Made by a program: the position numbers and the translations under genes. From contig NZ_AOID01000026.1 in NCBI RefSeq assembly GCF_000337195.1, positions 1 to 64,000 on the forward strand: a stretch of DNA of 64,000 bases, in the 5' to 3' direction. The notes beneath the pieces are model-generated. The model ran no database searches, was not told the origin of the DNA, and saw nothing but the letters and a program-made list of their open reading frames with translations. Positions within the stretch are counted from its first letter, which is position 1. Every line of letters begins with the position of its first letter. The stretch is from Natrinema versiforme JCM 10478 (GTDB taxonomy: Archaea > Halobacteriota > Halobacteria > Halobacteriales > Natrialbaceae). Below, piece after piece: positions 1 through 64,000 of this stretch.

Positions 1-33
1 GCCAGCCCGCTCAGAGATGTGGATAAGAGACAG
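1..33. other. Probable sequencing-adapter remnant at contig end
   Basis: Bases 15-33 match the 19-base Tn5 mosaic end used in Nextera libraries at 18 of 19 positions (G instead of T at position 22). The bases before it loosely resemble the rest of the adapter. It lies at the very edge of the window and no transposase is near. The simplest reading is untrimmed adapter at the end of a contig rather than chromosomal DNA. Confidence 0.8.
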
Positions 34-144
34 GTCGAGAACAGTGGAGCGCTTTCCCGCCGGCACCGTAATTTCCAGATACCGCATATTGGGGTCACAC
101 GGGACCGCCCGATAGTCCCACGGGCGGCAGTGGACGGGTGCCCG

Positions 145-552
145 TCAGTTGTCGGTCCCGAGGATTCCGCAGGCGATCGCCTCGGGCTCGACGAGTTCCT
201 CGCCGTCGACCGCGTCGGGGTGCAACAGGAGGATCGTGTCGTCAGGCATCTCGTCCTCGATGCGAACGCGGCAGTCGAGTACCGTCTCGAGTTCGTCGAT
301 GTCGTCGATGTCGAACTCCCGCTCGCAGAGCAGTTCGGCGTTGGCCCGCGAGAGGACGAAGACGAGTGCGCCCGGCTCGAGGTGCTCGCTCTCGGCGGCC
401 TCGAGCAAGTTCTCGAGGGTGTCCGAAGAGACTTCCTCGAACGAGCGGATCGTCACCCGTTCGGTGTCCGACCCCGGCGCTTGCTGTGACTGCGTGCGGA
501 TGCGGGCGGTCAGTTCCTCGAAGTCGGTTTCAGCGTCGAGACGCGGAGGCAT
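145..552 (-). CDS. Conserved haloarchaeal hypothetical protein (DUF5779-like)
   Basis: An acidic protein of 135 residues with no signal peptide or membrane segment. The start is placed at the internal ATG (552), giving an N-terminus MPPRLDAETDF; the longer frame adds an arginine- and glycine-rich stretch that looks like untranslated sequence. The middle (EPGALVFVLSRANAELLC) and the C-terminal part (PDDTILLLHPDAVDGEELV) have the alternating hydrophobic pattern of a small alpha/beta domain. From memory it resembles the haloarchaeal family DUF5779, whose function is unknown. The next gene is divergent from it, with 134 bases between. Confidence 0.75.
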   Translation of the reverse strand: MPPRLDAETDFEELTARIRTQSQQAPGSDTERVTIRSFEEVSSDTLENLLEAAESEHLEPGALVFVLSRANAELLCEREFDIDDIDELETVLDCRVRIEDEMPDDTILLLHPDAVDGEELVEPEAIACGILGTDN

Positions 553-686
553 GCGTCGTGCTCTGGGGTCGCCGGGCTTTAGCGTGTGGCCGGCCAGTTC
601 CGGCGGTCCGTCTCCGGTATCACCGCACCCGACAGTCACTCCCACCGCAACAGCGGTTTTTACGCACCGGTGGTGTACGAAGCCCG

Positions 687-1346
687 ATGTCGACGATAGC
701 CGACCTCCGGCTTCCGGCGGCGGAAAGCGCGCTGGCGACCACCTTCGAGCGCGCGTCGACGGCCACGTTCGAACTCGAGTCGTCGGTTTCGAAGACGCGC
801 CCGTCGCTGTGGGTGTCCGGCGTCGATCGCGAGACAGCCGATGCCGCCTTCGCGGCCGACCCCTCGGTCGCGGCCGCCGACCTCCTCGTCGAAACGGAAT
901 CGCGGCTGCTGTACGACGTGACCTTCGCCGAGGGGGCGGGGACGAACCGGCTCTGGGACGACCTGCTCGCGGACGGCGGCTCGCTGCTCGAGGCGCGAGC
1001 GAGCGACGGCTGGTGGCAGATGACGGTCCGCTACCGCGACCGCGACACGCTCTGTGACGCCTACGATCGGCTGGTCGACCGCGGCGTCAACGCCGATCTC
1101 CGGCGGGTGACCGACGTGACCGACGCCGACGACCGCGAGACGCGGCTCACCCCGGAACAGCAGGAAGCACTCGAGGCGGCCCTCGAGTACGGGTACTTCG
1201 AGATCCCGCGGAGTATCTCGATGGAGGAACTGGCCGAAGAGCTGGGGATCTCCCATCAGGCGCTCTCCGAGCGGTTCCGCCGGGCCTACGAGACGCTGGT
1301 CGACGCCGAACTCCAACCCGCGGGCGAGGGTACCCGGTTCGAGTGA
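687..1346 (+). CDS. Bat-type helix-turn-helix transcriptional regulator
   Basis: A 219-residue regulator of the bacterio-opsin-activator type. The C-terminal third begins LTPEQQEALEAALEYGYF and contains SMEELAEELGISHQALSERF, the characteristic HTH_10 domain (about residues 150-205). The N-terminal ~145 residues form the variable, GAF/BAT-associated-like region thought to sense a signal. The start at 687 is chosen because a T-rich TATA-like element lies at about 655-661, the right distance for a leaderless transcript; the much longer open frame upstream overlaps the divergent gene. Such proteins bind DNA in the cytoplasm. The target genes cannot be told from sequence. Confidence 0.88.
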   Translation: MSTIADLRLPAAESALATTFERASTATFELESSVSKTRPSLWVSGVDRETADAAFAADPSVAAADLLVETESRLLYDVTFAEGAGTNRLWDDLLADGGSLLEARASDGWWQMTVRYRDRDTLCDAYDRLVDRGVNADLRRVTDVTDADDRETRLTPEQQEALEAALEYGYFEIPRSISMEELAEELGISHQALSERFRRAYETLVDAELQPAGEGTRFE

Positions 1347-1427
1347 CAGCCGGCTCGGCCGCCGATCGCCCGCGAGGAGACGGAAGACGACCCAATCGTT
1401 ATTTGGGTGGCTTGCGTTCGGACCCAC

Positions 1428-1709
1428 ATGGCTGACCTGCTTTCCGACGAGGAGATCGAGGCGCAACTCCCCGCCGACTGGGACCGCGAGGGCGACGAGA
1501 TCGTCCGGGTCTACGAGTTCGACGACTACCTTCGCGGCGTCAACTTCGCCCAGATGGTCGGCGAAATCGCCGAAGCGCAGTTTCACCACCCCGAGATCAT
1601 CATCCGCTACGCCGGTATCGAGATCCGGCTGACCTCCCACGAGGAGGGCGGGATCACGGAAAACGACATCGAGATGGCGGAACTGATCGAGTCCGAGCAC
1701 GACGCCTGA
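1428..1709 (+). CDS. Pterin-4a-carbinolamine dehydratase family protein
   Basis: A 93-residue protein with the normal length and pattern of the PCD/DCoH family: an N-terminal LLSDEEIEAQLPADW segment, a central region with the FHHPEI motif (the paired histidines belong to the active site) and a C-terminal helix after TENDIEMAELI. The family dehydrates 4a-hydroxytetrahydropterin; in organisms without aromatic amino-acid hydroxylases it may serve molybdopterin or other pterin metabolism. Start 1428 fits a TATA-like TTATTT near 1399-1404, giving a leaderless message. The gene seems to be transcribed alone. Confidence 0.88.
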   Translation: MADLLSDEEIEAQLPADWDREGDEIVRVYEFDDYLRGVNFAQMVGEIAEAQFHHPEIIIRYAGIEIRLTSHEEGGITENDIEMAELIESEHDA

Positions 1710-1765
1710 TCCGGACGCGAGAGACACAACACCGAAATCGATCTGCAACGGGCGTAGACTCCACG

Positions 1766-2158
1766 ATGGACGCAAACTATACCTTTCGCGTTCGGTTCCG
1801 CATCGAACCCACAGTGCCGTTCGTCTCCCTCGAGTCGGGCAGCGCCGAGACGACGGTCACGCTCTTTCGCGACGCGCCGGAGCCGGGCACCGAGGGCTGG
1901 CTCTTCTTCCGCAACACGCTCTGGCGCGGCGAGGTGTCCGACGAGGAGTACGGCCGGCAACTCGCCGCGGAGTGGCTCGGCGTCCCCGAGCGGACCGTCG
2001 AAGCCGTCGACTTCCGCGAACTGCAGACCGACGAGGGCTATCTCGAGGCCCTCGAGTCAGAAATCGCGGCGGATCTCGAGCTATTCAAGGCCGATAGCGT
2101 CTCCGAGGTGCTCTCGAAGTATCTGGGCTCGAGCATCCGCGTGACCGATTCGTCGTAA
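1766..2158 (+). CDS. LWR-salt protein
   Basis: A 130-residue haloarchaeal protein recognised by the FFRNTLWRGEVSDEEY segment that gives the LWR-salt family its name. The N-terminal half is beta-rich (YTFRVRFRIEPTVPFVSLE) and the C-terminal half is predicted to be helical and acidic. No membrane segment or catalytic motif is visible. The function is unknown. It follows the pterin dehydratase on the same strand after 56 bases, so partial co-transcription is possible. Confidence 0.85.
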   Translation: MDANYTFRVRFRIEPTVPFVSLESGSAETTVTLFRDAPEPGTEGWLFFRNTLWRGEVSDEEYGRQLAAEWLGVPERTVEAVDFRELQTDEGYLEALESEIAADLELFKADSVSEVLSKYLGSSIRVTDSS

Positions 2159-2503
2159 CAGTAGATCGTAGCGCGATTTCGTTACTCGGAATCCACTCCG
2201 GAACTGAATCGGGCGCAGTTCGGCCACTACACGTGCGAACCGAACTTTTGCGCTGCGGGCGCGACGGAGTCGCGCCCTCGGCAAAACTTCGATGAAAAGC
2301 ACAGCGTCACCCCCTCAGCCGCGCCGCTGGCGCGGCTTCGAGGATTCCTTGGCCCGCTCGCTCACGCCGTTCGCTCGCGGCTGCTAGCGGTAACGTCTCC
2401 GCCTATCCTGAACGCGATTTTCACGTCCCACTCCGAATAAGAAAACCGTGCTACCAACTACTGGTAAGTGTGTCAAGACTCGGCTCGAGTCCGGGTTCTC
2501 GCG
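2159..2503. repeat. Gene-free stretch with two perfect GC hairpins, probable dispersed element
   Basis: No gene is visible in these 345 bases. Two perfect inverted repeats stand out: 2257-2277 (9-bp arms, 3-base loop GGA) and 2317-2337 (9-bp arms, 3-base loop GCT). They flank an AAAACTTCGATGAAAAGCAC segment, and a third imperfect CGCTC-rich palindrome follows near 2350-2385. The layout resembles non-coding sequence that I recall recurring between genes of Natrialbales genomes, so a dispersed repeat is likely, but only one copy is in this window. Confidence 0.45.
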
Positions 2504-2932
2504 TCACTCGATGTCGTCGTGAGTCAGTAGCCGCCGCGTTCGCTCACTGTTGGGCTCCTCGTACGTGACGACCTCGAGGAGGTTGCCGTCCGGATCGAGG
2601 AAATAGAATCCCTCGAACTCCGCCCAGTCGTAGGGCCCCTGTTTCGGGAACTGCCCGTCGAGGTCGGCCACCAGCGAGTCGTAGGTCCCGCGGTCGGTCT
2701 CGAACGCGAGGTGGGCCTTGTCGAGCGGGTGCTCGAGCCCGCGCTCCCCCCAGTTCTCGGCGCGACCGGTTTCGGCGAGCGTGACGACGGTTTCGCCGGC
2801 CCGGAACATCGCGTGTTCGCCTTGAAAGTCCGCGGGCGGCCTGACCAGTTCGAGGTCGAGGGTGTCGCGGTAGAACTCGTAGCAGGGCTCGAGGGCGTCG
2901 ACATCGACGTTGATGTGATCGACGGCGTCCAT
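2504..2932 (-). CDS. VOC (glyoxalase/bleomycin resistance/dioxygenase) family protein
   Basis: A 142-residue single VOC module pair. It begins with AVDHINVDVDALEPCYEFYRD, the usual betaalphabeta start with a first metal-ligand candidate His, and ends with FYFLDPDGNLLEVVTYE, where the DPDGN turn and the Glu of LLEV are family hallmarks. It is probably a metal-dependent cytoplasmic enzyme; the substrate cannot be predicted. The start at 2932 sits 27 bases after a TATA box on the minus strand (2959-2966), so the message is leaderless; the longer frame would begin inside the promoter. It lies on the same strand as the cupin gene upstream. Confidence 0.88.
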   Translation of the reverse strand: MDAVDHINVDVDALEPCYEFYRDTLDLELVRPPADFQGEHAMFRAGETVVTLAETGRAENWGERGLEHPLDKAHLAFETDRGTYDSLVADLDGQFPKQGPYDWAEFEGFYFLDPDGNLLEVVTYEEPNSERTRRLLTHDDIE

Positions 2933-2958
2933 GCGAACATCCACCACGGGCGGCCCCA

Positions 2959-2966
2959 ATATACTA
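2959..2966 (-). promoter_or_regulatory. TATA box of the VOC gene
   Basis: The minus strand reads TAGTATAT, 27 bases before the ATG at 2932. It decides the start codon of the gene. Confidence 0.7.
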
Positions 2967-3052
2967 TCCGTGGCGGCCGCTCCGAGTCAGTCTGCGAACC
3001 GACCGCTCTCGCTCGAGTTGGCCTTCCGCAGCCGACACGCGTATCGGCTGCG

Positions 3053-3415
3053 TCAGTCCTGATCGACCGCCGACGGCGTTCGCCGCCAGTCGGGCTCCTC
3101 CCGCGGCGGTGCGAGGACGCCGATGCCGACCGCGTCCTCGTCGGTCCGATTTTCGGCCCCGTGGCGCTCGTTGCTCGAGAACATGTACGCGTCGCCGGCC
3201 GTGAGCGGGTACTCCTCACCCTCGACGATCGCGGTGAGTTCCCCCTCGAGGACGAACCCGATCTGTTCGTTCGCGTGCGTGTGAGCGGGCAGCGTGGCCC
3301 CCGACTCGATTTTCCAGTAGACCATGCCAGCTTGCTCCCCGGCGGGAAGGTCCGCGAGGGCAACCCCGTCGGCGACCGCCTCGAACTCCGCGCGCCCCGT
3401 CGATATCCGTTTCAT
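3053..3415 (-). CDS. Small cupin-domain protein
   Basis: A 120-residue single-domain cupin. Motif 1 is visible as PAHTHANEQIGFVLEGEL (two His and one Glu as metal ligands) and motif 2 as DAYMFSSNERHGAEN (His). The family binds a divalent metal and ranges from isomerases and dioxygenases to sensors; nothing here fixes the reaction. The start at 3415 (MKRISTG) is favoured over an upstream in-frame ATG because a TATA-like TTTAT lies at about 3446-3450. It is divergent from the binding-protein operon that begins at 3499, so the two could share control. Confidence 0.88.
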   Translation of the reverse strand: MKRISTGRAEFEAVADGVALADLPAGEQAGMVYWKIESGATLPAHTHANEQIGFVLEGELTAIVEGEEYPLTAGDAYMFSSNERHGAENRTDEDAVGIGVLAPPREEPDWRRTPSAVDQD

Positions 3416-3498
3416 GGGAACGGGGCTCACTCACCACGCCTGCACTCATAAACGTACCATGAAAACGTTTTAAGCCGCTCTTCGGTGTGGATTGGTCC

Positions 3499-4392
3499 AT
3501 GTTAGCAGACCAATCGATCCGGCTGTTCCACCTGCCGTTCTCGTTTATGCTGCCACAGACGGTGGCGGCCGAACGGGGCTACTACCGCGAGGAGGGACTC
3601 GCGGTCGAGCTCGTCGAGCGGGAGAGACGCGACGTCTCGGTCAAGTACATCCCCGCCGAGGAGACGCTGACGGGCGACTACGACGTGGATCTCTACCCCA
3701 TCTGCAAGTGGGAGAGCATCCGTCGGACGTGGGACATGGACGACGGGCGGGTCGTCGCGAACGGGACCTTCGCGAACCTCCCGTACACGGTCTTTACTCG
3801 CCCCGAGTCCGCAATCGAGTCGCCGGCCGACCTCGCGAACGTGCCGGTCGGAGTCAATCTGCGGACCGGCCAGGAGTACACCGCCCGCAAAGCGCTCGAG
3901 GAACACGTTTCCCCCGACGAGATCACCCTCGTCGGCTGCGGGATGCCGACCGACCGCCTGCGGGCGCTTTACGAGGGCCGCGTCGACGCCGTGACGCTCA
4001 TCGACCCCCACAGCACCCTCGCGGACCACCTCGGATTTCGGCGACTCCTCGAGTACGACAACCACATGGGGATCGTCGGGAGCGAGGACATCGACCGGGA
4101 CCTGCTCGAGGCGTTCCTGCGCGCCTACGGCCGCTCGGTCGCAGACATCAACGCGACCCCCGACGCCTTCCGCGGGACGTACCTCGAGATGCTCGAGGCC
4201 GACGCCGCGGTCGCGCCCGACCTGTTCGAGGACGTCGACATCGCGGCCGTCCGCGAGGAGATCACCGTCCCGCGGTACGAGGTTCCCGACCCCGTCGACC
4301 GCGAGGAACTCGACGATCACCTCGAGTGGATGCGCGAGCGCGGACTGATCGACGAGAACGCGGCGATCGACGACATCGCCGCGCCGTTGTAA
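3499..4392 (+). CDS. NMT1/THI5-like binding-protein homologue without signal peptide (1 of 3)
   Basis: A 297-residue protein of the periplasmic-binding-protein type II fold. The N-terminus reads IRLFHLPFSFMLPQTVAAER, followed by GYYREEGLAVELVE, the typical opening of nitrate/sulfonate/taurine or THI5-like binding proteins. The second lobe holds PVGVNLRTGQEYTARKALEE. No Tat or Sec signal and no lipobox cysteine is present, so the protein should stay in the cytoplasm. TTTTAAG at 3467-3473 supports the ATG at 3499 over a GTG 12 bases upstream. It is followed after 44 bases by a second and then a third homologue. The cysteine cluster of yeast THI5 is not seen. Substrate unknown; it could be an enzyme or a ligand sensor rather than a transporter part. 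Confidence 0.82.
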   Translation: MLADQSIRLFHLPFSFMLPQTVAAERGYYREEGLAVELVERERRDVSVKYIPAEETLTGDYDVDLYPICKWESIRRTWDMDDGRVVANGTFANLPYTVFTRPESAIESPADLANVPVGVNLRTGQEYTARKALEEHVSPDEITLVGCGMPTDRLRALYEGRVDAVTLIDPHSTLADHLGFRRLLEYDNHMGIVGSEDIDRDLLEAFLRAYGRSVADINATPDAFRGTYLEMLEADAAVAPDLFEDVDIAAVREEITVPRYEVPDPVDREELDDHLEWMRERGLIDENAAIDDIAAPL

Positions 4393-4436
4393 GCGGTTCC
4401 GGCGTTTCACCCCCACCGACCGATCCACTCCCACTC

Positions 4437-5453
4437 ATGACCCAAATCGACATCAGTTCACAACAGGCCGCGATCGACGAGTATCAGGGCGACTCCGGCG
4501 ACCGCCCCGTCCTGCGGGCGCGATTCGAACACAACGGCAGCCCGCGGTACATGCTCTATACGATCAAGCGGTTCGGCTACGATCACGACCACGGCTTCCA
4601 TCTCGACCTGCGACTCGTCTCCGACGAGTTAGACGAGGGCCGGGAGACCGTCGAGGCGAAACTGCAGGCGGGCGACGCCGACCTGATCGACATCGACTAC
4701 ATCTCGACGGCCCGCGAGCGCGCCGACGGCGCGCCGATCGTCGCCTTCCACCCCTACGGCCAGACCGTCGGCGGCCTCGTCGTCCCCGACGACTCCGAGA
4801 TCGAGGGCCTCGCGGACCTCACCGGCCACCGGATCGGCGTCGTCAGACGCCTCGACAAGAACTGGATCCTCGTCCGGGCGGCCTGCCGGGCGGCCCACGG
4901 CTTCGATCCCGACGAGACGGCCACGCCGGTCGAGGCCGGCTCGAAGGTCGAACTCACGCGGCTGCTCGAGGACGGCGAGGTCGACGCCATCCTGCAGTTC
5001 TGGCAGATCGTTCCGGAAATCGTCGAAACCGGGCCGTACCGCGAGGTGCTGCCAATGTCGACGCTGGTCGATCGCCTCGCCGGCACCGAATCCGACGCCG
5101 ATTGTCCCATCCCCGTTTCGACGTTCCTGACGAGCGAGGACTACCTCGCCGCCCATCCCGACGCAGTGCGCGGGTTCACGGGCGCGTTTCAGGACGCCGT
5201 CGAGCGATTACAGCGCGACGATGGCCTCTGGGACGAGATCGGCGAGCGGCTCATGTACGAGGACGACCCCGCGGTCGTCCGGGCCGTCCGCGATCGGTGG
5301 CGCGAGATGGTCGTCGCCGACTGGGACGAGTCCACCGTCGAGGGGATGGAACGGCTGTTCGATCACCTCGAATCGGTCGCCGGCGCGGACGCACTCGGCG
5401 TCGCGGAACTCCCCGAGGGGCTGTTCCGCCCCGAACTCGAGGTGGAGGCATGA
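4437..5453 (+). CDS. NMT1/THI5-like binding-protein homologue without signal peptide (2 of 3)
   Basis: A 338-residue relative of the preceding protein. Recognisable parts are VVPDDSEIEGLADLTGHRIG (lobe hinge region) and AGSKVELTRLLEDGEVDAIL, where the ligand-cleft loop of the family is followed by a DGEVDA helix. The N-terminus (MTQIDISSQQAAIDEYQ) is polar and has no export signal. Its stop overlaps the start of the third homologue by four bases (ATGA), so translation is probably coupled. It is more divergent from classic NMT1 proteins than the third gene. No transporter genes are adjacent. Function unknown. Confidence 0.8.
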   Translation: MTQIDISSQQAAIDEYQGDSGDRPVLRARFEHNGSPRYMLYTIKRFGYDHDHGFHLDLRLVSDELDEGRETVEAKLQAGDADLIDIDYISTARERADGAPIVAFHPYGQTVGGLVVPDDSEIEGLADLTGHRIGVVRRLDKNWILVRAACRAAHGFDPDETATPVEAGSKVELTRLLEDGEVDAILQFWQIVPEIVETGPYREVLPMSTLVDRLAGTESDADCPIPVSTFLTSEDYLAAHPDAVRGFTGAFQDAVERLQRDDGLWDEIGERLMYEDDPAVVRAVRDRWREMVVADWDESTVEGMERLFDHLESVAGADALGVAELPEGLFRPELEVEA

Positions 5454-6430
5454 CCGACGCGGCCCTCTCGTTCCAGCTCAATTGGGAGCCGAACGGCTTC
5501 CAGTCGCCGTACTTCCTCGCCCGCGAGGCGGGGTTCTACGAGGACGAAGGGCTCGAGATCGAGTTCGTCGAGGGCCACGGCTCGCCGTACGCGGCCGAAC
5601 GCGCCGCTCGCGGCGACGCGGATATCGCACTCGCCGGCGCGAGCGCCGTCTTGGCCAAACAGAGCGAGGAGTTCGACCCGCTCGCGGTCGCGGCGGTGAC
5701 CCAGAAGACGCCGGCGGCCGTCTACACGCTGCGGGATGTCTTCGGCGAGGCGCTTACCGACCCCGAACAGCTCGCTGGCCGAACCGTCGCGCCCTCCGCG
5801 ACGAAGACACGGATTCTCACCGCCCAGTTGCTCGAGGACGCGGGCATCCGCGACGAGGTCGACCTCCTCGAGGTCGATCCGCACACCCATCACCGCGTCC
5901 AGCACAAGGTGATCGACGGGACGGTCGACGCCGCGGTCGGCGTGGTCACCAACGGGATCGAAATCGGGCGGGAGCACGACCGGACGCCCGACGAACTCCC
6001 GATCGGCGAGCACCTCGATATCTACGGAATGACCCTCGTCACCGGCCCCGAGTTCGCCGCCGAGCGCCCCGAGACGATCCGATCGTTCCTCCGGGCGACC
6101 GCCCGCGGCTGGGCCACCGCGACCCGCGATCCGGAGCGGGCGATCGACGTGCTGGTCGACCGCAACGCTACGCTCGAGCGCAACCGGGAGATCGAACGAC
6201 TGAAGTTCGAGACCGCTGCCCACCAGCTCCAGTTCACGCCGTACGTCGGGACCCACGGCTGGGGCGCACAGGACGGGGAGCGCTGGCGGCGGTTGGGCGA
6301 GACGCTCTCGGAAACGGCGCTGCTCGAGGGCGAGATCGATCCGGACGCGGTCTGGACCGACGAGTTCCGGCCCGCCGACGAGCCGCTCGTCGCGGAGTAC
6401 GCCGACCGCGTTCGGCCGACGGCGGACTGA
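5450..6430 (+). CDS. NMT1/THI5-like binding-protein homologue without signal peptide (3 of 3)
   Basis: A 326-residue protein and the most typical family member of the three: it opens with LSFQLNWEPNGFQSPYFLAR and GFYEDEGLEIEFVEGHGS, and carries GDADIALAGASAVLAKQSE, the classic ligand-cleft segment. Export signal and lipobox are missing here too. It starts inside the last codons of gene 2 (ATGA overlap at 5450-5453). Known relatives with this layout either deliver substrates to ABC transporters or, as in THI5, make the thiamin pyrimidine; I do not see the THI5 CCCFC motif, so I do not assign HMP-P synthesis. All three genes probably act together. Confidence 0.82.
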   Translation: MTDAALSFQLNWEPNGFQSPYFLAREAGFYEDEGLEIEFVEGHGSPYAAERAARGDADIALAGASAVLAKQSEEFDPLAVAAVTQKTPAAVYTLRDVFGEALTDPEQLAGRTVAPSATKTRILTAQLLEDAGIRDEVDLLEVDPHTHHRVQHKVIDGTVDAAVGVVTNGIEIGREHDRTPDELPIGEHLDIYGMTLVTGPEFAAERPETIRSFLRATARGWATATRDPERAIDVLVDRNATLERNREIERLKFETAAHQLQFTPYVGTHGWGAQDGERWRRLGETLSETALLEGEIDPDAVWTDEFRPADEPLVAEYADRVRPTAD

Positions 6431-6532
6431 CCGGACCGCCGGTCGCGGCTCGGTTTCGTCGGTCGGGTCGGCTTCGCGGGCTCGGTTCGGGCGACAACCA
6501 TTTACTCGAGAACACCCTATTCCTGCGTCCGA

Positions 6533-7168
6533 ATGGTGCTCGAGCGCGACTACGACTTCTGGCTGCTCGATCTCGACGGCACGCTCGTCGACGTCGAGTG
6601 GTCCTACACTCGCGACGTGTTCGACCGGGTCGGCGACCGGGTCGGCCGCGAGTTCACTGACCGGGAGGCGGATATCCTCTGGAGCGGCCTGACCGGCTCT
6701 CGCGACCGCCAACTCGAGGAGTGGGGTGTCGACCCCGTCGAGTTCTGGGAAGCCTTCCACGACGAGGAAGACCCCATGGTCCGAGCCGAACAGACCTACC
6801 TCCACGAGGACGCGGCGTTCGTCGCCGACCTCGAGGTGCCGGTCGGGCTGGTTACCCACTGTCAGGAGTTCCTCGCCGAACCCGTCCTGGACCACCTCGG
6901 GATCGGCGACTGGTTCGACGCGCGCCTGTGCTGTACCGAGGAGACGGGCTGGAAGCCCGATCCGGGGCCGGTTCAGTCGGTCATGGCCGACCTGGGCGTC
7001 GGCCACAACGGCCACCGGGGCGTGCTCGCGGGCGACGGTGCCTGCGACGTCGGCGCGGCGTGGAACGCTGGCCTCGACGCGATCCATGTCGAACGGGTCG
7101 GCCACGAGCGGCGGGGCCAGTGCGTCCTCGGCGACTACCGTGTCCAGTCGTTCGCGGAACTGTACTGA
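6533..7168 (+). CDS. HAD-superfamily hydrolase
   Basis: A 211-residue phosphatase-like protein. Motif I is LLDLDGTLVD near residues 11-20 (nucleophile and acid/base Asp), motif II is GLVTHCQ, motif III is the Lys of TGWKPDPGP and motif IV is LAGDGACDVGAAWNAG. All catalytic elements are intact, with a helical cap between motifs I and II. It is a soluble enzyme of unknown substrate. ATTTAC at about 6499-6505 supports a leaderless start at 6533. It lies 102 bases after the binding-protein operon and may be transcribed on its own. Confidence 0.87.
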   Translation: MVLERDYDFWLLDLDGTLVDVEWSYTRDVFDRVGDRVGREFTDREADILWSGLTGSRDRQLEEWGVDPVEFWEAFHDEEDPMVRAEQTYLHEDAAFVADLEVPVGLVTHCQEFLAEPVLDHLGIGDWFDARLCCTEETGWKPDPGPVQSVMADLGVGHNGHRGVLAGDGACDVGAAWNAGLDAIHVERVGHERRGQCVLGDYRVQSFAELY

Positions 7169-7280
7169 GCGATCGACACTCGAGAGCGCCGGCAGCGGGA
7201 CCGGCATCGGACCCCGCTCGAAGACGCCCCGACGATATTTCAAGGCCAGTACCCTTTTCGATCGATGGCGGACCGTCCGT

Positions 7281-7762
7281 ATGGAACTCGACGGCACGGA
7301 CCATGCGATCCTCTACCTCCTGCAGGCGGAGAGTCGCGCGGATTTCACCCACGACGAGATCGCCGAGTGGGTCGACGTTTCTTCGAGCACCGTCAGTAAT
7401 CGCATTCGACGGCTGGAAGACGAGGGGGTCCTCGAGAGTTCGATCCGGTAATCGACTACGAGAAGGCGGGTGCGCCCCACCACATTCTGTTCGTCTGTAC
7501 GGCCCCGATCGCCGACCGCAGGGCCCTCTGTGAGCAGACGATCGACCTGTCGAACGTCGTCCACGTTCGCGAACTGCTGACCGGATCGCGGAACCTACAC
7601 GTCGAAGTCGTCGGTATGCAGGCCGGAGACATCGAGACGACCGCCGAAGAATTGGACGCTCTGGGCCTCGAGAGCGAACACTCCCCGACCCTCAGAAGGG
7701 AGTACAGCCGCCCGTCCGATCACTTCGGCTACGAACTCGTCGACGAACCGGACTCGGAGTGA
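7281..7762 (+). pseudogene. Lrp/AsnC-family regulator interrupted by a one-base frameshift
   Basis: The first frame (from 7281) encodes an AsnC-type HTH: MELDGTDHAILYLLQAES, then FTHDEIAEWVDVSSSTVSNR and RRLEDEGVLES, and stops at 7449-7451. The C-terminal half continues in another frame from about 7439 as FDPVIDYEKAGAPHHILFVC and ends at the TGA 7760-7762, a normal length of about 160 residues in total. Adding one T in the AGTTCGAT stretch near 7438-7441 restores a continuous protein. This is either a sequencing/assembly error in a short T run or a recent true mutation. If intact, it would be a DNA-binding regulator with a ligand-binding C-terminal domain. Confidence 0.85.
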
Positions 7763-7879
7763 GAACGGCCAATTAATACGTGCGGAGATGGCTCGGAATG
7801 GACCAATCGTTCCTTTTGTGGATTGCGACCAGAACCGATCTTTCCTGCTGGCCAACTGCAATGAGAAATACCACTATAC

Positions 7880-7887
7880 TTATACAT
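7880..7887 (+). promoter_or_regulatory. TATA box of the HalOD1 gene
   Basis: TTATACAT, ending 22 bases before the ATG at 7909, in an AT-rich stretch. It selects this start over upstream in-frame ATG codons and predicts a leaderless transcript. Confidence 0.7.
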
Positions 7888-7908
7888 ATTACCGGCTTTA
7901 CTCGGATA

Positions 7909-8217
7909 ATGGATTCACAGCACTCCAATCGAGTCGCCGACGATGCACAGACGCCAGTGTCGATTCGCGTCGTCGAAGCGGTCGCGAAACGAGACGGAAT
8001 CGACCCGCTCGAGGTCTCGCCGCCGCTTCACGACGCGATCGATTCGACCGCGCTCGATAATCTCTTCGCGCCGACCCGCTCCGGGACGCGTGACGCCGGC
8101 TCCGTGTCGTTCACCTATCGCGGACACGGCGTTCGCGTCGAGAGCGATGGCCGGATCGAGTTCGACTCCGAGACCGAAAGGGATTCAGGAGTTCGGTCGG
8201 AGACAGAGTCACGATGA
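7909..8217 (+). CDS. HalOD1 output-domain protein
   Basis: A 102-residue stand-alone HalOD1 domain: PVSIRVVEAVAKRDGIDPLE, then PLHDAIDSTALDNLFAPT and VSFTYRGHGVRVESDGRIEF, the usual pattern of this haloarchaeal output domain. The domain is named for its presence at the ends of haloarchaeal signalling proteins; its molecular role is not established. The ATGA overlap at 8214-8217 couples it to a small zinc-finger-like protein. A strong TATA box at 7880-7887 drives the pair. Confidence 0.88.
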   Translation: MDSQHSNRVADDAQTPVSIRVVEAVAKRDGIDPLEVSPPLHDAIDSTALDNLFAPTRSGTRDAGSVSFTYRGHGVRVESDGRIEFDSETERDSGVRSETESR

Positions 8218-8411
8218 AGTACTGCCTCGACTGCGACTGGAGTCTGAACGCGGCCGACGAACCGTCCCAGCGCGACCGCTCACAGGCGGCCATCGATCAC
8301 CACGTCGAGACGGGACACACGATCGACTCGAGCGAATCGATCGTCCGCCCGACCGCGCCCGACGTCCCCGGGTCGGTTCTCGTTCGCGATCTGGTCCCCT
8401 CGAGCGACTGA
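8214..8411 (+). CDS. Small zinc-finger-like protein (CxxC...HH...H)
   Basis: A 65-residue protein starting MKYCLDCDWSLNA, with a CxxC knuckle near the N-terminus and AAIDHHVETGHT about 20 residues later, which supplies His ligands. Together they look like a single zinc-binding site. The C-terminal third is short and polar. It overlaps the HalOD1 gene by four bases and so is almost certainly translated with it. It may bind nucleic acid or mediate protein contacts; nothing more can be said from sequence. Confidence 0.82.
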   Translation: MKYCLDCDWSLNAADEPSQRDRSQAAIDHHVETGHTIDSSESIVRPTAPDVPGSVLVRDLVPSSD

Positions 8412-8448
8412 GCGGTCGATCGTCCCAGAACAGACCCGCGCGGCCGCG

Positions 8449-8712
8449 CTACTCGTAGTGTTCCTCGAGGTAGTCGACGATATCCTCGCTCTCGTAGAGT
8501 TGTTCTCCGCGGTCGGTATCGACGAGGAACGGGATCGCGTCCTCGCCGCCGAGGTCCGTCATCGCCCGCTGGGCCCACTCGTTGAGCACGTCGCCGCCCT
8601 CGTGGCCGGGCCGCCGGGGGTTGTGAATCACGTACGAGACGCCGAGATCCGTCAGTTTCTCGCGGACCGTACTGCTGTGTGGACAGCCCTCGGCCTGATA
8701 GAGTTCGAGCAT
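8449..8712 (-). CDS. Glutaredoxin/GST N-terminal-like protein with CPHS active site
   Basis: An 87-residue thioredoxin-fold protein: MLELYQAEGCPHSSTVREKL gives the first strand and a CPHS motif, and AIPFLVDTDRGEQLYESEDI holds the cis-Pro loop and the family's ESEDI glutathione-type helix start. The second active-site Cys is Ser, as in monothiol glutaredoxins. It is probably a cytoplasmic thiol-redox protein. Start 8712 was chosen because a TATA-like GTTATAC lies at about 8738-8744 on the minus strand; the longer frame runs through it. Confidence 0.85.
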   Translation of the reverse strand: MLELYQAEGCPHSSTVREKLTDLGVSYVIHNPRRPGHEGGDVLNEWAQRAMTDLGGEDAIPFLVDTDRGEQLYESEDIVDYLEEHYE

Positions 8713-8857
8713 CAGGGCTTCCGACCACGCCGGGTCGTATAACCGTTGGCCGCGCACCGTCCGGCGATCACGATTGGTAACCGATTCGCGGTATTCACCC
8801 ATTCTTACCATTCTATCGACAGGAAAGCTTATGCCGGGATACTCGGGTTATCGGAGC

Positions 8858-9190
8858 ATGGCACGCGATCAACCGGTACAGAACCGGACCGCCGCGGCTG
8901 CAACTGACAGTACACTTCCAAATCTCGTGACGATCGTCGGACGGGGTGTCCCTTCGAACTACGAGATCGCCGTCGATGGCGACCTCGAGATGCTCGCCGA
9001 CGATCCCATCGCCGAGGGCACCGTCATCGCTGGCAGCGTCGCCGAGGGTGCAATCGACGTCGGCGTCCAGCGCTTCCGCTTTTCGGGCCAGATGGCGAAC
9101 GTCCGACTCGTCGACTGGAACGGCAACGAAGCGCCCGACTCCGCGAGCGTCCCGACGGTCCACGTCGAGTACGGCGCGCCGAATCGGTAA
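8858..9190 (+). CDS. Conserved haloarchaeal hypothetical protein
   Basis: A 110-residue protein I cannot assign. A charged N-terminus of about 20 residues is followed by LVTIVGRGVPSNYEIAVDGD and a run of short beta strands (VIAGSVAEGAIDVGVQRFRF), suggesting a small beta domain. There are no cysteines, membrane segments or catalytic motifs. CTTATGCC near 8828-8834 is a plausible TATA element for a leaderless start at 8858. It is divergent from the glutaredoxin-like gene. Confidence 0.7.
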   Translation: MARDQPVQNRTAAAATDSTLPNLVTIVGRGVPSNYEIAVDGDLEMLADDPIAEGTVIAGSVAEGAIDVGVQRFRFSGQMANVRLVDWNGNEAPDSASVPTVHVEYGAPNR

Positions 9191-9346
9191 CTTCGAAGCG
9201 GTCGACTCCGGGGAGGGGTTTCTGCGGCTCCGTACAGTTCGATTACACACTCCAGAGCGCCAGCAGTGCGACCGCTGTAGAGAGTAGCGCGCTCGAGTCA
9301 CGACGATTCGAAAATCGGCTCGCCGGAGCGGTCGCCCACCGACCGA

Positions 9347-10699
9347 TCAGTCGTCGTCGGTCGCGCCGATCCCCGCGTCAGCGTTGGCGGTGATGGCCGA
9401 CGGCGGCGCGAGCGGGCCGTCGTCGGCGTCGAACTCCGGATTGAACAGTTGGAGGGCAGTGTGGATGGTGCTCCAGTCGTCCTCAGCCGCTGCCTCGCGC
9501 AGACTCTTGGTCGGCGGGGCGAGCAACTGGTTGACCAGCGCGTCGGCCATCGCTTCGACGACCTCACGTTGCTCGTCGGAGACGTCCTCTCCGAGGTTCG
9601 AGAGCGCGGTCTCGACCTCTCGTTCCTTGATCCGCTCGGCGGACTCGTACATCGCCGCGATCGCCTCGTCGGCGCGGGCCCGTTTGTACTGCTCGGTCAA
9701 CAGGTCGAACTCCGCGTCGATCATCGCCTCGACCTCGCGGGCCGCGTCAGCCCGCTGCTCGCGGGTCTCCTCGGTGATCGACTCGAGGTCGTCCAGATCG
9801 AAGACCCGAACCGACGGCAGTGCGTCGGCCGCCGGGGAGACGTCCCGCGGCTGGCCGAGGTCGATGACCACCCGCTCGGTCTCGGAGGGCGTCGCCGCAT
9901 CGGCTTCGTCCTCGAGCTGCCGGGGGCCGAGGATCGGCTCCTCGCTGCCGGTCGCCGTGACGACGACATCGGCACGGGGCGCGACGGTATCGAGCGCCTC
10001 GAGCGGCGTGGCCGTCGCGTCCGTCTCCTCCGTCTCGTCTTCGATGTCGCTGACGAGATGTTCGGCGTGGGCGACGGTCCGGTTGGCGACGACGAGTTCG
10101 CCGACGCCGGCCGAGGCGAGGCTGCGGGCGGCGACCTGTCCCATCTCGCCGGCACCGACGACCAGCGCGGTCGCCCCCTCGAGGCCGATTTCGGCGGCGG
10201 CCCGCCGCGTCGCGGCCGAGCCCAGCGAGACGACGCCCTCGTTGATCGCCGTTTCGGTGCGGGCGCGCTCGCCGACGTGGATCGCCTTCGTGACGGCGGC
10301 CTCGAGCATCGAGCCGATGCCGCCGGCGTCGCGGGCGTCCTCGTAGGCGGTTCGGACCTGCCCGATGACCTGGTCCTCGCCGAGGATCACCGACTCGAGG
10401 CCGGTGGCCACCCGCAGCAGGTGCTGTACGCTCGCGTCGTGGTCTGTCGTGACGACGGCATCGTCGTCGATCCCGGCGAAAAACTCCTCGAGGGCGGCCC
10501 GACCGACGGCGTGGTCGGCGGCGACGACGTACGCCTCGACGCGGTTACACGTCGAGAGGACGTACGCCTCCTCGATAGCGGGGACGGTCAGGAGTTCCTC
10601 TACGGCGGCTTCCTGACTCTCCGGGCTGGCGTCGGCCAGGTGGTCGACGCTGCCGCTCTCGTGGGTCACTCGCGCGGCAGTGACGACTCCGGTCGACAT
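9347..10699 (-). CDS. hemA: Glutamyl-tRNA reductase
   Basis: A 450-residue enzyme that reduces glutamyl-tRNA(Glu) to glutamate-1-semialdehyde, the first committed step of tetrapyrrole synthesis. The catalytic Cys is residue 51 in VLSTCNRVEAY. The NADPH-binding Rossmann motif is ALVVGAGEMGQVAARSLA, and the C-terminal dimerisation domain is present before an acidic, variable tail. It is the last gene of the operon ahbAB-sirC-hemA. Its ATG overlaps the sirC stop (TGATG), so it is preferred to the GTG one codon upstream. The product is cytoplasmic. Confidence 0.96.
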   Translation of the reverse strand: MSTGVVTAARVTHESGSVDHLADASPESQEAAVEELLTVPAIEEAYVLSTCNRVEAYVVAADHAVGRAALEEFFAGIDDDAVVTTDHDASVQHLLRVATGLESVILGEDQVIGQVRTAYEDARDAGGIGSMLEAAVTKAIHVGERARTETAINEGVVSLGSAATRRAAAEIGLEGATALVVGAGEMGQVAARSLASAGVGELVVANRTVAHAEHLVSDIEDETEETDATATPLEALDTVAPRADVVVTATGSEEPILGPRQLEDEADAATPSETERVVIDLGQPRDVSPAADALPSVRVFDLDDLESITEETREQRADAAREVEAMIDAEFDLLTEQYKRARADEAIAAMYESAERIKEREVETALSNLGEDVSDEQREVVEAMADALVNQLLAPPTKSLREAAAEDDWSTIHTALQLFNPEFDADDGPLAPPSAITANADAGIGATDDD

Positions 10700-11355
10700 C
10701 ACTCCCCATCACCCCCAGTCGATAGTTCCTCGCCGAGCACGTCCTCGATCACTTGACGGTAGTTAGAAGCACCCGTACGTAAAGCTGTCCAAACATCCGG
10801 AGAATTGACGACATCTGTAACGATCTCTCGTCGTCGAGCGGCCGGCACGTCCCGCGATTTGAGTTCCTCGCGCAGTCCCGCGCAGGCGCGGGCCATCTCG
10901 CCGGCCCCGTCGACCGTCTCCTCGAGTTCCTGTCGCAGATACTTGCTTAGGGCGGGTGCCGTGCCGCCGGTCGCGACCGCGACGGTAACGGGGTCCTCGC
11001 GTACGGTCGCGGGAACGACGACGCTATCTACCTCGCGGTCTCCCGATCGGTCCGCCCGGTTGACGAGCGTCCCTCGATCACGGGCCGCGTCCGCGACGGC
11101 CCCGTTGACTGTCGCGTCGTCCGTCGCGGCGACGACCAGGGCGGGCGCGGTCCGCTCGAGCCACGCCGGAACGTCGGCGGCGGCGGGCGCGGCTCGGATC
11201 AGGTCGGCGTCGCCGAAGCCCCGATCGGCGAAGGCCGGACTGACGACGATCACCCGCGCCTCGCGGGCGAAGCGTCGGGCCTTCCGCGCCCCGACGGGCC
11301 CGCCGCCGAAGATCAGCACCGTCTCGTTCGTGAAATCGTGCAGAAGTGGAATCAT
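10699..11355 (-). CDS. Precorrin-2 dehydrogenase / sirohydrochlorin ferrochelatase family
   Basis: A 218-residue SirC/Met8/CysG-N-type protein. It starts with IPLLHDFTNETVLIFGGGPV and the Rossmann GGGPVGARKA, and has VVAATDDATVNGAVADAARD with the conserved Asp in the active-site region. It oxidises precorrin-2 to sirohydrochlorin with NAD; iron insertion may be done by this protein or a separate chelatase. It lies 27 bases downstream of ahbAB and overlaps hemA by one base. The cluster therefore links the making, oxidation and decarboxylation of siroheme precursors. Confidence 0.92.
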   Translation of the reverse strand: MIPLLHDFTNETVLIFGGGPVGARKARRFAREARVIVVSPAFADRGFGDADLIRAAPAAADVPAWLERTAPALVVAATDDATVNGAVADAARDRGTLVNRADRSGDREVDSVVVPATVREDPVTVAVATGGTAPALSKYLRQELEETVDGAGEMARACAGLREELKSRDVPAARRREIVTDVVNSPDVWTALRTGASNYRQVIEDVLGEELSTGGDGE

Positions 11356-11382
11356 TGGAGATAGTATGTCCGTACGGCGTCG

Positions 11383-12465
11383 CTACTGCTCTCTGGTGTT
11401 CGCGTCCGCTCGCGCTGCCATCCGGATGCCGGTCTTCTTCAGTATTTGCGTCGAGTGCAAGGTGTCCCAGTCATCGGGAGTTACGTTCCAGTATTCCTCC
11501 ATCCGTTCCCGAACTTGTTCGACCCGCTGGCGGCTCTCTTCCTCGCTGCGGCCGTGGGTCATCGCGAAGAAGTTGTACGGCCAGACCCCCTCGTGGCGCG
11601 GCCGCTGGTAACAGTGGGTGACGAACGGCAACGCGGCGATCTCGGGGCCCACCTCGGGGACGACCTCGTCCGGGACGTTCCAGACCGTCATCCCGTTTTC
11701 CGTATACCCCAGCGCGTAGTGGTTCGGCACGACGCCGATCCGGCGGATCTTCCCCTCGCGCTCGAACCGTTTGACCGTCTCGAGCACCCACTCGACCTCC
11801 CGTCCGATCGCGTCTGCGATGTCCGCATACGGCGTTTCGGTCGGGGGAAAGCCGTCCTGAATCTCGAGGACGAGATCTCGCTCGGCCGGGGACAGCGTCG
11901 TGGCGTCGGTCGGCTCGACATCGGGACCGAGCACCGAACAGTCGACACCGGCGGCCTCGATATCGCCCCCGCCGTCGAGCGGGCCGTCGACGTAGAACTT
12001 GGCTTCGACGCGAAACTCGCGTCGTTTCGGTAGGTTGTACGTTTCTTGGCCAGTTTCGTCCTCGATCTCGGCCAGGACCTCCGCGACGCGGTCTTCCTCG
12101 GCCACCGAGACGACGAACCAGACGTTCAGATGCGGGTGCTCGCGCTCGTAGTTGTGAGCCACCTCGCGGCGGTCGTTGACGGCCTCGACGATCTCGTCGA
12201 ACCGGTCCTCGGGGGCGTGCATGGCGACCAGCGTCGCCGCGCCGCCGATCTCCTGGGCGTTGACGAGGGCCCCGAACCGCGAGAGCACGCCGCGCTCGTC
12301 AAGGTCGCGAATCGTCTCGAGCAGTGCCGTCGCATCGATGTCGACCCCGTGGTCACGCATGGCCGCCGCGGCGTCCTCGAAGGGCCGTTCCACGACGGGG
12401 AATCCACCCTGAAAGGCGTTGACGACCGCCCGTTCGCGTTCGGTGAGGTCGACGTCCGTACTCAT
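11383..12465 (-). CDS. ahbAB: Siroheme decarboxylase, fused AhbA-AhbB
   Basis: A 360-residue tandem of two Lrp/AsnC-like modules. The first HTH is near residues 5-70 and its ligand domain contains EREHPHLNVWFVVSV. The second module (from about residue 190) has SPAERDLVLEIQDGFPPTET and the siroheme-decarboxylase signature CYQRPRHEGVWPYNFFAMTH. In the alternative heme route the AhbA/AhbB pair converts siroheme to 12,18-didecarboxysiroheme. The subunits are joined in one chain here. Start 12465 is set by a TATA-like TTATAC on the minus strand near 12490; an upstream start would span it. First gene of the operon. Confidence 0.92.
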   Translation of the reverse strand: MSTDVDLTERERAVVNAFQGGFPVVERPFEDAAAAMRDHGVDIDATALLETIRDLDERGVLSRFGALVNAQEIGGAATLVAMHAPEDRFDEIVEAVNDRREVAHNYEREHPHLNVWFVVSVAEEDRVAEVLAEIEDETGQETYNLPKRREFRVEAKFYVDGPLDGGGDIEAAGVDCSVLGPDVEPTDATTLSPAERDLVLEIQDGFPPTETPYADIADAIGREVEWVLETVKRFEREGKIRRIGVVPNHYALGYTENGMTVWNVPDEVVPEVGPEIAALPFVTHCYQRPRHEGVWPYNFFAMTHGRSEEESRQRVEQVRERMEEYWNVTPDDWDTLHSTQILKKTGIRMAARADANTREQ

Positions 12466-12665
12466 ACGAAATCCTCGGGACTGACGGTGTATAAGCGAAT
12501 TGGAACCGTACTCGCCGGGGCTCCGTGCTGTCCGCGCCAGTCGCACGCACCCCAGAAAACACTCGCCCGTTCGACCCGTTATCGTCGCTCTTGAACGTCA
12601 CTGCAGACCCGATCGCAGGACAGCGTTGCGATCGGTGTGTCGATCGCTTCGAGAGCGACGGGCGT

Positions 12666-13070
12666 TCACTCGCCTTCGACGCCGATCACGTCGAAGCCCA
12701 GCTCGCGAACGTCCTCGAGGATCGCCTCGTGGTCGGCGCTTGCCTTGTAGTAGATGACGATGTCGAAACTGCCCTCCCGCAGCAGTTGCTGGCACTCCCA
12801 GACGAACTCCTCGTCCTCGAGGGTCAGTCCCTGATGCTGGTTCGAGGAGAAGTCGGGATCGTCGTTGCCCGAGTGGACGAAGCAGTCTTTCGGATCGTAC
12901 CCGGAGTGTTCGGCGATGATGTCGCCGACGTCGATCGTCGCCTGCATCATCTTGACGTCTTCCTGCCCGTCGTACTCCGTTCGGACGACCGCCCCGTTGA
13001 GGGCGATGTCCCCGGGCTCGAGCAGCGCCTTGGTCCGCCGGTAGAGGTCGTCGTCGATCGCGTCTGGCAT
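12666..13070 (-). CDS. Conserved haloarchaeal hypothetical protein (DUF5778-like)
   Basis: A 134-residue acidic protein. A basic N-terminal helix (YRRTKALLEPGD) is followed by beta strands and a C-terminal SFDIVIYYKASADHEAILED motif that looks like a ferredoxin-like fold. From memory it matches haloarchaeal DUF5778. No metal or nucleotide motif is visible. It is read in the same direction as the ahbAB operon, 200 bases upstream of it, but a separate promoter precedes ahbAB. Function unknown. Confidence 0.75.
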   Translation of the reverse strand: MPDAIDDDLYRRTKALLEPGDIALNGAVVRTEYDGQEDVKMMQATIDVGDIIAEHSGYDPKDCFVHSGNDDPDFSSNQHQGLTLEDEEFVWECQQLLREGSFDIVIYYKASADHEAILEDVRELGFDVIGVEGE

Positions 13071-13206
13071 TGGGCGGCCGTTCGCAGTCCGAACGGATAG
13101 CCGTCACGATTCCCCGTCCGTCAGTCCCGACATACGACGGGATCGGTTCTCACTGTGGACGGGTCACACGCAAGACACATAGTGATCAATGACCTTTTGA
13201 CGAGCA

Positions 13207-14139
13207 ATGAAGCGGTGGCTCCGTCAGCGCGTCGACTCGGCCTACGAGCGGCTGCTCTCTCGAGAAATCTCCGGTGCGCCGACCCATGTCGCGGTGATTC
13301 AGGACGGGAACCGACGGTACGCCCGCAGTCAGGGCGACGACGCCCACGAGGGCCACCGTGCGGGTGCCGAAACGACCGAACGGGTCCTCGAGTGGTGCCA
13401 GGACATCGGCGTCGAGGAACTGACGCTGTATACGTTCTCGACGGAGAACTTCGACCGCCCCGACGAGCAAAACGAGGCGCTGTTCGACCTGCTCTGTGAG
13501 AAACTCCACGACTTCGCGGACGCCGACCGCGTCCACGACAACGAGGTCTGCATTCGCGCGATCGGCGAGACGGACCTGCTCCCCGATCGGGTCCAAGACG
13601 CCGTCGACTACGCCGAACGCCGCACGCAGGACTACGACCGGTTCGTCCTCAACATCGCGCTCGCCTACGGCGGTCGCTCGCGACTGCTCGAGGCCACCCG
13701 CGGGGTCGCTGCGGACGTCGAGAACGGCGACCTCGAGCCCGACGAAATCGACGTCGAGGACATCGAACGCCGGCTGTACGACCGGCCGCTCCGGGATGTC
13801 GACCTGATCATCCGGCCCGCCGGCGAAGAGCGGACCTCGAATTTCCTGCCGTGGCACGCCAACGGCAACGAGGCCGCCGTCTTCTTCTGTACGCCCTACT
13901 GGCCGGAGTTCTCGAAAGCCGACTTCCTCCGGGGCATTCGGACCTACGAACACCGACAGGAGTCGTGGCGACGGACCCGCGCTCGACGCGCGCTAGCCCT
14001 GCTCGGGGCCGTCAGCGAACCCGAACTCGCCGAGGCCCGCTCGGTCGTCGACCGGTTTCGCGACTCGCTCCCCTCCTCGGAACGACCCGACGCGGGGGAC
14101 CTCGAGGCCAACGACTCGAACAGTCGGATCGCGGACTGA
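13207..14139 (+). CDS. uppS: cis-Prenyltransferase, catalytic type (UppS family)
   Basis: A 310-residue member of the polyprenyl diphosphate synthase family, which extends isoprenoid chains in cis to make the lipid carrier for glycosylation. The catalytic P-loop is intact (VAVIQDGNRRYARSQG with the essential Asp and Asn), as are TLYTFSTENFDRP and DLIIRPAGEERTSNFLPW. The C-terminal end after the last conserved helix is EHRQESWRRTR and lacks the RXG motif found near the end of homodimeric enzymes. A 50-residue variable tail follows. A homologue with the reverse pattern lies 0.5 kb away (14616-15248), so a two-subunit enzyme is possible. Confidence 0.93.
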   Translation: MKRWLRQRVDSAYERLLSREISGAPTHVAVIQDGNRRYARSQGDDAHEGHRAGAETTERVLEWCQDIGVEELTLYTFSTENFDRPDEQNEALFDLLCEKLHDFADADRVHDNEVCIRAIGETDLLPDRVQDAVDYAERRTQDYDRFVLNIALAYGGRSRLLEATRGVAADVENGDLEPDEIDVEDIERRLYDRPLRDVDLIIRPAGEERTSNFLPWHANGNEAAVFFCTPYWPEFSKADFLRGIRTYEHRQESWRRTRARRALALLGAVSEPELAEARSVVDRFRDSLPSSERPDAGDLEANDSNSRIAD

Positions 14140-14229
14140 CCGGACCGCACCATCGCCGCTATCGTCGCCATCACTTTTTCCCACCCCACCCAAAGAGCTT
14201 TATCTGTCATTCGAGCAACGATACGTACG

Positions 14230-14619
14230 ATGTCGGCACCGACCAGCGCCCCAGCCATCGACGTCGAGCGGTTCGTTCAGTTCACAGATGTCCCGCTCGA
14301 CGAGGCGTACGCGCTTCTCGCGAACCCCCGAACCCGCCTCACGCTCCACGTCCTCTCGGCGTGTGAACCACCGCTTTCGCTCGGCGGACTCACCAACGCC
14401 GTCGCCTGTCGAGACGACGCCGACGAACACGCCGTTCGCGTTTCGCTCAGCCACGTCGTCCTCCCGAAACTCGAGTCTCACGATGTTCTCGAGTACGACT
14501 GTGAGGGAGATACCGTCCGACTCGACAAGCCGGTCGTCGCCGCCGCCGATCCGGTCGCGGAGCTCGCTGGGGTTCCCAACTCGAGTTCGAACGACCCGCC
14601 GCGTGATTCGGCCGATTAG
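14230..14619 (+). CDS. DUF7344-like winged-helix protein
   Basis: A 129-residue haloarchaeal protein with the pattern LLANPRTRLTLHVLSACEPP, then VRVSLSHVVLPKLESHDVLE and YDCEGDTVRL, which is the winged-helix core of the DUF7344 family. It probably binds DNA or acts in signalling. CTTTATC at about 14195-14201 is a TATA element, giving a leaderless message. Its 3' end overlaps the convergent cis-prenyltransferase gene by four bases. A second member of the family occurs at 27376-27729. Confidence 0.82.
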   Translation: MSAPTSAPAIDVERFVQFTDVPLDEAYALLANPRTRLTLHVLSACEPPLSLGGLTNAVACRDDADEHAVRVSLSHVVLPKLESHDVLEYDCEGDTVRLDKPVVAAADPVAELAGVPNSSSNDPPRDSAD

Positions 14620-15248
14620 CGACCGAAGCGCCGCGACCGATTGCAGTACTCCCGGACCGCCCGCAGAAAGTCCCGCTTGCGGAAGTCACGCCAATTCACG
14701 TCCGTGAAGTACAGCTCCGAGTAGACCGACTGCCAGATCATGAAATCCGAGAGTCGCTCCGCGCCGGTCTTGATCACCAGATCCGGTTCCGACGGAAAGA
14801 CGAGGTGGTCCTCGACGCGCTCGTCGTCGATCTCGGCGGGCGCTAAGTCGCCCGCGTCGACGCGCTCGGCGAGGGTCCGGACCGCGCTGGTGAACTCGTG
14901 TTTGCCGCCGAGCCCGATCCCGATCCGGATCGGCGCGTCGGCTCGCGCTTTGTCCTCCGGGCCGCGGACGGCGACCGGCCGCGGCGCGTCGATCGTCTCG
15001 AGTTCGCGCTGTAAGGCCGGCACCGCCGCCGCGTCGAGGACGCTCACGTAGACGGTGATCTGCGAGGCGTACTCGATCGCCCACTCGAAGAAGTCGGTGA
15101 GCGTCTCGTAGGCACCCCGCTCTAACAGGTCGCGTTCGGTGATCACGAGCGCGACGTGGTCGGGCGGGTCGGCCTCGTGGCGGCGGATCCGAAGGGCCAG
15201 ATACCGTTCGTACAGTCCCACGCCAGTGACTTTCCCGGCCGGTGCCAT
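14616..15248 (-). CDS. cis-Prenyltransferase homologue lacking the catalytic P-loop (NgBR/Nus1-like)
   Basis: A 210-residue UppS-family protein. The C-terminal half is very well conserved: DLVIKTGAERLSDFMIWQS, YSELYFTDVNWRDF and, at the very end, CNRSRRFGR containing the RXG motif. At the N-terminus the catalytic DGN(R/G)R is replaced by HVALVITERDLLERGA, so the Asp required for chain elongation is missing, and the protein is short. This is the pattern of the non-catalytic partner in heteromeric cis-prenyltransferases. Start 15248 is chosen because the longer frame adds an arginine-rich stretch. It is divergent from the DUF92 gene. Confidence 0.88.
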   Translation of the reverse strand: MAPAGKVTGVGLYERYLALRIRRHEADPPDHVALVITERDLLERGAYETLTDFFEWAIEYASQITVYVSVLDAAAVPALQRELETIDAPRPVAVRGPEDKARADAPIRIGIGLGGKHEFTSAVRTLAERVDAGDLAPAEIDDERVEDHLVFPSEPDLVIKTGAERLSDFMIWQSVYSELYFTDVNWRDFRKRDFLRAVREYCNRSRRFGR

Positions 15249-15381
15249 ACGGGTTACGGGTCGTCGCCGTCGATCCCGGCGGGGAAGTCTTCTCCCCGTT
15301 TCGCGCATCTGAGCGGGTCCTACCCGACTCGAGCCGGGTTCACGAAGCTTCAAGTGAACGCCACAGAAAGGGACCGATATC

Positions 15382-16707
15382 GTGACAGCACCCGTTCGGC
15401 GAGCCGGCGTGTTCGCGGCCCTCTGTACGCTCTCGCTCGCCGTTCCGCTCTTCGGTCCTCGCCCCGGGGCCGCGGTCGCCGGCGTCGTTTTGCTGGGTGC
15501 CTACGTGATCACCGACGGACCGCTGTTCGACCTCCTCGCGTATCCGGGCGATTACAATGATTCGCGTCTCTACGGCCTCATCACGTTCGTCCTCGCGGGG
15601 GTCGCGCTTGGCCTCATGGCGACCGCAGCGTCGATGCCGATCGCCGTCTTCATCGGGACGATCCTGCTCGTCGGCTACGGCAACCTCGGCGAGCAACTCG
15701 TCCGCCTCCGGACCGACGACGCGGTCGCCCGCGTCGCCACCTTCTGTCTCGCGGCGACCGGTGCCGCCGTCGTCGGCCAGACCGTCACCCACTCGGTCAC
15801 CGCGAACGCCGCCGCGTCGGCGCTGCCGGTGATCGTCTTTCTGGCCGCCAGCGGTGCTCTGCTCGCCGCCCTCCTGCGCGACGTCCTGTTGCGCTCCGAC
15901 GATCCGATCGTCGTCCTCTCGGTCGGCCTCCTGCTCTGGCTGCTCGCGGAACTCGAGCCGGCGATCGGGACCGGCGAAATCGCCGTCGCGCTCGCGGTCA
16001 CGGTCGCGTTCGGCTACGCCTCCTACGCCCTCGAGACGGCCTCCATCGCGGGGATGCTCACCGGCGTGTTGCTGGGGCTGCTGACGGTCGTCCTCGGCGG
16101 CTACGGCTGGTTCGCCGTCCTCATCTCCTTTTTCGCCATCGGCGGCCTCTCGACGAAGTTCCGCTACGACCGCAAGGAAGCCCTCGGCGTCGCCGAGGAC
16201 AACAACGGGGCCCGGGGCAGCGGCAACGTCCTCGGCAACGCCGCCGTCGCGCTCGCGGCGGTCCTCGGCTACGCCGCCAGCGACGCCGGCTTCCTGCCCC
16301 GCGAGCCCGAACTGTTCCTCTTCGCCTTTGCCGGCTCCATCGCGACCGCGATGAGCGACACCCTCTCGAGCGAGATCGGTAGCGTCTTCGAGACGCCGCG
16401 GCTGATCACCACCCTCGAGCCGGTCGACCCCGGCACCGACGGCGGCGTCACGTGGCAGGGCGAACTCGCCGGTATCGTCGGCGCGGGCGTCGTCGCCGGC
16501 ATCACCTACGGGCTCTTCCCCGAGATCGGCCCGCTCGGCGCGGTGGTCATCGTCGCCGCCGGTATCGTCGGCATGACCGTCGATAGCCTGCTCGGCGCGA
16601 CCCTCGAGGGGTCACTGCTCGGCAACCAGAGCGTGAACTTCCTTGCGACGCTGTCCGGGGCGCTGGCCTGTGCGCTGCTGGTGCTCTCGTTTGCGATGCT
16701 CGGTTGA
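15382..16707 (+). CDS. DUF92 family membrane protein (phytyl/polyprenyl-phosphate kinase-like)
   Basis: A 441-residue integral membrane protein with about 12 hydrophobic segments. The family core is in the C-terminal two thirds: STKFRYDRKEALGVAEDNNG, then RGSGNVLGNAAVALAAVLGY, SDTLSSEIGSVFETPRLITT and TVDSLLGATLEGSLLGNQ. Plant DUF92 member VTE6 phosphorylates phytyl phosphate, so a role in making isoprenoid diphosphates fits the neighbouring cis-prenyltransferase genes. The N-terminal ~200 residues are an extra hydrophobic region. It starts with GTG (15382), 133 bases from the divergent gene. Confidence 0.88.
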   Translation: MTAPVRRAGVFAALCTLSLAVPLFGPRPGAAVAGVVLLGAYVITDGPLFDLLAYPGDYNDSRLYGLITFVLAGVALGLMATAASMPIAVFIGTILLVGYGNLGEQLVRLRTDDAVARVATFCLAATGAAVVGQTVTHSVTANAAASALPVIVFLAASGALLAALLRDVLLRSDDPIVVLSVGLLLWLLAELEPAIGTGEIAVALAVTVAFGYASYALETASIAGMLTGVLLGLLTVVLGGYGWFAVLISFFAIGGLSTKFRYDRKEALGVAEDNNGARGSGNVLGNAAVALAAVLGYAASDAGFLPREPELFLFAFAGSIATAMSDTLSSEIGSVFETPRLITTLEPVDPGTDGGVTWQGELAGIVGAGVVAGITYGLFPEIGPLGAVVIVAAGIVGMTVDSLLGATLEGSLLGNQSVNFLATLSGALACALLVLSFAMLG

Positions 16708-16782
16708 GTAGGGCCCGACGAGCGAACGGCACAAAAATCGAACTCGAGCGGTCGTGCCGGGAACTCGGGACCGCAATCTGGC

Positions 16783-16986
16783 TCAGTCGTCGGCGGCGGA
16801 AAACGACGGCTCCGAGGAGCGGTCATCCGGTGTTCCGTCGGGTCGCCCGCGTCGCGTGTCGGGATCGGGCGGACCGAACTGCTCGTCGATTCGTGACTGG
16901 CCGGCCGCGGCGGTGCCGGTCGCCCAAAGGGTCATGAGCGCCCAGACACCGAGGAGCGCGACCGCAGCCATCGGCGGTGGTGTCAT
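16783..16986 (-). CDS. Small single-pass membrane protein
   Basis: A 67-residue protein with one hydrophobic helix (MAAVALLGVWALMTLWATGT) followed by a polar, proline-, arginine- and aspartate-rich tail of about 40 residues. No family is recognised. A clear TATA element on the minus strand (17011-17016) lies 25 bases before the ATG, which supports a real leaderless gene. It stands alone between the DUF92 gene and dnaG. Confidence 0.65.
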   Translation of the reverse strand: MTPPPMAAVALLGVWALMTLWATGTAAAGQSRIDEQFGPPDPDTRRGRPDGTPDDRSSEPSFSAADD

Positions 16987-17010
16987 CGTGGCGTCGCTCG
17001 GGACCGCCGG

Positions 17011-17016
17011 TATATC
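17011..17016 (-). promoter_or_regulatory. TATA box of the small membrane protein gene
   Basis: The minus strand reads GATATA, followed by ACC, 25 bases before the ATG at 16986. Confidence 0.6.
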
Positions 17017-17139
17017 AACTCCTCGGACCGGGCCCAGCGACTGAGACGGTTTCCTGTACCGATTTACCGGTGGGGCCGCAGGGCAGTCGCGGTCCCATCG
17101 GCAATGACGTACAGTAGACCGTATGAGAGGATGTCGCGA

Positions 17140-18627
17140 TCAGTGCCCGTTCGGCGGCCGTTTCGCGATGTCGTCGATCGCGTGGATCTGAACCCCGGTC
17201 GGGCGCTTGGTGAACTGCCCGAGCGAGCGCGCGACGATCCGTTCGACGCCGCGGTCGGCGGCCAGATCCAGCAGCCGCTGGTCGAGAACCGTATCGAGCA
17301 CGATCGTCGTCGGCACCGCCTCGAGCCCCTCGAGCTCGTCGTAGACATCGGCCGCGTCGGCTTCACCGATCGCCTCGCCGTCGGCGTCGAGGAACCGAAC
17401 GCGGCCGGTCTCCGACCGGATGATCGCAGTCGCGTGGCCGTAGACGGTTTCGGGTTCGGTCGCTTCGTCGGCCACGGATGCGGATTCGGCCTGAGCCCTT
17501 GCACCGGTATCCTCAGCCTCGCTGGCTCCCGTTTCGCGCCCGTCGGTGGACTGCGCCGAGGTTCCCGTCGGCTCCGCGTCCGTTCGTTCGGTCTTCGCTC
17601 TCGCCGGCGTTCCGTCGGCGGCATCGGGACCCGTCGCGGCCTCGCTCGAGTCGGCCACCGCGTCACTCGCTTCACTCGAGGCGGCCGCGGACGCCGAACG
17701 GTCGTCGCGGTCGCCGTCCGCCTCGTCGCCGATCGCCGGCGGGGCGGGTTCGCCTTCCGACGGCCGCGGTGCCGGCGTCGTACTGCCGTCCGTGGCGGCG
17801 ACGGCCTCCCGGGGTTCGTTCAGCTCCGAGACGGTCTCGTAGGGGACCTTGTTCCGGAGCGCGGCGAACAGTTCGTGGTGGTCTAAGTCCTCGACGGAGC
17901 TGTCGGCGGGGGCGAACGCGACGTAATCGATGTCCCCGACTTGGGCGAGTTCCTCGAGAATCAGGTCCCCGCCCCGATCGCCGTCGAGGAAGGCCGTGAC
18001 GGTGCGGTGGCGGGTGAGTTCGGCGACCGCGTCGGGGACGTTCGTCCCCTCGACGGCGATGGCGTTTTTGATGCCGTATTTCAGCAGCGTGAGCACGTCG
18101 GACCGCCCCTCGACGACGATGATGGCGTCGCTGTCGGTGACGCGGGGACCTGCGGGCAGCCCTTCGTATTCGGTGATATCCTCGACGCGGACCTGTTGGC
18201 GGACCTCCGCGAGGATCTCGTCCGAGGACATGATCGTGTCGTCGAACCCCGTCCGGAGGAGTTCCTTCGCGCGGTCGACGACTTCCTTGCGTTTGGCCGC
18301 TCGGACGTCCTCGATCTCGTCGACCTCGAGGTCGGCCCGGCAGGGACCGACCCGGGTGATCGTCTCGAGGGAGGCGGCGAGGGTCGCCGTTTCGACTTTA
18401 TCGAGGCTGGTCGCGATCGTGACGTGGCCGTGGGACTGGCCACCGGTGCTTGCGATTTCGACGTCTATGCGGCCGACTTTACCGGACTGGCGGAGGTCGC
18501 GGAGATCGAGGTCGTCGCCGAGCAGGCCTTCGGTCTGACCGAAGATCGCACCGACGACATCGCTCCGCTCGACGATCCCGTCAGCCGTGACGGAGGCGTG
18601 AATGAGGTATTTCGACGTGTCTTCCAT
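17140..18627 (-). CDS. dnaG: Archaeal DnaG primase
   Basis: A 495-residue archaeal DnaG. The N-terminal domain begins MEDTSKYLIHASVTADGIVE. The TOPRIM core spans about residues 165-250, with DAIIVVEGRSD (catalytic Glu 173) and FLDGDRGGDL (metal-binding Asps at 215-220). Archaeal DnaG associates with the exosome and has primase activity in some species. Residues ~270-395 are a low-complexity Ala/Ser/Asp/Glu/Thr linker that precedes the conserved C-terminal domain (ETVYGHATAIIRSETGRVRF). The start follows a TATA box at 18680-18687, giving a leader of about 28 bases. Confidence 0.95.
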   Translation of the reverse strand: MEDTSKYLIHASVTADGIVERSDVVGAIFGQTEGLLGDDLDLRDLRQSGKVGRIDVEIASTGGQSHGHVTIATSLDKVETATLAASLETITRVGPCRADLEVDEIEDVRAAKRKEVVDRAKELLRTGFDDTIMSSDEILAEVRQQVRVEDITEYEGLPAGPRVTDSDAIIVVEGRSDVLTLLKYGIKNAIAVEGTNVPDAVAELTRHRTVTAFLDGDRGGDLILEELAQVGDIDYVAFAPADSSVEDLDHHELFAALRNKVPYETVSELNEPREAVAATDGSTTPAPRPSEGEPAPPAIGDEADGDRDDRSASAAASSEASDAVADSSEAATGPDAADGTPARAKTERTDAEPTGTSAQSTDGRETGASEAEDTGARAQAESASVADEATEPETVYGHATAIIRSETGRVRFLDADGEAIGEADAADVYDELEGLEAVPTTIVLDTVLDQRLLDLAADRGVERIVARSLGQFTKRPTGVQIHAIDDIAKRPPNGH

Positions 18628-18679
18628 TGGAGATCTGTCCCCGGGAGGGGCGGTGACGCGGATAGCGTACAGAGACCGA

Positions 18680-18687
18680 TTTATATA
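18680..18687 (-). promoter_or_regulatory. TATA box upstream of dnaG
   Basis: The minus strand reads TATATAAA here, 53 bases before the dnaG ATG. It predicts a short leader, unlike the leaderless genes around it. Confidence 0.65.
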
Positions 18688-18879
18688 CGATTTCGGCCGT
18701 GGGGTGCAAATAGCTGTTGACCTCCGCAGGTGTTTGTCGAGTGTGGTTCCGCTGCCGGCAACCCTCGAGAGGCGGGGTGCCGCGACGAGCGAATGGCCCG
18801 CTCTCGTGACGACAGAAACGCGCCATGCACATCCCCAGATGCTTCGTTCGGCCACCCTGAATCGAACCGCCGCTCGAGG

Positions 18880-19737
18880 TTAGTACGACGGCCGGTACCA
18901 GTACCAGTACGCCGTGATCGCGAGCAGAACGACTAACCCGCCGAGGAAGAAGAGCAGCCCCGGCGGGACGGAGCCGAATACCGTATCGATCGCCTCCGCG
19001 CCGCCGTCGGTCGCGTTCTGGAGCGTCTCGTTGTCGGCGTCGAAGCCGGGATCTGCGCCCCCGCCCCCGGCGTCGCCGTTGCTGGCGCTTTCGGACCCGT
19101 TCTGATCGGACGTACCGACATCCGCGGCGCTGAGACCGTCGCCTTCGTCCGCTGCTCCGGCACCAGCATCGCCCCCATCCGTCGTCTCGGTACCAGCGTC
19201 GCCCGCCGTCTCGTCGGTCGTCCTCTCACCGCTCGAGTCGTCGGTCGTCCCGGCTGGCTGTGTCCCCCCGTCCGCGGTCGACCTCGTTCCGGACGGGGCG
19301 AGCCACTGGGTCATCGCATACTGGACCAACAGGCTACCGCCCGCCAGCGCGCCGACACCGCCGATAAACCGGGACAGCGCCTCCTTTAGCTGCGACGCTC
19401 GCGACTCGTCGCTGGTCACGATCAGCGGCCCGTCGGTCGTCGCGTAGACGCTCATTTCGTTGCCCCGGGAGGAGTACCACGTGTCGACGACCTCGACGAG
19501 CCCCGCGTCCTCGAGGTTCTCGAGGTGGTAGCGGACGTTCTGAATCGAGGAGTCGACCGCGTCGGCGATGTCGCTCGGGGTGCCGGGTTCGTCGTCGAGC
19601 TGTGAGTAGATCCGCCGGGCCGTCGTCGAGGAGAGCGCGCCGAACACCGCGTCGCCGTCCTCGCCCTCGAGGTCGACGACGCGCGGTTGGCCCTCTTCGG
19701 CGGCCGTATCGGAGCGAAAGGGGAAGAGACGGGCCAT
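18880..19737 (-). CDS. Membrane-anchored ArsR-type winged-helix regulator
   Basis: A 285-residue protein. Residues 1-110 hold a winged helix (VFGALSSTTARRIYSQLDDE, DSSIQNVRYHLENLEDAGLV). A hydrophobic segment (GGVGALAGGSLLVQYAMTQW) follows, then about 90 residues of low-complexity Gly/Ala/Asp/Thr sequence, and a strong C-terminal helix (GLLFFLGGLVVLLAITAYWY) with a short basic tail. The layout puts the DNA-binding domain inside the cell, tied to the membrane, and the acidic linker probably outside. The start at 19737 fits a TATA box at 19769-19775; the longer frame does not. Confidence 0.85.
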   Translation of the reverse strand: MARLFPFRSDTAAEEGQPRVVDLEGEDGDAVFGALSSTTARRIYSQLDDEPGTPSDIADAVDSSIQNVRYHLENLEDAGLVEVVDTWYSSRGNEMSVYATTDGPLIVTSDESRASQLKEALSRFIGGVGALAGGSLLVQYAMTQWLAPSGTRSTADGGTQPAGTTDDSSGERTTDETAGDAGTETTDGGDAGAGAADEGDGLSAADVGTSDQNGSESASNGDAGGGGADPGFDADNETLQNATDGGAEAIDTVFGSVPPGLLFFLGGLVVLLAITAYWYWYRPSY

Positions 19738-19768
19738 ACGAGGTTCGATTCCTATTCGATGACAAACA

Positions 19769-19775
19769 CATATAC
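19769..19775 (-). promoter_or_regulatory. TATA box of the membrane-anchored regulator
   Basis: The minus strand reads GTATATG here, about 32 bases before the ATG at 19737. Confidence 0.6.
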
Positions 19776-19913
19776 TCTTTTTCCTCGGTGAAAGAGCGAT
19801 TTCAGCTACCGGAAACCGCGCGACGAAGCCGGGATGGCGATTCGATGAATATATCTCTTCGATAGCGCCGTTCGAATAGTAAGAATTACCCACGTCGGGA
19901 CGTACCATCGCAC

Positions 19914-20201
19914 ATGCGTCGGACCGAACTGGGAGGCTGGATCGCCGTCGGAATCGCCCTCGCCGCGCTCGCGATTCCGTGGTTCCTCTGGGGGTCGGCG
20001 ACTATCGTCGCCGGGCTCCCGATCTGGCTCTGGTGGCACGTCGGCTGGATGGGGCTCGCATCGCTCGTCTTCTGGCTATTCACCCAGCGCGCGTGGGGGA
20101 TCGGCATCGAAACCGGTAGACGCGGTGACGACTCGATCGGCGGGAACGGGACCCGAACAGAGCGCGCTCGAGACGGCCGACCCGGCGGTGATTCGCCGTG
20201 A
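19914..20201 (+). CDS. DUF3311-like small membrane protein, symporter partner
   Basis: A 95-residue protein with two hydrophobic helices (IAVGIALAALAIPWFLWGSA and LWWHVGWMGLASLVFWLFTQ) and a hydrophilic, arginine-rich tail. Small proteins of this type are commonly encoded just before sodium:solute symporters and may be accessory subunits, as YhdT-like partners are in bacteria. Its stop codon overlaps the GTG start of the symporter gene by four bases (GTGA). GAATTAC near 19880-19886 is a plausible TATA element. Confidence 0.85.
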   Translation: MRRTELGGWIAVGIALAALAIPWFLWGSATIVAGLPIWLWWHVGWMGLASLVFWLFTQRAWGIGIETGRRGDDSIGGNGTRTERARDGRPGGDSP

Positions 20202-21685
20202 ACGCGGTTACGCTCCAGCTCTCGATCATCGTGGGCTACCTGCTGATCGCCCTCGCTGTCGGGCTGGTCGCCTACCGGCTGACCGACCGCACCGCCGAGG
20301 ACTTCTACCTCGCGAGTCGAACGCTCGGCACGGTCGTCCTGCTGTTTACCACCTTCGCGACGCTGTTATCGGCGTTTACCTTCTTCGCCGGGCCGAACAT
20401 CGCCTACGCGCAGGGTCCCGAATGGGTGCTCGTCATGGGCCTGATGGACGGCATTATCTTCGCGATCCTCTGGTACGTCGTCGGCTACAAGCAGTGGCTG
20501 CTCGGCCGACAGTTCGGCTACGTCACGCTCGGCGAGATGCTGGGCGACCGCTTCGGCTCGCCGTGGCTCCGCGGTCTCGTCGCCGGCGTCAGCCTGCTGT
20601 GGCTCTTCCCCTACGTCATGCTCCAGCAGGTCGGGGCCGGCACCGCACTCGAGGCCCTTACCGAGGGCGCGGTCCCCTACGCCGCCGGTGCGGGACTGAT
20701 CACCGCGTTCATGATCCTCTACGTCGTCATCGCGGGGATGCGCGGGATCGCCTGGACCGACACGCTACAGGGGGCGTTCATGCTCGTCATGACGTGGGTC
20801 GCCGTGCTGTGGGTGCTCGCGGCCGTCGGCGGTCCCGGGGCTGCGACTGACGCGCTCGCGTCGAACCCCGACACGTCCGACTTTCTCTCCCTCGGCGGCG
20901 ACTACTACACGGTCCCGTGGATGCTCTCGACGGCGATCACGATCGGCTTCGGCGTCGCGATGTTCCCGCAGGTCAACCAGCGGTTCTTCGCCGCCGGGTC
21001 GGAAACCGTGCTCAAGCGCTCGTTCGCCCTCTGGCCGATCCTGTGTGTCCTCCTCTTTGTTCCCTCGTTCATGCTCGGCGCGTGGGCCGCCGGGCTCGAG
21101 GTTGCGGTTCCCGAGGGCGCGAACGTCCTGCCGCTGGTCCTCGCGGAGTACACGCCGACGTGGTTCGCCGCGCTCGTCATCGCCGGCGCGATGGCCGCGA
21201 TGATGTCCTCCTCGGACTCGATGTTGCTCTCGGGCTCGTCGTACTTCACGCGGGACCTCTTCCGGCCGATCGCCGCGTTCCTCGGCTGGACGCTCTCCGA
21301 GCGAGGCGAGGATTTGATCGCGCGCACCGGCGTCGTGATCTTCGCCACCGCTGCGTTCGTCGTCAGCCTGTTCCAGCCCGCGACGCTGTTCGAAATCGGC
21401 AACGCGGCCTTCAGCGGTTTCGCCCAGCTCGCGTTGCCGATTCTGCTCGCGCTCTACTGGCGACGCATCACGCGGGCCGGCATCACCGCCGGCGTCGTGG
21501 CCAGCCAGTGTTTCTACGTCTCGAGTCTCTTCTTCGCCGTCGTTCCCGGCTCCTACGCCGGCTGGTCGGCCGGCCTCGTCGGGATGGGGCTCGGCCTCGT
21601 CGTCACCGTCGTCGTTTCGCTGCTGACCTCGCCGGCGGCCGCCGAACGGCGGGCGATCTACTTCGATCGGCTGGGCGCGGACTGA
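20198..21685 (+). CDS. Sodium:solute symporter (SSS family)
   Basis: A 495-residue transporter with about 13 membrane helices. Family features are the N-terminal IIVGYLLIALAVGLVAYRLT, the TAEDFYLASRTLGT loop, the motif GMRGIAWTDTLQGAFMLVMT and the AMAAMMSSSDSMLLSGSSYF segment with the serine-rich sodium site. The cargo cannot be predicted; organic acids and amino acids are typical. Translation starts at a GTG that overlaps the DUF3311-like gene, so the two proteins are probably made together. It acts in the cytoplasmic membrane. Confidence 0.93.
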   Translation: MNAVTLQLSIIVGYLLIALAVGLVAYRLTDRTAEDFYLASRTLGTVVLLFTTFATLLSAFTFFAGPNIAYAQGPEWVLVMGLMDGIIFAILWYVVGYKQWLLGRQFGYVTLGEMLGDRFGSPWLRGLVAGVSLLWLFPYVMLQQVGAGTALEALTEGAVPYAAGAGLITAFMILYVVIAGMRGIAWTDTLQGAFMLVMTWVAVLWVLAAVGGPGAATDALASNPDTSDFLSLGGDYYTVPWMLSTAITIGFGVAMFPQVNQRFFAAGSETVLKRSFALWPILCVLLFVPSFMLGAWAAGLEVAVPEGANVLPLVLAEYTPTWFAALVIAGAMAAMMSSSDSMLLSGSSYFTRDLFRPIAAFLGWTLSERGEDLIARTGVVIFATAAFVVSLFQPATLFEIGNAAFSGFAQLALPILLALYWRRITRAGITAGVVASQCFYVSSLFFAVVPGSYAGWSAGLVGMGLGLVVTVVVSLLTSPAAAERRAIYFDRLGAD

Positions 21686-21813
21686 GACGGTTACTGTGAC
21701 GATTTCTCGGCGCAACCTCGACCGTTGGGGGCGCGCTGGCAATGACTCACAGCAACCGTATGCCACTGTCGCAACCGCCACGCCGAAAGGCCCCGGCCGC
21801 GTACGCACCGACG

Positions 21814-22464
21814 ATGGCCATCGATCTGCCGCCCGCGGTCGCCGACGCGTGGGACCGTCTCGGAGCCCGAACCGATCAGACCAGCATCTCGCTCGCGACG
21901 GTGACCGCCGAGACGACGATCTTCGAACATCGCTCGACCGCCGACGCGCTCGAGTCGCTCCGGAGCGGCGGCAACATCCCGGCTCGGTCGCTGTTTACCG
22001 TCGATCTCAGCGTGTCACCGTCGCTGTCTACTATCGGCCTCGACGCCGCCGACGCGCTCGAGACGGCCGCGCCGACGGTCCGCGACCAGTTCGTCGAGAC
22101 CCTCGAGGACGACGCCATCGCCGTCGCCGGGGAACGCGCAAGCGAGTACATCGATCGGCCGGACGGGGCTGTCGGGCACCTCACCGTGCTCGAAGCTGCG
22201 TATCCGATCGACGCCGAGAACACGGCCGACGGCGACGGCGGCGACGGGAGCGCGACGATCGATGCCGAAGCGCACATCGCCGTCTGGCCCGCCGCCGACG
22301 TGTACGTGATGGCCGGCGGGGTGCTCCCGATCGAGGCACCCGACGGCGCGGACCTGCTCGGGGCCGCCCTCGACGTCGATCCGGCCCGCGACCGAGAGGC
22401 GATCGTCGACCTGTTCCGAGGGCTCGACCTCGAGGCTGCGGACGACGGTGCGACCGAGGAGTAA
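21814..22464 (+). CDS. Conserved haloarchaeal hypothetical protein
   Basis: A 216-residue acidic, soluble protein that I do not recognise. It starts MAIDLPPAVADAWDRLGART and contains SLFTVDLSVSPSLSTIGLDA and AEAHIAVWPAADVYVMAGGV, an alternating strand/helix pattern. No cysteine, metal or nucleotide motif is visible. An ATG at 21742 would add 24 residues rich in Pro and Arg and is judged less likely; neither start has a strong TATA box. The gene follows the symporter by 128 bases. Confidence 0.7.
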   Translation: MAIDLPPAVADAWDRLGARTDQTSISLATVTAETTIFEHRSTADALESLRSGGNIPARSLFTVDLSVSPSLSTIGLDAADALETAAPTVRDQFVETLEDDAIAVAGERASEYIDRPDGAVGHLTVLEAAYPIDAENTADGDGGDGSATIDAEAHIAVWPAADVYVMAGGVLPIEAPDGADLLGAALDVDPARDREAIVDLFRGLDLEAADDGATEE

Positions 22465-22531
22465 CGGGCTCGACTTTCAACCGGCGTCGGAATGTCGAAA
22501 TAATTAATGGAACGGCCGTGTACCACCACGT

Positions 22532-22759
22532 ATGGGATACTACAGTGGCCCAGATTACTCGCGGCTCGCAAAGCGGGGGTTCTTCCTCGGACTCGCTCTC
22601 TTCGTCATCGGTGCGGGCAGCGAGTTAGTCGGACACGCCGTCTTCGGATCGCTCCCCCAGTGGGAGAACACGCTGTTTTACGCGATGACGATGATCGGGT
22701 TCGCCATCGGCTTCGCCTCGCCGTTCGTCTTCGGCATCATCATGCCGCTGACGGAGTAG
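22532..22759 (+). CDS. Small two-helix membrane protein
   Basis: A 75-residue protein with a short polar N-terminus (MGYYSGPDYSRLAKRG) and two hydrophobic helices (FFLGLALFVIGAGSELVGHA and MTMIGFAIGFASPFVFGIIM). It looks like a haloarchaeal family of small membrane proteins of unknown role. TAATTAAT near 22501-22508 is a good TATA region for a leaderless start. It is probably transcribed alone. Confidence 0.78.
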   Translation: MGYYSGPDYSRLAKRGFFLGLALFVIGAGSELVGHAVFGSLPQWENTLFYAMTMIGFAIGFASPFVFGIIMPLTE

Positions 22760-22812
22760 CCGGTCGACGACTCGGAGGTTTTCTGGCATCCTTCACACGG
22801 CTAAAGCACCTC

Positions 22813-23184
22813 CTATTCATTCATCTCTATATATACGCTGACTTCTTCCTCACTATCGTTGGATAGTACTTTCAAATTAGAATTATCACTCGAAGTAGCG
22901 TGCCAAGTTATATTTGCAGAATTAATACCACCACGGCGGCTATTGGTATCCTCAACTCTTCCGTCGCTTAGGGACGCTTTTGTTATCATTTTAATTGCAA
23001 ATATGCCTGAAGAACCTAACATGATAAGAAATATTGTAATTGCGATAGGATGATTGACGGCAAAGGACCTTATCCCGTTCTCTGAATAAACTGCTACTAT
23101 GCTTCCACCCACTACACCAGAAATGACACTATTGAGAAAATTATCTGCTTTTCTAACTGTATCTGACTTATCAATATTCACCAT
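22813..23184 (-). CDS. AT-rich orphan membrane protein
   Basis: A 123-residue protein with two hydrophobic segments (FLNSVISGVVGGSIVAVYSE and ITIFLIMLGSSGIFAIKMIT) and a hydrophilic C-terminal half ending in an acidic stretch. No family is recognised. The gene and its flanks (about 22790-23300) are clearly AT-rich, with AAA, AAT, ATA and TTA codons that its neighbours avoid, which suggests recent acquisition. The ATG at 23184 is chosen because AAAATAATG on the minus strand (23207-23216) fits a TATA box; starts at 23229 or 23232 are alternatives. Confidence 0.65.
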   Translation of the reverse strand: MVNIDKSDTVRKADNFLNSVISGVVGGSIVAVYSENGIRSFAVNHPIAITIFLIMLGSSGIFAIKMITKASLSDGRVEDTNSRRGGINSANITWHATSSDNSNLKVLSNDSEEEVSVYIEMNE

Positions 23185-23272
23185 GTATGACAGCCGAAGT
23201 GCTCTCCCATTATTTTTGCGAATTACCATCACATGTCGTAGTGTTGATTGTTGATTGAACGGTACAAGAACT

Positions 23273-23291
23273 GGTGTTTTTTATAAACACC
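23273..23291 (+). promoter_or_regulatory. Perfect palindrome covering the TATA box of the CARF-like regulator gene
   Basis: GGTGTTT (23273-23279) and AAACACC (23285-23291) form a perfect 7-bp inverted repeat around TTTAT. The TATA element lies inside it and is at the right distance from the ATG at 23309. A protein bound here would block transcription, so autoregulation by the encoded winged-helix protein is a natural guess. Confidence 0.6.
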
Positions 23292-23308
23292 GACCCCACG
23301 CATTCCAT

Positions 23309-24214
23309 ATGCAAACTCACATCGTTCCGGTCGGCTTCGACTACGACCGGCTGATCGCGCCGCTCGTGCGCGATCAGATCGACGTCGACAGCGTCATCTT
23401 GCTCGAGGGGGCGGTCGGCAGCGAGGCAAACGTCGAGTACTCTCGCCATCTCTCGAAGAAACTCGAGACGGACTTCGAGAACCTGCTGGGGGCCGAGACC
23501 GAGCGGTTTGTCCTCGAGGACGTCTACGACTACGACGACGCCTTCGAGCAGGCCTACGAACTCATCACCGCGGAACTCGACTCGGGCAACGAGGTCTGGG
23601 TCAACGTCGCCGCGATGCCCCGAACCGTGAGCTTCGCCTTCGCCAACGCCGCCCACTCCCTGATGGTCGAACGCCAGGAGGACCGCGAGGGGATCCACAC
23701 TTACTACACCGCCCCCGAGAAGTACCTCGAGACCGAACTCGCCGAGGAACTCAGAGAGCAAATCGCACTGCTCGAGGATCTCCGGGCAACGGAGGAGGGG
23801 ATCGAGAACGACCGGGTCGGGACCCGACTCGAGAGCGCCCGCGACCTCTTAGCCGAGTTCGACGAGCGCGGGACGACGATCGGCGCGAAAGAAATCGACG
23901 GCAAGCACATCGTCGAGTTGCCCGTCGCCTCATTCTCGAACGTCAAACCGTTCGAGGAACTCATTCTGTACAAACTCGGCGAGGACGGCGAGTTCGACTC
24001 CGTTTCCGAACTCGCCGAATCGCTGGCCCGCGAGTTGAACGAGGAGTACACCGACAGCTTCCGGTCGAAGGTCATCTACAACGTCGATCGGCTGGGCCCG
24101 GGCGGCAAGGGCTACATCGAGCGCGAGGAACACGGCAAGTCCTATCGAACGCGGCTCTCCCGGATCGGCGAGTTGTGGGTGCGAGCCCACTCCGACGACG
24201 ATACCGACGAGTGA
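23309..24214 (+). CDS. CARF-like Rossmann plus winged-helix regulator (HFX_2341/DUF6293 type)
   Basis: A 301-residue protein. The N-terminal ~140 residues look like the CARF type of Rossmann fold: MQTHIVPVGFDYDRLIAPLV, then DSVILLEGAVGSEANVEYSR and the ligand-loop region EVWVNVAAMPRTVSFAFANA. A helical linker follows. The C-terminal winged-helix region holds FEELILYKLGEDGEFDSVSE and SYRTRLSRIGELWVRAHSDD. CARF domains bind cyclic oligonucleotides in CRISPR systems, but no cas gene is in this window, so the ligand may differ. The start at 23309 follows a TATA box within a palindrome. Confidence 0.82.
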   Translation: MQTHIVPVGFDYDRLIAPLVRDQIDVDSVILLEGAVGSEANVEYSRHLSKKLETDFENLLGAETERFVLEDVYDYDDAFEQAYELITAELDSGNEVWVNVAAMPRTVSFAFANAAHSLMVERQEDREGIHTYYTAPEKYLETELAEELREQIALLEDLRATEEGIENDRVGTRLESARDLLAEFDERGTTIGAKEIDGKHIVELPVASFSNVKPFEELILYKLGEDGEFDSVSELAESLARELNEEYTDSFRSKVIYNVDRLGPGGKGYIEREEHGKSYRTRLSRIGELWVRAHSDDDTDE

Positions 24215-24508
24215 CTGCCCTCGAGTCGTCGGCCCGCCTGCTGTGGGTTCTGCGACGCGAAATACCTAACACGTCGGTACCCAATACCGGATATATGGCC
24301 ACGCCCGGCACGGCCACCTTCGATTCGGCCCACGGCCCACGCGATGGCGTTTTCGTAGGGGCCCGATAGCCCCGCATTCCCCACCCCGTTTCGACGGATG
24401 TATTGTCGGCGACCGGTATTTACCGAGCAACGACCGCTCTATGGACGACAGTCAACCGCACTTTCGGCGATCGACGTACCGACGACGCCCGCGACGGGCA
24501 GTGAGAAC

Positions 24509-27169
24509 ATGAGCACGGACACGCCAGAACACGCCGACGACGAGCCCAGCCTCGAGGGCGGCTACGACCCCGACGCCGTCGAATCCCGCTGGCAACAGCG
24601 CTGGATCGACGAGGACGTCTACGCCTACGAGGGCGACGAAAAGGAGGACCCGAACACCGTCTACTCGATCGACACGCCGCCGCCGACGGTCTCGGGCAGC
24701 CTGCACATGGGCCACCTCTACGGCTCGACCCTGCAGGACTTCGCCGCGCGATTCCAGCGGATGCACGACGGCGACGTGCTCTTTCCCTTCGGCTACGACG
24801 ACAACGGGATCGCCAGCGAGCGCCTGACCGAGTCGGAACTGGACATCCGCCATCAGGACTACGAGCGCCGGGAATTCCAGGAACTCTGCCGCGAAGTCTG
24901 TACGGAGTACGAGGCCGAGTTCACGGAGAAGATGCAGAACCTCGGGACCTCGATCGACTGGAATAACACGTACAAGACGATCGAACCCCGCGTCCAGCGG
25001 ATCTCCCAGCTCTCCTTCCTCGACCTCCACGAGAAGGGACGCGAATATCGGAAGAAGGCACCCGCGATCTGGTGTCCCGACTGCGAGACGGCCATCTCGC
25101 AGGTCGAGATGGAAGACGACGAGCGCGGCTCGCACTTCAACGACATCGCGTTCGACCTCGTCGGCGAGGACGCCCCTCGGGACGAGTTCGTCATCTCGAC
25201 GACGCGACCGGAACTCATCCCGGCCTGTGTCTCCGTCTTCGTCCACCCGGACGACGAGGAGAATCAGGACCTCGTCGGCGAGACCGCTCGCATCCCGATC
25301 TTCGGCCACGAGGTGCCGATCATCGAAGACGAGCGCGTCGACATGGAGAAAGGCAGCGGCGTCGTGATGTGCTGTACCTTCGGCGACCAGAACGACATCG
25401 AGTGGTACCAGGCCCACGACCTCCCGCTGCGGGTCGCCATCGACGAGTCCGCGACGATGACCGACCTCGCCGGCGACTACGAGGGGATGTCCACCGAGGA
25501 AGCCCGTGAGGCTATCGTCGAGGACTTAGAGGAGGAGGGCTCCCTGCGCGATCGGTGGGAGATCACCCACGCCGTGCAGGTCCACGAACGCTGTGACACC
25601 GCCGTCGAGTACCGCGTCTCCAAGCAGTGGTACGTCGAAATCCTCGATCACAAGGAAGAGTACCTCGAGGCCGGCCGGGAGATGGACTGGTACCCCGAGA
25701 AGATGTTCGCCCGCTACGAGCACTGGATCGAGGGCCTCGAGTGGGACTGGCTCATTTCCCGCCAGCGCGACTCGGGGATTCCGTTCCCGGTCTGGTACTG
25801 CGCGGACTGCGATCACCCGATCATGGCCGACCGGGAGGACCTGCCGGTCGATCCGCTCTCGGACGAGCCCCCCGTCTCGGCCTGTCCGGAGTGTGGCCAC
25901 GACGAGTTCGAGGCCGAAGAGGACGTCTTCGACACGTGGGCGACCTCCTCGCTGACGCCGCTGATCAACGCCGGCTGGGACTGGGACGCCGAGAGCGAGG
26001 CGTTCACGATGGACAATCCCGAACTCTACCCGTTCGATCTCCGCCCGCAGGGCCACGACATCATCTCCTTTTGGCTGTTCCACACCATCGTCAAGTGCTA
26101 CGAGCACACCGGCGAGGTGCCCTTCGACGCGACGATGATCAACGGCCACGTGTTAGACGAGAACCGCGAGAAGATGTCCAAATCGCGGGGCAACGTGGTC
26201 GAACCCGATGAGGTGCTCGCCGACTACCCCGTGGACGCCGTCCGGTTCTGGGCCGCAAGCGCCGCGGTCGGCGACGACTTCCCCTACCAGGAGAAAGACC
26301 TCCGCGCCGGCGAGAAACTCCTGCGCAAGCTCTGGAACGCCTCGAAGCTCACCGACACGCTCGCGCCCGCCCATCCCGACGAGCCCGCCGACCTCGAGGC
26401 GATCGACCGCTGGCTCCTCGCCGAGCTAGACGACGCCGTCGCGGATCTCACCGCCCACCTCGAGGACTACGAGTTCGCGAAGGCCCGCGACCGCCTGCGG
26501 ACCTTCTTCTGGAACACGTTCTGTGACGACTACCTCGAGATTGCCAAGACCCGCGAGGACAACCCCTCGACGCAGTACGCGCTGCGGACCGCTCACCGGA
26601 CCTTTCTCGAGCTGTGGGCCCCGTTCCTGCCCCATGCGACCGAGGAGATTTGGCAGGCCGTCTATGCAGACGCTGACGGCGACCTCGAGAGCATCCACAC
26701 CCGCGACTGGCCCAGCCCACAGGGTTACGACGCGGACCTCGAGGCCGGTGAGACCGCCATGGAGGTCATCTCGGCGCTGCGTCGCTACAAGAGCGAGCAC
26801 CAGCTCCCGTTGAACGCCGACCTCGAGTCGGTCGCCGTCTACGGCCCCATCGAGGGCTTCGAAGACGCGATCCAGCACGTGATGCACGTGCAGGAACTCG
26901 ACGTGCTCGCGGAGCCCCCGGAGATCACGACCGAGGTCGCCGAGATCGACCTCGACTACTCCACGCTCGGGCCGAAGTTCGGCTCGAAGGTCGGCGACAT
27001 CGACGCCGGCATCGAGAGCGGCGAGTACGAAATCGACGACGACGCCGGCGTGCTGCGAGTCGCCGGCGAGGAACTCGAGGACGAACTGTTCGAGGTCGAA
27101 CTCGAGCGGACCTACTCGGGCGACGGCGAGATGGTCGAGACCGAGTCGGCGGTCGTCATCCTCGAGTAG
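24509..27169 (+). CDS. valS: Valyl-tRNA synthetase
   Basis: An 886-residue class Ia synthetase that charges tRNA(Val). The HIGH motif is HMGH (in VSGSLHMGHLYGS, near residue 65) and the KMSKS motif is intact (ENREKMSKSRGN, near 554). The CP1 editing domain is in the region with FVISTTRPELIPACVSVFVH. Zinc knuckles CPDC, CADC and CPECGHDEF are visible, as usual in archaeal ValRS. The anticodon-binding domain and a C-terminal acidic domain complete it. The ATG at 24509 is preferred to an upstream one at 24398; GGTATTTACC at 24415-24424 may be the promoter, giving a leader of about 60 bases. Confidence 0.96.
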   Translation: MSTDTPEHADDEPSLEGGYDPDAVESRWQQRWIDEDVYAYEGDEKEDPNTVYSIDTPPPTVSGSLHMGHLYGSTLQDFAARFQRMHDGDVLFPFGYDDNGIASERLTESELDIRHQDYERREFQELCREVCTEYEAEFTEKMQNLGTSIDWNNTYKTIEPRVQRISQLSFLDLHEKGREYRKKAPAIWCPDCETAISQVEMEDDERGSHFNDIAFDLVGEDAPRDEFVISTTRPELIPACVSVFVHPDDEENQDLVGETARIPIFGHEVPIIEDERVDMEKGSGVVMCCTFGDQNDIEWYQAHDLPLRVAIDESATMTDLAGDYEGMSTEEAREAIVEDLEEEGSLRDRWEITHAVQVHERCDTAVEYRVSKQWYVEILDHKEEYLEAGREMDWYPEKMFARYEHWIEGLEWDWLISRQRDSGIPFPVWYCADCDHPIMADREDLPVDPLSDEPPVSACPECGHDEFEAEEDVFDTWATSSLTPLINAGWDWDAESEAFTMDNPELYPFDLRPQGHDIISFWLFHTIVKCYEHTGEVPFDATMINGHVLDENREKMSKSRGNVVEPDEVLADYPVDAVRFWAASAAVGDDFPYQEKDLRAGEKLLRKLWNASKLTDTLAPAHPDEPADLEAIDRWLLAELDDAVADLTAHLEDYEFAKARDRLRTFFWNTFCDDYLEIAKTREDNPSTQYALRTAHRTFLELWAPFLPHATEEIWQAVYADADGDLESIHTRDWPSPQGYDADLEAGETAMEVISALRRYKSEHQLPLNADLESVAVYGPIEGFEDAIQHVMHVQELDVLAEPPEITTEVAEIDLDYSTLGPKFGSKVGDIDAGIESGEYEIDDDAGVLRVAGEELEDELFEVELERTYSGDGEMVETESAVVILE

Positions 27170-27375
27170 AACCGGCCTCATCCGCCCGCAATCGGTTCGG
27201 CCTCGTGTAACCCGTTCCTTTGGACGATCGCGGGAGAAGACACCGCATTGTTCAGAATAACGTACGGTAGCAGAAAGGCTATGACGGGTTCGCTCAATCA
27301 GTACCCGTGCTCTGCTGACGTTGGAAAGAGCCGATACGTCGCTGGCCGTCGCGTAAGCCGAGTACAGAGCACCGC

Positions 27376-27729
27376 ATGAAGACAGACATCTCAGACGCCA
27401 CCACCGCCGAAACCGACTCCTCGATCACCTCGGATACGATCTTCGAGCTCTTGCTCGAGGAGCAGCGCCGGTACGCGCTGTACTACCTCTCCGGGAACCT
27501 GGGGGCAGTCAGCCTCGCGGATCTCGTCGAGCGGATCGCCGACCGGGAGGGACGGTCGACCCGGGAGCGGATCGAGCGGATCACCGCCGAGTTCCACCAC
27601 AACCACTTGCAGAAGCTGATCGACGCGGACGTCCTGCGGTACGACGCGGACGCCGGCACGGTCGAGCGCCGGGCCGCCGCCAGCGCGCTCGACCCGTACC
27701 TCGAACTCGCGTTCGTCAATGACCTGTAG
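27376..27729 (+). CDS. DUF7344-like winged-helix protein
   Basis: A 117-residue protein with the family pattern TIFELLLEEQRRYALYYLSG, SLADLVERIADREGR and HHNHLQKLIDADVLRYD. A threonine/serine-rich N-terminal 20 residues precedes the winged helix. It is likely a DNA-binding or signalling protein of haloarchaea; targets unknown. It is the second member in this window (see 14230-14619) but the two are clearly different in sequence. It converges on the DUF1405 gene. Confidence 0.82.
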   Translation: MKTDISDATTAETDSSITSDTIFELLLEEQRRYALYYLSGNLGAVSLADLVERIADREGRSTRERIERITAEFHHNHLQKLIDADVLRYDADAGTVERRAAASALDPYLELAFVNDL

Positions 27730-27752
27730 ACACCGGCCCCGTTCGCCGTCGG

Positions 27753-28457
27753 TTACGCCCGACGGCTGACGGCTTCGCACTTTTTGACTCGGATCGCGAG
27801 CGCGAGAAAGAGTGCGAGGAGTACGAAAGAGACTTCGCCCGCAGCGATCACGCCGAGCGCGTCGGCCTCGAGGAACATGGCGGTGTCCCGGGCCACGGGG
27901 ATGATCGTGTGGTGTGGCTCGCCCACGATCGGAACGAAGTAGTCGACGATGAGATTACTCCAGTACCAGACGGCGGCGACGCCGACGGCCCACACCGGAA
28001 AGTCGGAGATCCGGTGAAGGACAAGCGCCTGGACGACCATCGCGAGGTGGCTCCAGAAGAGGAAGTGAAACATCACCGGCGAGAGATACGCGTAGGAGTC
28101 GGCGAAGGCGAGCAACGTCATCGGCGTCCACAGCCCGAGTACGAGGTTACCGAAAAACGCCAGCGCGGTGAGCCACGGCTGCTCGCGGCCCAGTTTCCAC
28201 GCGGCGATCGCCAGCGCGACGAACAGCGTCGCGAGCGGGCTGTCGGGCACCCACGGCCACAGCGCGGTCGCGGTTTGGGTGAACTGCCCCGAGTAGTACC
28301 AGAAGCCGAAGGCCGTCCCCGCGAGGTTGATCGCGACCACGAGCCACGCAAAGCGCAGGCCCAGGTCCTCGAGCGTCGTCGGGACCGGCGCGAGATACGC
28401 TGGCAGCGACTCGTCGTCGGGCCGCTCGCGGTCCGCCGTCAGCGTCGACGCGGTCAT
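27753..28457 (-). CDS. DUF1405 family membrane protein
   Basis: A 234-residue protein with about six membrane helices. DUF1405 features include AGTAFGFWYYSGQF, WPWVPDSPLATLFVALAIA, WTPMTLLAFADSYAYLSPVM with MFHFLFWSHLAMV, and the histidine-rich GEPHHTIIPVARDTA. The conserved polar residues within helices suggest an enzyme or transporter, but no function is known for the family. The start at 28457 opens a polar N-terminus. It is divergent from the acetoacetate-decarboxylase-like gene, with 94 bases between. Confidence 0.85.
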   Translation of the reverse strand: MTASTLTADRERPDDESLPAYLAPVPTTLEDLGLRFAWLVVAINLAGTAFGFWYYSGQFTQTATALWPWVPDSPLATLFVALAIAAWKLGREQPWLTALAFFGNLVLGLWTPMTLLAFADSYAYLSPVMFHFLFWSHLAMVVQALVLHRISDFPVWAVGVAAVWYWSNLIVDYFVPIVGEPHHTIIPVARDTAMFLEADALGVIAAGEVSFVLLALFLALAIRVKKCEAVSRRA

Positions 28458-28551
28458 TGTCCGGCGCGACGGACGGAACCCGCAAAACAGTAGCGGTTAT
28501 CGCTGCGCACGGTCCCGTACTACTACGACCGGCCCCGCCGTAGCCTCGCCC

Positions 28552-29319
28552 ATGACCACGGTCGACGAACGAACGCGAAAACGACTCTCGACCGGCCACG
28601 AGGTCGCGCTCCCGCTCGAACTCTCGTTCGCGATGGGCGGCGTTACCGTTCCCGCTCGACGCAGCCGGCTCGAGGCGGTCCTGCCCGAGGGACTCTCGTC
28701 GCTCGCGATCGCGCCCGGTATCGGCTGCGTCGCGCTCGTCGGGATCCGGTACCATCGCGTCGGCGGCGGCGATCGGGGCGGGACCGGACTCGAGCCCTAC
28801 GACGAGTTCGCCGTCATCGTCCCGGCGGTCCGCGGGAGCCGGACGAGCCTCCCCGGCGCACAGCTCGTCGACAGCGAGATCGGCGGCTACGTCCACTGGC
28901 TGCCGGTGACGACCGACCCGTCGATCGCGCTCGGCCGTGAACTCTGGGGTTTCCCCAAGGAGCGGGCCGCTATCACGGTGAGCGACGGGCCGAACGCTAT
29001 TCGAACCGTCGTCGATGCTGACGGGGACCGCTACGGCGGCGGCGAGACCGTCCGACTCGAGGTTGCTCACCCCCGGACCGGTGCTCGGGCGCGGGACTGG
29101 TCCATGGCCAGCTACACGCGGAACGACGGCGCGCTCTTGCGGACGGCGGCCCAGATTCGGGGCGAGGTCGCGATCGCTCCCGGCCCGTCGGTCGGCACGC
29201 GACTCGAGGTCGCGCCGGAACTGGCTGCGGAACTCGGACTGTGGCAACGGCCGCTTACCCGACTGTACGGCTCGACGGTGCGAGCGCGGCTGTCCGAGGG
29301 TGAACGGGTGGAAGGCTAA
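28552..29319 (+). CDS. Acetoacetate decarboxylase family protein
   Basis: A 255-residue member of the ADC family. The region LGRELWGFPKERAAITVSDG matches the family motif that carries the Schiff-base lysine (FPK), and the C-terminal part has EVAIAPGPSVGTRLEVAPEL. The family includes decarboxylases and other cyclising enzymes, so true acetoacetate decarboxylation is not certain; no acetone or butanol pathway genes are near. The gene starts at the ATG 28552; the longer frame runs through the divergent promoter region. Confidence 0.82.
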   Translation: MTTVDERTRKRLSTGHEVALPLELSFAMGGVTVPARRSRLEAVLPEGLSSLAIAPGIGCVALVGIRYHRVGGGDRGGTGLEPYDEFAVIVPAVRGSRTSLPGAQLVDSEIGGYVHWLPVTTDPSIALGRELWGFPKERAAITVSDGPNAIRTVVDADGDRYGGGETVRLEVAHPRTGARARDWSMASYTRNDGALLRTAAQIRGEVAIAPGPSVGTRLEVAPELAAELGLWQRPLTRLYGSTVRARLSEGERVEG

Positions 29320-29437
29320 CCGGCGATTGTCCGGTTGAGCGCGATTCGAGACCGAGCGGCTACCGACGATTTCGGTTCCTGCGGCCGAATCATCCCCAAA
29401 GAACACGCGTAAGTGCCGGGGCTCCTAACCGCGGCGT

Positions 29438-30346
29438 ATGGCCGAGAATACCGATCTCGAGGAACTCAGACGCGGGACCGATCTCGTCAAGCGCGGCTTC
29501 GCACGGATGCAGAAAGGCGGCGTCATCATGGATGTCGTCGACCCCGAGCAGGCCCGCATCGCCGAAGAAGCCGGCGCGGTTGCCGTGATGGCGCTGGAAG
29601 CCGTCCCCGCCGACATTCGCAAACGCGGCGGCGTCGCTCGGATGGCCGACCCCGCCGACGTCGAGGAAATCGTCGAGTCGGTCTCGATCCCCGTCATGGG
29701 CAAATCCCGAATCGGTCACACGAAGGAAGCCCAGATCCTCGAGGCCGTCGGCGTCGACATGATCGACGAGTCCGAGGTCCTCACCCCGGCGGACGACGCA
29801 TACCACATCGACAAGCGCGACTTCACCGCCCCGTTCGTCTGCGGCGCGCGCAACCTCGGCGAGGCGCTGCGCCGGATCGACGAGGGTGCGGCGATGATCC
29901 GTACCAAGGGCGAGGCCGGCACCGGCGACGTGAACCAGGCGGTCCACCACCAGCGGACGATCAAGGGCGCGATCCGCGAACTCGAGGGCATGAAACACGA
30001 GGAGCGAGATGCCTACGCTCGAGAGATCGAAGCGCCCGCGGAACTGGTCCACGAGACCGCCGAGATGGGCCGGCTCCCGGTCGTCAACTTCGCCGCCGGC
30101 GGGATCGCGACGCCCGCCGACGCCGCGCTCATGATGCACCACGAGTGCGACGGTATCTTCGTCGGCAGCGGCATCTTCGGTGCGGAGAACCCGCCGGAGA
30201 TGGCCGAAGCGATCGTCGAGGCGACCAACAACTGGGACGAATCCGAAACCCTCGCCGAGATCTCGAAGAACCTCGGCAAGAGCATGAAAGGTGACGCGAA
30301 CGTCGACCTCCCCGAAGAGGAGAAGCTGCAGGGTCGGGGCGTCTGA
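29438..30346 (+). CDS. pdxS: Pyridoxal 5'-phosphate synthase lyase subunit
   Basis: A 302-residue TIM-barrel PdxS. It forms pyridoxal phosphate from ribose 5-phosphate, glyceraldehyde 3-phosphate and ammonia, with ammonia supplied by PdxT (not encoded in this window). Motifs: the N-terminal [17 protein letters not shown] with the catalytic Asp, [17 protein letters not shown] with the Schiff-base Lys, [17 protein letters not shown] with the second Lys, and the phosphate site [13 protein letters not shown] and [16 protein letters not shown] near 29407 may be the TATA element. The product is cytoplasmic and dodecameric in known cases. Confidence 0.97.
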
Positions 30347-30453
30347 TCGGCGACCGACCGAATGCCGACCCGTTCGCTGACTCCGAACCGCCGATCGATC
30401 GGCACGCACGCTCGTTTTGTGGCTCTCCCGTCCGTAGTGTGTGAATCCGACCG

Positions 30454-30816
30454 TTACGCGTCCGACTCCCACCACGTCTCGAGCGGCGGAATGACGCCCG
30501 TTCGGAGGAGCGCGAGAAAGACCAGATAGGTTAGCGTCGCACCACAGCACAGTGACAGTATCGGCACCGGCACGACTCGAGCGCCGACGGCGGCTCCGCC
30601 GATCGCCACCGCGAGCGACGCAATCTGGACCGGCCGCCGTTCCCAGTAGTCCCGAACGAGCGCCGGGTCTCGAGCGGCGAGCAGTTCGAACGTAATCGTC
30701 GCCACTCCGCCGACGAGCAGGAAGTAAATCGAGAGCGATGCATCGATGAGAAAAACGAGGCCGAGGAACGCGGCGAGCGCGATCAGTGCGAGGACGCCGT
30801 CGGTTCGCGTTCCCAT
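30454..30816 (-). CDS. Hypothetical membrane protein downstream of thrB
   Basis: A 120-residue protein with three to four hydrophobic segments (VLALIALAAFLGLVFLIDAS, LSIYFLLVGGVATITFELLA, QIASLAVAIGGAAVGARVVP, LTYLVFLALLRTGVIPP). No family is recognised. It begins 7 bases after the homoserine kinase stop codon on the same strand, so the two are very likely one transcription unit. There is no evidence that it has a role in threonine synthesis. Confidence 0.75.
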   Translation of the reverse strand: MGTRTDGVLALIALAAFLGLVFLIDASLSIYFLLVGGVATITFELLAARDPALVRDYWERRPVQIASLAVAIGGAAVGARVVPVPILSLCCGATLTYLVFLALLRTGVIPPLETWWESDA

Positions 30817-30823
30817 CGCCGAG

Positions 30824-31711
30824 CTACGAGTCGTCCGGGTACAGCGTCGCGCCCTGCCCGATCGCGGTCTGGTAGGCCCGGCTCTCGACGCCGACCGCGT
30901 CGAAGGCGTCGACCATCGCCGACGCGATGGCCCGCCGATCCCGCCGGCGACAGACCGCGAGGATCCCCGGCCCGGCCCCGCTGACCGTGACGCCGGTCGC
31001 TCCCGCCTCGAGGGCGGCCTCACGGACCTGGTCGTAACCGGTAATCAGTTTGGTGCGTTCGGGCGTGACGATATCGTCGTTCATGCCGCTGCCGACGAGG
31101 TCCGGATCGTCTCGCGTCATGCCGACGGTCAGCGTGGCGGCGTTGCCGACGGTGGTGACGACGTCGTCCATCAGGGCCGAGTCGGGGACGACGCCGCGCG
31201 CGTCGCGGGTCGATACGGAGATGTCGGGCAGGCAGGCGACGACGGGGACCGACGCGTCGACCTGTGTGACGCCGTCCTCGGTGACGACGGTAAAGCCGCC
31301 GAGTAGGGCGGGTGCGACGTTGTCCGCGTGGGCCTCGCCGGAGACGAGCGCCTCGCCCTCGGCCGCGACGGGAACGAGTTCTTCCCGGGACCGGCCGCGG
31401 TCGTAAAGCGCGTTCAACGCGACAGCGGCGGCGGCCGCGCTTGCGGCCGACGACCCCAGTCCCGAGGACGGTCTGACGCCCTTGTCGATCCGGATGCGGG
31501 CCGGCGCGTCGAGCGCGTCGGCGACCGCGCCGACGGTGTTCTTGGCGGGGTCTTCCGGGATGTACTCGCTGCCGGCACCGGTGATCGAAATCGTCGTCTC
31601 TGGGGCGCGTTCGACCCGGATCACGTCGGCGGGCGTTCCGAGAGCGACACCGAAGACATCGAAGCCACTCCCGAGGTTCGCACTCGTCGCGGGTGCCCGC
31701 ACGGTGAGCAT
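30824..31711 (-). CDS. thrB: Homoserine kinase
   Basis: A 295-residue GHMP kinase. Motif 1 is VRAPATSANLGSGFDVFGVA, the ATP-binding motif 2 is GVRPSSGLGSSAASAAAAAV (near residues 75-95) and motif 3 is GVTVSGAGPGILAVC. It phosphorylates homoserine on the way to threonine. The start at 31711 is chosen because CTTTTTGAC on the minus strand near 31735-31743 is a plausible TATA element; the longer frame adds an unrelated leader. A small membrane protein gene follows in the same unit. Confidence 0.95.
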   Translation of the reverse strand: MLTVRAPATSANLGSGFDVFGVALGTPADVIRVERAPETTISITGAGSEYIPEDPAKNTVGAVADALDAPARIRIDKGVRPSSGLGSSAASAAAAAVALNALYDRGRSREELVPVAAEGEALVSGEAHADNVAPALLGGFTVVTEDGVTQVDASVPVVACLPDISVSTRDARGVVPDSALMDDVVTTVGNAATLTVGMTRDDPDLVGSGMNDDIVTPERTKLITGYDQVREAALEAGATGVTVSGAGPGILAVCRRRDRRAIASAMVDAFDAVGVESRAYQTAIGQGATLYPDDS

Positions 31712-31839
31712 GCCGATTCCTTCCGAGACGGCAGTCAAAAAGGTAGCGAACGACGCCGACAATAGCGCAAAAACGAGCGGTGGCGACCCGAATCGGATCG
31801 ACGCCGCAGCGGCCGGTCTACGCGAGACCGGTCGCGGCG

Positions 31840-34800
31840 TTACTCGTCGTCGTCTGCGGTGCCGAAGGTGAACACGTCGTCGCTTTCGGCCTCGCTGTCG
31901 TCGTCATCGGCTTCGGTGTCGTTGTCCTCGCTTTCCTCATCGCTCGCGAGGGTGTCTCCGGCCGTCGAGTCGTCACTGTCAACGCTGTCGTCGTCCACCG
32001 CGTTCGACTCGGCGTCGCCAGCCGCATCGCCGAGTCCGTCGTCGACCGGCTCGAGCGGCTGGCCGGCCGTCGCATCGGTTTCGTTGTCGGACTCGGTCAC
32101 CGGTTCAACCGCGTGTGCCGCGTCCTCGGCCGCGTCGATGTCGGCGTCCTCGGCGTCGGTTGCCGTCTCGAGATCAGGGTCCGCGAGCGGATCGGTCGAC
32201 TCCGCTGTGGTCGCCGGGTCGAACCCGTCGCCGTCGCTCTCCTCGATTCCAAGGATCTCCTCTGCACCCATCTCGGTCGTCTCAGCGGGCTCCTCGGTCG
32301 CCGACGTGTTGCCGGCGTCGGGAACCGCATCGCCGTCGGCCGACTGGTCGGTGTCGAACAGTTCGGCGGCTGATTCGTCGTCGAGGTCGATCTTGGGTTC
32401 GGTCGACTGGTCGGCGTCGAACGCTTCGGCGGCCGGTTCGCCCTCGAGTTCGACGTCGGTTTCGGACTGGTCGGCGGCGTCCGTGTCGTCCCCAGCTTCG
32501 AACTCGATCGCGTCGTCGTCCGCGCCCTCGTCGAACGTGAGGGTATCGTCCGGCTCGGTCTGCTCGCTATCGGCATCCGCATCGAACGTGATTCCCTGCT
32601 CCGTGTCGTCCGTCTCGCCGGCATCGTCAACGTCGAAGTTCTGCTCGGCTGCGTCGAGGTCCGCGTCGACGTCGAACGTCGACTCGAGGTCGACCTCGGC
32701 GCGGTCGATATCGGTGTCGAACCGGTCGAGCGCCTCCGAGAGCTGCGAGGCCTGTTCGGAGAGGCTCGAGGCGGACTTCGTAACCTCGGTCAGTGCGGTG
32801 GTCTGCTCTTCGGCCGCGGCGGCGACGTTCTCGGCTTCGGCCGTCGTCTCGTCGGAAATCGTCGCCGCGTCGTCGACCATCGCGACGACCTCCTGCGTGG
32901 AGGCCGCTTGCTCTTCGGTCGCCGCGGAAATCTCCTGGACGCCCACGTTCGTCTCCTGTGCGAGGGTGGCAATCTCCTCGAGTGCGTTGGCCGCTTCCTC
33001 AACCTGTTCGCTGGCGTCTTCGATGTCGGCGCTCGTCCCCTCGACCTCGACGGCGGACTCCTCGGTTCGCTCGCGGATCGCCTCGAGCCGGTCTTCGGCC
33101 TCGTCGGCCGCCTCGGCGACGTCCTCGGAGAGGGCCTTGACCTCCTTTGCGACGACGGAGAACCCTTCGTCGTCGCTGCTGCCACCCGCGGAGCGGGAGG
33201 CCTCGATGTTGGCGTTCAGCGCCAGCATGTTGGTCTGGCGGGCGATCTCGGAAATCGTGTTGATCAGTTCGTCGATCTGTTGGACCTCTTCCTCGAGCCG
33301 GCGGATCTCGCTGACGGCGCTGCCGGCCTCGTCCTCGATTTCGTCCATGGCAGTGATCGCCGCTTGGGCGGCTTCCTGCCCTTCCTTCCCGGTGTCGACG
33401 GTTCGTTCGGCGATATCGGCCACCTCGTTCGAGGAGGCGGCGATCTCCTCGGTCGTCGTCGAGAGGCCGCTCATCTCTTGGTTGACCGACTGCAGCGACT
33501 CGTTCTGTCGGTCCGCGCCGTCGGAAATCTCCTGAATCGACTCGGTGACCTGCTGGGAGGCCGAGCGAACCTCCTCGCTCGAGGCCGTCACCTGCTCGGA
33601 GGCGGTCGCGACATCAGTCGCGAACCGGTTGAGTTCCGCGATAGTCTGCTCGATCTCGTCGAGCATCTCGTTGAAGTCCTCGGCGATCTCGGCCATTGCC
33701 TCGTTGTCGCCGTCGGCCTCCATCCGGGCCGTCAGATTGCCATCGGCGGCCGCTTCCATCACGTCGCTGTAATCGGCGGCCGTCTTTTCGAGTTCGTCGT
33801 TGATCTCCTGGACGCGCTTGCGTTCGCGCTCGGCGTCCTCGCGGGCGGCTTCCGCCTGCTTGATCTGCTCGCGCAGGGCGACCCGCATCGAGTCGAACCC
33901 GTCGTAGAGCCGGCCGATGTTGTCGATCCGCCGGGTCTCGAGGTCGACATCGAGGTTGCCTTCCTCCATCTGGTTTGCCTTATCGGTGAGCCGGTCGATC
34001 GAGACCGCCGTGTTCCGGCCGAGGACGGCCCCGACGACGCCGATCATGAGCACGCCGAGCAGCGTCGCGTAGATACCCCACTCGTTGATCGTGGTGACGA
34101 ACCCGAGCGCCTGATCGGCGGGTTCGACGGTCAGGACGACCCAGTCGGTCCCGAACACGCGGGCGGAACTGGCGACGTAGTCGTTTTCGTTGTCCTCACC
34201 GAGGCCGTAGGCGTAGTTATCGAACGAGAGGTCCGAACCGGCGAGCTGTCGGGTGGTCGCGCCCTCGGTTCGCGCGGATTGGGCGAGGCCGGACTCGTCG
34301 CTGTAGGTGTAGCCGAGCGTCTCGTGGTTCTCGCCGTAGCCGGCGTTGTCGAGCATGATCCTGTTCTCGCCGTTGAGGACCACCGTCGTGACACCCTCCT
34401 CGTCCTGTAGCTGATTCGCGTACGCCTCGAGATCGGCGGTGTAGACGACCGCTCGATCGTTGTTTTCGGGCGAGAGCTGGACGTACGTGATCACGGTCGT
34501 GTTCTGTCCGAACTCGCCGTCGGCGAGATAGGCGTCGGAGACCCACGGAACGGTCTCGGATGCGTCGTCGTACGCGCTTCGAGGGACGTTACTGATGTCG
34601 TCGATCGACGCGCCGCGAACGTCCTCGTTGGTACTCGCGGTCACCGTTTCATTGCTGAGATCGACGTAGGTAATATCGAACGTATCAGCGTCTAAGTGTT
34701 CCTCCCAGTCGAGGAATCGATGTTGGATCGCCGCCGGATCGTCGCTGGCGACGACGTCCGACCGGGCGATCGTCCCGACCGTATGTTCGTTCTGTTCGTT

Positions 34801-35004
34801 CCACATCTGCAGGCTCTGGGCTTCTTGCCCGGCCGCGGATGCGTGATCGTCCTGAACCCGATCCTCCATCTGCGTCGTGATTGCTCCCGTTGCGCCGTAT
34901 CCGATCAGGCCGACCGACAGCCCGAGTATGAGCAGCGCGATCCCGAACTTGACCGCGTACCTGCGTCGGATAGCTTTCGGCACCAACCGTCGAGCGAAAT
35001 CCAT
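31840..35004 (-). CDS. Haloarchaeal transducer (methyl-accepting chemotaxis protein) with long acidic tail
   Basis: A 1054-residue membrane signal transducer. TM1 is at about 20-40 and TM2 at 308-330, with an extracytoplasmic sensor domain between them. HAMP domains are at about 332-385 and 410-460, and the signalling coiled coil runs from 485 to 760. The hairpin tip is SEIARQTNMLALNANIEASR (585-604), where CheA and CheW bind. Residues 765-1054 are an unusual Asp/Glu/Ala/Ser/Thr-rich extension with weak internal repeats (PAAEAFDADQS at 858 and SAAELFDTDQS at 879). The start fits a TATA box at 35032-35039. It is divergent from a Tat lipoprotein binding protein that may present ligands to it. 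Confidence 0.95.
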   Translation of the reverse strand: MDFARRLVPKAIRRRYAVKFGIALLILGLSVGLIGYGATGAITTQMEDRVQDDHASAAGQEAQSLQMWNEQNEHTVGTIARSDVVASDDPAAIQHRFLDWEEHLDADTFDITYVDLSNETVTASTNEDVRGASIDDISNVPRSAYDDASETVPWVSDAYLADGEFGQNTTVITYVQLSPENNDRAVVYTADLEAYANQLQDEEGVTTVVLNGENRIMLDNAGYGENHETLGYTYSDESGLAQSARTEGATTRQLAGSDLSFDNYAYGLGEDNENDYVASSARVFGTDWVVLTVEPADQALGFVTTINEWGIYATLLGVLMIGVVGAVLGRNTAVSIDRLTDKANQMEEGNLDVDLETRRIDNIGRLYDGFDSMRVALREQIKQAEAAREDAERERKRVQEINDELEKTAADYSDVMEAAADGNLTARMEADGDNEAMAEIAEDFNEMLDEIEQTIAELNRFATDVATASEQVTASSEEVRSASQQVTESIQEISDGADRQNESLQSVNQEMSGLSTTTEEIAASSNEVADIAERTVDTGKEGQEAAQAAITAMDEIEDEAGSAVSEIRRLEEEVQQIDELINTISEIARQTNMLALNANIEASRSAGGSSDDEGFSVVAKEVKALSEDVAEAADEAEDRLEAIRERTEESAVEVEGTSADIEDASEQVEEAANALEEIATLAQETNVGVQEISAATEEQAASTQEVVAMVDDAATISDETTAEAENVAAAAEEQTTALTEVTKSASSLSEQASQLSEALDRFDTDIDRAEVDLESTFDVDADLDAAEQNFDVDDAGETDDTEQGITFDADADSEQTEPDDTLTFDEGADDDAIEFEAGDDTDAADQSETDVELEGEPAAEAFDADQSTEPKIDLDDESAAELFDTDQSADGDAVPDAGNTSATEEPAETTEMGAEEILGIEESDGDGFDPATTAESTDPLADPDLETATDAEDADIDAAEDAAHAVEPVTESDNETDATAGQPLEPVDDGLGDAAGDAESNAVDDDSVDSDDSTAGDTLASDEESEDNDTEADDDDSEAESDDVFTFGTADDDE

Positions 35005-35031
35005 GGATAGAGAACGCGTGATTTCGTCACT

Positions 35032-35039
35032 ACATAAAT
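35032..35039 (-). promoter_or_regulatory. TATA box of the transducer gene
   Basis: The minus strand reads ATTTATGT, 28 bases before the ATG at 35004. The whole 35005-35278 interval is AT-rich and holds the divergent promoters of the transducer and the binding-protein gene. Confidence 0.65.
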
Positions 35040-35278
35040 TGTCAGCCACGGTTATCGGAGGTGATAATTGGATCGTGGTCCCGTCTGTCGTCCTCGGGAT
35101 GGAATTTCCCTCGCACAGACAAACTATATAGAAATATATTGTAAAAACAAAACTTCTCACGCATTTTTAGATAAATATGTGGGATTACCGAGCACGAATC
35201 CGCTCGTCATCGTATCATGACCTATAGCTGATATTATTCGCAAACGTTAAGAAACATAGGTCGAAACGACTGTCCAAT

Positions 35279-36616
35279 ATGGATGATGATCACGGACGCG
35301 GGAACGTGGGCTCTCCCGCCAGTGACGACCAGCAGCGCGGTTTCGATCGCCGTCAGCTACTCAAAACGACGGCGGGGAGCGCGGCCGGACTCTCGGTAGC
35401 GGGCTGTCTCGAAACCGCCGGCTCGATGGTCAGCAGCGACGAGGTCGAACCGGTCACAATCGGCGTGCTCGCGCCCGATCCGGGGAGCGATTCGACCGGC
35501 CGCTCGATCGTGCGGGGCGCACGGCTCGCCGTCAACCAACTCAACGAGAACGACGGCATCCTCGGCCGCGACGTCGAGATGGTCGTGGGCGACACGAACG
35601 CGAGTCCGCTCGAGGCCCGCCGCCAGTACCAGCGACTCGTCCTCGAGGAGGGTGCCGACGTCACCGTCGGCATCTCCACGACCGAGGCGCTCGTTCCATT
35701 GATGGACGACATCGCCGAACAGGAGACGATCCATCTCACGGCCGGCTCTGCGACGACGACGGCGAGCCAGCGGGTCGCCGACGACTACGAGAAGTACAAG
35801 TATCACTTCCGCGTCGGCCCGGTCAACGGAACCAATCTCGCGCAGGCCCAAATCGACTTTCTCACCGACAAGAGCGAGGACATGGGGTGGGATTCAATCG
35901 CCGTCCTCGCCGAGGACTACGCGTGGACCGACGGGTTGTGGTCGTTCTACCAGAGTCAGTTCCCCGAAACCGACATCGATGTCGAGATGTGGGAGCGGTA
36001 TCCACCGGCGACCGACGACTTCTCCGATATCTACACCGAGATCGAGCAGTCGGGTGCGGACGCGGCGTTCATTTCGACGGCCCACACCGGCACCGCCGCG
36101 CTGCAGGACTGGCGGCCGGAAGAGCGGGAGTTCGAGTTCGGCGGCATTCACGTCCCGATGCAGGACCCGGGGTACTACGAGGCGACTGACGGGGCCTGCG
36201 AGTACGCCGCCGGCTACGCCAGCGCGACGGCGACCGCCGAAATCACGACCGAGACACCGGGATTCGTCACCGACTACCGGAACGAATACGATGGGACCAG
36301 CCCGGTTTATACCGGCTATATCGCCTTCGACGCGGTCAATGTATTCGCCGATGCGGCCGAGCGCGGCGAGACCCTCGAGTCCGAGCAGTTAGTCACCCCC
36401 CTCGAGGAGACCTCCTTCGAAGGGACGACCGGGAACATCGAGTTCCACGGGCAGAACGACGACCACCCCCACGACGTCATCTACGGCGAGGACAAGGTCC
36501 ATCCGGTCTACTTCCAGTGGCAGGAAAACGACGCCGGCGAGGGCGAGCAGACCGTCATCTGGCCGGACCAACACGCGGCCGACGGTGCCGAATACGAGAC
36601 CCCCGACTGGCTGTAG
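35279..36616 (+). CDS. Tat-exported lipoprotein, branched-chain-amino-acid-type binding protein (BasB-like)
   Basis: A 445-residue secreted binding protein. The Tat motif is DRRQLLKTT (residues 23-31) and the lipobox ends in SVAGC with Cys 43 as the lipid anchor. The rest is the type I periplasmic-binding fold of the LivJ family: VTIGVLAPDPGSDSTGR, then RGARLAVNQLNENDGILGRD and DVTVGISTTEALVPLMDDIA. No ABC permease or ATPase is adjacent; instead it is divergent from a chemotaxis transducer. That arrangement recalls basB/basT of Halobacterium, in which a lipid-anchored binding protein feeds a transducer, so a sensory rather than transport role is likely. Ligand unknown. Confidence 0.9.
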   Translation: MDDDHGRGNVGSPASDDQQRGFDRRQLLKTTAGSAAGLSVAGCLETAGSMVSSDEVEPVTIGVLAPDPGSDSTGRSIVRGARLAVNQLNENDGILGRDVEMVVGDTNASPLEARRQYQRLVLEEGADVTVGISTTEALVPLMDDIAEQETIHLTAGSATTTASQRVADDYEKYKYHFRVGPVNGTNLAQAQIDFLTDKSEDMGWDSIAVLAEDYAWTDGLWSFYQSQFPETDIDVEMWERYPPATDDFSDIYTEIEQSGADAAFISTAHTGTAALQDWRPEEREFEFGGIHVPMQDPGYYEATDGACEYAAGYASATATAEITTETPGFVTDYRNEYDGTSPVYTGYIAFDAVNVFADAAERGETLESEQLVTPLEETSFEGTTGNIEFHGQNDDHPHDVIYGEDKVHPVYFQWQENDAGEGEQTVIWPDQHAADGAEYETPDWL

Positions 36617-36700
36617 GCCGCTCAAGCGGACCGCGACCGCGTTCGGGATCTGTTCTTGCGATGGTATTCGTTGCAGTGTCGCGTTCACAGTCCACTTAGA

Positions 36701-37978
36701 TCAATCGTCAGCGTTCGTCTCCGCGACGGACTGTGTCTCCGTGAATCGACCGCTGCCGAGCAGCAGCACGCCCGCGACGAGCCCGCCGACGGCCGCGAAT
36801 CCGGCGATCAGCGCGAAAAACGCCGTCCGGGAGAACGCGTCGAGCACGAAGCCGCCGAGCGCGATGCTCGCCGCTCCGAAGCCGAACTCCGCGAGGTAGG
36901 TAAAGCCGTAGGAGAGCCCGCGGGCGTCCGGGGGCGTGTAGATCGCGACGGCGTTCTGGTAGAACGGCTGGATGGCAAAGAGGAAGAACCCGAGAACGCC
37001 ACAGAGGACGATGACCGGGACGAGCCCGATGCCCGCCGCTGTCGCCGGGATAAACAGGAGCGCGAGGACCGCGAGGACGGCGAAGATGCCCGTCAGGCCG
37101 CGGGCCGGCGTCACGCGATCCGTCAGTTTCCCCCCGGCGTACTGGCCGCCGATCCCGACGACCAGCAGGCCGACGTAGATGTAGTCGGCGGGCTCGATCC
37201 CCTCGAGGCCGGCCGGCAACGGGAGGCCGTTCATCGCCGGGAGCCCGTGGAGGATCTCGGGGAGGTAGGTCAGGGTGCCCCGGTAGTAGAGTCCCTCGAA
37301 CGTGACGAGGACGAAGACGACGGCGAAGGCGCTCGCGAACAGGGTCCGCGTGTTCCCGAGGAGTTCCGACGCCGACAGCGCCTCGTCGGGGCCGGCGTCG
37401 GCCTCGTCCGCGACAGCTGCGGTCGGTTCGAACCCGACGCTGAGCCCGTAGATGACGGCGAGGACGCCGGGAACGGCGAGCAACGCGGCGACCAGCGACC
37501 AGTCGAGGGAGATCAGGAGGGTCGCGGCGACGAACGGCCCTAGCGCGATGCCGGCGTTGCCGGCGATCCCGTGCCAGGCAAAGACCGTGCCGCGATCCTC
37601 AACGCCGGTGCTGATGAGCGCGAGTCCGGCGGGATGGTAGACGCTGGCGGCGATCCCCCACAGGATCAATCCGACGGCGATGGCGTAGATCGAGGTCGCA
37701 AGCGAGAGGACGAGAAAGGAGAGGCTCATCCCGGTGAGACAACACAGGATGAGCCGCTTGGTGCCGTACCGGTCCGCGAGGATTCCGCCGGGGAGCGCAC
37801 CCAGCCCGAACGGGGCGTAGCCGAGCGCGACGATGAGGCCCAACAGCGTCGTGCCCACGTCGAACTCGGCCAACCAGACGACCAGAAAGATCGGAATCGA
37901 GGTCTCGAACCAGTGAACGAGAGCGTGCCCGGCCATCGTAAAACCCGCGATCGACCGATCGTTCGCGTTCAGGGCCAT
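36701..37978 (-). CDS. Major facilitator superfamily transporter
   Basis: A 425-residue protein with 12 hydrophobic helices. The loop between TM2 and TM3 carries LPGGILADRYGTKRLIL, the MFS signature, and a related GGKLTDRVTPARG occurs in the second half. TM4-5 include AASVYHPAGLALISTGVEDR, similar to fosmidomycin-resistance-like and other drug/sugar transporters of the superfamily. Substrate unknown. It converges on the binding-protein gene (84 bases apart) and lies before a lipoprotein gene on the same strand; no regulator is adjacent. Confidence 0.92.
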   Translation of the reverse strand: MALNANDRSIAGFTMAGHALVHWFETSIPIFLVVWLAEFDVGTTLLGLIVALGYAPFGLGALPGGILADRYGTKRLILCCLTGMSLSFLVLSLATSIYAIAVGLILWGIAASVYHPAGLALISTGVEDRGTVFAWHGIAGNAGIALGPFVAATLLISLDWSLVAALLAVPGVLAVIYGLSVGFEPTAAVADEADAGPDEALSASELLGNTRTLFASAFAVVFVLVTFEGLYYRGTLTYLPEILHGLPAMNGLPLPAGLEGIEPADYIYVGLLVVGIGGQYAGGKLTDRVTPARGLTGIFAVLAVLALLFIPATAAGIGLVPVIVLCGVLGFFLFAIQPFYQNAVAIYTPPDARGLSYGFTYLAEFGFGAASIALGGFVLDAFSRTAFFALIAGFAAVGGLVAGVLLLGSGRFTETQSVAETNADD

Positions 37979-38053
37979 GTGGGGGTCAGTGTCTCAATCG
38001 GCACGCCCCGTCCACTTAGCGGCTTGGAAACCGGCGTCGCCTGTCCGCGAACG

Positions 38054-39328
38054 CTAGACGTCGTACCAGTACTCGCGCTCGAGATCCGCCGGGAGGATCA
38101 CCTCGAGTTCGCCGGCCGATTCGTACTCGTGAATCGCTTCTATCGTCGCCTCGAAGTCGGCGAGCAGGTCGCCCTCGAGCCGGTGGAAGAACAGCGAGGT
38201 GATGCCCCGCATCGACGCCGTGCGCTCGATGGCGGTACGGGCTTTCTCGGCACTGGGCTCGCCGATCCGGGAGGTCTGTCGCGGGTTCACGGCGTAGCCT
38301 TGGACGGGGCGGCCGCCAGCGAAGCCGATATCGTGGCACTGTTCGACGAGGTTGAGCGTCCGCTCGTCGTAATCCCCGTGGGGATAGGCGAAGTACTGCG
38401 CTCCGTCCTCGAACCCTTCCTTCTCGAGCCAGGCCTTCCCCCGTTCGATTTCGGTTCGTTGGGCCTCGCGCTCGAGTTCCGACAGGTGCGGGTGGGAGTA
38501 GCAGTGATTGGCGATGACCCAGCCGGCCTCGTCGAGTTCGTGGACCTGATCGACGGTGAGTCTGGGGAAGCCGCCAGGGTCGTCGGCACCGCGGGTCTCG
38601 GCTTCGATCCGGCCGGGGTTGACGAAGGCGATCGCGGGATAGCCGTACTCCTCGAGGATCGGCAGCGCGCGCGTGTAGTCGGTGACGTGGGCGTCGTCGA
38701 ACTGGATCATCACCGCCCCGGTCTCGGGCCGCGGGACGAGGTGGAGGTCGTCGACCCAGACCGTTCGTGACTCGCCGTCGTCCGTTCTGACGAGGACGTA
38801 CACCTCCCGAACGGCGGTGGGGTCGAAGCCGTCCGCGATCTCCTCGACGCCGAAGTTGTACCGCACGAGGGGAAGGTCGGCCTTGATCCCGCGGCGGTAA
38901 TCGATCTCGTTGCCGGCGTCGTCGACCAGCCGGAGCCACGGGACGACGAGGCCGTCCGACGCGACGGCGAGGCCGGGCACGACGTCGGTGAGATCCCGCG
39001 GCTCCGCGAACGCGGTCGCGATTCCGCCGGTCCGTTCGCTCGCCGGTATCTCGAAGCGGGCGCTCTGCGTGCCGACGACCGATCGGCTCGAGTCGGGCGA
39101 CAGCGTGCCGCCGAAGGTCTCCCACGAATCGAGGGTTTCGAAATCGTCGATCGTGCCGGCCATCGGGTGGCCGTTCGGCGGTCGGTCGTCGGATTCGGGC
39201 TTCGGTGACGGCCCGGGATCCGCGGTCGTGTTCGAATCCGGTTCCGCCGGCGTCGAGTCGTCTCTCGCGGCGAGGCAGCCGGCCAGACAGAGCGACGATG
39301 TCAGCGCGAGGTAGTGCCGCCGTTGCAT
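38054..39328 (-). CDS. Lipoprotein with polysaccharide deacetylase domain
   Basis: A 424-residue exported protein. The N-terminus MQRRHYLALTSSLCLAGC has a twin Arg and a lipobox (Cys 18), and a Ser/Pro/Asp-rich spacer follows. A beta-sandwich-like region (about 55-200) precedes the NodB-type domain: GAVMIQFDDAHVTDYTRALP with the catalytic and metal-binding Asp pair, and VIANHCYSHPHLSEL with the His-x3/4-His zinc ligands, then YFAYPHGDYDERTL. It probably removes acetyl groups from a surface polysaccharide or glycan, anchored on the outside of the cell. Confidence 0.9.
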   Translation of the reverse strand: MQRRHYLALTSSLCLAGCLAARDDSTPAEPDSNTTADPGPSPKPESDDRPPNGHPMAGTIDDFETLDSWETFGGTLSPDSSRSVVGTQSARFEIPASERTGGIATAFAEPRDLTDVVPGLAVASDGLVVPWLRLVDDAGNEIDYRRGIKADLPLVRYNFGVEEIADGFDPTAVREVYVLVRTDDGESRTVWVDDLHLVPRPETGAVMIQFDDAHVTDYTRALPILEEYGYPAIAFVNPGRIEAETRGADDPGGFPRLTVDQVHELDEAGWVIANHCYSHPHLSELEREAQRTEIERGKAWLEKEGFEDGAQYFAYPHGDYDERTLNLVEQCHDIGFAGGRPVQGYAVNPRQTSRIGEPSAEKARTAIERTASMRGITSLFFHRLEGDLLADFEATIEAIHEYESAGELEVILPADLEREYWYDV

Positions 39329-39443
39329 TTACCGACGGACACGTCACTCGCGGCTATTGTTACGATCTCGTTACCGTCACTTATTCGGACGTAATTGGGT
39401 CCTATACCGAACTGGAGGACCGGTTATTCGTCCCGTGCGTGAC

Positions 39444-40031
39444 TCAGTCGTCGCCGTCCTCGACGCTGACTGCCTCCGAGATATCGTCGTCGTCGGGTTC
39501 CTCCTGTCCGCCGATCACGAGTTCGCCGTCGTCCGTTTCGATGTACACGTCGTCGGCGAAGCCGCCCTCGGCGTGGGGGTGTTCGGGGTCCTCGAGTCGC
39601 TCGGGCGTCGACGGGGCCTCGGGGATCCCCTCCGGCGGCGCGAACTGGCCGAGTGGCTCGTCGATCGTCACGTCCCAGCGCTCGAAGAACTCCCGGTAGC
39701 GATCGTAGTGGGCCTCGAGTTCGTCGGCGGGGAACTCCATCATCTCGGTCCAGCCGTGGTTGTAGAAGTCGAAGTTGGACTGGATGTGGGTGATTTCGCG
39801 GGCCTCGGCCTCGGAATAGCCCTCTTGGAGCGCCCGCAGGTAGGCGTCCATCGTCGCGTCGAAGAGGCCGTCGAGGTGGTCCTTCCGTTCCTCGGCGTGG
39901 GCGGGATCGGCCTTCCCGGTGAAGATCTTCGTGTGGAGACGGACCAGTCCCGAGTTGGCGACCGACCGGACGCCGGGGGTCTCGAGGGCCTTTCGATAGG
40001 CGAAGTGTTTCGCGTTCTGTCGGAGTTTCAT
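39444..40031 (-). CDS. Conserved haloarchaeal hypothetical protein (DUF6149-like)
   Basis: A 195-residue protein. The first 140 residues are helical (MKLRQNAKHFAYRKALETPG, SNFDFYNHGWTEMMEFPADE) and the last 50 are acidic and probably disordered. From memory it matches haloarchaeal DUF6149, which is of unknown function. The start MKLRQNAKHF at 40031 is preferred to one 15 codons upstream, because the N-terminal motif is the family's usual beginning. No membrane segment is seen. Confidence 0.75.
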   Translation of the reverse strand: MKLRQNAKHFAYRKALETPGVRSVANSGLVRLHTKIFTGKADPAHAEERKDHLDGLFDATMDAYLRALQEGYSEAEAREITHIQSNFDFYNHGWTEMMEFPADELEAHYDRYREFFERWDVTIDEPLGQFAPPEGIPEAPSTPERLEDPEHPHAEGGFADDVYIETDDGELVIGGQEEPDDDDISEAVSVEDGDD

Positions 40032-40329
40032 GGTCCTGCTTTGGGTGCACGCCCTCAAGAACGGTTCGGACAACAATGTTAGCTTCCGACGGATCGGGTG
40101 GCCCAGCCGCCGGTCTGTGCTCGCGGGCCGGCAGTCGCCGGTTCAGGGCCGCTTGTCAGAGATGGCAGCAAGCCTTGCTCACTCGAGGGGCGGCTCGAAC
40201 CGGCGGACCCGATACCACTCGGGTGAACATATTCGGCGTTCAGTTTACGATCGTTGTGTCAGCCGGGCCGGTCCGGTAAAATAGACGAGATAGCAACCCA
40301 CTTTAACCCTCATTACGAACGTTCCGGAT

Positions 40330-41568
40330 ATGACTCAGTACGTCATCATCGGTGACGGGATCTCGGGTAGTTCGGCCGCCGAGACCCTCCGGGAGGAAGA
40401 CCCGGACGCGAAGATTACCGTCATCACCGATGAGGGGGAGCCACTGTATAACCGGATTCTCATCAAGGAACACGCGAAGGGAAAGCTCCCCGAAGCCCCC
40501 ATTTCGATCCACGACGAGGACTGGTACGCGGAACGAGATATCGAGCTCTCGTTGAACACCTACGTGACGAGCGTCGACACCGACGCGAAGGTGGTCAACA
40601 CCCACGAGAGCGGCGAAATTCCGTACGACAAACTGCTCGTTGCCACCGGCGGCACACCGACACAGCTGCCCGTCGAGAACAGCGACGCGGACGGCGTCCA
40701 CCACTTCTGGACGTTCGAAGATGCCCGTGGCATCCGCGAGCACGCCGAAAACGCCGATAAGGGCGTCATCGTCGGTGCCGGCCTGCTCGGCATCGACTTC
40801 GCGGCCGTCTGTGGCGCACAGGGCATCGAAGCCGACTACCTGATGCGCGGCGACCGCTGGTGGCGCTACGCCCTCTCGGCTGACGGCGCGGAGATCATGC
40901 ACGAAGGCATGCGCGAGGTCGGCGTCGAACCGGTCTTCGACAGCGGCGTCGATCACTTCGAGACCGACGACGACGGGCACGTCACCGCCGCGGTCGACCC
41001 CAACGGCGACCGCTACGAGTGTGACTTCGTCGGAGCCGCCATCGGACTCACCTTCAACACCGAGTTCCTCCGCGGTGCCGGCATCGAACAGGACAACGGC
41101 ATCGTCGTCGACGAGTACATGCGGACGAACGTCGACGACGTCTACGCCGCGGGCGACCTCACCCAGTTCTACGACGTCCTGCTCGGCGAGCGGGGCCAGA
41201 ACGGCTCGTGGGGCTCGGCCAAGGAACAGGGCCGCGTCGCCGCAGTCAACATGGCCGCCGACGAGGAAGCCGAAGGGTTCCAGTGGGTCTCCTCGTACTC
41301 CATCACCCACTTCGACTTCCCGTTCCTCTCGTTCGGTCACCCGACACTGGGCGACGAACACGCCGAGCGAAAGTACAGCGACACCGAGTGGCGACGCATC
41401 GCCTTCAAGGACGGCAAGATCGTCGGCGGCGTCCTCATCGGCGACCTCTCGCCCCAGAGCAAGTTCAAACAGCTGATGCGCGAACAGCGCGTCGTCGCCG
41501 ATCAGGCCGACGTGTTGCTCGAGCAGTCCGTCGATCTGGACGAACTCGCACCGCCACAAGAGCAGTAG
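40330..41568 (+). CDS. FAD/NAD(P)-dependent oxidoreductase, NirB/rubredoxin-reductase-like
   Basis: A 412-residue flavoprotein. The FAD-binding motif is YVIIGDGISGSSAAETLREE, the NAD(P) motif is KGVIVGAGLLGIDFAAVC, and the second FAD site is DDVYAAGDLTQFYD. The family reduces rubredoxin, ferredoxin or nitrite-reductase partners; a partner is not adjacent. The interval before it (40032-40329, 298 bases) has no gene. CTTTAAC at about 40303-40309 is the likely TATA box for a leaderless message. A run of five T at 41597-41601 may end transcription. Confidence 0.92.
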   Translation: MTQYVIIGDGISGSSAAETLREEDPDAKITVITDEGEPLYNRILIKEHAKGKLPEAPISIHDEDWYAERDIELSLNTYVTSVDTDAKVVNTHESGEIPYDKLLVATGGTPTQLPVENSDADGVHHFWTFEDARGIREHAENADKGVIVGAGLLGIDFAAVCGAQGIEADYLMRGDRWWRYALSADGAEIMHEGMREVGVEPVFDSGVDHFETDDDGHVTAAVDPNGDRYECDFVGAAIGLTFNTEFLRGAGIEQDNGIVVDEYMRTNVDDVYAAGDLTQFYDVLLGERGQNGSWGSAKEQGRVAAVNMAADEEAEGFQWVSSYSITHFDFPFLSFGHPTLGDEHAERKYSDTEWRRIAFKDGKIVGGVLIGDLSPQSKFKQLMREQRVVADQADVLLEQSVDLDELAPPQEQ

Positions 41569-41596
41569 TCGCAGTCGTTTGTAGTCGCTCACGCTG

Positions 41597-41601
41597 TTTT
41601 T
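41597..41601 (+). terminator. Possible T-tract terminator after the FAD oxidoreductase
   Basis: Five consecutive T, 29 bases after the stop codon, in a GC-rich setting. Archaeal RNA polymerase often stops at such tracts; no hairpin is needed. Confidence 0.35.
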
Positions 41602-41722
41602 CCGGTACTCGACCTTCGTTCTGTCCCGTAGCGTCGGATCCGATTTCGAGGGCCACCTGTGCCGGACCAACCGGTCGGTCACCCGGCATAAGTGTTAAGT
41701 TATACCACGTCATTTGGTATCA

Positions 41723-41950
41723 ATGACCATGGCTGCCAGTACACTCCGCCGTCGGTCGCTACGCCTCGAGCGCGTCGACTCGGTCGCGACGGACGCGACC
41801 GTTCGCCACATCGATCAGCTCGATTCGGAGACACTGGGGGCCGTTTATCGCGCCGTTTCGGGCGGCCGACCCGTCACGACCGCCGAGACCGACCTCGAGC
41901 CGGGCGAGGTGATCGTCTTCACGGACTACTACCGCGTCGAACGCGTCTGA
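41723..41950 (+). CDS. Small hypothetical protein
   Basis: A 75-residue protein with a basic N-terminus (TLRRRSLRLERVDSV) and an acidic C-terminal half that ends in TDYYRVERV. It is not recognised. A TATA box (GTTATAC, about 41698-41704) and an inverted repeat ATACCA...TGGTAT (41702-41707/41715-41720) precede it, which suggests a real, regulated gene. The ATG at 41729 is an equally plausible start. Confidence 0.6.
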   Translation: MTMAASTLRRRSLRLERVDSVATDATVRHIDQLDSETLGAVYRAVSGGRPVTTAETDLEPGEVIVFTDYYRVERV

Positions 41951-42036
41951 GTCGGTCCGCCGGTCCGGCCTGTCGATACCCGCCGTGAGTGTGTGGTATC
42001 GAAGTCGTTTTCCCGCGTGCGCGCCTTCGATGACCC

Positions 42037-42447
42037 ATGAACGGCGAAAGCGACATGACCCTGGCGTTCGAACTCGAGGCGCTCAAAGAGGTAGCCTCGC
42101 CCGAGCGCGTGTTCGAAGACGCCAGAGGCTGGACCGAGTACATCGGCGTTGTCTCCGAGAAACCGACCTACGTCGTGACCAACTTCACGCGGAAAAACCG
42201 CATTCGACAGGACTTCTTCTCCGGTCCCCGCGGGAAAGCCGAGAGCCTCGAGGGCGTCAAAGACCAGTTCGAGACCGAACGCTACGTCTACATCGGTGCC
42301 AGCGAGGAAGACGAGCAATTGGCCGACGAGGTCGGCTGGGAGTACCTCGCCGTCGAGGACGCCGCCGAGGCGGCCGACTGGGTTCTGGCGACCTCGGTCG
42401 ATGACGAGGATGACGACGCGGAGCAGGTCCGCGACGACTGGCCCTGA
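42037..42447 (+). CDS. Conserved haloarchaeal hypothetical protein (DUF7124-like)
   Basis: A 136-residue soluble protein with MTLAFELEALKEVASPERVF, then TEYIGVVSEKPTYVVTNFTR and a second strand/helix unit (RYVYIGASEEDEQLADEVGW). The pattern suggests a small Rossmann-like alpha/beta fold. I believe it belongs to haloarchaeal DUF7124; the function is unknown. It is probably a single-gene transcript. Confidence 0.72.
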   Translation: MNGESDMTLAFELEALKEVASPERVFEDARGWTEYIGVVSEKPTYVVTNFTRKNRIRQDFFSGPRGKAESLEGVKDQFETERYVYIGASEEDEQLADEVGWEYLAVEDAAEAADWVLATSVDDEDDDAEQVRDDWP

Positions 42448-42632
42448 GCTGACCGTCTCCACACCTGTTAGCGACGGTCGTTTTGTCTCTCGTCTCGAGA
42501 TGCGTAGTCGCAATTGTGCTGACTGCTGTACGCCAGCCCGCTCCGCCCGGTCAGTCAGACACCTCGGACCCGATCGACCGCTCGGGCTGCCGGTGGCCCG
42601 TGACTTATGTAGGGTCTCGCCGATGGGCCGGT

Positions 42633-43517
42633 ATGGAAACGCGTGACTTGGGCTCGACCGGCCACGAAAGCACTGTCGTGACCTTCGGTGCGATCGCGCT
42701 CAACTGGCTCGAGCAGGAGGGTGCGAATCAACTGGTCGAACTCGTCCTCGATCGCGGGGTCAACCACTTCGATGTCGCGCCGACCTACGGCGACGCCGAA
42801 CTCAAACTCGGGCCCAAACTTCGCCAGCACCGCGAGGAGATCTACCTCGGCTGCAAGACCCAGGAACGGGACTACGACGGCGCGCGCCGGAAACTCGAGC
42901 GGTCGCTCGATCGGCTCGGCGTCGATCACATCGACCTCTATCAGGTCCACGGCCTCGAGTACGAGGACGAACTCGAAGCGATCACGGGCGAGGACGGCGC
43001 GCTCGCGGCGTTTCGCGACGCCAAGGCGGAGGGGCTGATCGGCGACATCGGGCTGACGAGCCACGGCAACCCGCAGCTCATCCTCGACGCGATGGATCGG
43101 ATCGACGACCTCGCGACGCTGATGTTTCCCCTGAATCCGGTCGTCGCCGCGAAGGGTGACGACGGCCACGATTACGAGGCGGTCCTCGAGCGCGCCGAAG
43201 AGGCTGGAATCGGCACGCTCGGGATCAAGGCCTTCGCGAAGGGATCGTGGCCCCCGACCGAGGAGTTGCCGGAAGCCGACCGGCCGTACGCCAACTGGTA
43301 CGAGCCGGTGGAGACGCCCGAGGCGATCCGCGAGCGGTTCGACTTCGCCGCGTCGCAGGGGCTCTCGACAGTCGTCTCGCCCGGCGATCCGAAACTCGTC
43401 GCGATGGTCCTCGACGCGGCCACCCGGTACGACGGGATGAGCGAGCACGAACAGCGCTCGCTCATCGAGGAAGCGCGCCACGACGACAGTCCGGTCCCCG
43501 AACAGCTCCACCACTGA
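42633..43517 (+). CDS. Aldo/keto reductase
   Basis: A 294-residue TIM-barrel oxidoreductase. The catalytic tetrad is complete: Asp and Tyr in HFDVAPTYGDAEL, Lys in YLGCKTQE and His in YQVHGLEYED. The start is the ATG at 42633 (METRDLGSTG), supported by ACTTATGTA near 42602-42610 as a TATA element. It reduces an unknown carbonyl compound with NADPH or NADH. A methyltransferase gene follows after 36 bases on the same strand and may share the transcript. Confidence 0.92.
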   Translation: METRDLGSTGHESTVVTFGAIALNWLEQEGANQLVELVLDRGVNHFDVAPTYGDAELKLGPKLRQHREEIYLGCKTQERDYDGARRKLERSLDRLGVDHIDLYQVHGLEYEDELEAITGEDGALAAFRDAKAEGLIGDIGLTSHGNPQLILDAMDRIDDLATLMFPLNPVVAAKGDDGHDYEAVLERAEEAGIGTLGIKAFAKGSWPPTEELPEADRPYANWYEPVETPEAIRERFDFAASQGLSTVVSPGDPKLVAMVLDAATRYDGMSEHEQRSLIEEARHDDSPVPEQLHH

Positions 43518-43553
43518 AGACCTGCGACAGCGAGCACCAACCCGCGAGACTAC

Positions 43554-44315
43554 ATGGACGTTCCACGCACCGTCACGACCGCCCTCGAGGACCGCCCCGT
43601 CGACGGTGCGATCTGTCTCGAAGCCGGGGCTGGCGTCGGCAATACGACGGCTGGCCTGCTCGCGAACGGCGCGGCATGCGTCTACGCCGTAACCGACGAC
43701 CGGACCCACGCGGAGACCACGCTCGAGCGCGTTCTGGCGAACCACAACCTCGCCGATCGAAACCGAGATGGAGAGCAGATCGAACGGCATCTCGCCGTCC
43801 TCGAGGCAGACCTGCGCCGGGTCCCGCTGCCCAACGATACCGTCGAAGTCATCACCGCACACGGGCTGTTCAACGTGGTGCCGCCCGCCGATCTCGACGC
43901 GATCATCGGCGAACTGACCCGCGTCGCCGCGTCGGGCTGTCACCTCGTTGTCGACGACTACGAGCCGCTGCCCGAGACCGCCGCTGTTCGCGACCTCTTC
44001 GCCCTCGAGAACGCGGCCGCACAGTTAGTCGACGCAAAGCCGATGTTGACGTTTTACCCGTCGGCGACCCTCGCCTGGCTGTTCGCCGGCCACGGGTGGA
44101 CGGTCGATAGATCTCGAACGCTGTTGGACCCGGTCCCGTGGACCGAGAGCCACCTCGAGGCCCACGCCGATGTGGTCCGCTCGAAAATCGATGCACTCCC
44201 CGCGGACTCGGAACTGGGTGGTGCGTTGCTCGAGCGGGCCGAGGCCCTCGTCGCCGCGATCGGCTCGGAGTCGGCCGGCGAGATGTACAGCATCGCGTTT
44301 CGCCGGCCGGAGTAA
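43554..44315 (+). CDS. Class I SAM-dependent methyltransferase
   Basis: A 253-residue protein with motif I CLEAGAGVGNTTAGLLANGA, an acidic loop at the end of strand 2 (YAVTDDR), motif II VPLPNDTVEVITAHGLFNVV and motif III near GCHLVVDDYEPL. This is the Rossmann fold of SAM methyltransferases. The C-terminal helical part is long and probably forms the substrate lid; the substrate is unknown. It lies 36 bases after the aldo/keto reductase gene. Confidence 0.88.
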   Translation: MDVPRTVTTALEDRPVDGAICLEAGAGVGNTTAGLLANGAACVYAVTDDRTHAETTLERVLANHNLADRNRDGEQIERHLAVLEADLRRVPLPNDTVEVITAHGLFNVVPPADLDAIIGELTRVAASGCHLVVDDYEPLPETAAVRDLFALENAAAQLVDAKPMLTFYPSATLAWLFAGHGWTVDRSRTLLDPVPWTESHLEAHADVVRSKIDALPADSELGGALLERAEALVAAIGSESAGEMYSIAFRRPE

Positions 44316-44430
44316 GCCATCGGCGGCTCTCGATGACCGCAGTCGTCCGCGCGTCTCCGTTGGCGACCGCTGCCGTCGTCGATCACCCCGAGTCGTCGCC
44401 CTTATGCCCGGCCCAGCCGTAGCGCTGGCA

Positions 44431-44967
44431 ATGCCAGGACCCAGCGTTCCGGGTTCCGACGACGGCGATCACCTCGAGCTTCCCTGCGGGGAGTCCGTCG
44501 ATCCCCACGAGATCGATCTGGGGATGCGCGAGTACAACTGTCCCTGCGGCGAGACCCACGCGGTCGTGACCGACGTGCACCCGCCGTCGCGTTTCTTCCC
44601 GGAATCGCTCGTGGCTGTACTACAGGAGACGATCGACACCGACGACGAGTTCGAGGAGTTCGGCACGCCCCACCTGATGGGCGTCGTCTTGGAGGAGTTC
44701 CCCGAGGCGGTCGCCATCCACGACGCGAGCGACGACGGCGCGGTCGGCTACACGATGCTGTGGATGACCGATTTCGACGCCCGACGGCTCCACGAGGTCG
44801 TCGTCGAACTCGTCGTCGAACTCATGGAACACGCGATCAGCCACGCCGAGAACGACACCGCCGTCAGCGAGTTCGAGTCCCAGATGCTCGAGTTCGATGT
44901 CGCGGAGTTCGTCGAGCAGTACCGCCGACAGCGCGAGTTCGAGACCGAACACGACCAGCCGCTGTAG
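44431..44967 (+). CDS. Conserved haloarchaeal hypothetical protein (DUF5815-like)
   Basis: A 178-residue protein. An early CPC motif (MREYNCPCGETHAVVTDVHP) with an additional Cys in HLELPCGESVDP suggests a small zinc site. The rest is acidic and helical (HEVVVELVVELMEHAISHAE). From memory it resembles haloarchaeal DUF5815. CTTATGC at about 44401-44407 serves as the TATA element, so the ATG at 44431 is preferred to an earlier ATG 27 bases upstream. Function unknown. Confidence 0.78.
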   Translation: MPGPSVPGSDDGDHLELPCGESVDPHEIDLGMREYNCPCGETHAVVTDVHPPSRFFPESLVAVLQETIDTDDEFEEFGTPHLMGVVLEEFPEAVAIHDASDDGAVGYTMLWMTDFDARRLHEVVVELVVELMEHAISHAENDTAVSEFESQMLEFDVAEFVEQYRRQREFETEHDQPL

Positions 44968-45036
44968 CTCAACTTTCAGCGTCGACGAGTCGCCCGCTGT
45001 TTTCAGAACCAGTGCGCAATAATCGGTTCTACGATC

Positions 45037-47433
45037 CTACTCCTCGAGCGAGACCGCCAGCCGAAGCCCGCCGGCGTCGCTCTCGCCGACGGTGACCGAC
45101 CAGCCGTGGGCCTCGACGACTTCGGAGACGATGGCCAGCCCGAAGCCGGTGCCGTCGGGGGACGTGCTGTACCCCGACTCGAGGATGTCGCCGCGCTCGC
45201 CGGGCGGAACGCCGGGGCCGTCGTCGGCGATGGCGAACCCGTCGTCGGTGGTCTCGATCGTGATCGTCACGTCATCGCCGACGTGGTCTCGGGCGTTGCG
45301 GAACACGTTCTCGAAGCAGACCAGCAGGCGGTCCGCGTCGGCTTCGACCGTCGGTAGCGGCTCCTCCCGAACGAGATCGAGGTCCGGATCGACGGTTCTG
45401 CGTGCCTGATCGACGACCTCGTCGAGGGCGACCGGCTCCGTCGCCGTCAGCCGCTGGCCGCTCCGGGCGAGCGTGAGGACGTTCTCGATGAGGTCGTCCA
45501 TCCGTTCGAGTGCCCAGTCGATCTCCTTGCGGTAGCGCTCGCCCTCCTCGTCGACGTGGGCCTCGAGGTTCTCGAGATGGCCCGCAGCGAGGGTCAGCGG
45601 GTTCCGCAGATCGTGGGAGACGGTGCTGGCGAAGGCCTCCAGTCGGTCGTTCTGTCGCTCGAGCTCGGCCGTGCGTTCGGCGAGTTCGGCCTCGCGGCGG
45701 GCCTGCTCGAGGGCGGCCTCGACGTTGGCCGCGAGGATGCGTGCGAGCGTGATCGTCTCGGGATCGAAGTCGTTCGGCGTCGTCGAACTGACGATGAAAA
45801 TCCCCATCGTTCCGAGCGGAATGTGGGCCTCGCTACGGATCGCCGTCTCGGGGTTGCGCACGTTCTCGGCCCGGCGAACGTCGCCGTGAACGATGGTCTC
45901 GCCGGCCTCGAACGCGTCCCACGAGATCCCGTCGCCCGGGCCGATAGCGGGCACGGAGCCGAACAGCGCTTCGGTGCGATCGGTCGCCGCGGCGGGGACG
46001 AGGATGCCTCGCTCCCGGCGCGACTCGAGACTCGGGTCGGCCGCGACGGGCGGCCCGTCGGCGCTCACGGTTCGAGACGCCGTTCGTTCCTCGTACAGGT
46101 GAACCGAGTTGATCTCGAGGGACAGCGCGTCGCGGGCGATCTCGCTCGCGACGCGGGCGACCTCCGCGGTGCGTTCTGCGGCCATCAGCCGGCGGGTTCC
46201 CTCGTGGAGTTTGCGGATCTGGCGCTCGCGTTCGATTCGATCGCTGATGTCCCGGATCGCGCCGACGCTGCCGGCGAGCGAGCCGTCTTCGGCGACTATC
46301 GGAGCGACGTTGTTCTCGACCACGAACGGCTCGCCGTCGACGGGCTGGAACTCCATCTCGAAGGTGCCCCACGTTCGGTCGTCGTCCGCGAGGATGTCGA
46401 GCAGCAACTCCGTGGCCCGTTCGACGTCTTCGGCCGGCATGTACCGCGAGGGGGGCTGTCCGACGAGGTCGGCACGCGTCGTCCCGAGAGCGTCTGCCAT
46501 CGCGTCGTTGACCATCTCGATTCGTCCCGTCTCGTCGAGGACGTACATCGAATCGCCGACCGCATCGACGAGCGTGCGGTACCGCTCTAGTTCGCGTTCC
46601 CGGCGTTTCTGGTCGGAGATGTCGGTGTAGATCGCGTACTCGTAGACCTCGCCGGCGACTTCGGCCGCGAACCCGCGCAGGAAGAAGTCCCTGCGGCCGT
46701 CGACGGTGAGCCGCTCGACGGGTTCCGTGACTATCGTTCCGAGTCCGACCGTATCAGCCATGGATACCGGTTCGGCGTCGTTCGGGACGAGGATATCGTC
46801 GAGTGCGCCGCCGGCGATGTCCCCGCGGTCGTGGCCGAAGATGGCCTCGAAGGCGGGGTTGACATCGATGATTCGATTCGGGTCGTCCCGGCGGGTCACG
46901 ATGACCGCGTCCGGACTGTGCTCGAACAGCGCGGCGAACTGATCGCGCTCGGCCCGGAGCGACCCTCGCTCCGTATCCGGTCGGAGCCGGCTCCCCGCCG
47001 TTTGCCCGCCGTTGGGTGCCACCGGCTGGTTGACGATCGCCCGAAGCTGTGCGACCAGCCGCTCGAGCGAGTCTTCGAGCCCCTTCGGGACGTACCCCGA
47101 AAACCCGGCCGTCACGGCGTCGCTGGCGAGCCGTTCGTCGCCGTCTGCCGTGTAGAGGACGATCGGCACGTCGCCGATGCCATCGGCTCGGATGCGGTCG
47201 TACAGCGACAGCGCGTCGGTCTCTGCGAACTGATATTCGGTCACGACACACGTACGCCCGCTCGCGTCCGCAACCGCGTCGCGGAGTTCGGCCAGCGTGG
47301 CAACTGGCACCACTGTGAGCCCGTCGGCGATCGACTCGAGTCCGTCGGCGACCCGACGACGATCGTCGGGAGCCGGATCGGCGTAGACGACGGTGGTGGG
47401 TCGCTCGAACCGGGTGGGACCGAACGTGGCCAT
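45037..47433 (-). CDS. Receiver-PAS-PAS-GAF sensor histidine kinase
   Basis: A 798-residue soluble sensor kinase. Residues 1-125 look like a response-receiver domain, but the phosphoacceptor position carries Glu (CVVTEYQ), so it is probably a pseudo-receiver. Two PAS domains follow (about 165-275 with FEHSPDAVIVTRRDDPNRII, and 285-405 with DSMYVLDETGRIEMVNDAM), then a GAF domain (about 415-580). The HisKA domain has the phosphoryl His in VSHDLRNPLTLAAG, and the HATPase has DDGPGVPPGERGDI and GTGFGLAIVSEVVEAHGW. No partner regulator is adjacent. CCTTATC near 47463-47469 on the minus strand may be its TATA box. Confidence 0.93.
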   Translation of the reverse strand: MATFGPTRFERPTTVVYADPAPDDRRRVADGLESIADGLTVVPVATLAELRDAVADASGRTCVVTEYQFAETDALSLYDRIRADGIGDVPIVLYTADGDERLASDAVTAGFSGYVPKGLEDSLERLVAQLRAIVNQPVAPNGGQTAGSRLRPDTERGSLRAERDQFAALFEHSPDAVIVTRRDDPNRIIDVNPAFEAIFGHDRGDIAGGALDDILVPNDAEPVSMADTVGLGTIVTEPVERLTVDGRRDFFLRGFAAEVAGEVYEYAIYTDISDQKRRERELERYRTLVDAVGDSMYVLDETGRIEMVNDAMADALGTTRADLVGQPPSRYMPAEDVERATELLLDILADDDRTWGTFEMEFQPVDGEPFVVENNVAPIVAEDGSLAGSVGAIRDISDRIERERQIRKLHEGTRRLMAAERTAEVARVASEIARDALSLEINSVHLYEERTASRTVSADGPPVAADPSLESRRERGILVPAAATDRTEALFGSVPAIGPGDGISWDAFEAGETIVHGDVRRAENVRNPETAIRSEAHIPLGTMGIFIVSSTTPNDFDPETITLARILAANVEAALEQARREAELAERTAELERQNDRLEAFASTVSHDLRNPLTLAAGHLENLEAHVDEEGERYRKEIDWALERMDDLIENVLTLARSGQRLTATEPVALDEVVDQARRTVDPDLDLVREEPLPTVEADADRLLVCFENVFRNARDHVGDDVTITIETTDDGFAIADDGPGVPPGERGDILESGYSTSPDGTGFGLAIVSEVVEAHGWSVTVGESDAGGLRLAVSLEE

Positions 47434-47545
47434 CTAGTTCGTCCAGACGGACGGAACGAGCCGTGATAAGGTGTACGGCCCGAATCCGGTGATAACCGAT
47501 CGCTCGAGTTCGAGCGCGTTCGTGTGGGATCGTGCGTGGGCTTCC

Positions 47546-47598
47546 CACCCACCCGGTAAAGAGTGGGTGCTATCGTGGTAACCGGGCCGATTCGGCCC
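47546..47598. promoter_or_regulatory. Two inverted repeats between the histidine kinase and carB
   Basis: CACCCAC (47546-47552) pairs with GTGGGTG (47563-47569), and GGGCCGA (47584-47590) with TCGGCCC (47592-47598). Both are perfect 7-bp arms in a divergent intergenic region, 65-115 bases upstream of the carB TATA box. They could be operators for carB or the kinase, or hairpins in a longer leader. Confidence 0.4.
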
Positions 47599-47661
47599 AC
47601 CGCTCCCGGCCCGAGTTCGAAATTCGAAAAAGCGTTTCGAGAATCGTATTGTATCGTGGGG

Positions 47662-47669
47662 CTTATTAC
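47662..47669 (+). promoter_or_regulatory. TATA box of carB
   Basis: CTTATTAC about 30-37 bases before the carB ATG; predicts a leader of only a few bases. Confidence 0.6.
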
Positions 47670-47698
47670 GATGTGCGAACTCCAATTCGACAAGACAA

Positions 47699-50600
47699 AT
47701 GAGTACGGACACCGCCACGGACGCCGAGACGGGTGACGGTCGCACGATCTTACTGATCGGCAGCGGCCCGATCCAGATCGGACAGGCCGCCGAATTCGAC
47801 TATTCGGGCGCACAGGCCTGCCGAGCGCTGCAGGAGGAGGGGGCTCGCGTCGTCCTCGTGAACTCGAACCCGGCGACGATCATGACGGACCCGGAGATGG
47901 CCGACGAGGTCTACATCGAGCCGATCACGACCGACGCCATCGCCGAGATCATCCGCAAGGAGCGACCCGACGGCGTCATCGCCGGACTGGGCGGCCAGAC
48001 CGGACTGAACGTCACGGCCGAACTGGCCGAGGAAGGCGTTCTCGAGGAGTACGACGTCGAGATCATGGGGACGCCCCTGGACACGATCTACGCGACGGAA
48101 GACCGCGACCTGTTCCGCCAGCGCATGGAGAAGATCGGCCAGCCGGTTCCCGCCTCGACGACCATCTCGCTCGACGAGGGCGAGGAGGTTTCGGAGATGA
48201 CCGAGGAGAGCTTGAGAGAGCGTGTGCAGGCCGCCGTCGACGAGGTCGGCGGGCTGCCGGTCATCGCCCGCACGACCTACACGCTTGGCGGCTCGGGGTC
48301 GGGCGTCGTCCACGAGATGGACGAACTGCTGCGCCGCGTCCGCAAGGGGCTGCGCCTCTCCCGAAACAGCGAGGTCCTCATCACCGAGTCCATCGCCGGC
48401 TGGGTCGAGTACGAGTACGAAGTGATGCGCGACGCCGACGACTCGTGCATCATCATCTGCAACATGGAGAACATCGACCCGATGGGCATCCACACGGGCG
48501 AGTCGACGGTCGTCACGCCCTCCCAGATCGTCCCCGACGAGGGCCACCAGGAGATGCGCACCGCCGCGCTCGACGTCATCCGCGAACTCGGCATTCAGGG
48601 CGGCTGTAACATCCAGTTCGCGTGGCGCGACGACGGCACCCCCGGCGGCGAGTACCGCGTCGTCGAGGTCAACCCCCGCGTCTCCCGCTCTTCCGCGCTG
48701 GCCTCCAAGGCGACCGGCTACCCGATCGCCCGCGTAACCGCGAAGGTCGCGCTCGGCAAGCGCCTCCACGAGATCACCAACGAGATCACGGGCGAAACCA
48801 CGGCCGCCTTCGAGCCCGCGATCGACTACGTGGTCACGAAGGTCCCGCGCTGGCCCAAAGACAAGTTCGACGATGTCGACTTCGAACTGACCACGGCCAT
48901 GAAGTCGACCGGCGAGGCGATGGCCATCGGCCGCTCCTTCGAGGAGTCCCTGCTCAAGGCGCTTCGCTCGAGCGAATACGAACCCGACGTCGACTGGGAC
49001 GACCTCTCGGACGCGGAACTCGAGGAGCAGTACTTAGAGCGCCCATCGCCGGACCGTCCCTACGCGATGTTCGAGGCGTTCGAACGCGGGTACACCGTCG
49101 ACGAGGTCCAGGAACTCACCGGCATCTTCGAGTGGTACACCGAGCGCTTCAAGCGCATCGCAGACTCGACGCTCGCCGCCCAAGCGGGCGACTTTACCGA
49201 GGCCGCGATCGCCGGCCACACCAACGCCAGCATCGCAGCGACCGCGGGCGCGGACGTCGACACTGTCGAGACGGACGTCCCCGGCCGCACCTACAAACAG
49301 GTCGACACCTGTGCGGGCGAGTTCGAAGCCGAGACGCCGTACTACTACTCCGCGCGCAAGAACGAGTTCGAGACCGGGCCGCTGAAGGGCAACGCCGCCG
49401 CGGGCGAACTCGAGGTCGACCGCGATATCGAGAGCGTGATCGTCGTCGGCGGCGGCCCGATCCGCATCGGCCAGGGCGTCGAGTTCGACTACTGTTCGGT
49501 CCACGCGGTTCGCGCGCTGCGCGAACTCGGCATCGACGCCTACGTCGTGAACAACAACCCCGAGACGGTCTCGACGGACTACGACACCTCCGACGGCCTC
49601 TTCTTCGAGCCGATCACGGCCGAGGAGGTCGCCGACGTCGCCGAGGCGACCGGTGCCGACGGCGTGATGGTCCAGTTCGGCGGCCAGACCTCCGTCAACA
49701 TCGGCGAGCCCCTCGAGGACGAACTGCAGCGCCGCGACCTCGACTGCGAGGTCATGGGTACCTCCGTCGAGGCGATGGACCTCGCCGAGGACCGCGACCG
49801 CTTCAACGCCCTGATGGACGAACTGGGCATCGCCCAGCCCGAGGGCGGCACCGCCTTCTCCGAGGAGGAGGCACTGGAGCTGGCCCACGACATCGGCTAC
49901 CCCGTCCTCGTGCGTCCCTCCTACGTGCTCGGCGGCCGCGCGATGGATGTCGTCTACACCGACGAGGAACTCCAGACCTACATCGAGGAAGCGGTCCGCG
50001 TCGCGCCCGATAAGCCGATCCTCGTGGACGACTTCCTCGAGGACGCGGTCGAACTCGACGTGGACGCGGTTTCGGACGGCCGCAACGTGCTCATCGGCGG
50101 CATCATGGAACACGTCGAGAGCGCCGGCGTCCACTCCGGCGACTCCGCGTGTATGATCCCACCCCGCTCGCTCGAGGAAGACACCCTCGAGCGCGTCCGC
50201 GAGGTCACCGAGGACATCGCCGCAGCCCTGAAGACGAAGGGGCTGCTGAACGTCCAGCTGGCCGTCCGCGACGGCGAAGTCTACGTGCTCGAGGCGAATC
50301 CGCGTTCCTCGCGTACCGTCCCCTTCGTCTCGAAGGCGACCGGCGTCCCGATCGCCAAACTCGCCGCGCAGGTCATGGCCGGCGAGACCCTCGAGAGCCT
50401 CGATGCCGACGAGCAGATCCCCGACCAGACCTCGATCAAGGAGGTCGTCCTGCCGTTCGACCGCCTGCCGGGGTCGGACCCGCGTCTCGGCCCGGAGATG
50501 AAGTCCACCGGCGAGGTCATGGGGACGGCAAGCGACTTCGGCACTGCCTACTGGAAGGCCCAGCAGGCCGCCGACAACGCCGTCAGCGAGGGGACCGCCG

Positions 50601-50875
50601 TCGTCGACCTCGACGTCGACGGCTTCGAGAACCACTTCGATCTCGCGGAGTTCGACGACGTGCCCCAAGCCATCCGTGAGGGCAAGGTCGACTTCGTCGT
50701 CAGCCGCGACCGCGACTCGCTGGAGATGGCCGTCGAAGAAGAGATTCCGTACCTCTCGACGGTCGCCAGCGCCGAGGCCTACGTCGAAGCCCTCGACGGC
50801 TTCGACGGCGAATTGGACGTCTCGTCGGTCTCCAGCCGCCCGAAGCAGGTGTCCGGCTGGGGCAAGTCGGAGTAA
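47699..50875 (+). CDS. carB: Carbamoyl-phosphate synthase large subunit
   Basis: A 1058-residue full-length CarB. The duplicated ATP-grasp synthetase halves are both intact: GSGPIQIGQAAEFDYSGAQA opens the carboxyphosphate half and GGGPIRIGQGVEFDYCSVHA opens the carbamate half (near residue 582). Typical stretches such as RTTYTLGGSGSG and RPSYVLGGRAMD (ATP-grasp cores) and the C-terminal allosteric domain are present. It makes carbamoyl phosphate for pyrimidine and arginine synthesis together with the glutaminase CarA, which is not in this window. The gene is transcribed alone from its own promoter. Confidence 0.98.
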   Translation: MSTDTATDAETGDGRTILLIGSGPIQIGQAAEFDYSGAQACRALQEEGARVVLVNSNPATIMTDPEMADEVYIEPITTDAIAEIIRKERPDGVIAGLGGQTGLNVTAELAEEGVLEEYDVEIMGTPLDTIYATEDRDLFRQRMEKIGQPVPASTTISLDEGEEVSEMTEESLRERVQAAVDEVGGLPVIARTTYTLGGSGSGVVHEMDELLRRVRKGLRLSRNSEVLITESIAGWVEYEYEVMRDADDSCIIICNMENIDPMGIHTGESTVVTPSQIVPDEGHQEMRTAALDVIRELGIQGGCNIQFAWRDDGTPGGEYRVVEVNPRVSRSSALASKATGYPIARVTAKVALGKRLHEITNEITGETTAAFEPAIDYVVTKVPRWPKDKFDDVDFELTTAMKSTGEAMAIGRSFEESLLKALRSSEYEPDVDWDDLSDAELEEQYLERPSPDRPYAMFEAFERGYTVDEVQELTGIFEWYTERFKRIADSTLAAQAGDFTEAAIAGHTNASIAATAGADVDTVETDVPGRTYKQVDTCAGEFEAETPYYYSARKNEFETGPLKGNAAAGELEVDRDIESVIVVGGGPIRIGQGVEFDYCSVHAVRALRELGIDAYVVNNNPETVSTDYDTSDGLFFEPITAEEVADVAEATGADGVMVQFGGQTSVNIGEPLEDELQRRDLDCEVMGTSVEAMDLAEDRDRFNALMDELGIAQPEGGTAFSEEEALELAHDIGYPVLVRPSYVLGGRAMDVVYTDEELQTYIEEAVRVAPDKPILVDDFLEDAVELDVDAVSDGRNVLIGGIMEHVESAGVHSGDSACMIPPRSLEEDTLERVREVTEDIAAALKTKGLLNVQLAVRDGEVYVLEANPRSSRTVPFVSKATGVPIAKLAAQVMAGETLESLDADEQIPDQTSIKEVVLPFDRLPGSDPRLGPEMKSTGEVMGTASDFGTAYWKAQQAADNAVSEGTAVVDLDVDGFENHFDLAEFDDVPQAIREGKVDFVVSRDRDSLEMAVEEEIPYLSTVASAEAYVEALDGFDGELDVSSVSSRPKQVSGWGKSE

Positions 50876-51033
50876 CGGTATCGGCGACTGCTCGCTCGAG
50901 TGAATTCTACCCGCGGTTTCCGTTCTTTATTCGTGGATAAGCGTCGGCTACCGGTGCTAACTCCGTCGAGAGTCGAGCGTCGAAAACGTGGTCCTCATCC
51001 GTGTCTGATCTTCGAACTCGAGACCACGGCCGA

Positions 51034-51693
51034 TTAGCGCCCGAAGCGGATATCGATCGTCGTGCCGTCGGTTTCGGTCTCCGTGACTCGCACTGTGGGG
51101 ACGACCGCGCGGAGTCGCCTCGGGACGAGGCGGCCGAGCGTCGCCGCGATCCCTGCGAGTCGCTTCCGACACAGCGAGTAGAGGCCCGCGAACGCGACGA
51201 GTCCGAGAAGCGCCGCGTCGACCGTTGCCGACGTGGCTCCCGCCGGTATCGCCACGGCCGCGAACGCGACGCAGACGAGGAAGTCCTCCGGTGCGCCCGA
51301 GTACCGGACGTACCGGCGCGGGCGGTGCCACCGTCCGAGTGCGTGGTTGTAGACGCCGTTCTCGGTCACCGGGTTCCACGGTTCCCGCTCCGCGCTGCCG
51401 CCGAGCACGTCGGAGACGGAGTGCAGGGCGGCGGCACCGACTGCGACTGTCAGGACCAACACTCCGGGCGACGATGTCAGGAGAAACGCGCCGAGCAAAA
51501 CGGCGGCGAGGACCGAATAGCCGACCGGATAGTGCAGCGTCTTCCGGTGGCTCGCGAGCAGGTCGGCGTCGGGCGCGAGTCCGCCGACGAACGCGGCCGC
51601 GAGCAGGAGGGCCACCCCGACGTGGTCGCCCAGAACCGGCAGGACGACGACGGCGGCGGCGAGGGCCATAAATCCGTGTGTGAGCGCCATCAT
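51034..51693 (-). CDS. DUF457/YdjM-type membrane-bound metal-dependent hydrolase
   Basis: A 219-residue membrane protein with about five helices. It begins MMALTHGFMALAAAVVVLPV, with the first metal-ligand His near the N-terminus, and has LAPDADLLASHRKTLHYPVG (Asp and His ligands) and VYNHALGRWHRP. These are the polar motifs of the YdjM/DUF457 family, thought to be zinc-dependent hydrolases in the membrane. The start at 51693 (or the next codon, 51690) fits CACTATGT on the minus strand near 51715 as a TATA element. A decayed C-terminal piece of a paralogue lies at 55529-55670. Confidence 0.85.
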   Translation of the reverse strand: MMALTHGFMALAAAVVVLPVLGDHVGVALLLAAAFVGGLAPDADLLASHRKTLHYPVGYSVLAAVLLGAFLLTSSPGVLVLTVAVGAAALHSVSDVLGGSAEREPWNPVTENGVYNHALGRWHRPRRYVRYSGAPEDFLVCVAFAAVAIPAGATSATVDAALLGLVAFAGLYSLCRKRLAGIAATLGRLVPRRLRAVVPTVRVTETETDGTTIDIRFGR

Positions 51694-51850
51694 AGCGATA
51701 CTGTTCGCTACATAGTGCTCACTGCCGATAAACAACGAGGCTTCGACCACAGGTGTCGCCGCGCTCGAGCATCACAGACCGACCACTGCTCGAGTCGATA
51801 CCAGCGTCGCCACTCGGTTTCGAACGCCACCGCTCGAGAATACGGCTCCC

Positions 51851-52558
51851 TCAGCGCAGCGACGGCGTCTTTCGTCTAGCGTTCCGGAGTTCCTTAGTCA
51901 GGTACTGCCACGCCGTCGTTCGCTCGCCGACCGCGGCGGTCCGCCCGGCTCGCATCGACTCGAGGATCGTCGCCGGGGTTGGCGATGTCGCTGCGGGCAG
52001 TCGGACCTCGGTAACGGCGCGGCCGACGCGGTCGGCCCGGTGGGCGTCGCTCCCGCCGAACTGCGGATAGTCGTTGCGCCTCGCGAAGCGTTCGGACTGA
52101 CGGTTGCGGACGTTCGTGACCGCGTGGGCGTTGTAGACTTCGATGCCGTCGACGCCGTCGATCGCCGCCTCGCGGGCCCCGTGTCGGGATCGCTGGAAGG
52201 GGTGGGGGACGACCGCGATACCGCCCGCGTCGCGGATCGACCGCGCCGTCTCGACGAGGGGCCGATCGGGGGCCGGCGCGGCGTCGATGCCGATCGCGAG
52301 CAGGTGGCCGTCGGCGGTCGAGACTTCACAACCGACGATGACGGCGAGATTGTCCGGTGCCAACGCCGCGGCCCGCGTCGCACCCTCGATCGTGTCGTGG
52401 TCGGTGACGACGACCCCGTCGAGGCCGACGGTCCGCGCCGTTCGGACCAGTTCCGCCGGCGTCGTCCGACCGTCGTAGGAGGCGTCGGTGTGGACGTGGG
52501 GATCGATGCGCACCGTCCGCGGCCGCCGCTCGTCCCCGCTCACCGCGCGCCCGGTCAT
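51851..52558 (-). CDS. PHP-domain phosphoesterase
   Basis: A 235-residue PHP protein with the metal-site motifs RIDPHVHTDASYDGRTTPAE, VVVTDHDTIEGA, VGCEVSTADGHLLAIG and FGGSDAHRADRVGRAV. These supply the His and Asp ligands of the trinuclear metal centre. It probably hydrolyses a phosphate ester in the cytoplasm. Its ATG overlaps the stop of the CDP-alcohol phosphatidyltransferase gene by four bases (ATGA), so the two products may act in the same phospholipid pathway. Confidence 0.93.
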   Translation of the reverse strand: MTGRAVSGDERRPRTVRIDPHVHTDASYDGRTTPAELVRTARTVGLDGVVVTDHDTIEGATRAAALAPDNLAVIVGCEVSTADGHLLAIGIDAAPAPDRPLVETARSIRDAGGIAVVPHPFQRSRHGAREAAIDGVDGIEVYNAHAVTNVRNRQSERFARRNDYPQFGGSDAHRADRVGRAVTEVRLPAATSPTPATILESMRAGRTAAVGERTTAWQYLTKELRNARRKTPSLR

Positions 52559-53253
52559 AGGTAGCCGAACTCGAGGCCGATCGCCAGTCCGATCGCGGCC
52601 ACCGCGGCGATCCCGGCCAGTACGTGGGTCGTGTCGGTCTTGTAGGCCTTGTAATCCGAGACCATCAGTGGGCAGACGACGCCGATGGTGAGTCCCGCGA
52701 GCCAGCCGTTCCAACTCCCGACGAGCACGGCGAGGAAGTAGTTCGCGACGACGACGAGGTTCGTGTGGACGACGGTCGTCCCGTGGTAGAAGCTCGCAGC
52801 GCCGTCGGACCCGAACCCCTCGCTGTTGTGCCGAACCAACCGCAGACCGCCGAACGCGAGGACGAGAAAGCCCACGACGAGGCTCGCGTATACGTTCGGC
52901 GCGAGGACGAAGTGATACAGGAGCACCGACGGGACCAGATACGCGAAGATATCGATGAACGAATCCACCTGCCGACCGAAGGGCGACGAGGTCCCCGTTC
53001 GGCGGGCGTACCACCCGTCAGCTTTGTCAAGCAGGAAGGCCCCAAACATGGCCAGCAGCGCCCAGTTCGGCTCCCCGCGTGCGAACAGGAGCGCGCTGGC
53101 CCATCCGACGAAGAGCGCACCGAGGCTGATGTAGTCGGCACCCGTGAGTCGCTCGAGGACGTTCGTTCTGTCCGCCGCGTTTCCGACCCGTCGATCGGCG
53201 AGATCGAACCGGTTCCAGACCCCTCGTATCGCCTCGCGCAGTTCGTTGGGCAT
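52555..53253 (-). CDS. CDP-alcohol phosphatidyltransferase family protein
   Basis: A 232-residue membrane enzyme. The signature DKADGWYAR, then GRQVDSFID, matches D-x2-D-G-x2-A-R-x8-G-x3-D-x3-D, which binds CDP-alcohol and Mg. About six helices are predicted. It transfers a polar head group or a CDP-activated lipid; in archaea such enzymes make archaetidylglycerol or archaetidylinositol phosphates. The start at 53253 is chosen over 53274 because the TATA box (53283-53290, minus) would be only about 10 bases from the longer start. It heads a two-gene unit with the PHP gene. Confidence 0.92.
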   Translation of the reverse strand: MPNELREAIRGVWNRFDLADRRVGNAADRTNVLERLTGADYISLGALFVGWASALLFARGEPNWALLAMFGAFLLDKADGWYARRTGTSSPFGRQVDSFIDIFAYLVPSVLLYHFVLAPNVYASLVVGFLVLAFGGLRLVRHNSEGFGSDGAASFYHGTTVVHTNLVVVANYFLAVLVGSWNGWLAGLTIGVVCPLMVSDYKAYKTDTTHVLAGIAAVAAIGLAIGLEFGYL

Positions 53254-53282
53254 CCACTCGAGTGGAGAGTCCACCGCAATCG

Positions 53283-53290
53283 GTATAAAT
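53283..53290 (-). promoter_or_regulatory. TATA box deciding the start of the CDP-alcohol phosphatidyltransferase gene
   Basis: The minus strand reads ATTTATAC, 30 bases before the ATG at 53253 and too close to the in-frame ATG at 53274. Confidence 0.65.
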
Positions 53291-53368
53291 CTGCTCTGGG
53301 AACTATTTACTTACGAGAATTCTATATAGGTTTGTAGGCCTACGTTCCGCTCGAGACCGGTAGGGAGG

Positions 53369-53935
53369 TCACGCAGCTCGCGTCGTCCGGTGGGTGAACG
53401 GGCCGATTCGAACGTAGCGTCGGGTCCGGCGGGGGACGAAGCCGTGGCGCTCGAACAGGGCACGCGAGGGCGCGTTATCGAGGGCGACGAGCGCGGTGGC
53501 CCGTCGGGCACCCCGCTCGCGGGCCTGCCGGCACGCCTCGGCGAGCATCGCGGTCGCGATGCCGCGGTTTCGGTGATCCGGATCGACGAAGACGCGTCTG
53601 AGATAGGCTCCCTCGAACGCGAGCGTTTGCTCTAAGGGATGGATCTCGTGGGTCGCGTCGACGGAGCAAAAGAGGTAGCCCCGCGGCGTCCCGTCCTCGA
53701 GGGCCGCGACGACCATTTCGTCGGACTGAAGCTCTCCCACCGGGGCGTCGAGCCCTGTCACCCGCTCCGGGTCGCAGACGGCGACCTCGTACGACCCATC
53801 GGTCGCCTCGACGGCGGCGTCCTCGAGCGTCGCGACGTACTCGTACATCACCGTCGCCGTGACGCCGATTCGGGCGAGCGCATCGTAGACCGCTCGGCCG
53901 TACCGATTGCGGGTCAGCCGCCAGAGCTGTGGCAT
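53369..53935 (-). CDS. GNAT acetyltransferase
   Basis: A 188-residue member of the GNAT superfamily. The acetyl-CoA pyrophosphate loop is in YLRRVFVDPDHRNRGIATAM (R-x2-G-x-A type), followed by LAEACRQARERGARRATALV and the C-terminal NAPSRALFERHGFVPRRTRR motif. The N-terminal ~70 residues are a basic extension with no homology that I recognise. A TATA-like CTTATTC near 53965-53971 (minus) supports the start at 53935 rather than a longer frame. Substrate unknown; cytoplasmic. Confidence 0.88.
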   Translation of the reverse strand: MPQLWRLTRNRYGRAVYDALARIGVTATVMYEYVATLEDAAVEATDGSYEVAVCDPERVTGLDAPVGELQSDEMVVAALEDGTPRGYLFCSVDATHEIHPLEQTLAFEGAYLRRVFVDPDHRNRGIATAMLAEACRQARERGARRATALVALDNAPSRALFERHGFVPRRTRRYVRIGPFTHRTTRAA

Positions 53936-54050
53936 CGAGCGGGTGATTTCGTCGCCGCTCGAATAAGTTTCGGGGTCGCTACACGGCAGGCCCGCGGCTC
54001 CGGATCGAAACGGAGACCGATTCGAGCGAAGCGACCGCGTCGACGGCCAG

Positions 54051-54803
54051 CTACTGGCTGAGATAGCCGCCGTCGACGCCGAGCGCTTCCCCAGTGACGA
54101 ACGACGCCTCGTCGCTGCAGAGCCAGACGACCGCACCGGCGACCTCATCGGGCGTTCCGAGGCGGTTCATCGCGTGCATGCTCTCGATCTGCGTGCGCGT
54201 CTCGTCGTCCATCGAACCCTCGAGAAGCGGCGTTTCGATGAAGCCGGGACAGACGCTGTTGATGCGGACGCCCGTTTCACCGTTCTCGAGGGCGGCGCTT
54301 TTCGTGAGCCCGAGGACCCCGTGCTTGGCCGCGGAGTACGCCGACGAGGTCGCGAAGCCGACTTTACCGAGTACCGAGGCGTTGTTCACGATGACGCCGC
54401 CCGACTCCTGTTCTTGCATGCACTCGAGTTCTGCTTTCATGGAGTTGAAGACGCCGACCAGGTTCACGTCGATGACTCCCTGCCAGCTCTCGGCAGGGTA
54501 CTCGTCGATGGGTGCCTGTTCGCCGCCGATTCCGGCGTTGTTGAACGCACAGTCGAGGCGTCCGTATTCCTCGACCGCGGTATCGATCATCGCACCTGCG
54601 GCGTCCGGATCGGACACGTCCGTCTCGACGAACAGCGCGTCGCCGCCGGCGTCTTCGATCTCGTCGACGGTCGCCTCGCCGCCATCGACGTCGAGATCGG
54701 CGACGACGACGTTCGCCCCTCTGTCCGCGAACTCGAGTGCGGTCGCCCGTCCGATCCCCGATCCGCCGCCCGTGATGACCGCCGTCTGCTCGTCGGTTTC
54801 CAT
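54051..54803 (-). CDS. Short-chain dehydrogenase/reductase
   Basis: A 250-residue classical SDR. Cofactor motif: AVITGGGSGIGRATALEFAD, with ADLDVDGGEAT after strand 2 suggesting NAD preference. NNAGIGG and the catalytic Ser in VNNASVLGKVG, then Tyr and Lys in SSAYSAAKHGVLG are all present. The C-terminal end is GEALGVDGGYLSQ. It is a cytoplasmic oxidoreductase of alcohols or ketones with unknown substrate. The ATG at 54803 is preferred to one three codons upstream, since the family usually begins close to the TGxxxGIG motif. Confidence 0.93.
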   Translation of the reverse strand: METDEQTAVITGGGSGIGRATALEFADRGANVVVADLDVDGGEATVDEIEDAGGDALFVETDVSDPDAAGAMIDTAVEEYGRLDCAFNNAGIGGEQAPIDEYPAESWQGVIDVNLVGVFNSMKAELECMQEQESGGVIVNNASVLGKVGFATSSAYSAAKHGVLGLTKSAALENGETGVRINSVCPGFIETPLLEGSMDDETRTQIESMHAMNRLGTPDEVAGAVVWLCSDEASFVTGEALGVDGGYLSQ

Positions 54804-54937
54804 ACCCACCACTGTGGCCGGCCCCTGGCAAAAACGATGGGAGCAGTCTCAGATCGTGGGCAAACGCAGTGGGTCGACGCCCGCTCTTTCCCCGCGTTCG
54901 AGCGCACGATGGCGGTTCTCAGAGAACGCCACGGCAC

Positions 54938-55345
54938 CTACTCGAGTGCGTACCAGTCGAAGCGCTCGACCGCGTACCGGTAGGAGACGACCGGCGCGAG
55001 CAGGCCGCCGATCAGCACGATCCACGCCCCGACGGTGATGCCGTGTGCGGAGATCGAGAGGTCCGGAGCCGGCGTCCACGCGGCGACCGACGTGATCAGC
55101 CCGGCAATCGTCTCGGGGGCCTCGAGATAGAGCACGAGCGCAGCGACCGTTGGGAGGATGATCGCGAGGGTGTAGACGACGAAGGCGGTCTTGCTCGGCA
55201 TCACGGCCTCACGGTTGTTTGTCACGTTGACGCTGCCAAAGCGGGGGAACGCCGACCCGATTCCCGACGCCAGCGCCGGCGTGACGACCGCGCCGACGGC
55301 GGTCCCGGCGACCAGAGCCGCGGTTCGCTCGAGTGAGAGAGGCAG
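54938..55345 (-). pseudogene. Truncated C-terminal copy of an ABC transporter permease
   Basis: The open frame encodes 136 residues almost identical to the last 136 residues of the intact permease at 56947-58614 (both end VSYRYA(V/I)ERFDWYALE). By eye there are about 20 mismatches in the first ~215 aligned bases. Similarity fades out near 55345-55365, where unrelated sequence begins, and the N-terminal three quarters is missing. The stop codons differ (TAG here, TGA there), so this is not a recent exact copy. It is most likely a dead remnant left by recombination, though a short membrane peptide could still be made. Confidence 0.85.
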
Positions 55346-55357
55346 CAATTCTGAAGG

Positions 55358-55495
55358 CGCTCAAGACGCCGACGATTGCTGGCACGGAAATCTCTCCGGG
55401 TTCCTGAGATCGTCGACAAAACAGGCGTCCGGGAACGGTACGCGGATAATGTCGTGCGAATGGTGACCGAACACGATCCCGACAGTATAAGTTGA
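55358..55495 (+). pseudogene. C-terminal fragment of an unidentified gene
   Basis: An open stretch of about 46 codons without a usable start: RLLARKSLRVPEIVDKTGVR, ERYADNVVRMVTEHDPDSIS, then TGA. The composition is normal for the genome, but the piece starts abruptly at the break of the permease remnant. It looks like the tail of a protein cut by a rearrangement. I cannot name the family. Confidence 0.4.
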
Positions 55496-55528
55496 CCGCT
55501 ATCCTGGCGTTACTATGTTTGTTCAGTG

Positions 55529-55670
55529 CCAGAATTTGTGTCTGAATCGGATGTTTACCATTATTTCGTCGGTCTCGGTTTCGGTAATCTGAATTGAAGA
55601 GGGGATAGCGCGCAGTCTCGTCGGCACGAGGCCACTGCGCCGCGCTAATCGCCGATAGATGCTTTTGATA
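55529..55670 (-). pseudogene. Decayed C-terminal fragment of a DUF457/YdjM-type hydrolase gene
   Basis: Read on the minus strand, this contains SIYRRLARRSGLVPTRLRAI, then ITETETDEIMVNIRF. It lines up with the C-terminal end of the intact gene at 51034-51693 (TLGRLVPRRLRAVVPTVRVT, TETETDGTTIDIRFGR). There is no stop at the expected place and no N-terminal part. It is a remnant of a second copy, and supports the view that 54.9-57 kb was rearranged. Confidence 0.65.
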
Positions 55671-55835
55671 GTCATAATACCCTACAACCCGACCAGCCAT
55701 AGTTGGCGCACTCAAATCTTGAAGGTATGATTCTCTAAGATATAGGAGTAGATTACAGCTCTCGGTGATCGATCTACCTAATAATTAGATAACCAGCCCA
55801 CTATATTTGACTTCAATACGAGATAAACCGGGATA

Positions 55836-55874
55836 GATATAAATAATTGGAATATAAATAACATTATTGGAATA
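55836..55874 (+). promoter_or_regulatory. Promoter of the halocin-like gene with a 20-base-phased direct repeat
   Basis: AGATATAAAT at 55835-55844 is a TATA box with about 30 bases to the ATG, and a second AT box (AATATAAATA, 55851-55860) lies nearer. The 9-base word ATTGGAATA occurs at 55846-55854 and again at 55866-55874, start to start 20 bases, about two helical turns. This spacing suits a regulator that binds one face of the DNA. The second copy ends at the start codon. Confidence 0.5.
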
Positions 55875-56654
55875 ATGGTTGATACCACAGACGATAATAA
55901 TGATAGGGATAATGAATCAATTAATAGGAGATCTGTATTAAAGTCGGTTGGAAAAACTAGTGCCGTAGGTATGATTGGGGCGACTGGCTCGGTTGCTGCG
56001 GCAGAGGGTGGCTCAGATGATGGCAGTAACGCGGCTATTAGGGAATTACAGAGTAAACAAGTGAACCAAATTCGTGAAAAAGCTCAAGAATTAACGGGAT
56101 TTGACACTCTAGCTGGATACATGAACGAAGAAGGGTTCCGCATTAACTCTGACGACATCAGAGGATGGGAAATATCCGGGCCAAACCAGAAGGATCGTCG
56201 TGTTCTTGGGATCCCTGCTGAAATAGACGATGAACCAATTGAAAAAGCCACAATCGTCGCCACATTTAGGGAGGACGCCGAGACCTTCCTTGAAGGAACG
56301 TGGGTGGTTGAACCAAAAAGTGGTTCTGATACTATTGTCACTGCTACAGTCAATAACGGGCGAATTAAGACAGATGTAGTGTCGTCACACGAAAGAAGTC
56401 CTTCGACACGTGAACAAAGGGCTACAGCACAAGATTGGTTACCTGATGCTGAGTGCAGTACATGTAAATCAGTATTTAATCTAGCCTGTAACAAAGGCTG
56501 TGATGTCTATTTCGGAGTACTATGCACCGGAAGCTTAATTGCCCGGCGTGCATGCAAGGAGATAACAAAAGATATGTGTGATTTTATTGGAGATGACTCA
56601 GATGCATGTGATTTAGGAGCAGAGGAAGCCTGTGATGATTTAGGATACTGCTAA
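55875..56654 (+). CDS. Tat-exported precursor of a halocin C8-like cysteine-rich peptide
   Basis: A 259-residue precursor. The Tat signal is INRRSVLKSVGKTSAVGMIG (residues 16-35), ending near AVAAAEG. A charged middle region (about 49-186) follows. The last 73 residues (from Asp 187) hold ten cysteines with the spacing C-x2-C-x7-C-x3-C-x7-C-x9-C-x7-C-x9-C-x7-C-x5-C and end in Cys. Halocin C8 is also released from the C-terminus of a Tat precursor and has ten cysteines; its released N-terminal part gives immunity. I infer that this protein makes an antimicrobial peptide plus its own immunity protein. The gene is AT-rich, unlike its neighbours. ABC transporter genes lie downstream. Confidence 0.82.
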   Translation: MVDTTDDNNDRDNESINRRSVLKSVGKTSAVGMIGATGSVAAAEGGSDDGSNAAIRELQSKQVNQIREKAQELTGFDTLAGYMNEEGFRINSDDIRGWEISGPNQKDRRVLGIPAEIDDEPIEKATIVATFREDAETFLEGTWVVEPKSGSDTIVTATVNNGRIKTDVVSSHERSPSTREQRATAQDWLPDAECSTCKSVFNLACNKGCDVYFGVLCTGSLIARRACKEITKDMCDFIGDDSDACDLGAEEACDDLGYC

Positions 56655-56946
56655 CGATCCGTAACGACTGCCATTATTATTCTCTACTCTGATTAAATTG
56701 CTGGGATTGGTTGAGAATATCAACCAAATAGTGTAGCTATTTTGTGGTAATAAAGTTATTGGGTCTGGTCTGGACGACATTTTCTGAGACAAGGATCACT
56801 TGTTTTTCGTCGATCTCTGTGGACGACAGCTTCTCAGCTTCTAGATAGGTATTGGATCGCCGAGATCGATTGAATGATAAGATCGGGACCCGTGGTATCG
56901 ACTTTGGTCACCAATCTGAACTCGAGTCCAGTCTTTCAATATCGAT
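56655..56946. other. AT-rich spacer after the halocin-like gene, possible coding remnant
   Basis: No complete gene is visible. On the minus strand, 56737-56870 can be read as the tail of a protein (RRSNTYLEAEKLSSTEIDEK, then QVILVSENVVQTRPNNFITT and a stop), with no start codon or N-terminal part. It may be a decayed gene, but the evidence is weak. The composition changes back to GC-rich at 56947. Confidence 0.4.
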
Positions 56947-58614
56947 TCATTCGAGTGCGTACCAGTCGAAGCGCTCGATCGCGTACCGGTAGGAGACGAC
57001 CGGTGCGATCAGGCCGCCGATCAGCACGATCCACGCCCCGACGGTGATGGCGCGTGCGGAGATTGAGATATCGGGAACCGGCGTCCATGCGGCGACCGAC
57101 GCGATCAGCCCGGCGATCGTCTCGGGAGCCTCAAGATAGATCACGAGCGCGGCGATTGTGGGGAGGACGATCGCGAGCGTGTAGACGACGAAGGCCGTCT
57201 TGCTCGGCATTACGGCCTCGCGGTTGTTCGTCACATTGACGCTGCCGAAGCGAGGAAATGCCGACCCGATTCCCGATGCCAGTGCCGGCGTGACGACCGC
57301 TCCAACGACGGTGCCGGCAGCTAGGGCAGTGGCCTGCTTGAGCGAGAGCGGGCTGACGATTCCGAATGCGAGCGACACGAGGAGGGCAAGCGGAACGGCA
57401 ACGAGCGCACCGGCGAGCATGCGGCCGCGGATCGCCTGCCGGCCGGTGAGCGTCGACGTGACGACGGCGGGCAGCGCCGGGCCGAGGTCGCCGAGCGGGT
57501 TGAGCGTAAACAGGACCCCGGTCGTCCAGACCACGTACAGACAGAACACGACAGCCATGAACGACGGCACTGTGCCGGTCTCAATAATCTGCTGGATGAA
57601 ACCGAGCACGCCGAGCAGCGGATAGCCGGCGTACGCCAAGCGGATCGGCGCTCGCTTCGTCCGACGGACCGCTGTCACCGCCACCGTCCGGACCGGTCGC
57701 GAGACGCTTCCCGGGAGGAGGCCGGAGAGTTGGTCGGATGATGTCTTTTCGTCGATCTCCTCGTCGTCAGTTCGGGCCGAATCAGCGAACCAGTGGCGCT
57801 GTGCAGAGGGGATACCGGCGATGAAGGCGACCCCGACGAGGAGAGAGGATCCGGCGACCGCACCGGCGATGCCGACCATCGACGGGTCGATACCGGGGAC
57901 TCCGACCAGCAGCAGGTGGCCGGGCCATCCGAGCGGGCTGGTCTGTAACGTCGTGAACAGTGACCACATGACTACGTTTAGTCCGCCGGTCGCAATCGCG
58001 CTGAAGTAGACGAGCCAGAACGCGGCGAACAGCAGTGTTCGATACCGAGCGACCGGCTCGTAGACGGTGATCAGGTGCCGAACCCAGACGCCGATGACGA
58101 ATCCGACGGGGATGGCGGTGAGCAGGAGAAGGGCGACCAGCAACGGTGCGACGAGTACTGGAAGTACCGTCCCCGTTCCGTATGCGAACGCGGCGGCGAA
58201 AAGCACAGCGAGGGGTATCAGAACGCTCGCATAGAGTGCAGTTTCGGCGGCAACGATACCGATGATGATGTTCCGGACCGTCGTTGACAACAGGAGAAAA
58301 GCCGGTTCGTCGACGTTAGCAACTGTCGTCACGGTACGTAGGATTGACATCACTACCAGAGACACCCACAGGACTGCAACACCGCCGGTCACGATCTCTG
58401 TGACCGTCGTCGCGACCTCCGTCGACACCGTTCCGGCGGCGGCCTGTTCCCCGAGTTCCGGGAGGAATAACAAGCCAAGGGCCGTAACCGGCCCGAGGAC
58501 GAACAGCGCGACTGCCGCCATCATGAGCAGTTTCGTTCGATTACCGACCATCGCTCGCACGGTGCGCCGCACTTCCGTTTCGGCGACGGTCATCGAAATC
58601 GGGGCGCGTCCCAT
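56947..58614 (-). CDS. ABC transporter permease, large multi-helix type
   Basis: A 555-residue membrane protein with roughly 12-14 hydrophobic segments and a charged loop near residues 290-330 (RTDDEEIDEKTSSDQL). It has no ATPase motif, but an ABC ATP-binding gene is divergent 202 bases away, which suggests an exporter made of the two. The start is the ATG at 58614 (MGRAPISMTVAETEVR); 58593 is an alternative. The C-terminal quarter is duplicated in the truncated copy at 54938-55345. The transported compound is unknown; halocin export, self-protection or an unrelated drug are all possible. Confidence 0.82.
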   Translation of the reverse strand: MGRAPISMTVAETEVRRTVRAMVGNRTKLLMMAAVALFVLGPVTALGLLFLPELGEQAAAGTVSTEVATTVTEIVTGGVAVLWVSLVVMSILRTVTTVANVDEPAFLLLSTTVRNIIIGIVAAETALYASVLIPLAVLFAAAFAYGTGTVLPVLVAPLLVALLLLTAIPVGFVIGVWVRHLITVYEPVARYRTLLFAAFWLVYFSAIATGGLNVVMWSLFTTLQTSPLGWPGHLLLVGVPGIDPSMVGIAGAVAGSSLLVGVAFIAGIPSAQRHWFADSARTDDEEIDEKTSSDQLSGLLPGSVSRPVRTVAVTAVRRTKRAPIRLAYAGYPLLGVLGFIQQIIETGTVPSFMAVVFCLYVVWTTGVLFTLNPLGDLGPALPAVVTSTLTGRQAIRGRMLAGALVAVPLALLVSLAFGIVSPLSLKQATALAAGTVVGAVVTPALASGIGSAFPRFGSVNVTNNREAVMPSKTAFVVYTLAIVLPTIAALVIYLEAPETIAGLIASVAAWTPVPDISISARAITVGAWIVLIGGLIAPVVSYRYAIERFDWYALE

Positions 58615-58787
58615 CAGCTCCCACCTCGGCTCGAGTGGACGGGGTACGGGCGTGCGTGAATCACAACCGATGCTCCGTTGCGCGCTTAGTAAACTGTTTG
58701 GATGTTTGTCATTCCGCTTGTTCCGATCCCGTTCTCGAGTGCCGATCGACCTGGCGGCGCTCGCATCGCTGCAAGCTATGACACACA

Positions 58788-58799
58788 TTTAATTATACC
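58788..58799 (+). promoter_or_regulatory. TATA region of the ABC ATPase gene
   Basis: TTTAATTATACC, ending 17 bases before the ATG at 58817; its T-rich core is 22-29 bases upstream, giving a leaderless transcript. Confidence 0.65.
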
Positions 58800-58816
58800 G
58801 CGGTGAAAGGAATCCT

Positions 58817-59599
58817 ATGAGCCCTGTCGACGCCCTCGCTATCGAAACCGACGGACTGACCAAGCGCTACGGCGAGACGACCGCCGTCTCGGAGCTGACG
58901 ATGGACGTCGATCGCGGGACCGTCTACGGCTTTCTCGGCCCCAACGGTGCGGGGAAGACGACCACGATGCGGATGCTGACGACGCTGACGAAGCCGACCG
59001 ACGGGACCGCCCGCGTCGCCGGCCACTCGATCGCGGATCGGGAGTCAGTCACGCCACACATCGGGTACCTCCCCGAGGAGCCGCCGGTCTACGACGAACT
59101 CTCCGGCCGCGAGCAACTCGAGTACGCTGCCGGACTGCGGGACATCCCCGAGGCCGACGCCGCAGAGCGCATCGAGTCGCTACTCGAGCGCTTTGACCTG
59201 CTCGAAGACGCGAACAAACGCATCGAGGACTACTCGAAGGGGATGCGCCAGAAGGTCGGCGTCATTCAGGCGGTCCTCCACGAACCGGACGTGGCCTTCC
59301 TCGACGAGCCGACGAGCGGGCTCGATCCCCGCGCCGCGCGGACGATGCGGGATACCATCGCCGACCTGGCCGATCGGGAGATGACGATCTTCCTCTCGAC
59401 GCACATCCTCCCCGTCGTCGACGAACTGGCCGACGAGATCGGCGTGCTCCACGATGGCGAACTCGTCGCGGAGGGCGACCCCGAGACGCTCAAGTCCCGT
59501 GCCGAGACCGGCGATGCCCGCAGCTTGGAGGACGCCTTCCTCGAGATCACCCGCGAGCACGGACAGGAGGGTATGGCGGCAGAGCCGTCGTTCGAGTGA
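58817..59599 (+). CDS. ABC transporter ATP-binding protein
   Basis: A 260-residue ATPase with Walker A GPNGAGKTTTMRML, the signature YSKGMRQKVGVIQ, Walker B DVAFLDEPTSGLDPRA and the switch histidine in LSTHILP. It is of the type that pairs with ABC-2-like or other exporter permeases (CcmA/DrrA-like). It lies divergent from the permease gene, with a shared 202-base promoter region. ATP hydrolysis occurs in the cytoplasm at the membrane. Whether it serves the halocin-like peptide is an inference from location only. Confidence 0.95.
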   Translation: MSPVDALAIETDGLTKRYGETTAVSELTMDVDRGTVYGFLGPNGAGKTTTMRMLTTLTKPTDGTARVAGHSIADRESVTPHIGYLPEEPPVYDELSGREQLEYAAGLRDIPEADAAERIESLLERFDLLEDANKRIEDYSKGMRQKVGVIQAVLHEPDVAFLDEPTSGLDPRAARTMRDTIADLADREMTIFLSTHILPVVDELADEIGVLHDGELVAEGDPETLKSRAETGDARSLEDAFLEITREHGQEGMAAEPSFE

Positions 59600-59768
59600 G
59601 ACGAGCCCAATTCGAGCGATGACGCCTCGAGTCGGGTTCGGTCGGCGGATAGCCACTCACGAGACGGACAGAGAACCCCGAATCGGGTCGTAGCTGTCTG
59701 CTGTGACGTTAGATTCTCATATGATTTTAGTATTCGGCTCCCGTACTACCGCCCGGTGGTGAGAAGGC

Positions 59769-60011
59769 ATGGTGCAGAGAGATATCACCGGCATCGATCT
59801 CGAGTCCCGACTCGCCGACTACGTCGCGACGATCGACCGATACGATCTCCTGCTCGGCCTGATTCCGACGGGCTTCGTGACTGCTGTCCTCGCCGGTCGC
59901 CTCCTCGATCTCCCCGTCGAAACGACCCTTCTCTGGGGCGTCGCCGTCGCCGCCATCGCGCTGGTCGACGGGTTGTTCGTCCGGCCGCCGTCGCGGCCAC
60001 GAGACGTGTGA
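59769..60011 (+). CDS. Small two-helix membrane protein
   Basis: An 80-residue protein with an N-terminal polar part (MVQRDITGIDLESRLADYVA) and two hydrophobic segments (LLLGLIPTGFVTAVLAGRLL, TLLWGVAVAAIALVDGLFVR), ending in a proline/arginine tail. It is not recognised beyond being haloarchaea-like. An AT-rich stretch at about 59717-59735 may hold its promoter. Confidence 0.7.
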   Translation: MVQRDITGIDLESRLADYVATIDRYDLLLGLIPTGFVTAVLAGRLLDLPVETTLLWGVAVAAIALVDGLFVRPPSRPRDV

Positions 60012-60153
60012 CTCTCGCTCGCCGGTAGCGTCGCAGTCTCACGAGTACGAATACGAGCATCGAAGTCGTTTCTCGAGTCGATACGTCGGTCGCCTCAGCA
60101 GCGCTGTGGGCCGATTCGGCGACGAGCGACGAGCGGCCATTCGGCCGCTCGGA

Positions 60154-60525
60154 TTAGGGATTGAAGACCCCGCGCTCGAGGCCCTCACGGACGGGCTCGT
60201 GCTCGGCGTCCGTCGGCGGCGGACTCGTCACGAGCAGGGCCTCGAGTCGGCCGTCCTCGTCGGCTCGAACGCCGCGATCGACGTCGGCTCCGACGGCGAC
60301 CACGTCGCCGGGACCGACGACGTGTTCGGTCTCCCCCTCGCGGACGACGCCGGTACCCGACCGGACACAGATCGTCACGTCGCTGCCGGGCGCGTGGACC
60401 GGGATGAACTGTCCCGGCTCGAAGTAGCCGAGGACGGTTTTCATCCGGTCGCTCCGAAAGACCGGGCGGGTGCTGAATCGGTGCTCGTCGTACGTTCGTT
60501 CGGTGTCGAAATCTGTCGCTGGCAT
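60154..60525 (-). CDS. Cupin-domain protein
   Basis: A 123-residue cupin. Motif 1 is FEPGQFIPVHAPGSDVTICV (a His and downstream acidic residue; the second usual His is missing) and motif 2 includes PGDVVAVGADVDRGVRADED, so metal binding may be weak or absent. It starts at the ATG at 60525 (MPATDFDTERTYDEHRF). It is convergent with the upstream small membrane protein and divergent from folC-folP. Function unknown. Confidence 0.78.
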   Translation of the reverse strand: MPATDFDTERTYDEHRFSTRPVFRSDRMKTVLGYFEPGQFIPVHAPGSDVTICVRSGTGVVREGETEHVVGPGDVVAVGADVDRGVRADEDGRLEALLVTSPPPTDAEHEPVREGLERGVFNP

Positions 60526-60718
60526 AGCTGAGTGTCCGACGGGCGATCGGGACCCGCCTGTCTCGTCGTTCGAGTCGACGCACCCGACCCGGGTCGGTTT
60601 TCTCCCGAACATCTCGGGGACCGCCGTCGCTCGAGACCGCCGCCGAGTCAGTGGTCGGCGGACGGCAGACGGTTCCCGAACGGAATGTTCTAAAACGATC
60701 GGGCTCTCTGGTATCCAC

Positions 60719-63343
60719 ATGGAGTATCACGAGGCGGCGGACTTCCTCTTCGATCTGCGGCGGTTCCGCCCGAAGCCGGGCACGGAGTCGACGGCCCGGC
60801 TGCTGTCCCACCTCGAGGACCCACACGACGACGTCGACTTCGTCCAGATCGCCGGCTCCAACGGGAAGGGGAGCACGGCCCGAATGCTCGAGCGGACCCT
60901 GCGGGAGGCCGGCTATTCCGTCGGTCTCTACACCTCACCCCACCTCGAAGACCTCCGCGAGCGCGTCCGCATCGACGGCCGGAAGATCCCCCGCGCCGCG
61001 GTCTGTGAGTACGTCGACACCATCCACGACTACATCACGGCACGCGGTGCCGACGGCGATTCGCCGACCTTTTTCGAGACGATGACCGCGATGGCGCTGT
61101 GGCAGTTCGGCCGCGAGGATGTCGACATCGCCGTCCTCGAGGTCGGTATCGGCGGCAAGTACGACGCCACGAGCGTCGTCAACCCGGTCGCGAGCGCGGT
61201 GACGAGCGTGACCTTGGAGCACACGGGCATCCTCGGCGACACTGTCGAGGAGATCGCCCGCGACAAGGCCCACGTCGCGCCGGCAAACACGCCGCTCGTG
61301 ACGGGCGTCACCGGGAGCCCGCTCGAGGCGATCCGCGAGGTCGCCGGCGACGTAGTGACTGTCGGATCGGAACCCGACGAGACCGATGGCGACGACGAGG
61401 GCTCGCGACCGGCCGTCCGCGTCGCCTACGGCGGGCGGACCAACCACACCGAAGCCGCCGTCTCGATCGACGCCGACGACTGGGACCTCGAGACGCGGAT
61501 TCCGCTGCTGGGCGCACATCAGGCCGAGAACGCGGGTATCGCCGTGACCCTCGCCCGGCAGGTCGGCGACGTTTCGGCGACGGACCTCGCACGCGGCCTG
61601 CGGAGCGCCCACTGGCCGGGCCGGTTCGAGGTGCTCGACACCGAGCCGCTGGTCGTCCTCGACGGCGCGCACAATCCGGGTGCCTGCGAGGGGCTCGCCG
61701 AGACGCTCGGGACCTACGACTACGACGACCTCCACCTCGTCTTCGGCGCGATGCACGACAAAGACCACCGCGAGATGGCCGCCCTCCTGCCGACGCCGGA
61801 TACCGTCACCGTGGCCGAACCCTCACTCGACCGCGCCGAGGACTCGGCCGTCCTCGCGGACGTCTTCGCGGACGCCGGTGCCGGCACCGTCCGCACCGAG
61901 ACGGCGGTGCCGGACGCGCTCGCAAGCGCCCTCGCCGACGCCGAGCGCGGCGACTGCGTGCTCGTCACCGGCTCGCTGTTCGCGGTCGCCGAGGCCCGCT
62001 CGCGGTGGACCCGAACCGACGTTTCGAAGCGGGTCCGCGACCGCTCGGACGCCCGCGACGCGCTCGAAGCCGCGAACGTCGCCGGGGGCGACGTGGAACG
62101 GCTGGACGGCGACGCCGTCCACCGGGTCGTCAGGACGGCGCTGCGGGACCGGCAGGCGACCGTCCTCAAGGAGGAACTGCTCCGGGTCGGGGGCGAGTGC
62201 GCCCTCTCCGGCCTCGAGCGCGACGACGAGGTCGTCGACGCCGTGCTGATGGGCACGCTCGCCCAGTTCGAGGCGCTCGTCGAGGCGCTCGAGACCCGAT
62301 CCCGCCCCCACGGGTTGGCCGACGTCGCCCGCGAGTTGCGGGCGACCCTCGAGATCGACGCCGATACCGGTGCTGGCGTCGGGGCCGAAGGCGAAACGGG
62401 TGCGGGTGTCGGTGACGAAGGACGCGACGCCACAGCCGTCGAGACCGACGCGTCGGAGGCGGATCGCCGGACGGGTCGAGTCCGCGCTCCCGGCTGGGCG
62501 ACCGACGGCTCGAGCGGCCCGGACTACCCGTGGGCGGACCGAACCGCCGTGATGGGGATCCTGAACGTCACGCCCGACAGCTTCCACGACGGCGGCGAGT
62601 ACGACGCGCTCGAGGACGCCGTGGCTCGCGCCGAGGCGATGATCGAGGCCGATGTCGACGTGATCGATATCGGCGGGGAATCCACCCGGCCGGGTGCGGC
62701 CCCCGTCTCGGTCGCGGAGGAACTCGAGCGGGTCGTCCCCGTGATCGAACGGATCGCAGACCTCGACGCCCTGATCTCGGTCGACACGCGCCGGGCCGCC
62801 GTCGCCGACGCCGCGCTCGAGGCCGGCGCGGACATCATCAACGACGTTTCGGGGCTCGAGGACCCCGAGATGCGCTTCGTGGCGGCAGATCACGACGCGG
62901 GACTTGTCGTCATGCACAGCATCGACGCACCGGTCGTGCCGGACCGCGACATCGAGTACGACGACGTCGTCGCGGACGTGATCGACCAGCTCTCCGAACG
63001 CATCCTGCTGGCCGAGAAGGCCGGACTCGATCGCAGTCAGATCATCGTCGATCCCGGCATCGGCTTCGGCAAGTCCGCCGCCGAGAACTTCGAACTCCTC
63101 GATCGGATCGACGAGTTCCACGCGCTCGGCTGCCCGGTGCTGTTCGGCCACTCCCACAAATCCATGTTCGCACAGGTCGGCCGCGAGTCCGGCGAGCGAC
63201 TCGAGGCGACCGTCGCGGCGAGCGCGCTGGCGGCCGACCGCGGGGCCGACCTGATCCGCGTCCACGACGTTCCCGAGAACGTCGCCGCGGTCCGCACGGC
63301 GCTCGCCGCGCGCGATCCGGCGCAGTTCGACTGGGAGCCGTAG
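60719..63343 (+). CDS. folCP: Bifunctional dihydrofolate synthase/folylpolyglutamate synthase - dihydropteroate synthase fusion
   Basis: An 874-residue fusion. The FolC half begins MEYHEAADFLFDLRRFRPKP and has the ATP loop AGSNGKGSTARML near residue 46. Residues ~455-545 hold the N-terminal extension seen in some DHPS enzymes (LKEELLRVGGECALSGLERD, then VLMGTLAQFEALVEAL). A low-complexity linker (about 545-600) leads to the DHPS barrel: MGILNVTPDSFHDGGEYDAL (residue 612 on), VIDIGGESTRPGAAPVS and IVDPGIGFGKSAAENFELL. It joins two steps of folate synthesis, as known for Haloferax FolCP. A TATA-like TAAAAC near 60691 fits a leaderless start. Confidence 0.95.
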   Translation: MEYHEAADFLFDLRRFRPKPGTESTARLLSHLEDPHDDVDFVQIAGSNGKGSTARMLERTLREAGYSVGLYTSPHLEDLRERVRIDGRKIPRAAVCEYVDTIHDYITARGADGDSPTFFETMTAMALWQFGREDVDIAVLEVGIGGKYDATSVVNPVASAVTSVTLEHTGILGDTVEEIARDKAHVAPANTPLVTGVTGSPLEAIREVAGDVVTVGSEPDETDGDDEGSRPAVRVAYGGRTNHTEAAVSIDADDWDLETRIPLLGAHQAENAGIAVTLARQVGDVSATDLARGLRSAHWPGRFEVLDTEPLVVLDGAHNPGACEGLAETLGTYDYDDLHLVFGAMHDKDHREMAALLPTPDTVTVAEPSLDRAEDSAVLADVFADAGAGTVRTETAVPDALASALADAERGDCVLVTGSLFAVAEARSRWTRTDVSKRVRDRSDARDALEAANVAGGDVERLDGDAVHRVVRTALRDRQATVLKEELLRVGGECALSGLERDDEVVDAVLMGTLAQFEALVEALETRSRPHGLADVARELRATLEIDADTGAGVGAEGETGAGVGDEGRDATAVETDASEADRRTGRVRAPGWATDGSSGPDYPWADRTAVMGILNVTPDSFHDGGEYDALEDAVARAEAMIEADVDVIDIGGESTRPGAAPVSVAEELERVVPVIERIADLDALISVDTRRAAVADAALEAGADIINDVSGLEDPEMRFVAADHDAGLVVMHSIDAPVVPDRDIEYDDVVADVIDQLSERILLAEKAGLDRSQIIVDPGIGFGKSAAENFELLDRIDEFHALGCPVLFGHSHKSMFAQVGRESGERLEATVAASALAADRGADLIRVHDVPENVAAVRTALAARDPAQFDWEP

Positions 63344-63503
63344 TCGCCGCTCCCGCGGTCCGGTTCCATCCGTCCCCGACAGCCGCTAGCCAGCAGCCGT
63401 TCGACGATCGACGCGAGACGTCGCTCGAGGCGTACCCGCACTGATGAGCGGCGCGAGCCGTCCGGGACTGGACTTATCCCGCTCGAAGACCACGTGCGCA
63501 GGT

Positions 63504-64000
63504 ATGTGCGAACGGGCGGCGGCCTCGGAGCGGGACTTCTGGGCGGACGCGGACGAATCCGAGGCGCTCCAGCGATATCGAACGCTCGTCGACATCGTCG
63601 ACGACGGCATCTACCAGCTCGATCCCGACGGACGGTTCGTCGCGGTCAACGATCGCATCGTCGAGCTGACGGGCTACGCACGCGACGACCTCCTCGGCGA
63701 GCACATCTCGCTCGTCCTCGGCGAGGACGATCACCGCCGAATCGAACGGGGGATTTCGACGCGACTCTCGACGGGCGACCGGCGGCGACAAACGTTCGAA
63801 CTGGCGGCCCAGACCGCCGACGGAGAGACGGTTCCCTGTGAACTCCGGTTGAGTCTCCTGACCGACGACGGCGAGTTCCGGGGCACCGTCGGTATCGTTC
63901 GCGACATCACCGAGCGAAAACGCGCCGAGGCCATCATCGAACGCCGAGAACTCGAGGAGGAACTCCAACTGTTCCGAACCCTCCTCGATCACTCTACCGA
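63504..64000 (+). CDS. PAS-domain signalling protein, cut off by the window end
   Basis: The gene begins at the ATG 63504 and stays open to the last base (165 codons visible). One PAS domain is clear: YRTLVDIVDDGIYQLDPDGR, FVAVNDRIVELTGYARDDLL and the end FRGTVGIVRDITERKRAEAI. A new PAS or helical linker starts at LEEELQLFRTLLDHST. It is probably a sensor histidine kinase or a Bat-type regulator; the output domain is outside the window. GACTTATCC near 63472-63479 is the likely TATA element. Confidence 0.88.
   Translation, partial: MCERAAASERDFWADADESEALQRYRTLVDIVDDGIYQLDPDGRFVAVNDRIVELTGYARDDLLGEHISLVLGEDDHRRIERGISTRLSTGDRRRQTFELAAQTADGETVPCELRLSLLTDDGEFRGTVGIVRDITERKRAEAIIERRELEEELQLFRTLLDHST

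Follow-up and report, generated by a model that had tools for sequence, protein, structure and literature searches.

Does a lone AT-rich gene in Natrinema versiforme JCM 10478 encode an antimicrobial of the halocin C8 type, and what kind of activity could its peptide have with charges where its relatives carry a hydrophobic core? Halocin C8 is described as the halocin that is best understood in molecular terms (PMC11509114), and a single gene, a 283-aa Tat precursor, a 76-aa peptide and a producer/immunity scheme have been described for it (PMC11509114, PMC3831642). The gene considered here lies in a stretch of 64,000 nucleotides that was analysed as a whole (the window), and an earlier note had read it as a halocin C8-like precursor in an AT-rich insert. 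The features that bear on this reading are listed below.

54941..55351, minus strand: 3' stub of an ABC-type permease, about 400 bp, about 88-90% identical to the second copy and 94% to the relative G302
55343..56950, no strand: AT-rich insert, about 1.6 kb, one convincing gene, unmatched in G302
55838-55844 and 55853-55859, plus strand: two TATAAAT boxes, 16-37 bases upstream of the ATG
55875..56654, plus strand: halocin C8-like precursor gene, 259 aa (translation, profile searches, tree)
55875..56006, plus strand: Tat signal region, residues 1-44 (SINRRSVLKSVG...SVAAAE) (inspection, weak TIGR02811 match)
56019..56432, plus strand: HalI-like middle domain, residues 49-186, predicted helix-loop-helix then beta strands (profiles, models)
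56433..56651, plus strand: putative mature peptide, residues 187-259, ten Cys (profiles, Cys spacing)
56499..56579, plus strand: charged core, Cys4-Cys7 (CDVYFGVLCTGSLIARRACKEITKDMC) (GRAVY and charge counts against n=48)
56947..58788, minus strand: gene for a 613-aa ABC-type permease without a Pfam family, a mosaic allele that runs convergently to the halocin-like gene
58817..59599, plus strand: gene for a 260-aa ABC transporter ATPase, oriented divergently from the permease gene (PF00005, E=7e-29)

The gene and the insert that carries it

Re-translation of 55875-56654 gave exactly the open reading frame, coordinates and Tat motif first described, and all nine spacings of the ten-Cys, 73-residue tail (2, 7, 3, 7, 9, 7, 9, 7 and 5) were reproduced; the ten cysteines lie at residues 194-259, and the middle of the protein contains none. 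The frame has a G+C content of 44% and a GC3 of 0.35 in a window of about 66% G+C, its codon positions follow a pattern that fits a coding gene (GC1>GC2>GC3, 0.53/0.46/0.35), and none of its antisense frames is open in register through the ten-Cys tail. The twin-arginine pair at residues 18-19 falls within an INRRSVLK motif, identified by inspection, that provides the Tat-type N-terminal signal of the halocin C8-like superfamily, and TIGR02811 (TAT-target) matches the protein weakly. The pair of TATAAAT boxes would be compatible with a haloarchaeal promoter, the first of which would yield a nearly leaderless transcript with a very short leader.

The AT-rich insert was likewise recovered: 55343-56950 has no match in G302, the nearest relative by DNA, to which the flanks of the insert are mostly 90-96% identical, and its DNA gave no strong match in 40 relatives. 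A survey of open reading frames in the insert found the halocin-like gene to be the only convincing one, which rules out a separate dedicated immunity gene there. The GNAT gene, permease and ATPase of G302 stand in a row. In the window, the stub (54941-55351) and the corresponding part of the full permease (56951-57351) form a direct repeat of about 400 bp; the interior of the full permease is 74-81% identical to G302 and 87-90% identical to the congener G403 over 57250-58250, and the DNA beyond it is mostly 85-96% G302-like. The simplest account would be that recombination imported the halocin-like gene together with part or all of a second permease, leaving the resident stub.

A short-chain dehydrogenase gene at 54014-54936, flanked by the GNAT gene on one side and the permease stub on the other, is missing at that place in G302, and constitutes a second presence/absence difference, adjoining the insert.

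Relationship to halocin C8

The tail aligned with TIGR04449 (halocin_C8_dom) from end to end, over 69 of 69 positions, yet scored 20.7 bits (E=6e-4) in the protein search and 23.5 bits in the genome search, 0.5-3.3 bits under the curated cut-off of 24 bits and thus short of formal membership. An HMM of other haloarchaeal tails, from which this protein was excluded, scored the tail at E=2.8e-9, and a resemblance of this strength to a model built without it is not due to chance. The proposal that residues 187-259 would match halocin C8 models was therefore borne out by this profile and by the full TIGR04449 alignment, but not at the curated threshold. All ten cysteines of the superfamily frame, 2-7-3-7-(11-14)-7-(7-15)-(5-12)-(0-7), are present, though the Cys5-Cys6 gap of 9 is below the others' gaps. 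Against each relative, 9 of 10 Cys columns were kept versus 7-12 of about 53 other tail columns (Fisher p 1e-4 to 3e-6), the tenth Cys being present and offset by one column by the aligner. A broad alignment was too diverse for a pattern search. An intracellular zinc-binding protein, which the richness in cysteine and the CxxC motif might suggest, is scarcely credible for a sequence that has a Tat signal and a tail without His and for which neither Pfam nor NCBIfam returned a zinc domain.

The middle domain is more distant. PF22862 (Hac8_like_N), for which 27 bits was the threshold for ProC8/HalC8 proper, scores 164 bits against ProC8; it has no match in the 259-aa protein at E<=10, was found nowhere in the protein's own genome, and is without a match in most of the sister subfamily (L025, L024, L036 and L037). 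Against a profile of that subfamily, with this protein excluded, residues 49-186 scored 39.9 bits (shuffle maximum 10.4), and against the HalC8-type middle profile directly they scored 5.9 bits (shuffle maximum 8.5); the sister-subfamily and HalC8-type middle profiles aligned to each other with an hhalign probability of 93% (E=3e-7). Sequence profiles thus support homology of the middle to the HalI-type domain, solely through the sister subfamily as intermediate. Structure prediction was limited to six sequences, and the AlphaFold model of this protein shows a strand, helix 60-71, helix 74-85, further strands and a helical tail, where that of ProC8 (mean pLDDT 53.7, with the middle reaching about 80-92 in places) shows a strand, helix 54-65, helix 68-79, further strands and a helical tail. 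The structural check put forward for the tail and residues 49-186 accordingly returned the ProC8 order of elements in a poor model (mean pLDDT 42.8), and this identity of predicted order is only consistent support, since HalC8-type sequences sat in the alignment behind this protein's model, so that the topology common to both models does not count as independent evidence. PMC11509114 cites a paper by Mei et al. (2008) whose title calls an N-terminal helix-loop-helix of HalI essential for immunity.

Searches with the 259-aa protein returned nothing useful from Pfam, PDB sequences or PHROGs and no close relative from GTDB contigs, IMG/VR or plasmids; no ortholog was found in these three collections or in the 40 relatives, and HalC8-type queries had no match among viral contigs. 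Its closest full-length relative, L025 (55.8 bits), belongs to another family of the order, and others scored 29-38 bits. In a maximum-likelihood tree of 47 members, the protein falls outside the 29-member clade that contains HalC8 (support 100/99), on the longest branch of the tree (2.7 versus a median of 0.7), and the tree gives it no firm place among the sister group.

The reference ProC8-type protein was L118 (genome G004) of Natrinema altunense AJ2, whose sequence we take to be that of HalC8; its length of 283 aa and its 76-residue tail are those reported for ProC8/HalC8. The two proteins share a single-gene organisation, the motif INRRxVLKxVG (INRRNVLKTVG in the 283-aa protein, INRRSVLK here), a middle of helix-loop-helix and strands, and ten cysteines with a 2-7-3-7 start and an ...EAC-x5-C end. 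They differ in overall sequence (about 25% identity, and a separate deep clade in the tree), in the Cys5-Cys6 loop (9 residues here, 13 in ProC8) and in the core, which is charged here and hydrophobic and Gly-rich in ProC8, and the PF22862 match is absent here. The sister subfamily is nearest in sequence, keeps the Cys frame and is encoded by genes that are AT-rich too (43-46% G+C) within G+C-rich flanks, but its cores are hydrophobic (GRAVY about 1.5) and its Cys5-Cys6 loops span 13-14 residues. Without a PF22862 match and with a placement outside the HalC8 clade, the gene should be filed beside, not inside, ProC8/HalC8: the halocin C8 reading of the earlier note holds for the architecture, by profiles, tree and predicted secondary structure, though not by the TIGR04449 cut-off or PF22862, and its new member is one of the superfamily rather than of ProC8/HalC8 proper. 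In substance the note was right: the gene encodes a precursor of the halocin C8 type, though a distant one, and the AT-rich patch that holds it is imported.

Could the gene instead be a decaying halocin gene, no longer functional, that arrived with the insert? The longest branch in the tree, the lack of a close relative and the foreign composition speak for this, but the frame is open, the Tat motif and ten cysteines are intact, codon positions are biased, the members of the nearest subfamily are equally AT-rich and intact, and the retention of Cys far above other tail residues argues against simple decay, which makes this account distinctly unlikely. A secreted Cys-rich protein with a non-antagonistic role, such as a protease inhibitor or cell-surface signal, would suit a hydrophilic, acidic and (by prediction) disulfide-rich tail; it is very unlikely, however, given that middle and tail both show homology to a family in which the member that has been studied acts as an antimicrobial, and that the TIGR04449-type halocin domain occurs sporadically, in 47 of 391 genomes. 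Such a sporadic distribution is typical of halocins.

Other loci found in the course of the searches depart from the ProC8 plan. In L178, L180, L181 and L182 (genomes G032, G163, G321 and G031), the N-terminal half of a Tat protein matches the halocin-precursor profile and the C-terminus is a quite different, Cys-containing hydrophobic tail, which suggests a wider set of precursors with swapped tails. L123/L185 of Natrinema pallidum DSM 3751 is a broken halocin locus, a remnant of the ProC8 middle domain that has no ten-Cys tail and adjoins the ProC8-linked permease paralog. In L120 of Natrinema gari JCM 14663, a HalC8-type open frame at 2477-3058, which lacks both a Tat signal and the beginning of the middle domain, is perhaps truncated or frameshifted.

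A charged core on a conserved cysteine scaffold

Among 61 distinct tails, 49 have the strict CxxC-x7-C-x3-C-x7-C start, this protein included, and in all 48 of the others the segment from Cys4 to Cys7 is hydrophobic and Gly/Ala-rich. Here it is not: its GRAVY is 0.43 versus 1.63+-0.25 (s.d.; minimum 1.09), it holds 7 charged residues versus a mean of 0.6 and a maximum of 4, and its Cys5-Cys6 gap is 9 residues versus 11-14 in relatives (the rows for L102 and L137 were out of register in the automatic core count, which leaves the conclusion unaffected). The charged core on a retained Cys scaffold is therefore an outlier within the superfamily, and with the hydrophobic core absent, an activity equal to that of the relatives cannot be assumed.

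One reading of this loss is that the protein serves immunity only, or as a decoy, the tail having given up its killing part and kept its scaffold while the middle protects the carrier against the halocins of its neighbours. The retention of all cysteines and of the middle domain beside the lost core would fit, as would the middle-only ProC8 remnants of Natrinema pallidum; yet that remnant lost its tail and kept its middle, while the ten-Cys tail is intact here, and cross-protection against HalC8 is doubtful, given how distant the middle domain is from HalI. This reading is unlikely. The product is probably a halocin C8 superfamily precursor that is encoded by one gene, leaves the cell by the Tat route, contains its own immunity-type domain and has an altered activity.

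On this preferred reading, the nearly leaderless transcript would be translated into the 259-aa precursor, which would fold and form disulfides at or after Tat export, with removal of the signal. An extracellular protease would then cut near residue 186/187, a site proposed by comparison with the 76-aa mature HalC8, to release a 73-residue peptide with up to five disulfides that would act on competing haloarchaea. The middle domain (residues 49-186), as the counterpart of HalI, would hold or neutralise the peptide and so protect the producer. With charges between Cys4 and Cys7, membrane insertion as for a hydrophobic-core member is improbable; the peptide probably does not insert in that way and is more likely to work from the surface, on another target, or less strongly.

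The neighbouring permease as a possible partner, and the killing part of halocin C8

A family of ABC-type permeases without a Pfam model stands beside halocin C8-domain genes at L171, L076, L172, L173, L174 and L170 and at 56947-58788 of the window. The neighbourhoods compared reached about 5 kb to either side. The 47 genomes counted carry 65 halocin-domain loci and 108 such permeases, and 12 of the 65 loci have a permease within 5 kb versus 0.47 expected under uniform placement; the Poisson p of 1.7e-13 overstates this excess, because the loci are not all independent and fall into about four arrangements, but the excess itself is clear. The halocin loci with an adjoining permease homolog include the ProC8-type gene of N. 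altunense. The window permease is an ortholog present in 29 of 29 genomes of the genus, most of them without a halocin match, and the ProC8-linked permease is a paralog with about 30% identity to it; the 5 kb around the ProC8-linked paralog showed no homolog of the ATPase. Such ubiquity in the genus had made the permease look like a mere bystander, a view displaced by the neighbourhood comparison in favour of a possible partner.

A role of the permease in halocin self-protection or export is a lead, not a finding, and since export needs Tat alone, self-protection would be the more natural guess. It is conceivable, though rather doubtful, that the charged-core branch makes a peptide without a hydrophobic hairpin, directed at a different target from HalC8's, that cooperates with the adjacent permease in self-protection or export. 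The recurrent permease is a candidate for a further means of export or self-protection, in addition to the HalI domain that the precursor contains. With a natural variant in which the Cys scaffold is kept and the greasy core is exchanged for charges, the question of which part of the halocin C8 peptide kills becomes testable.
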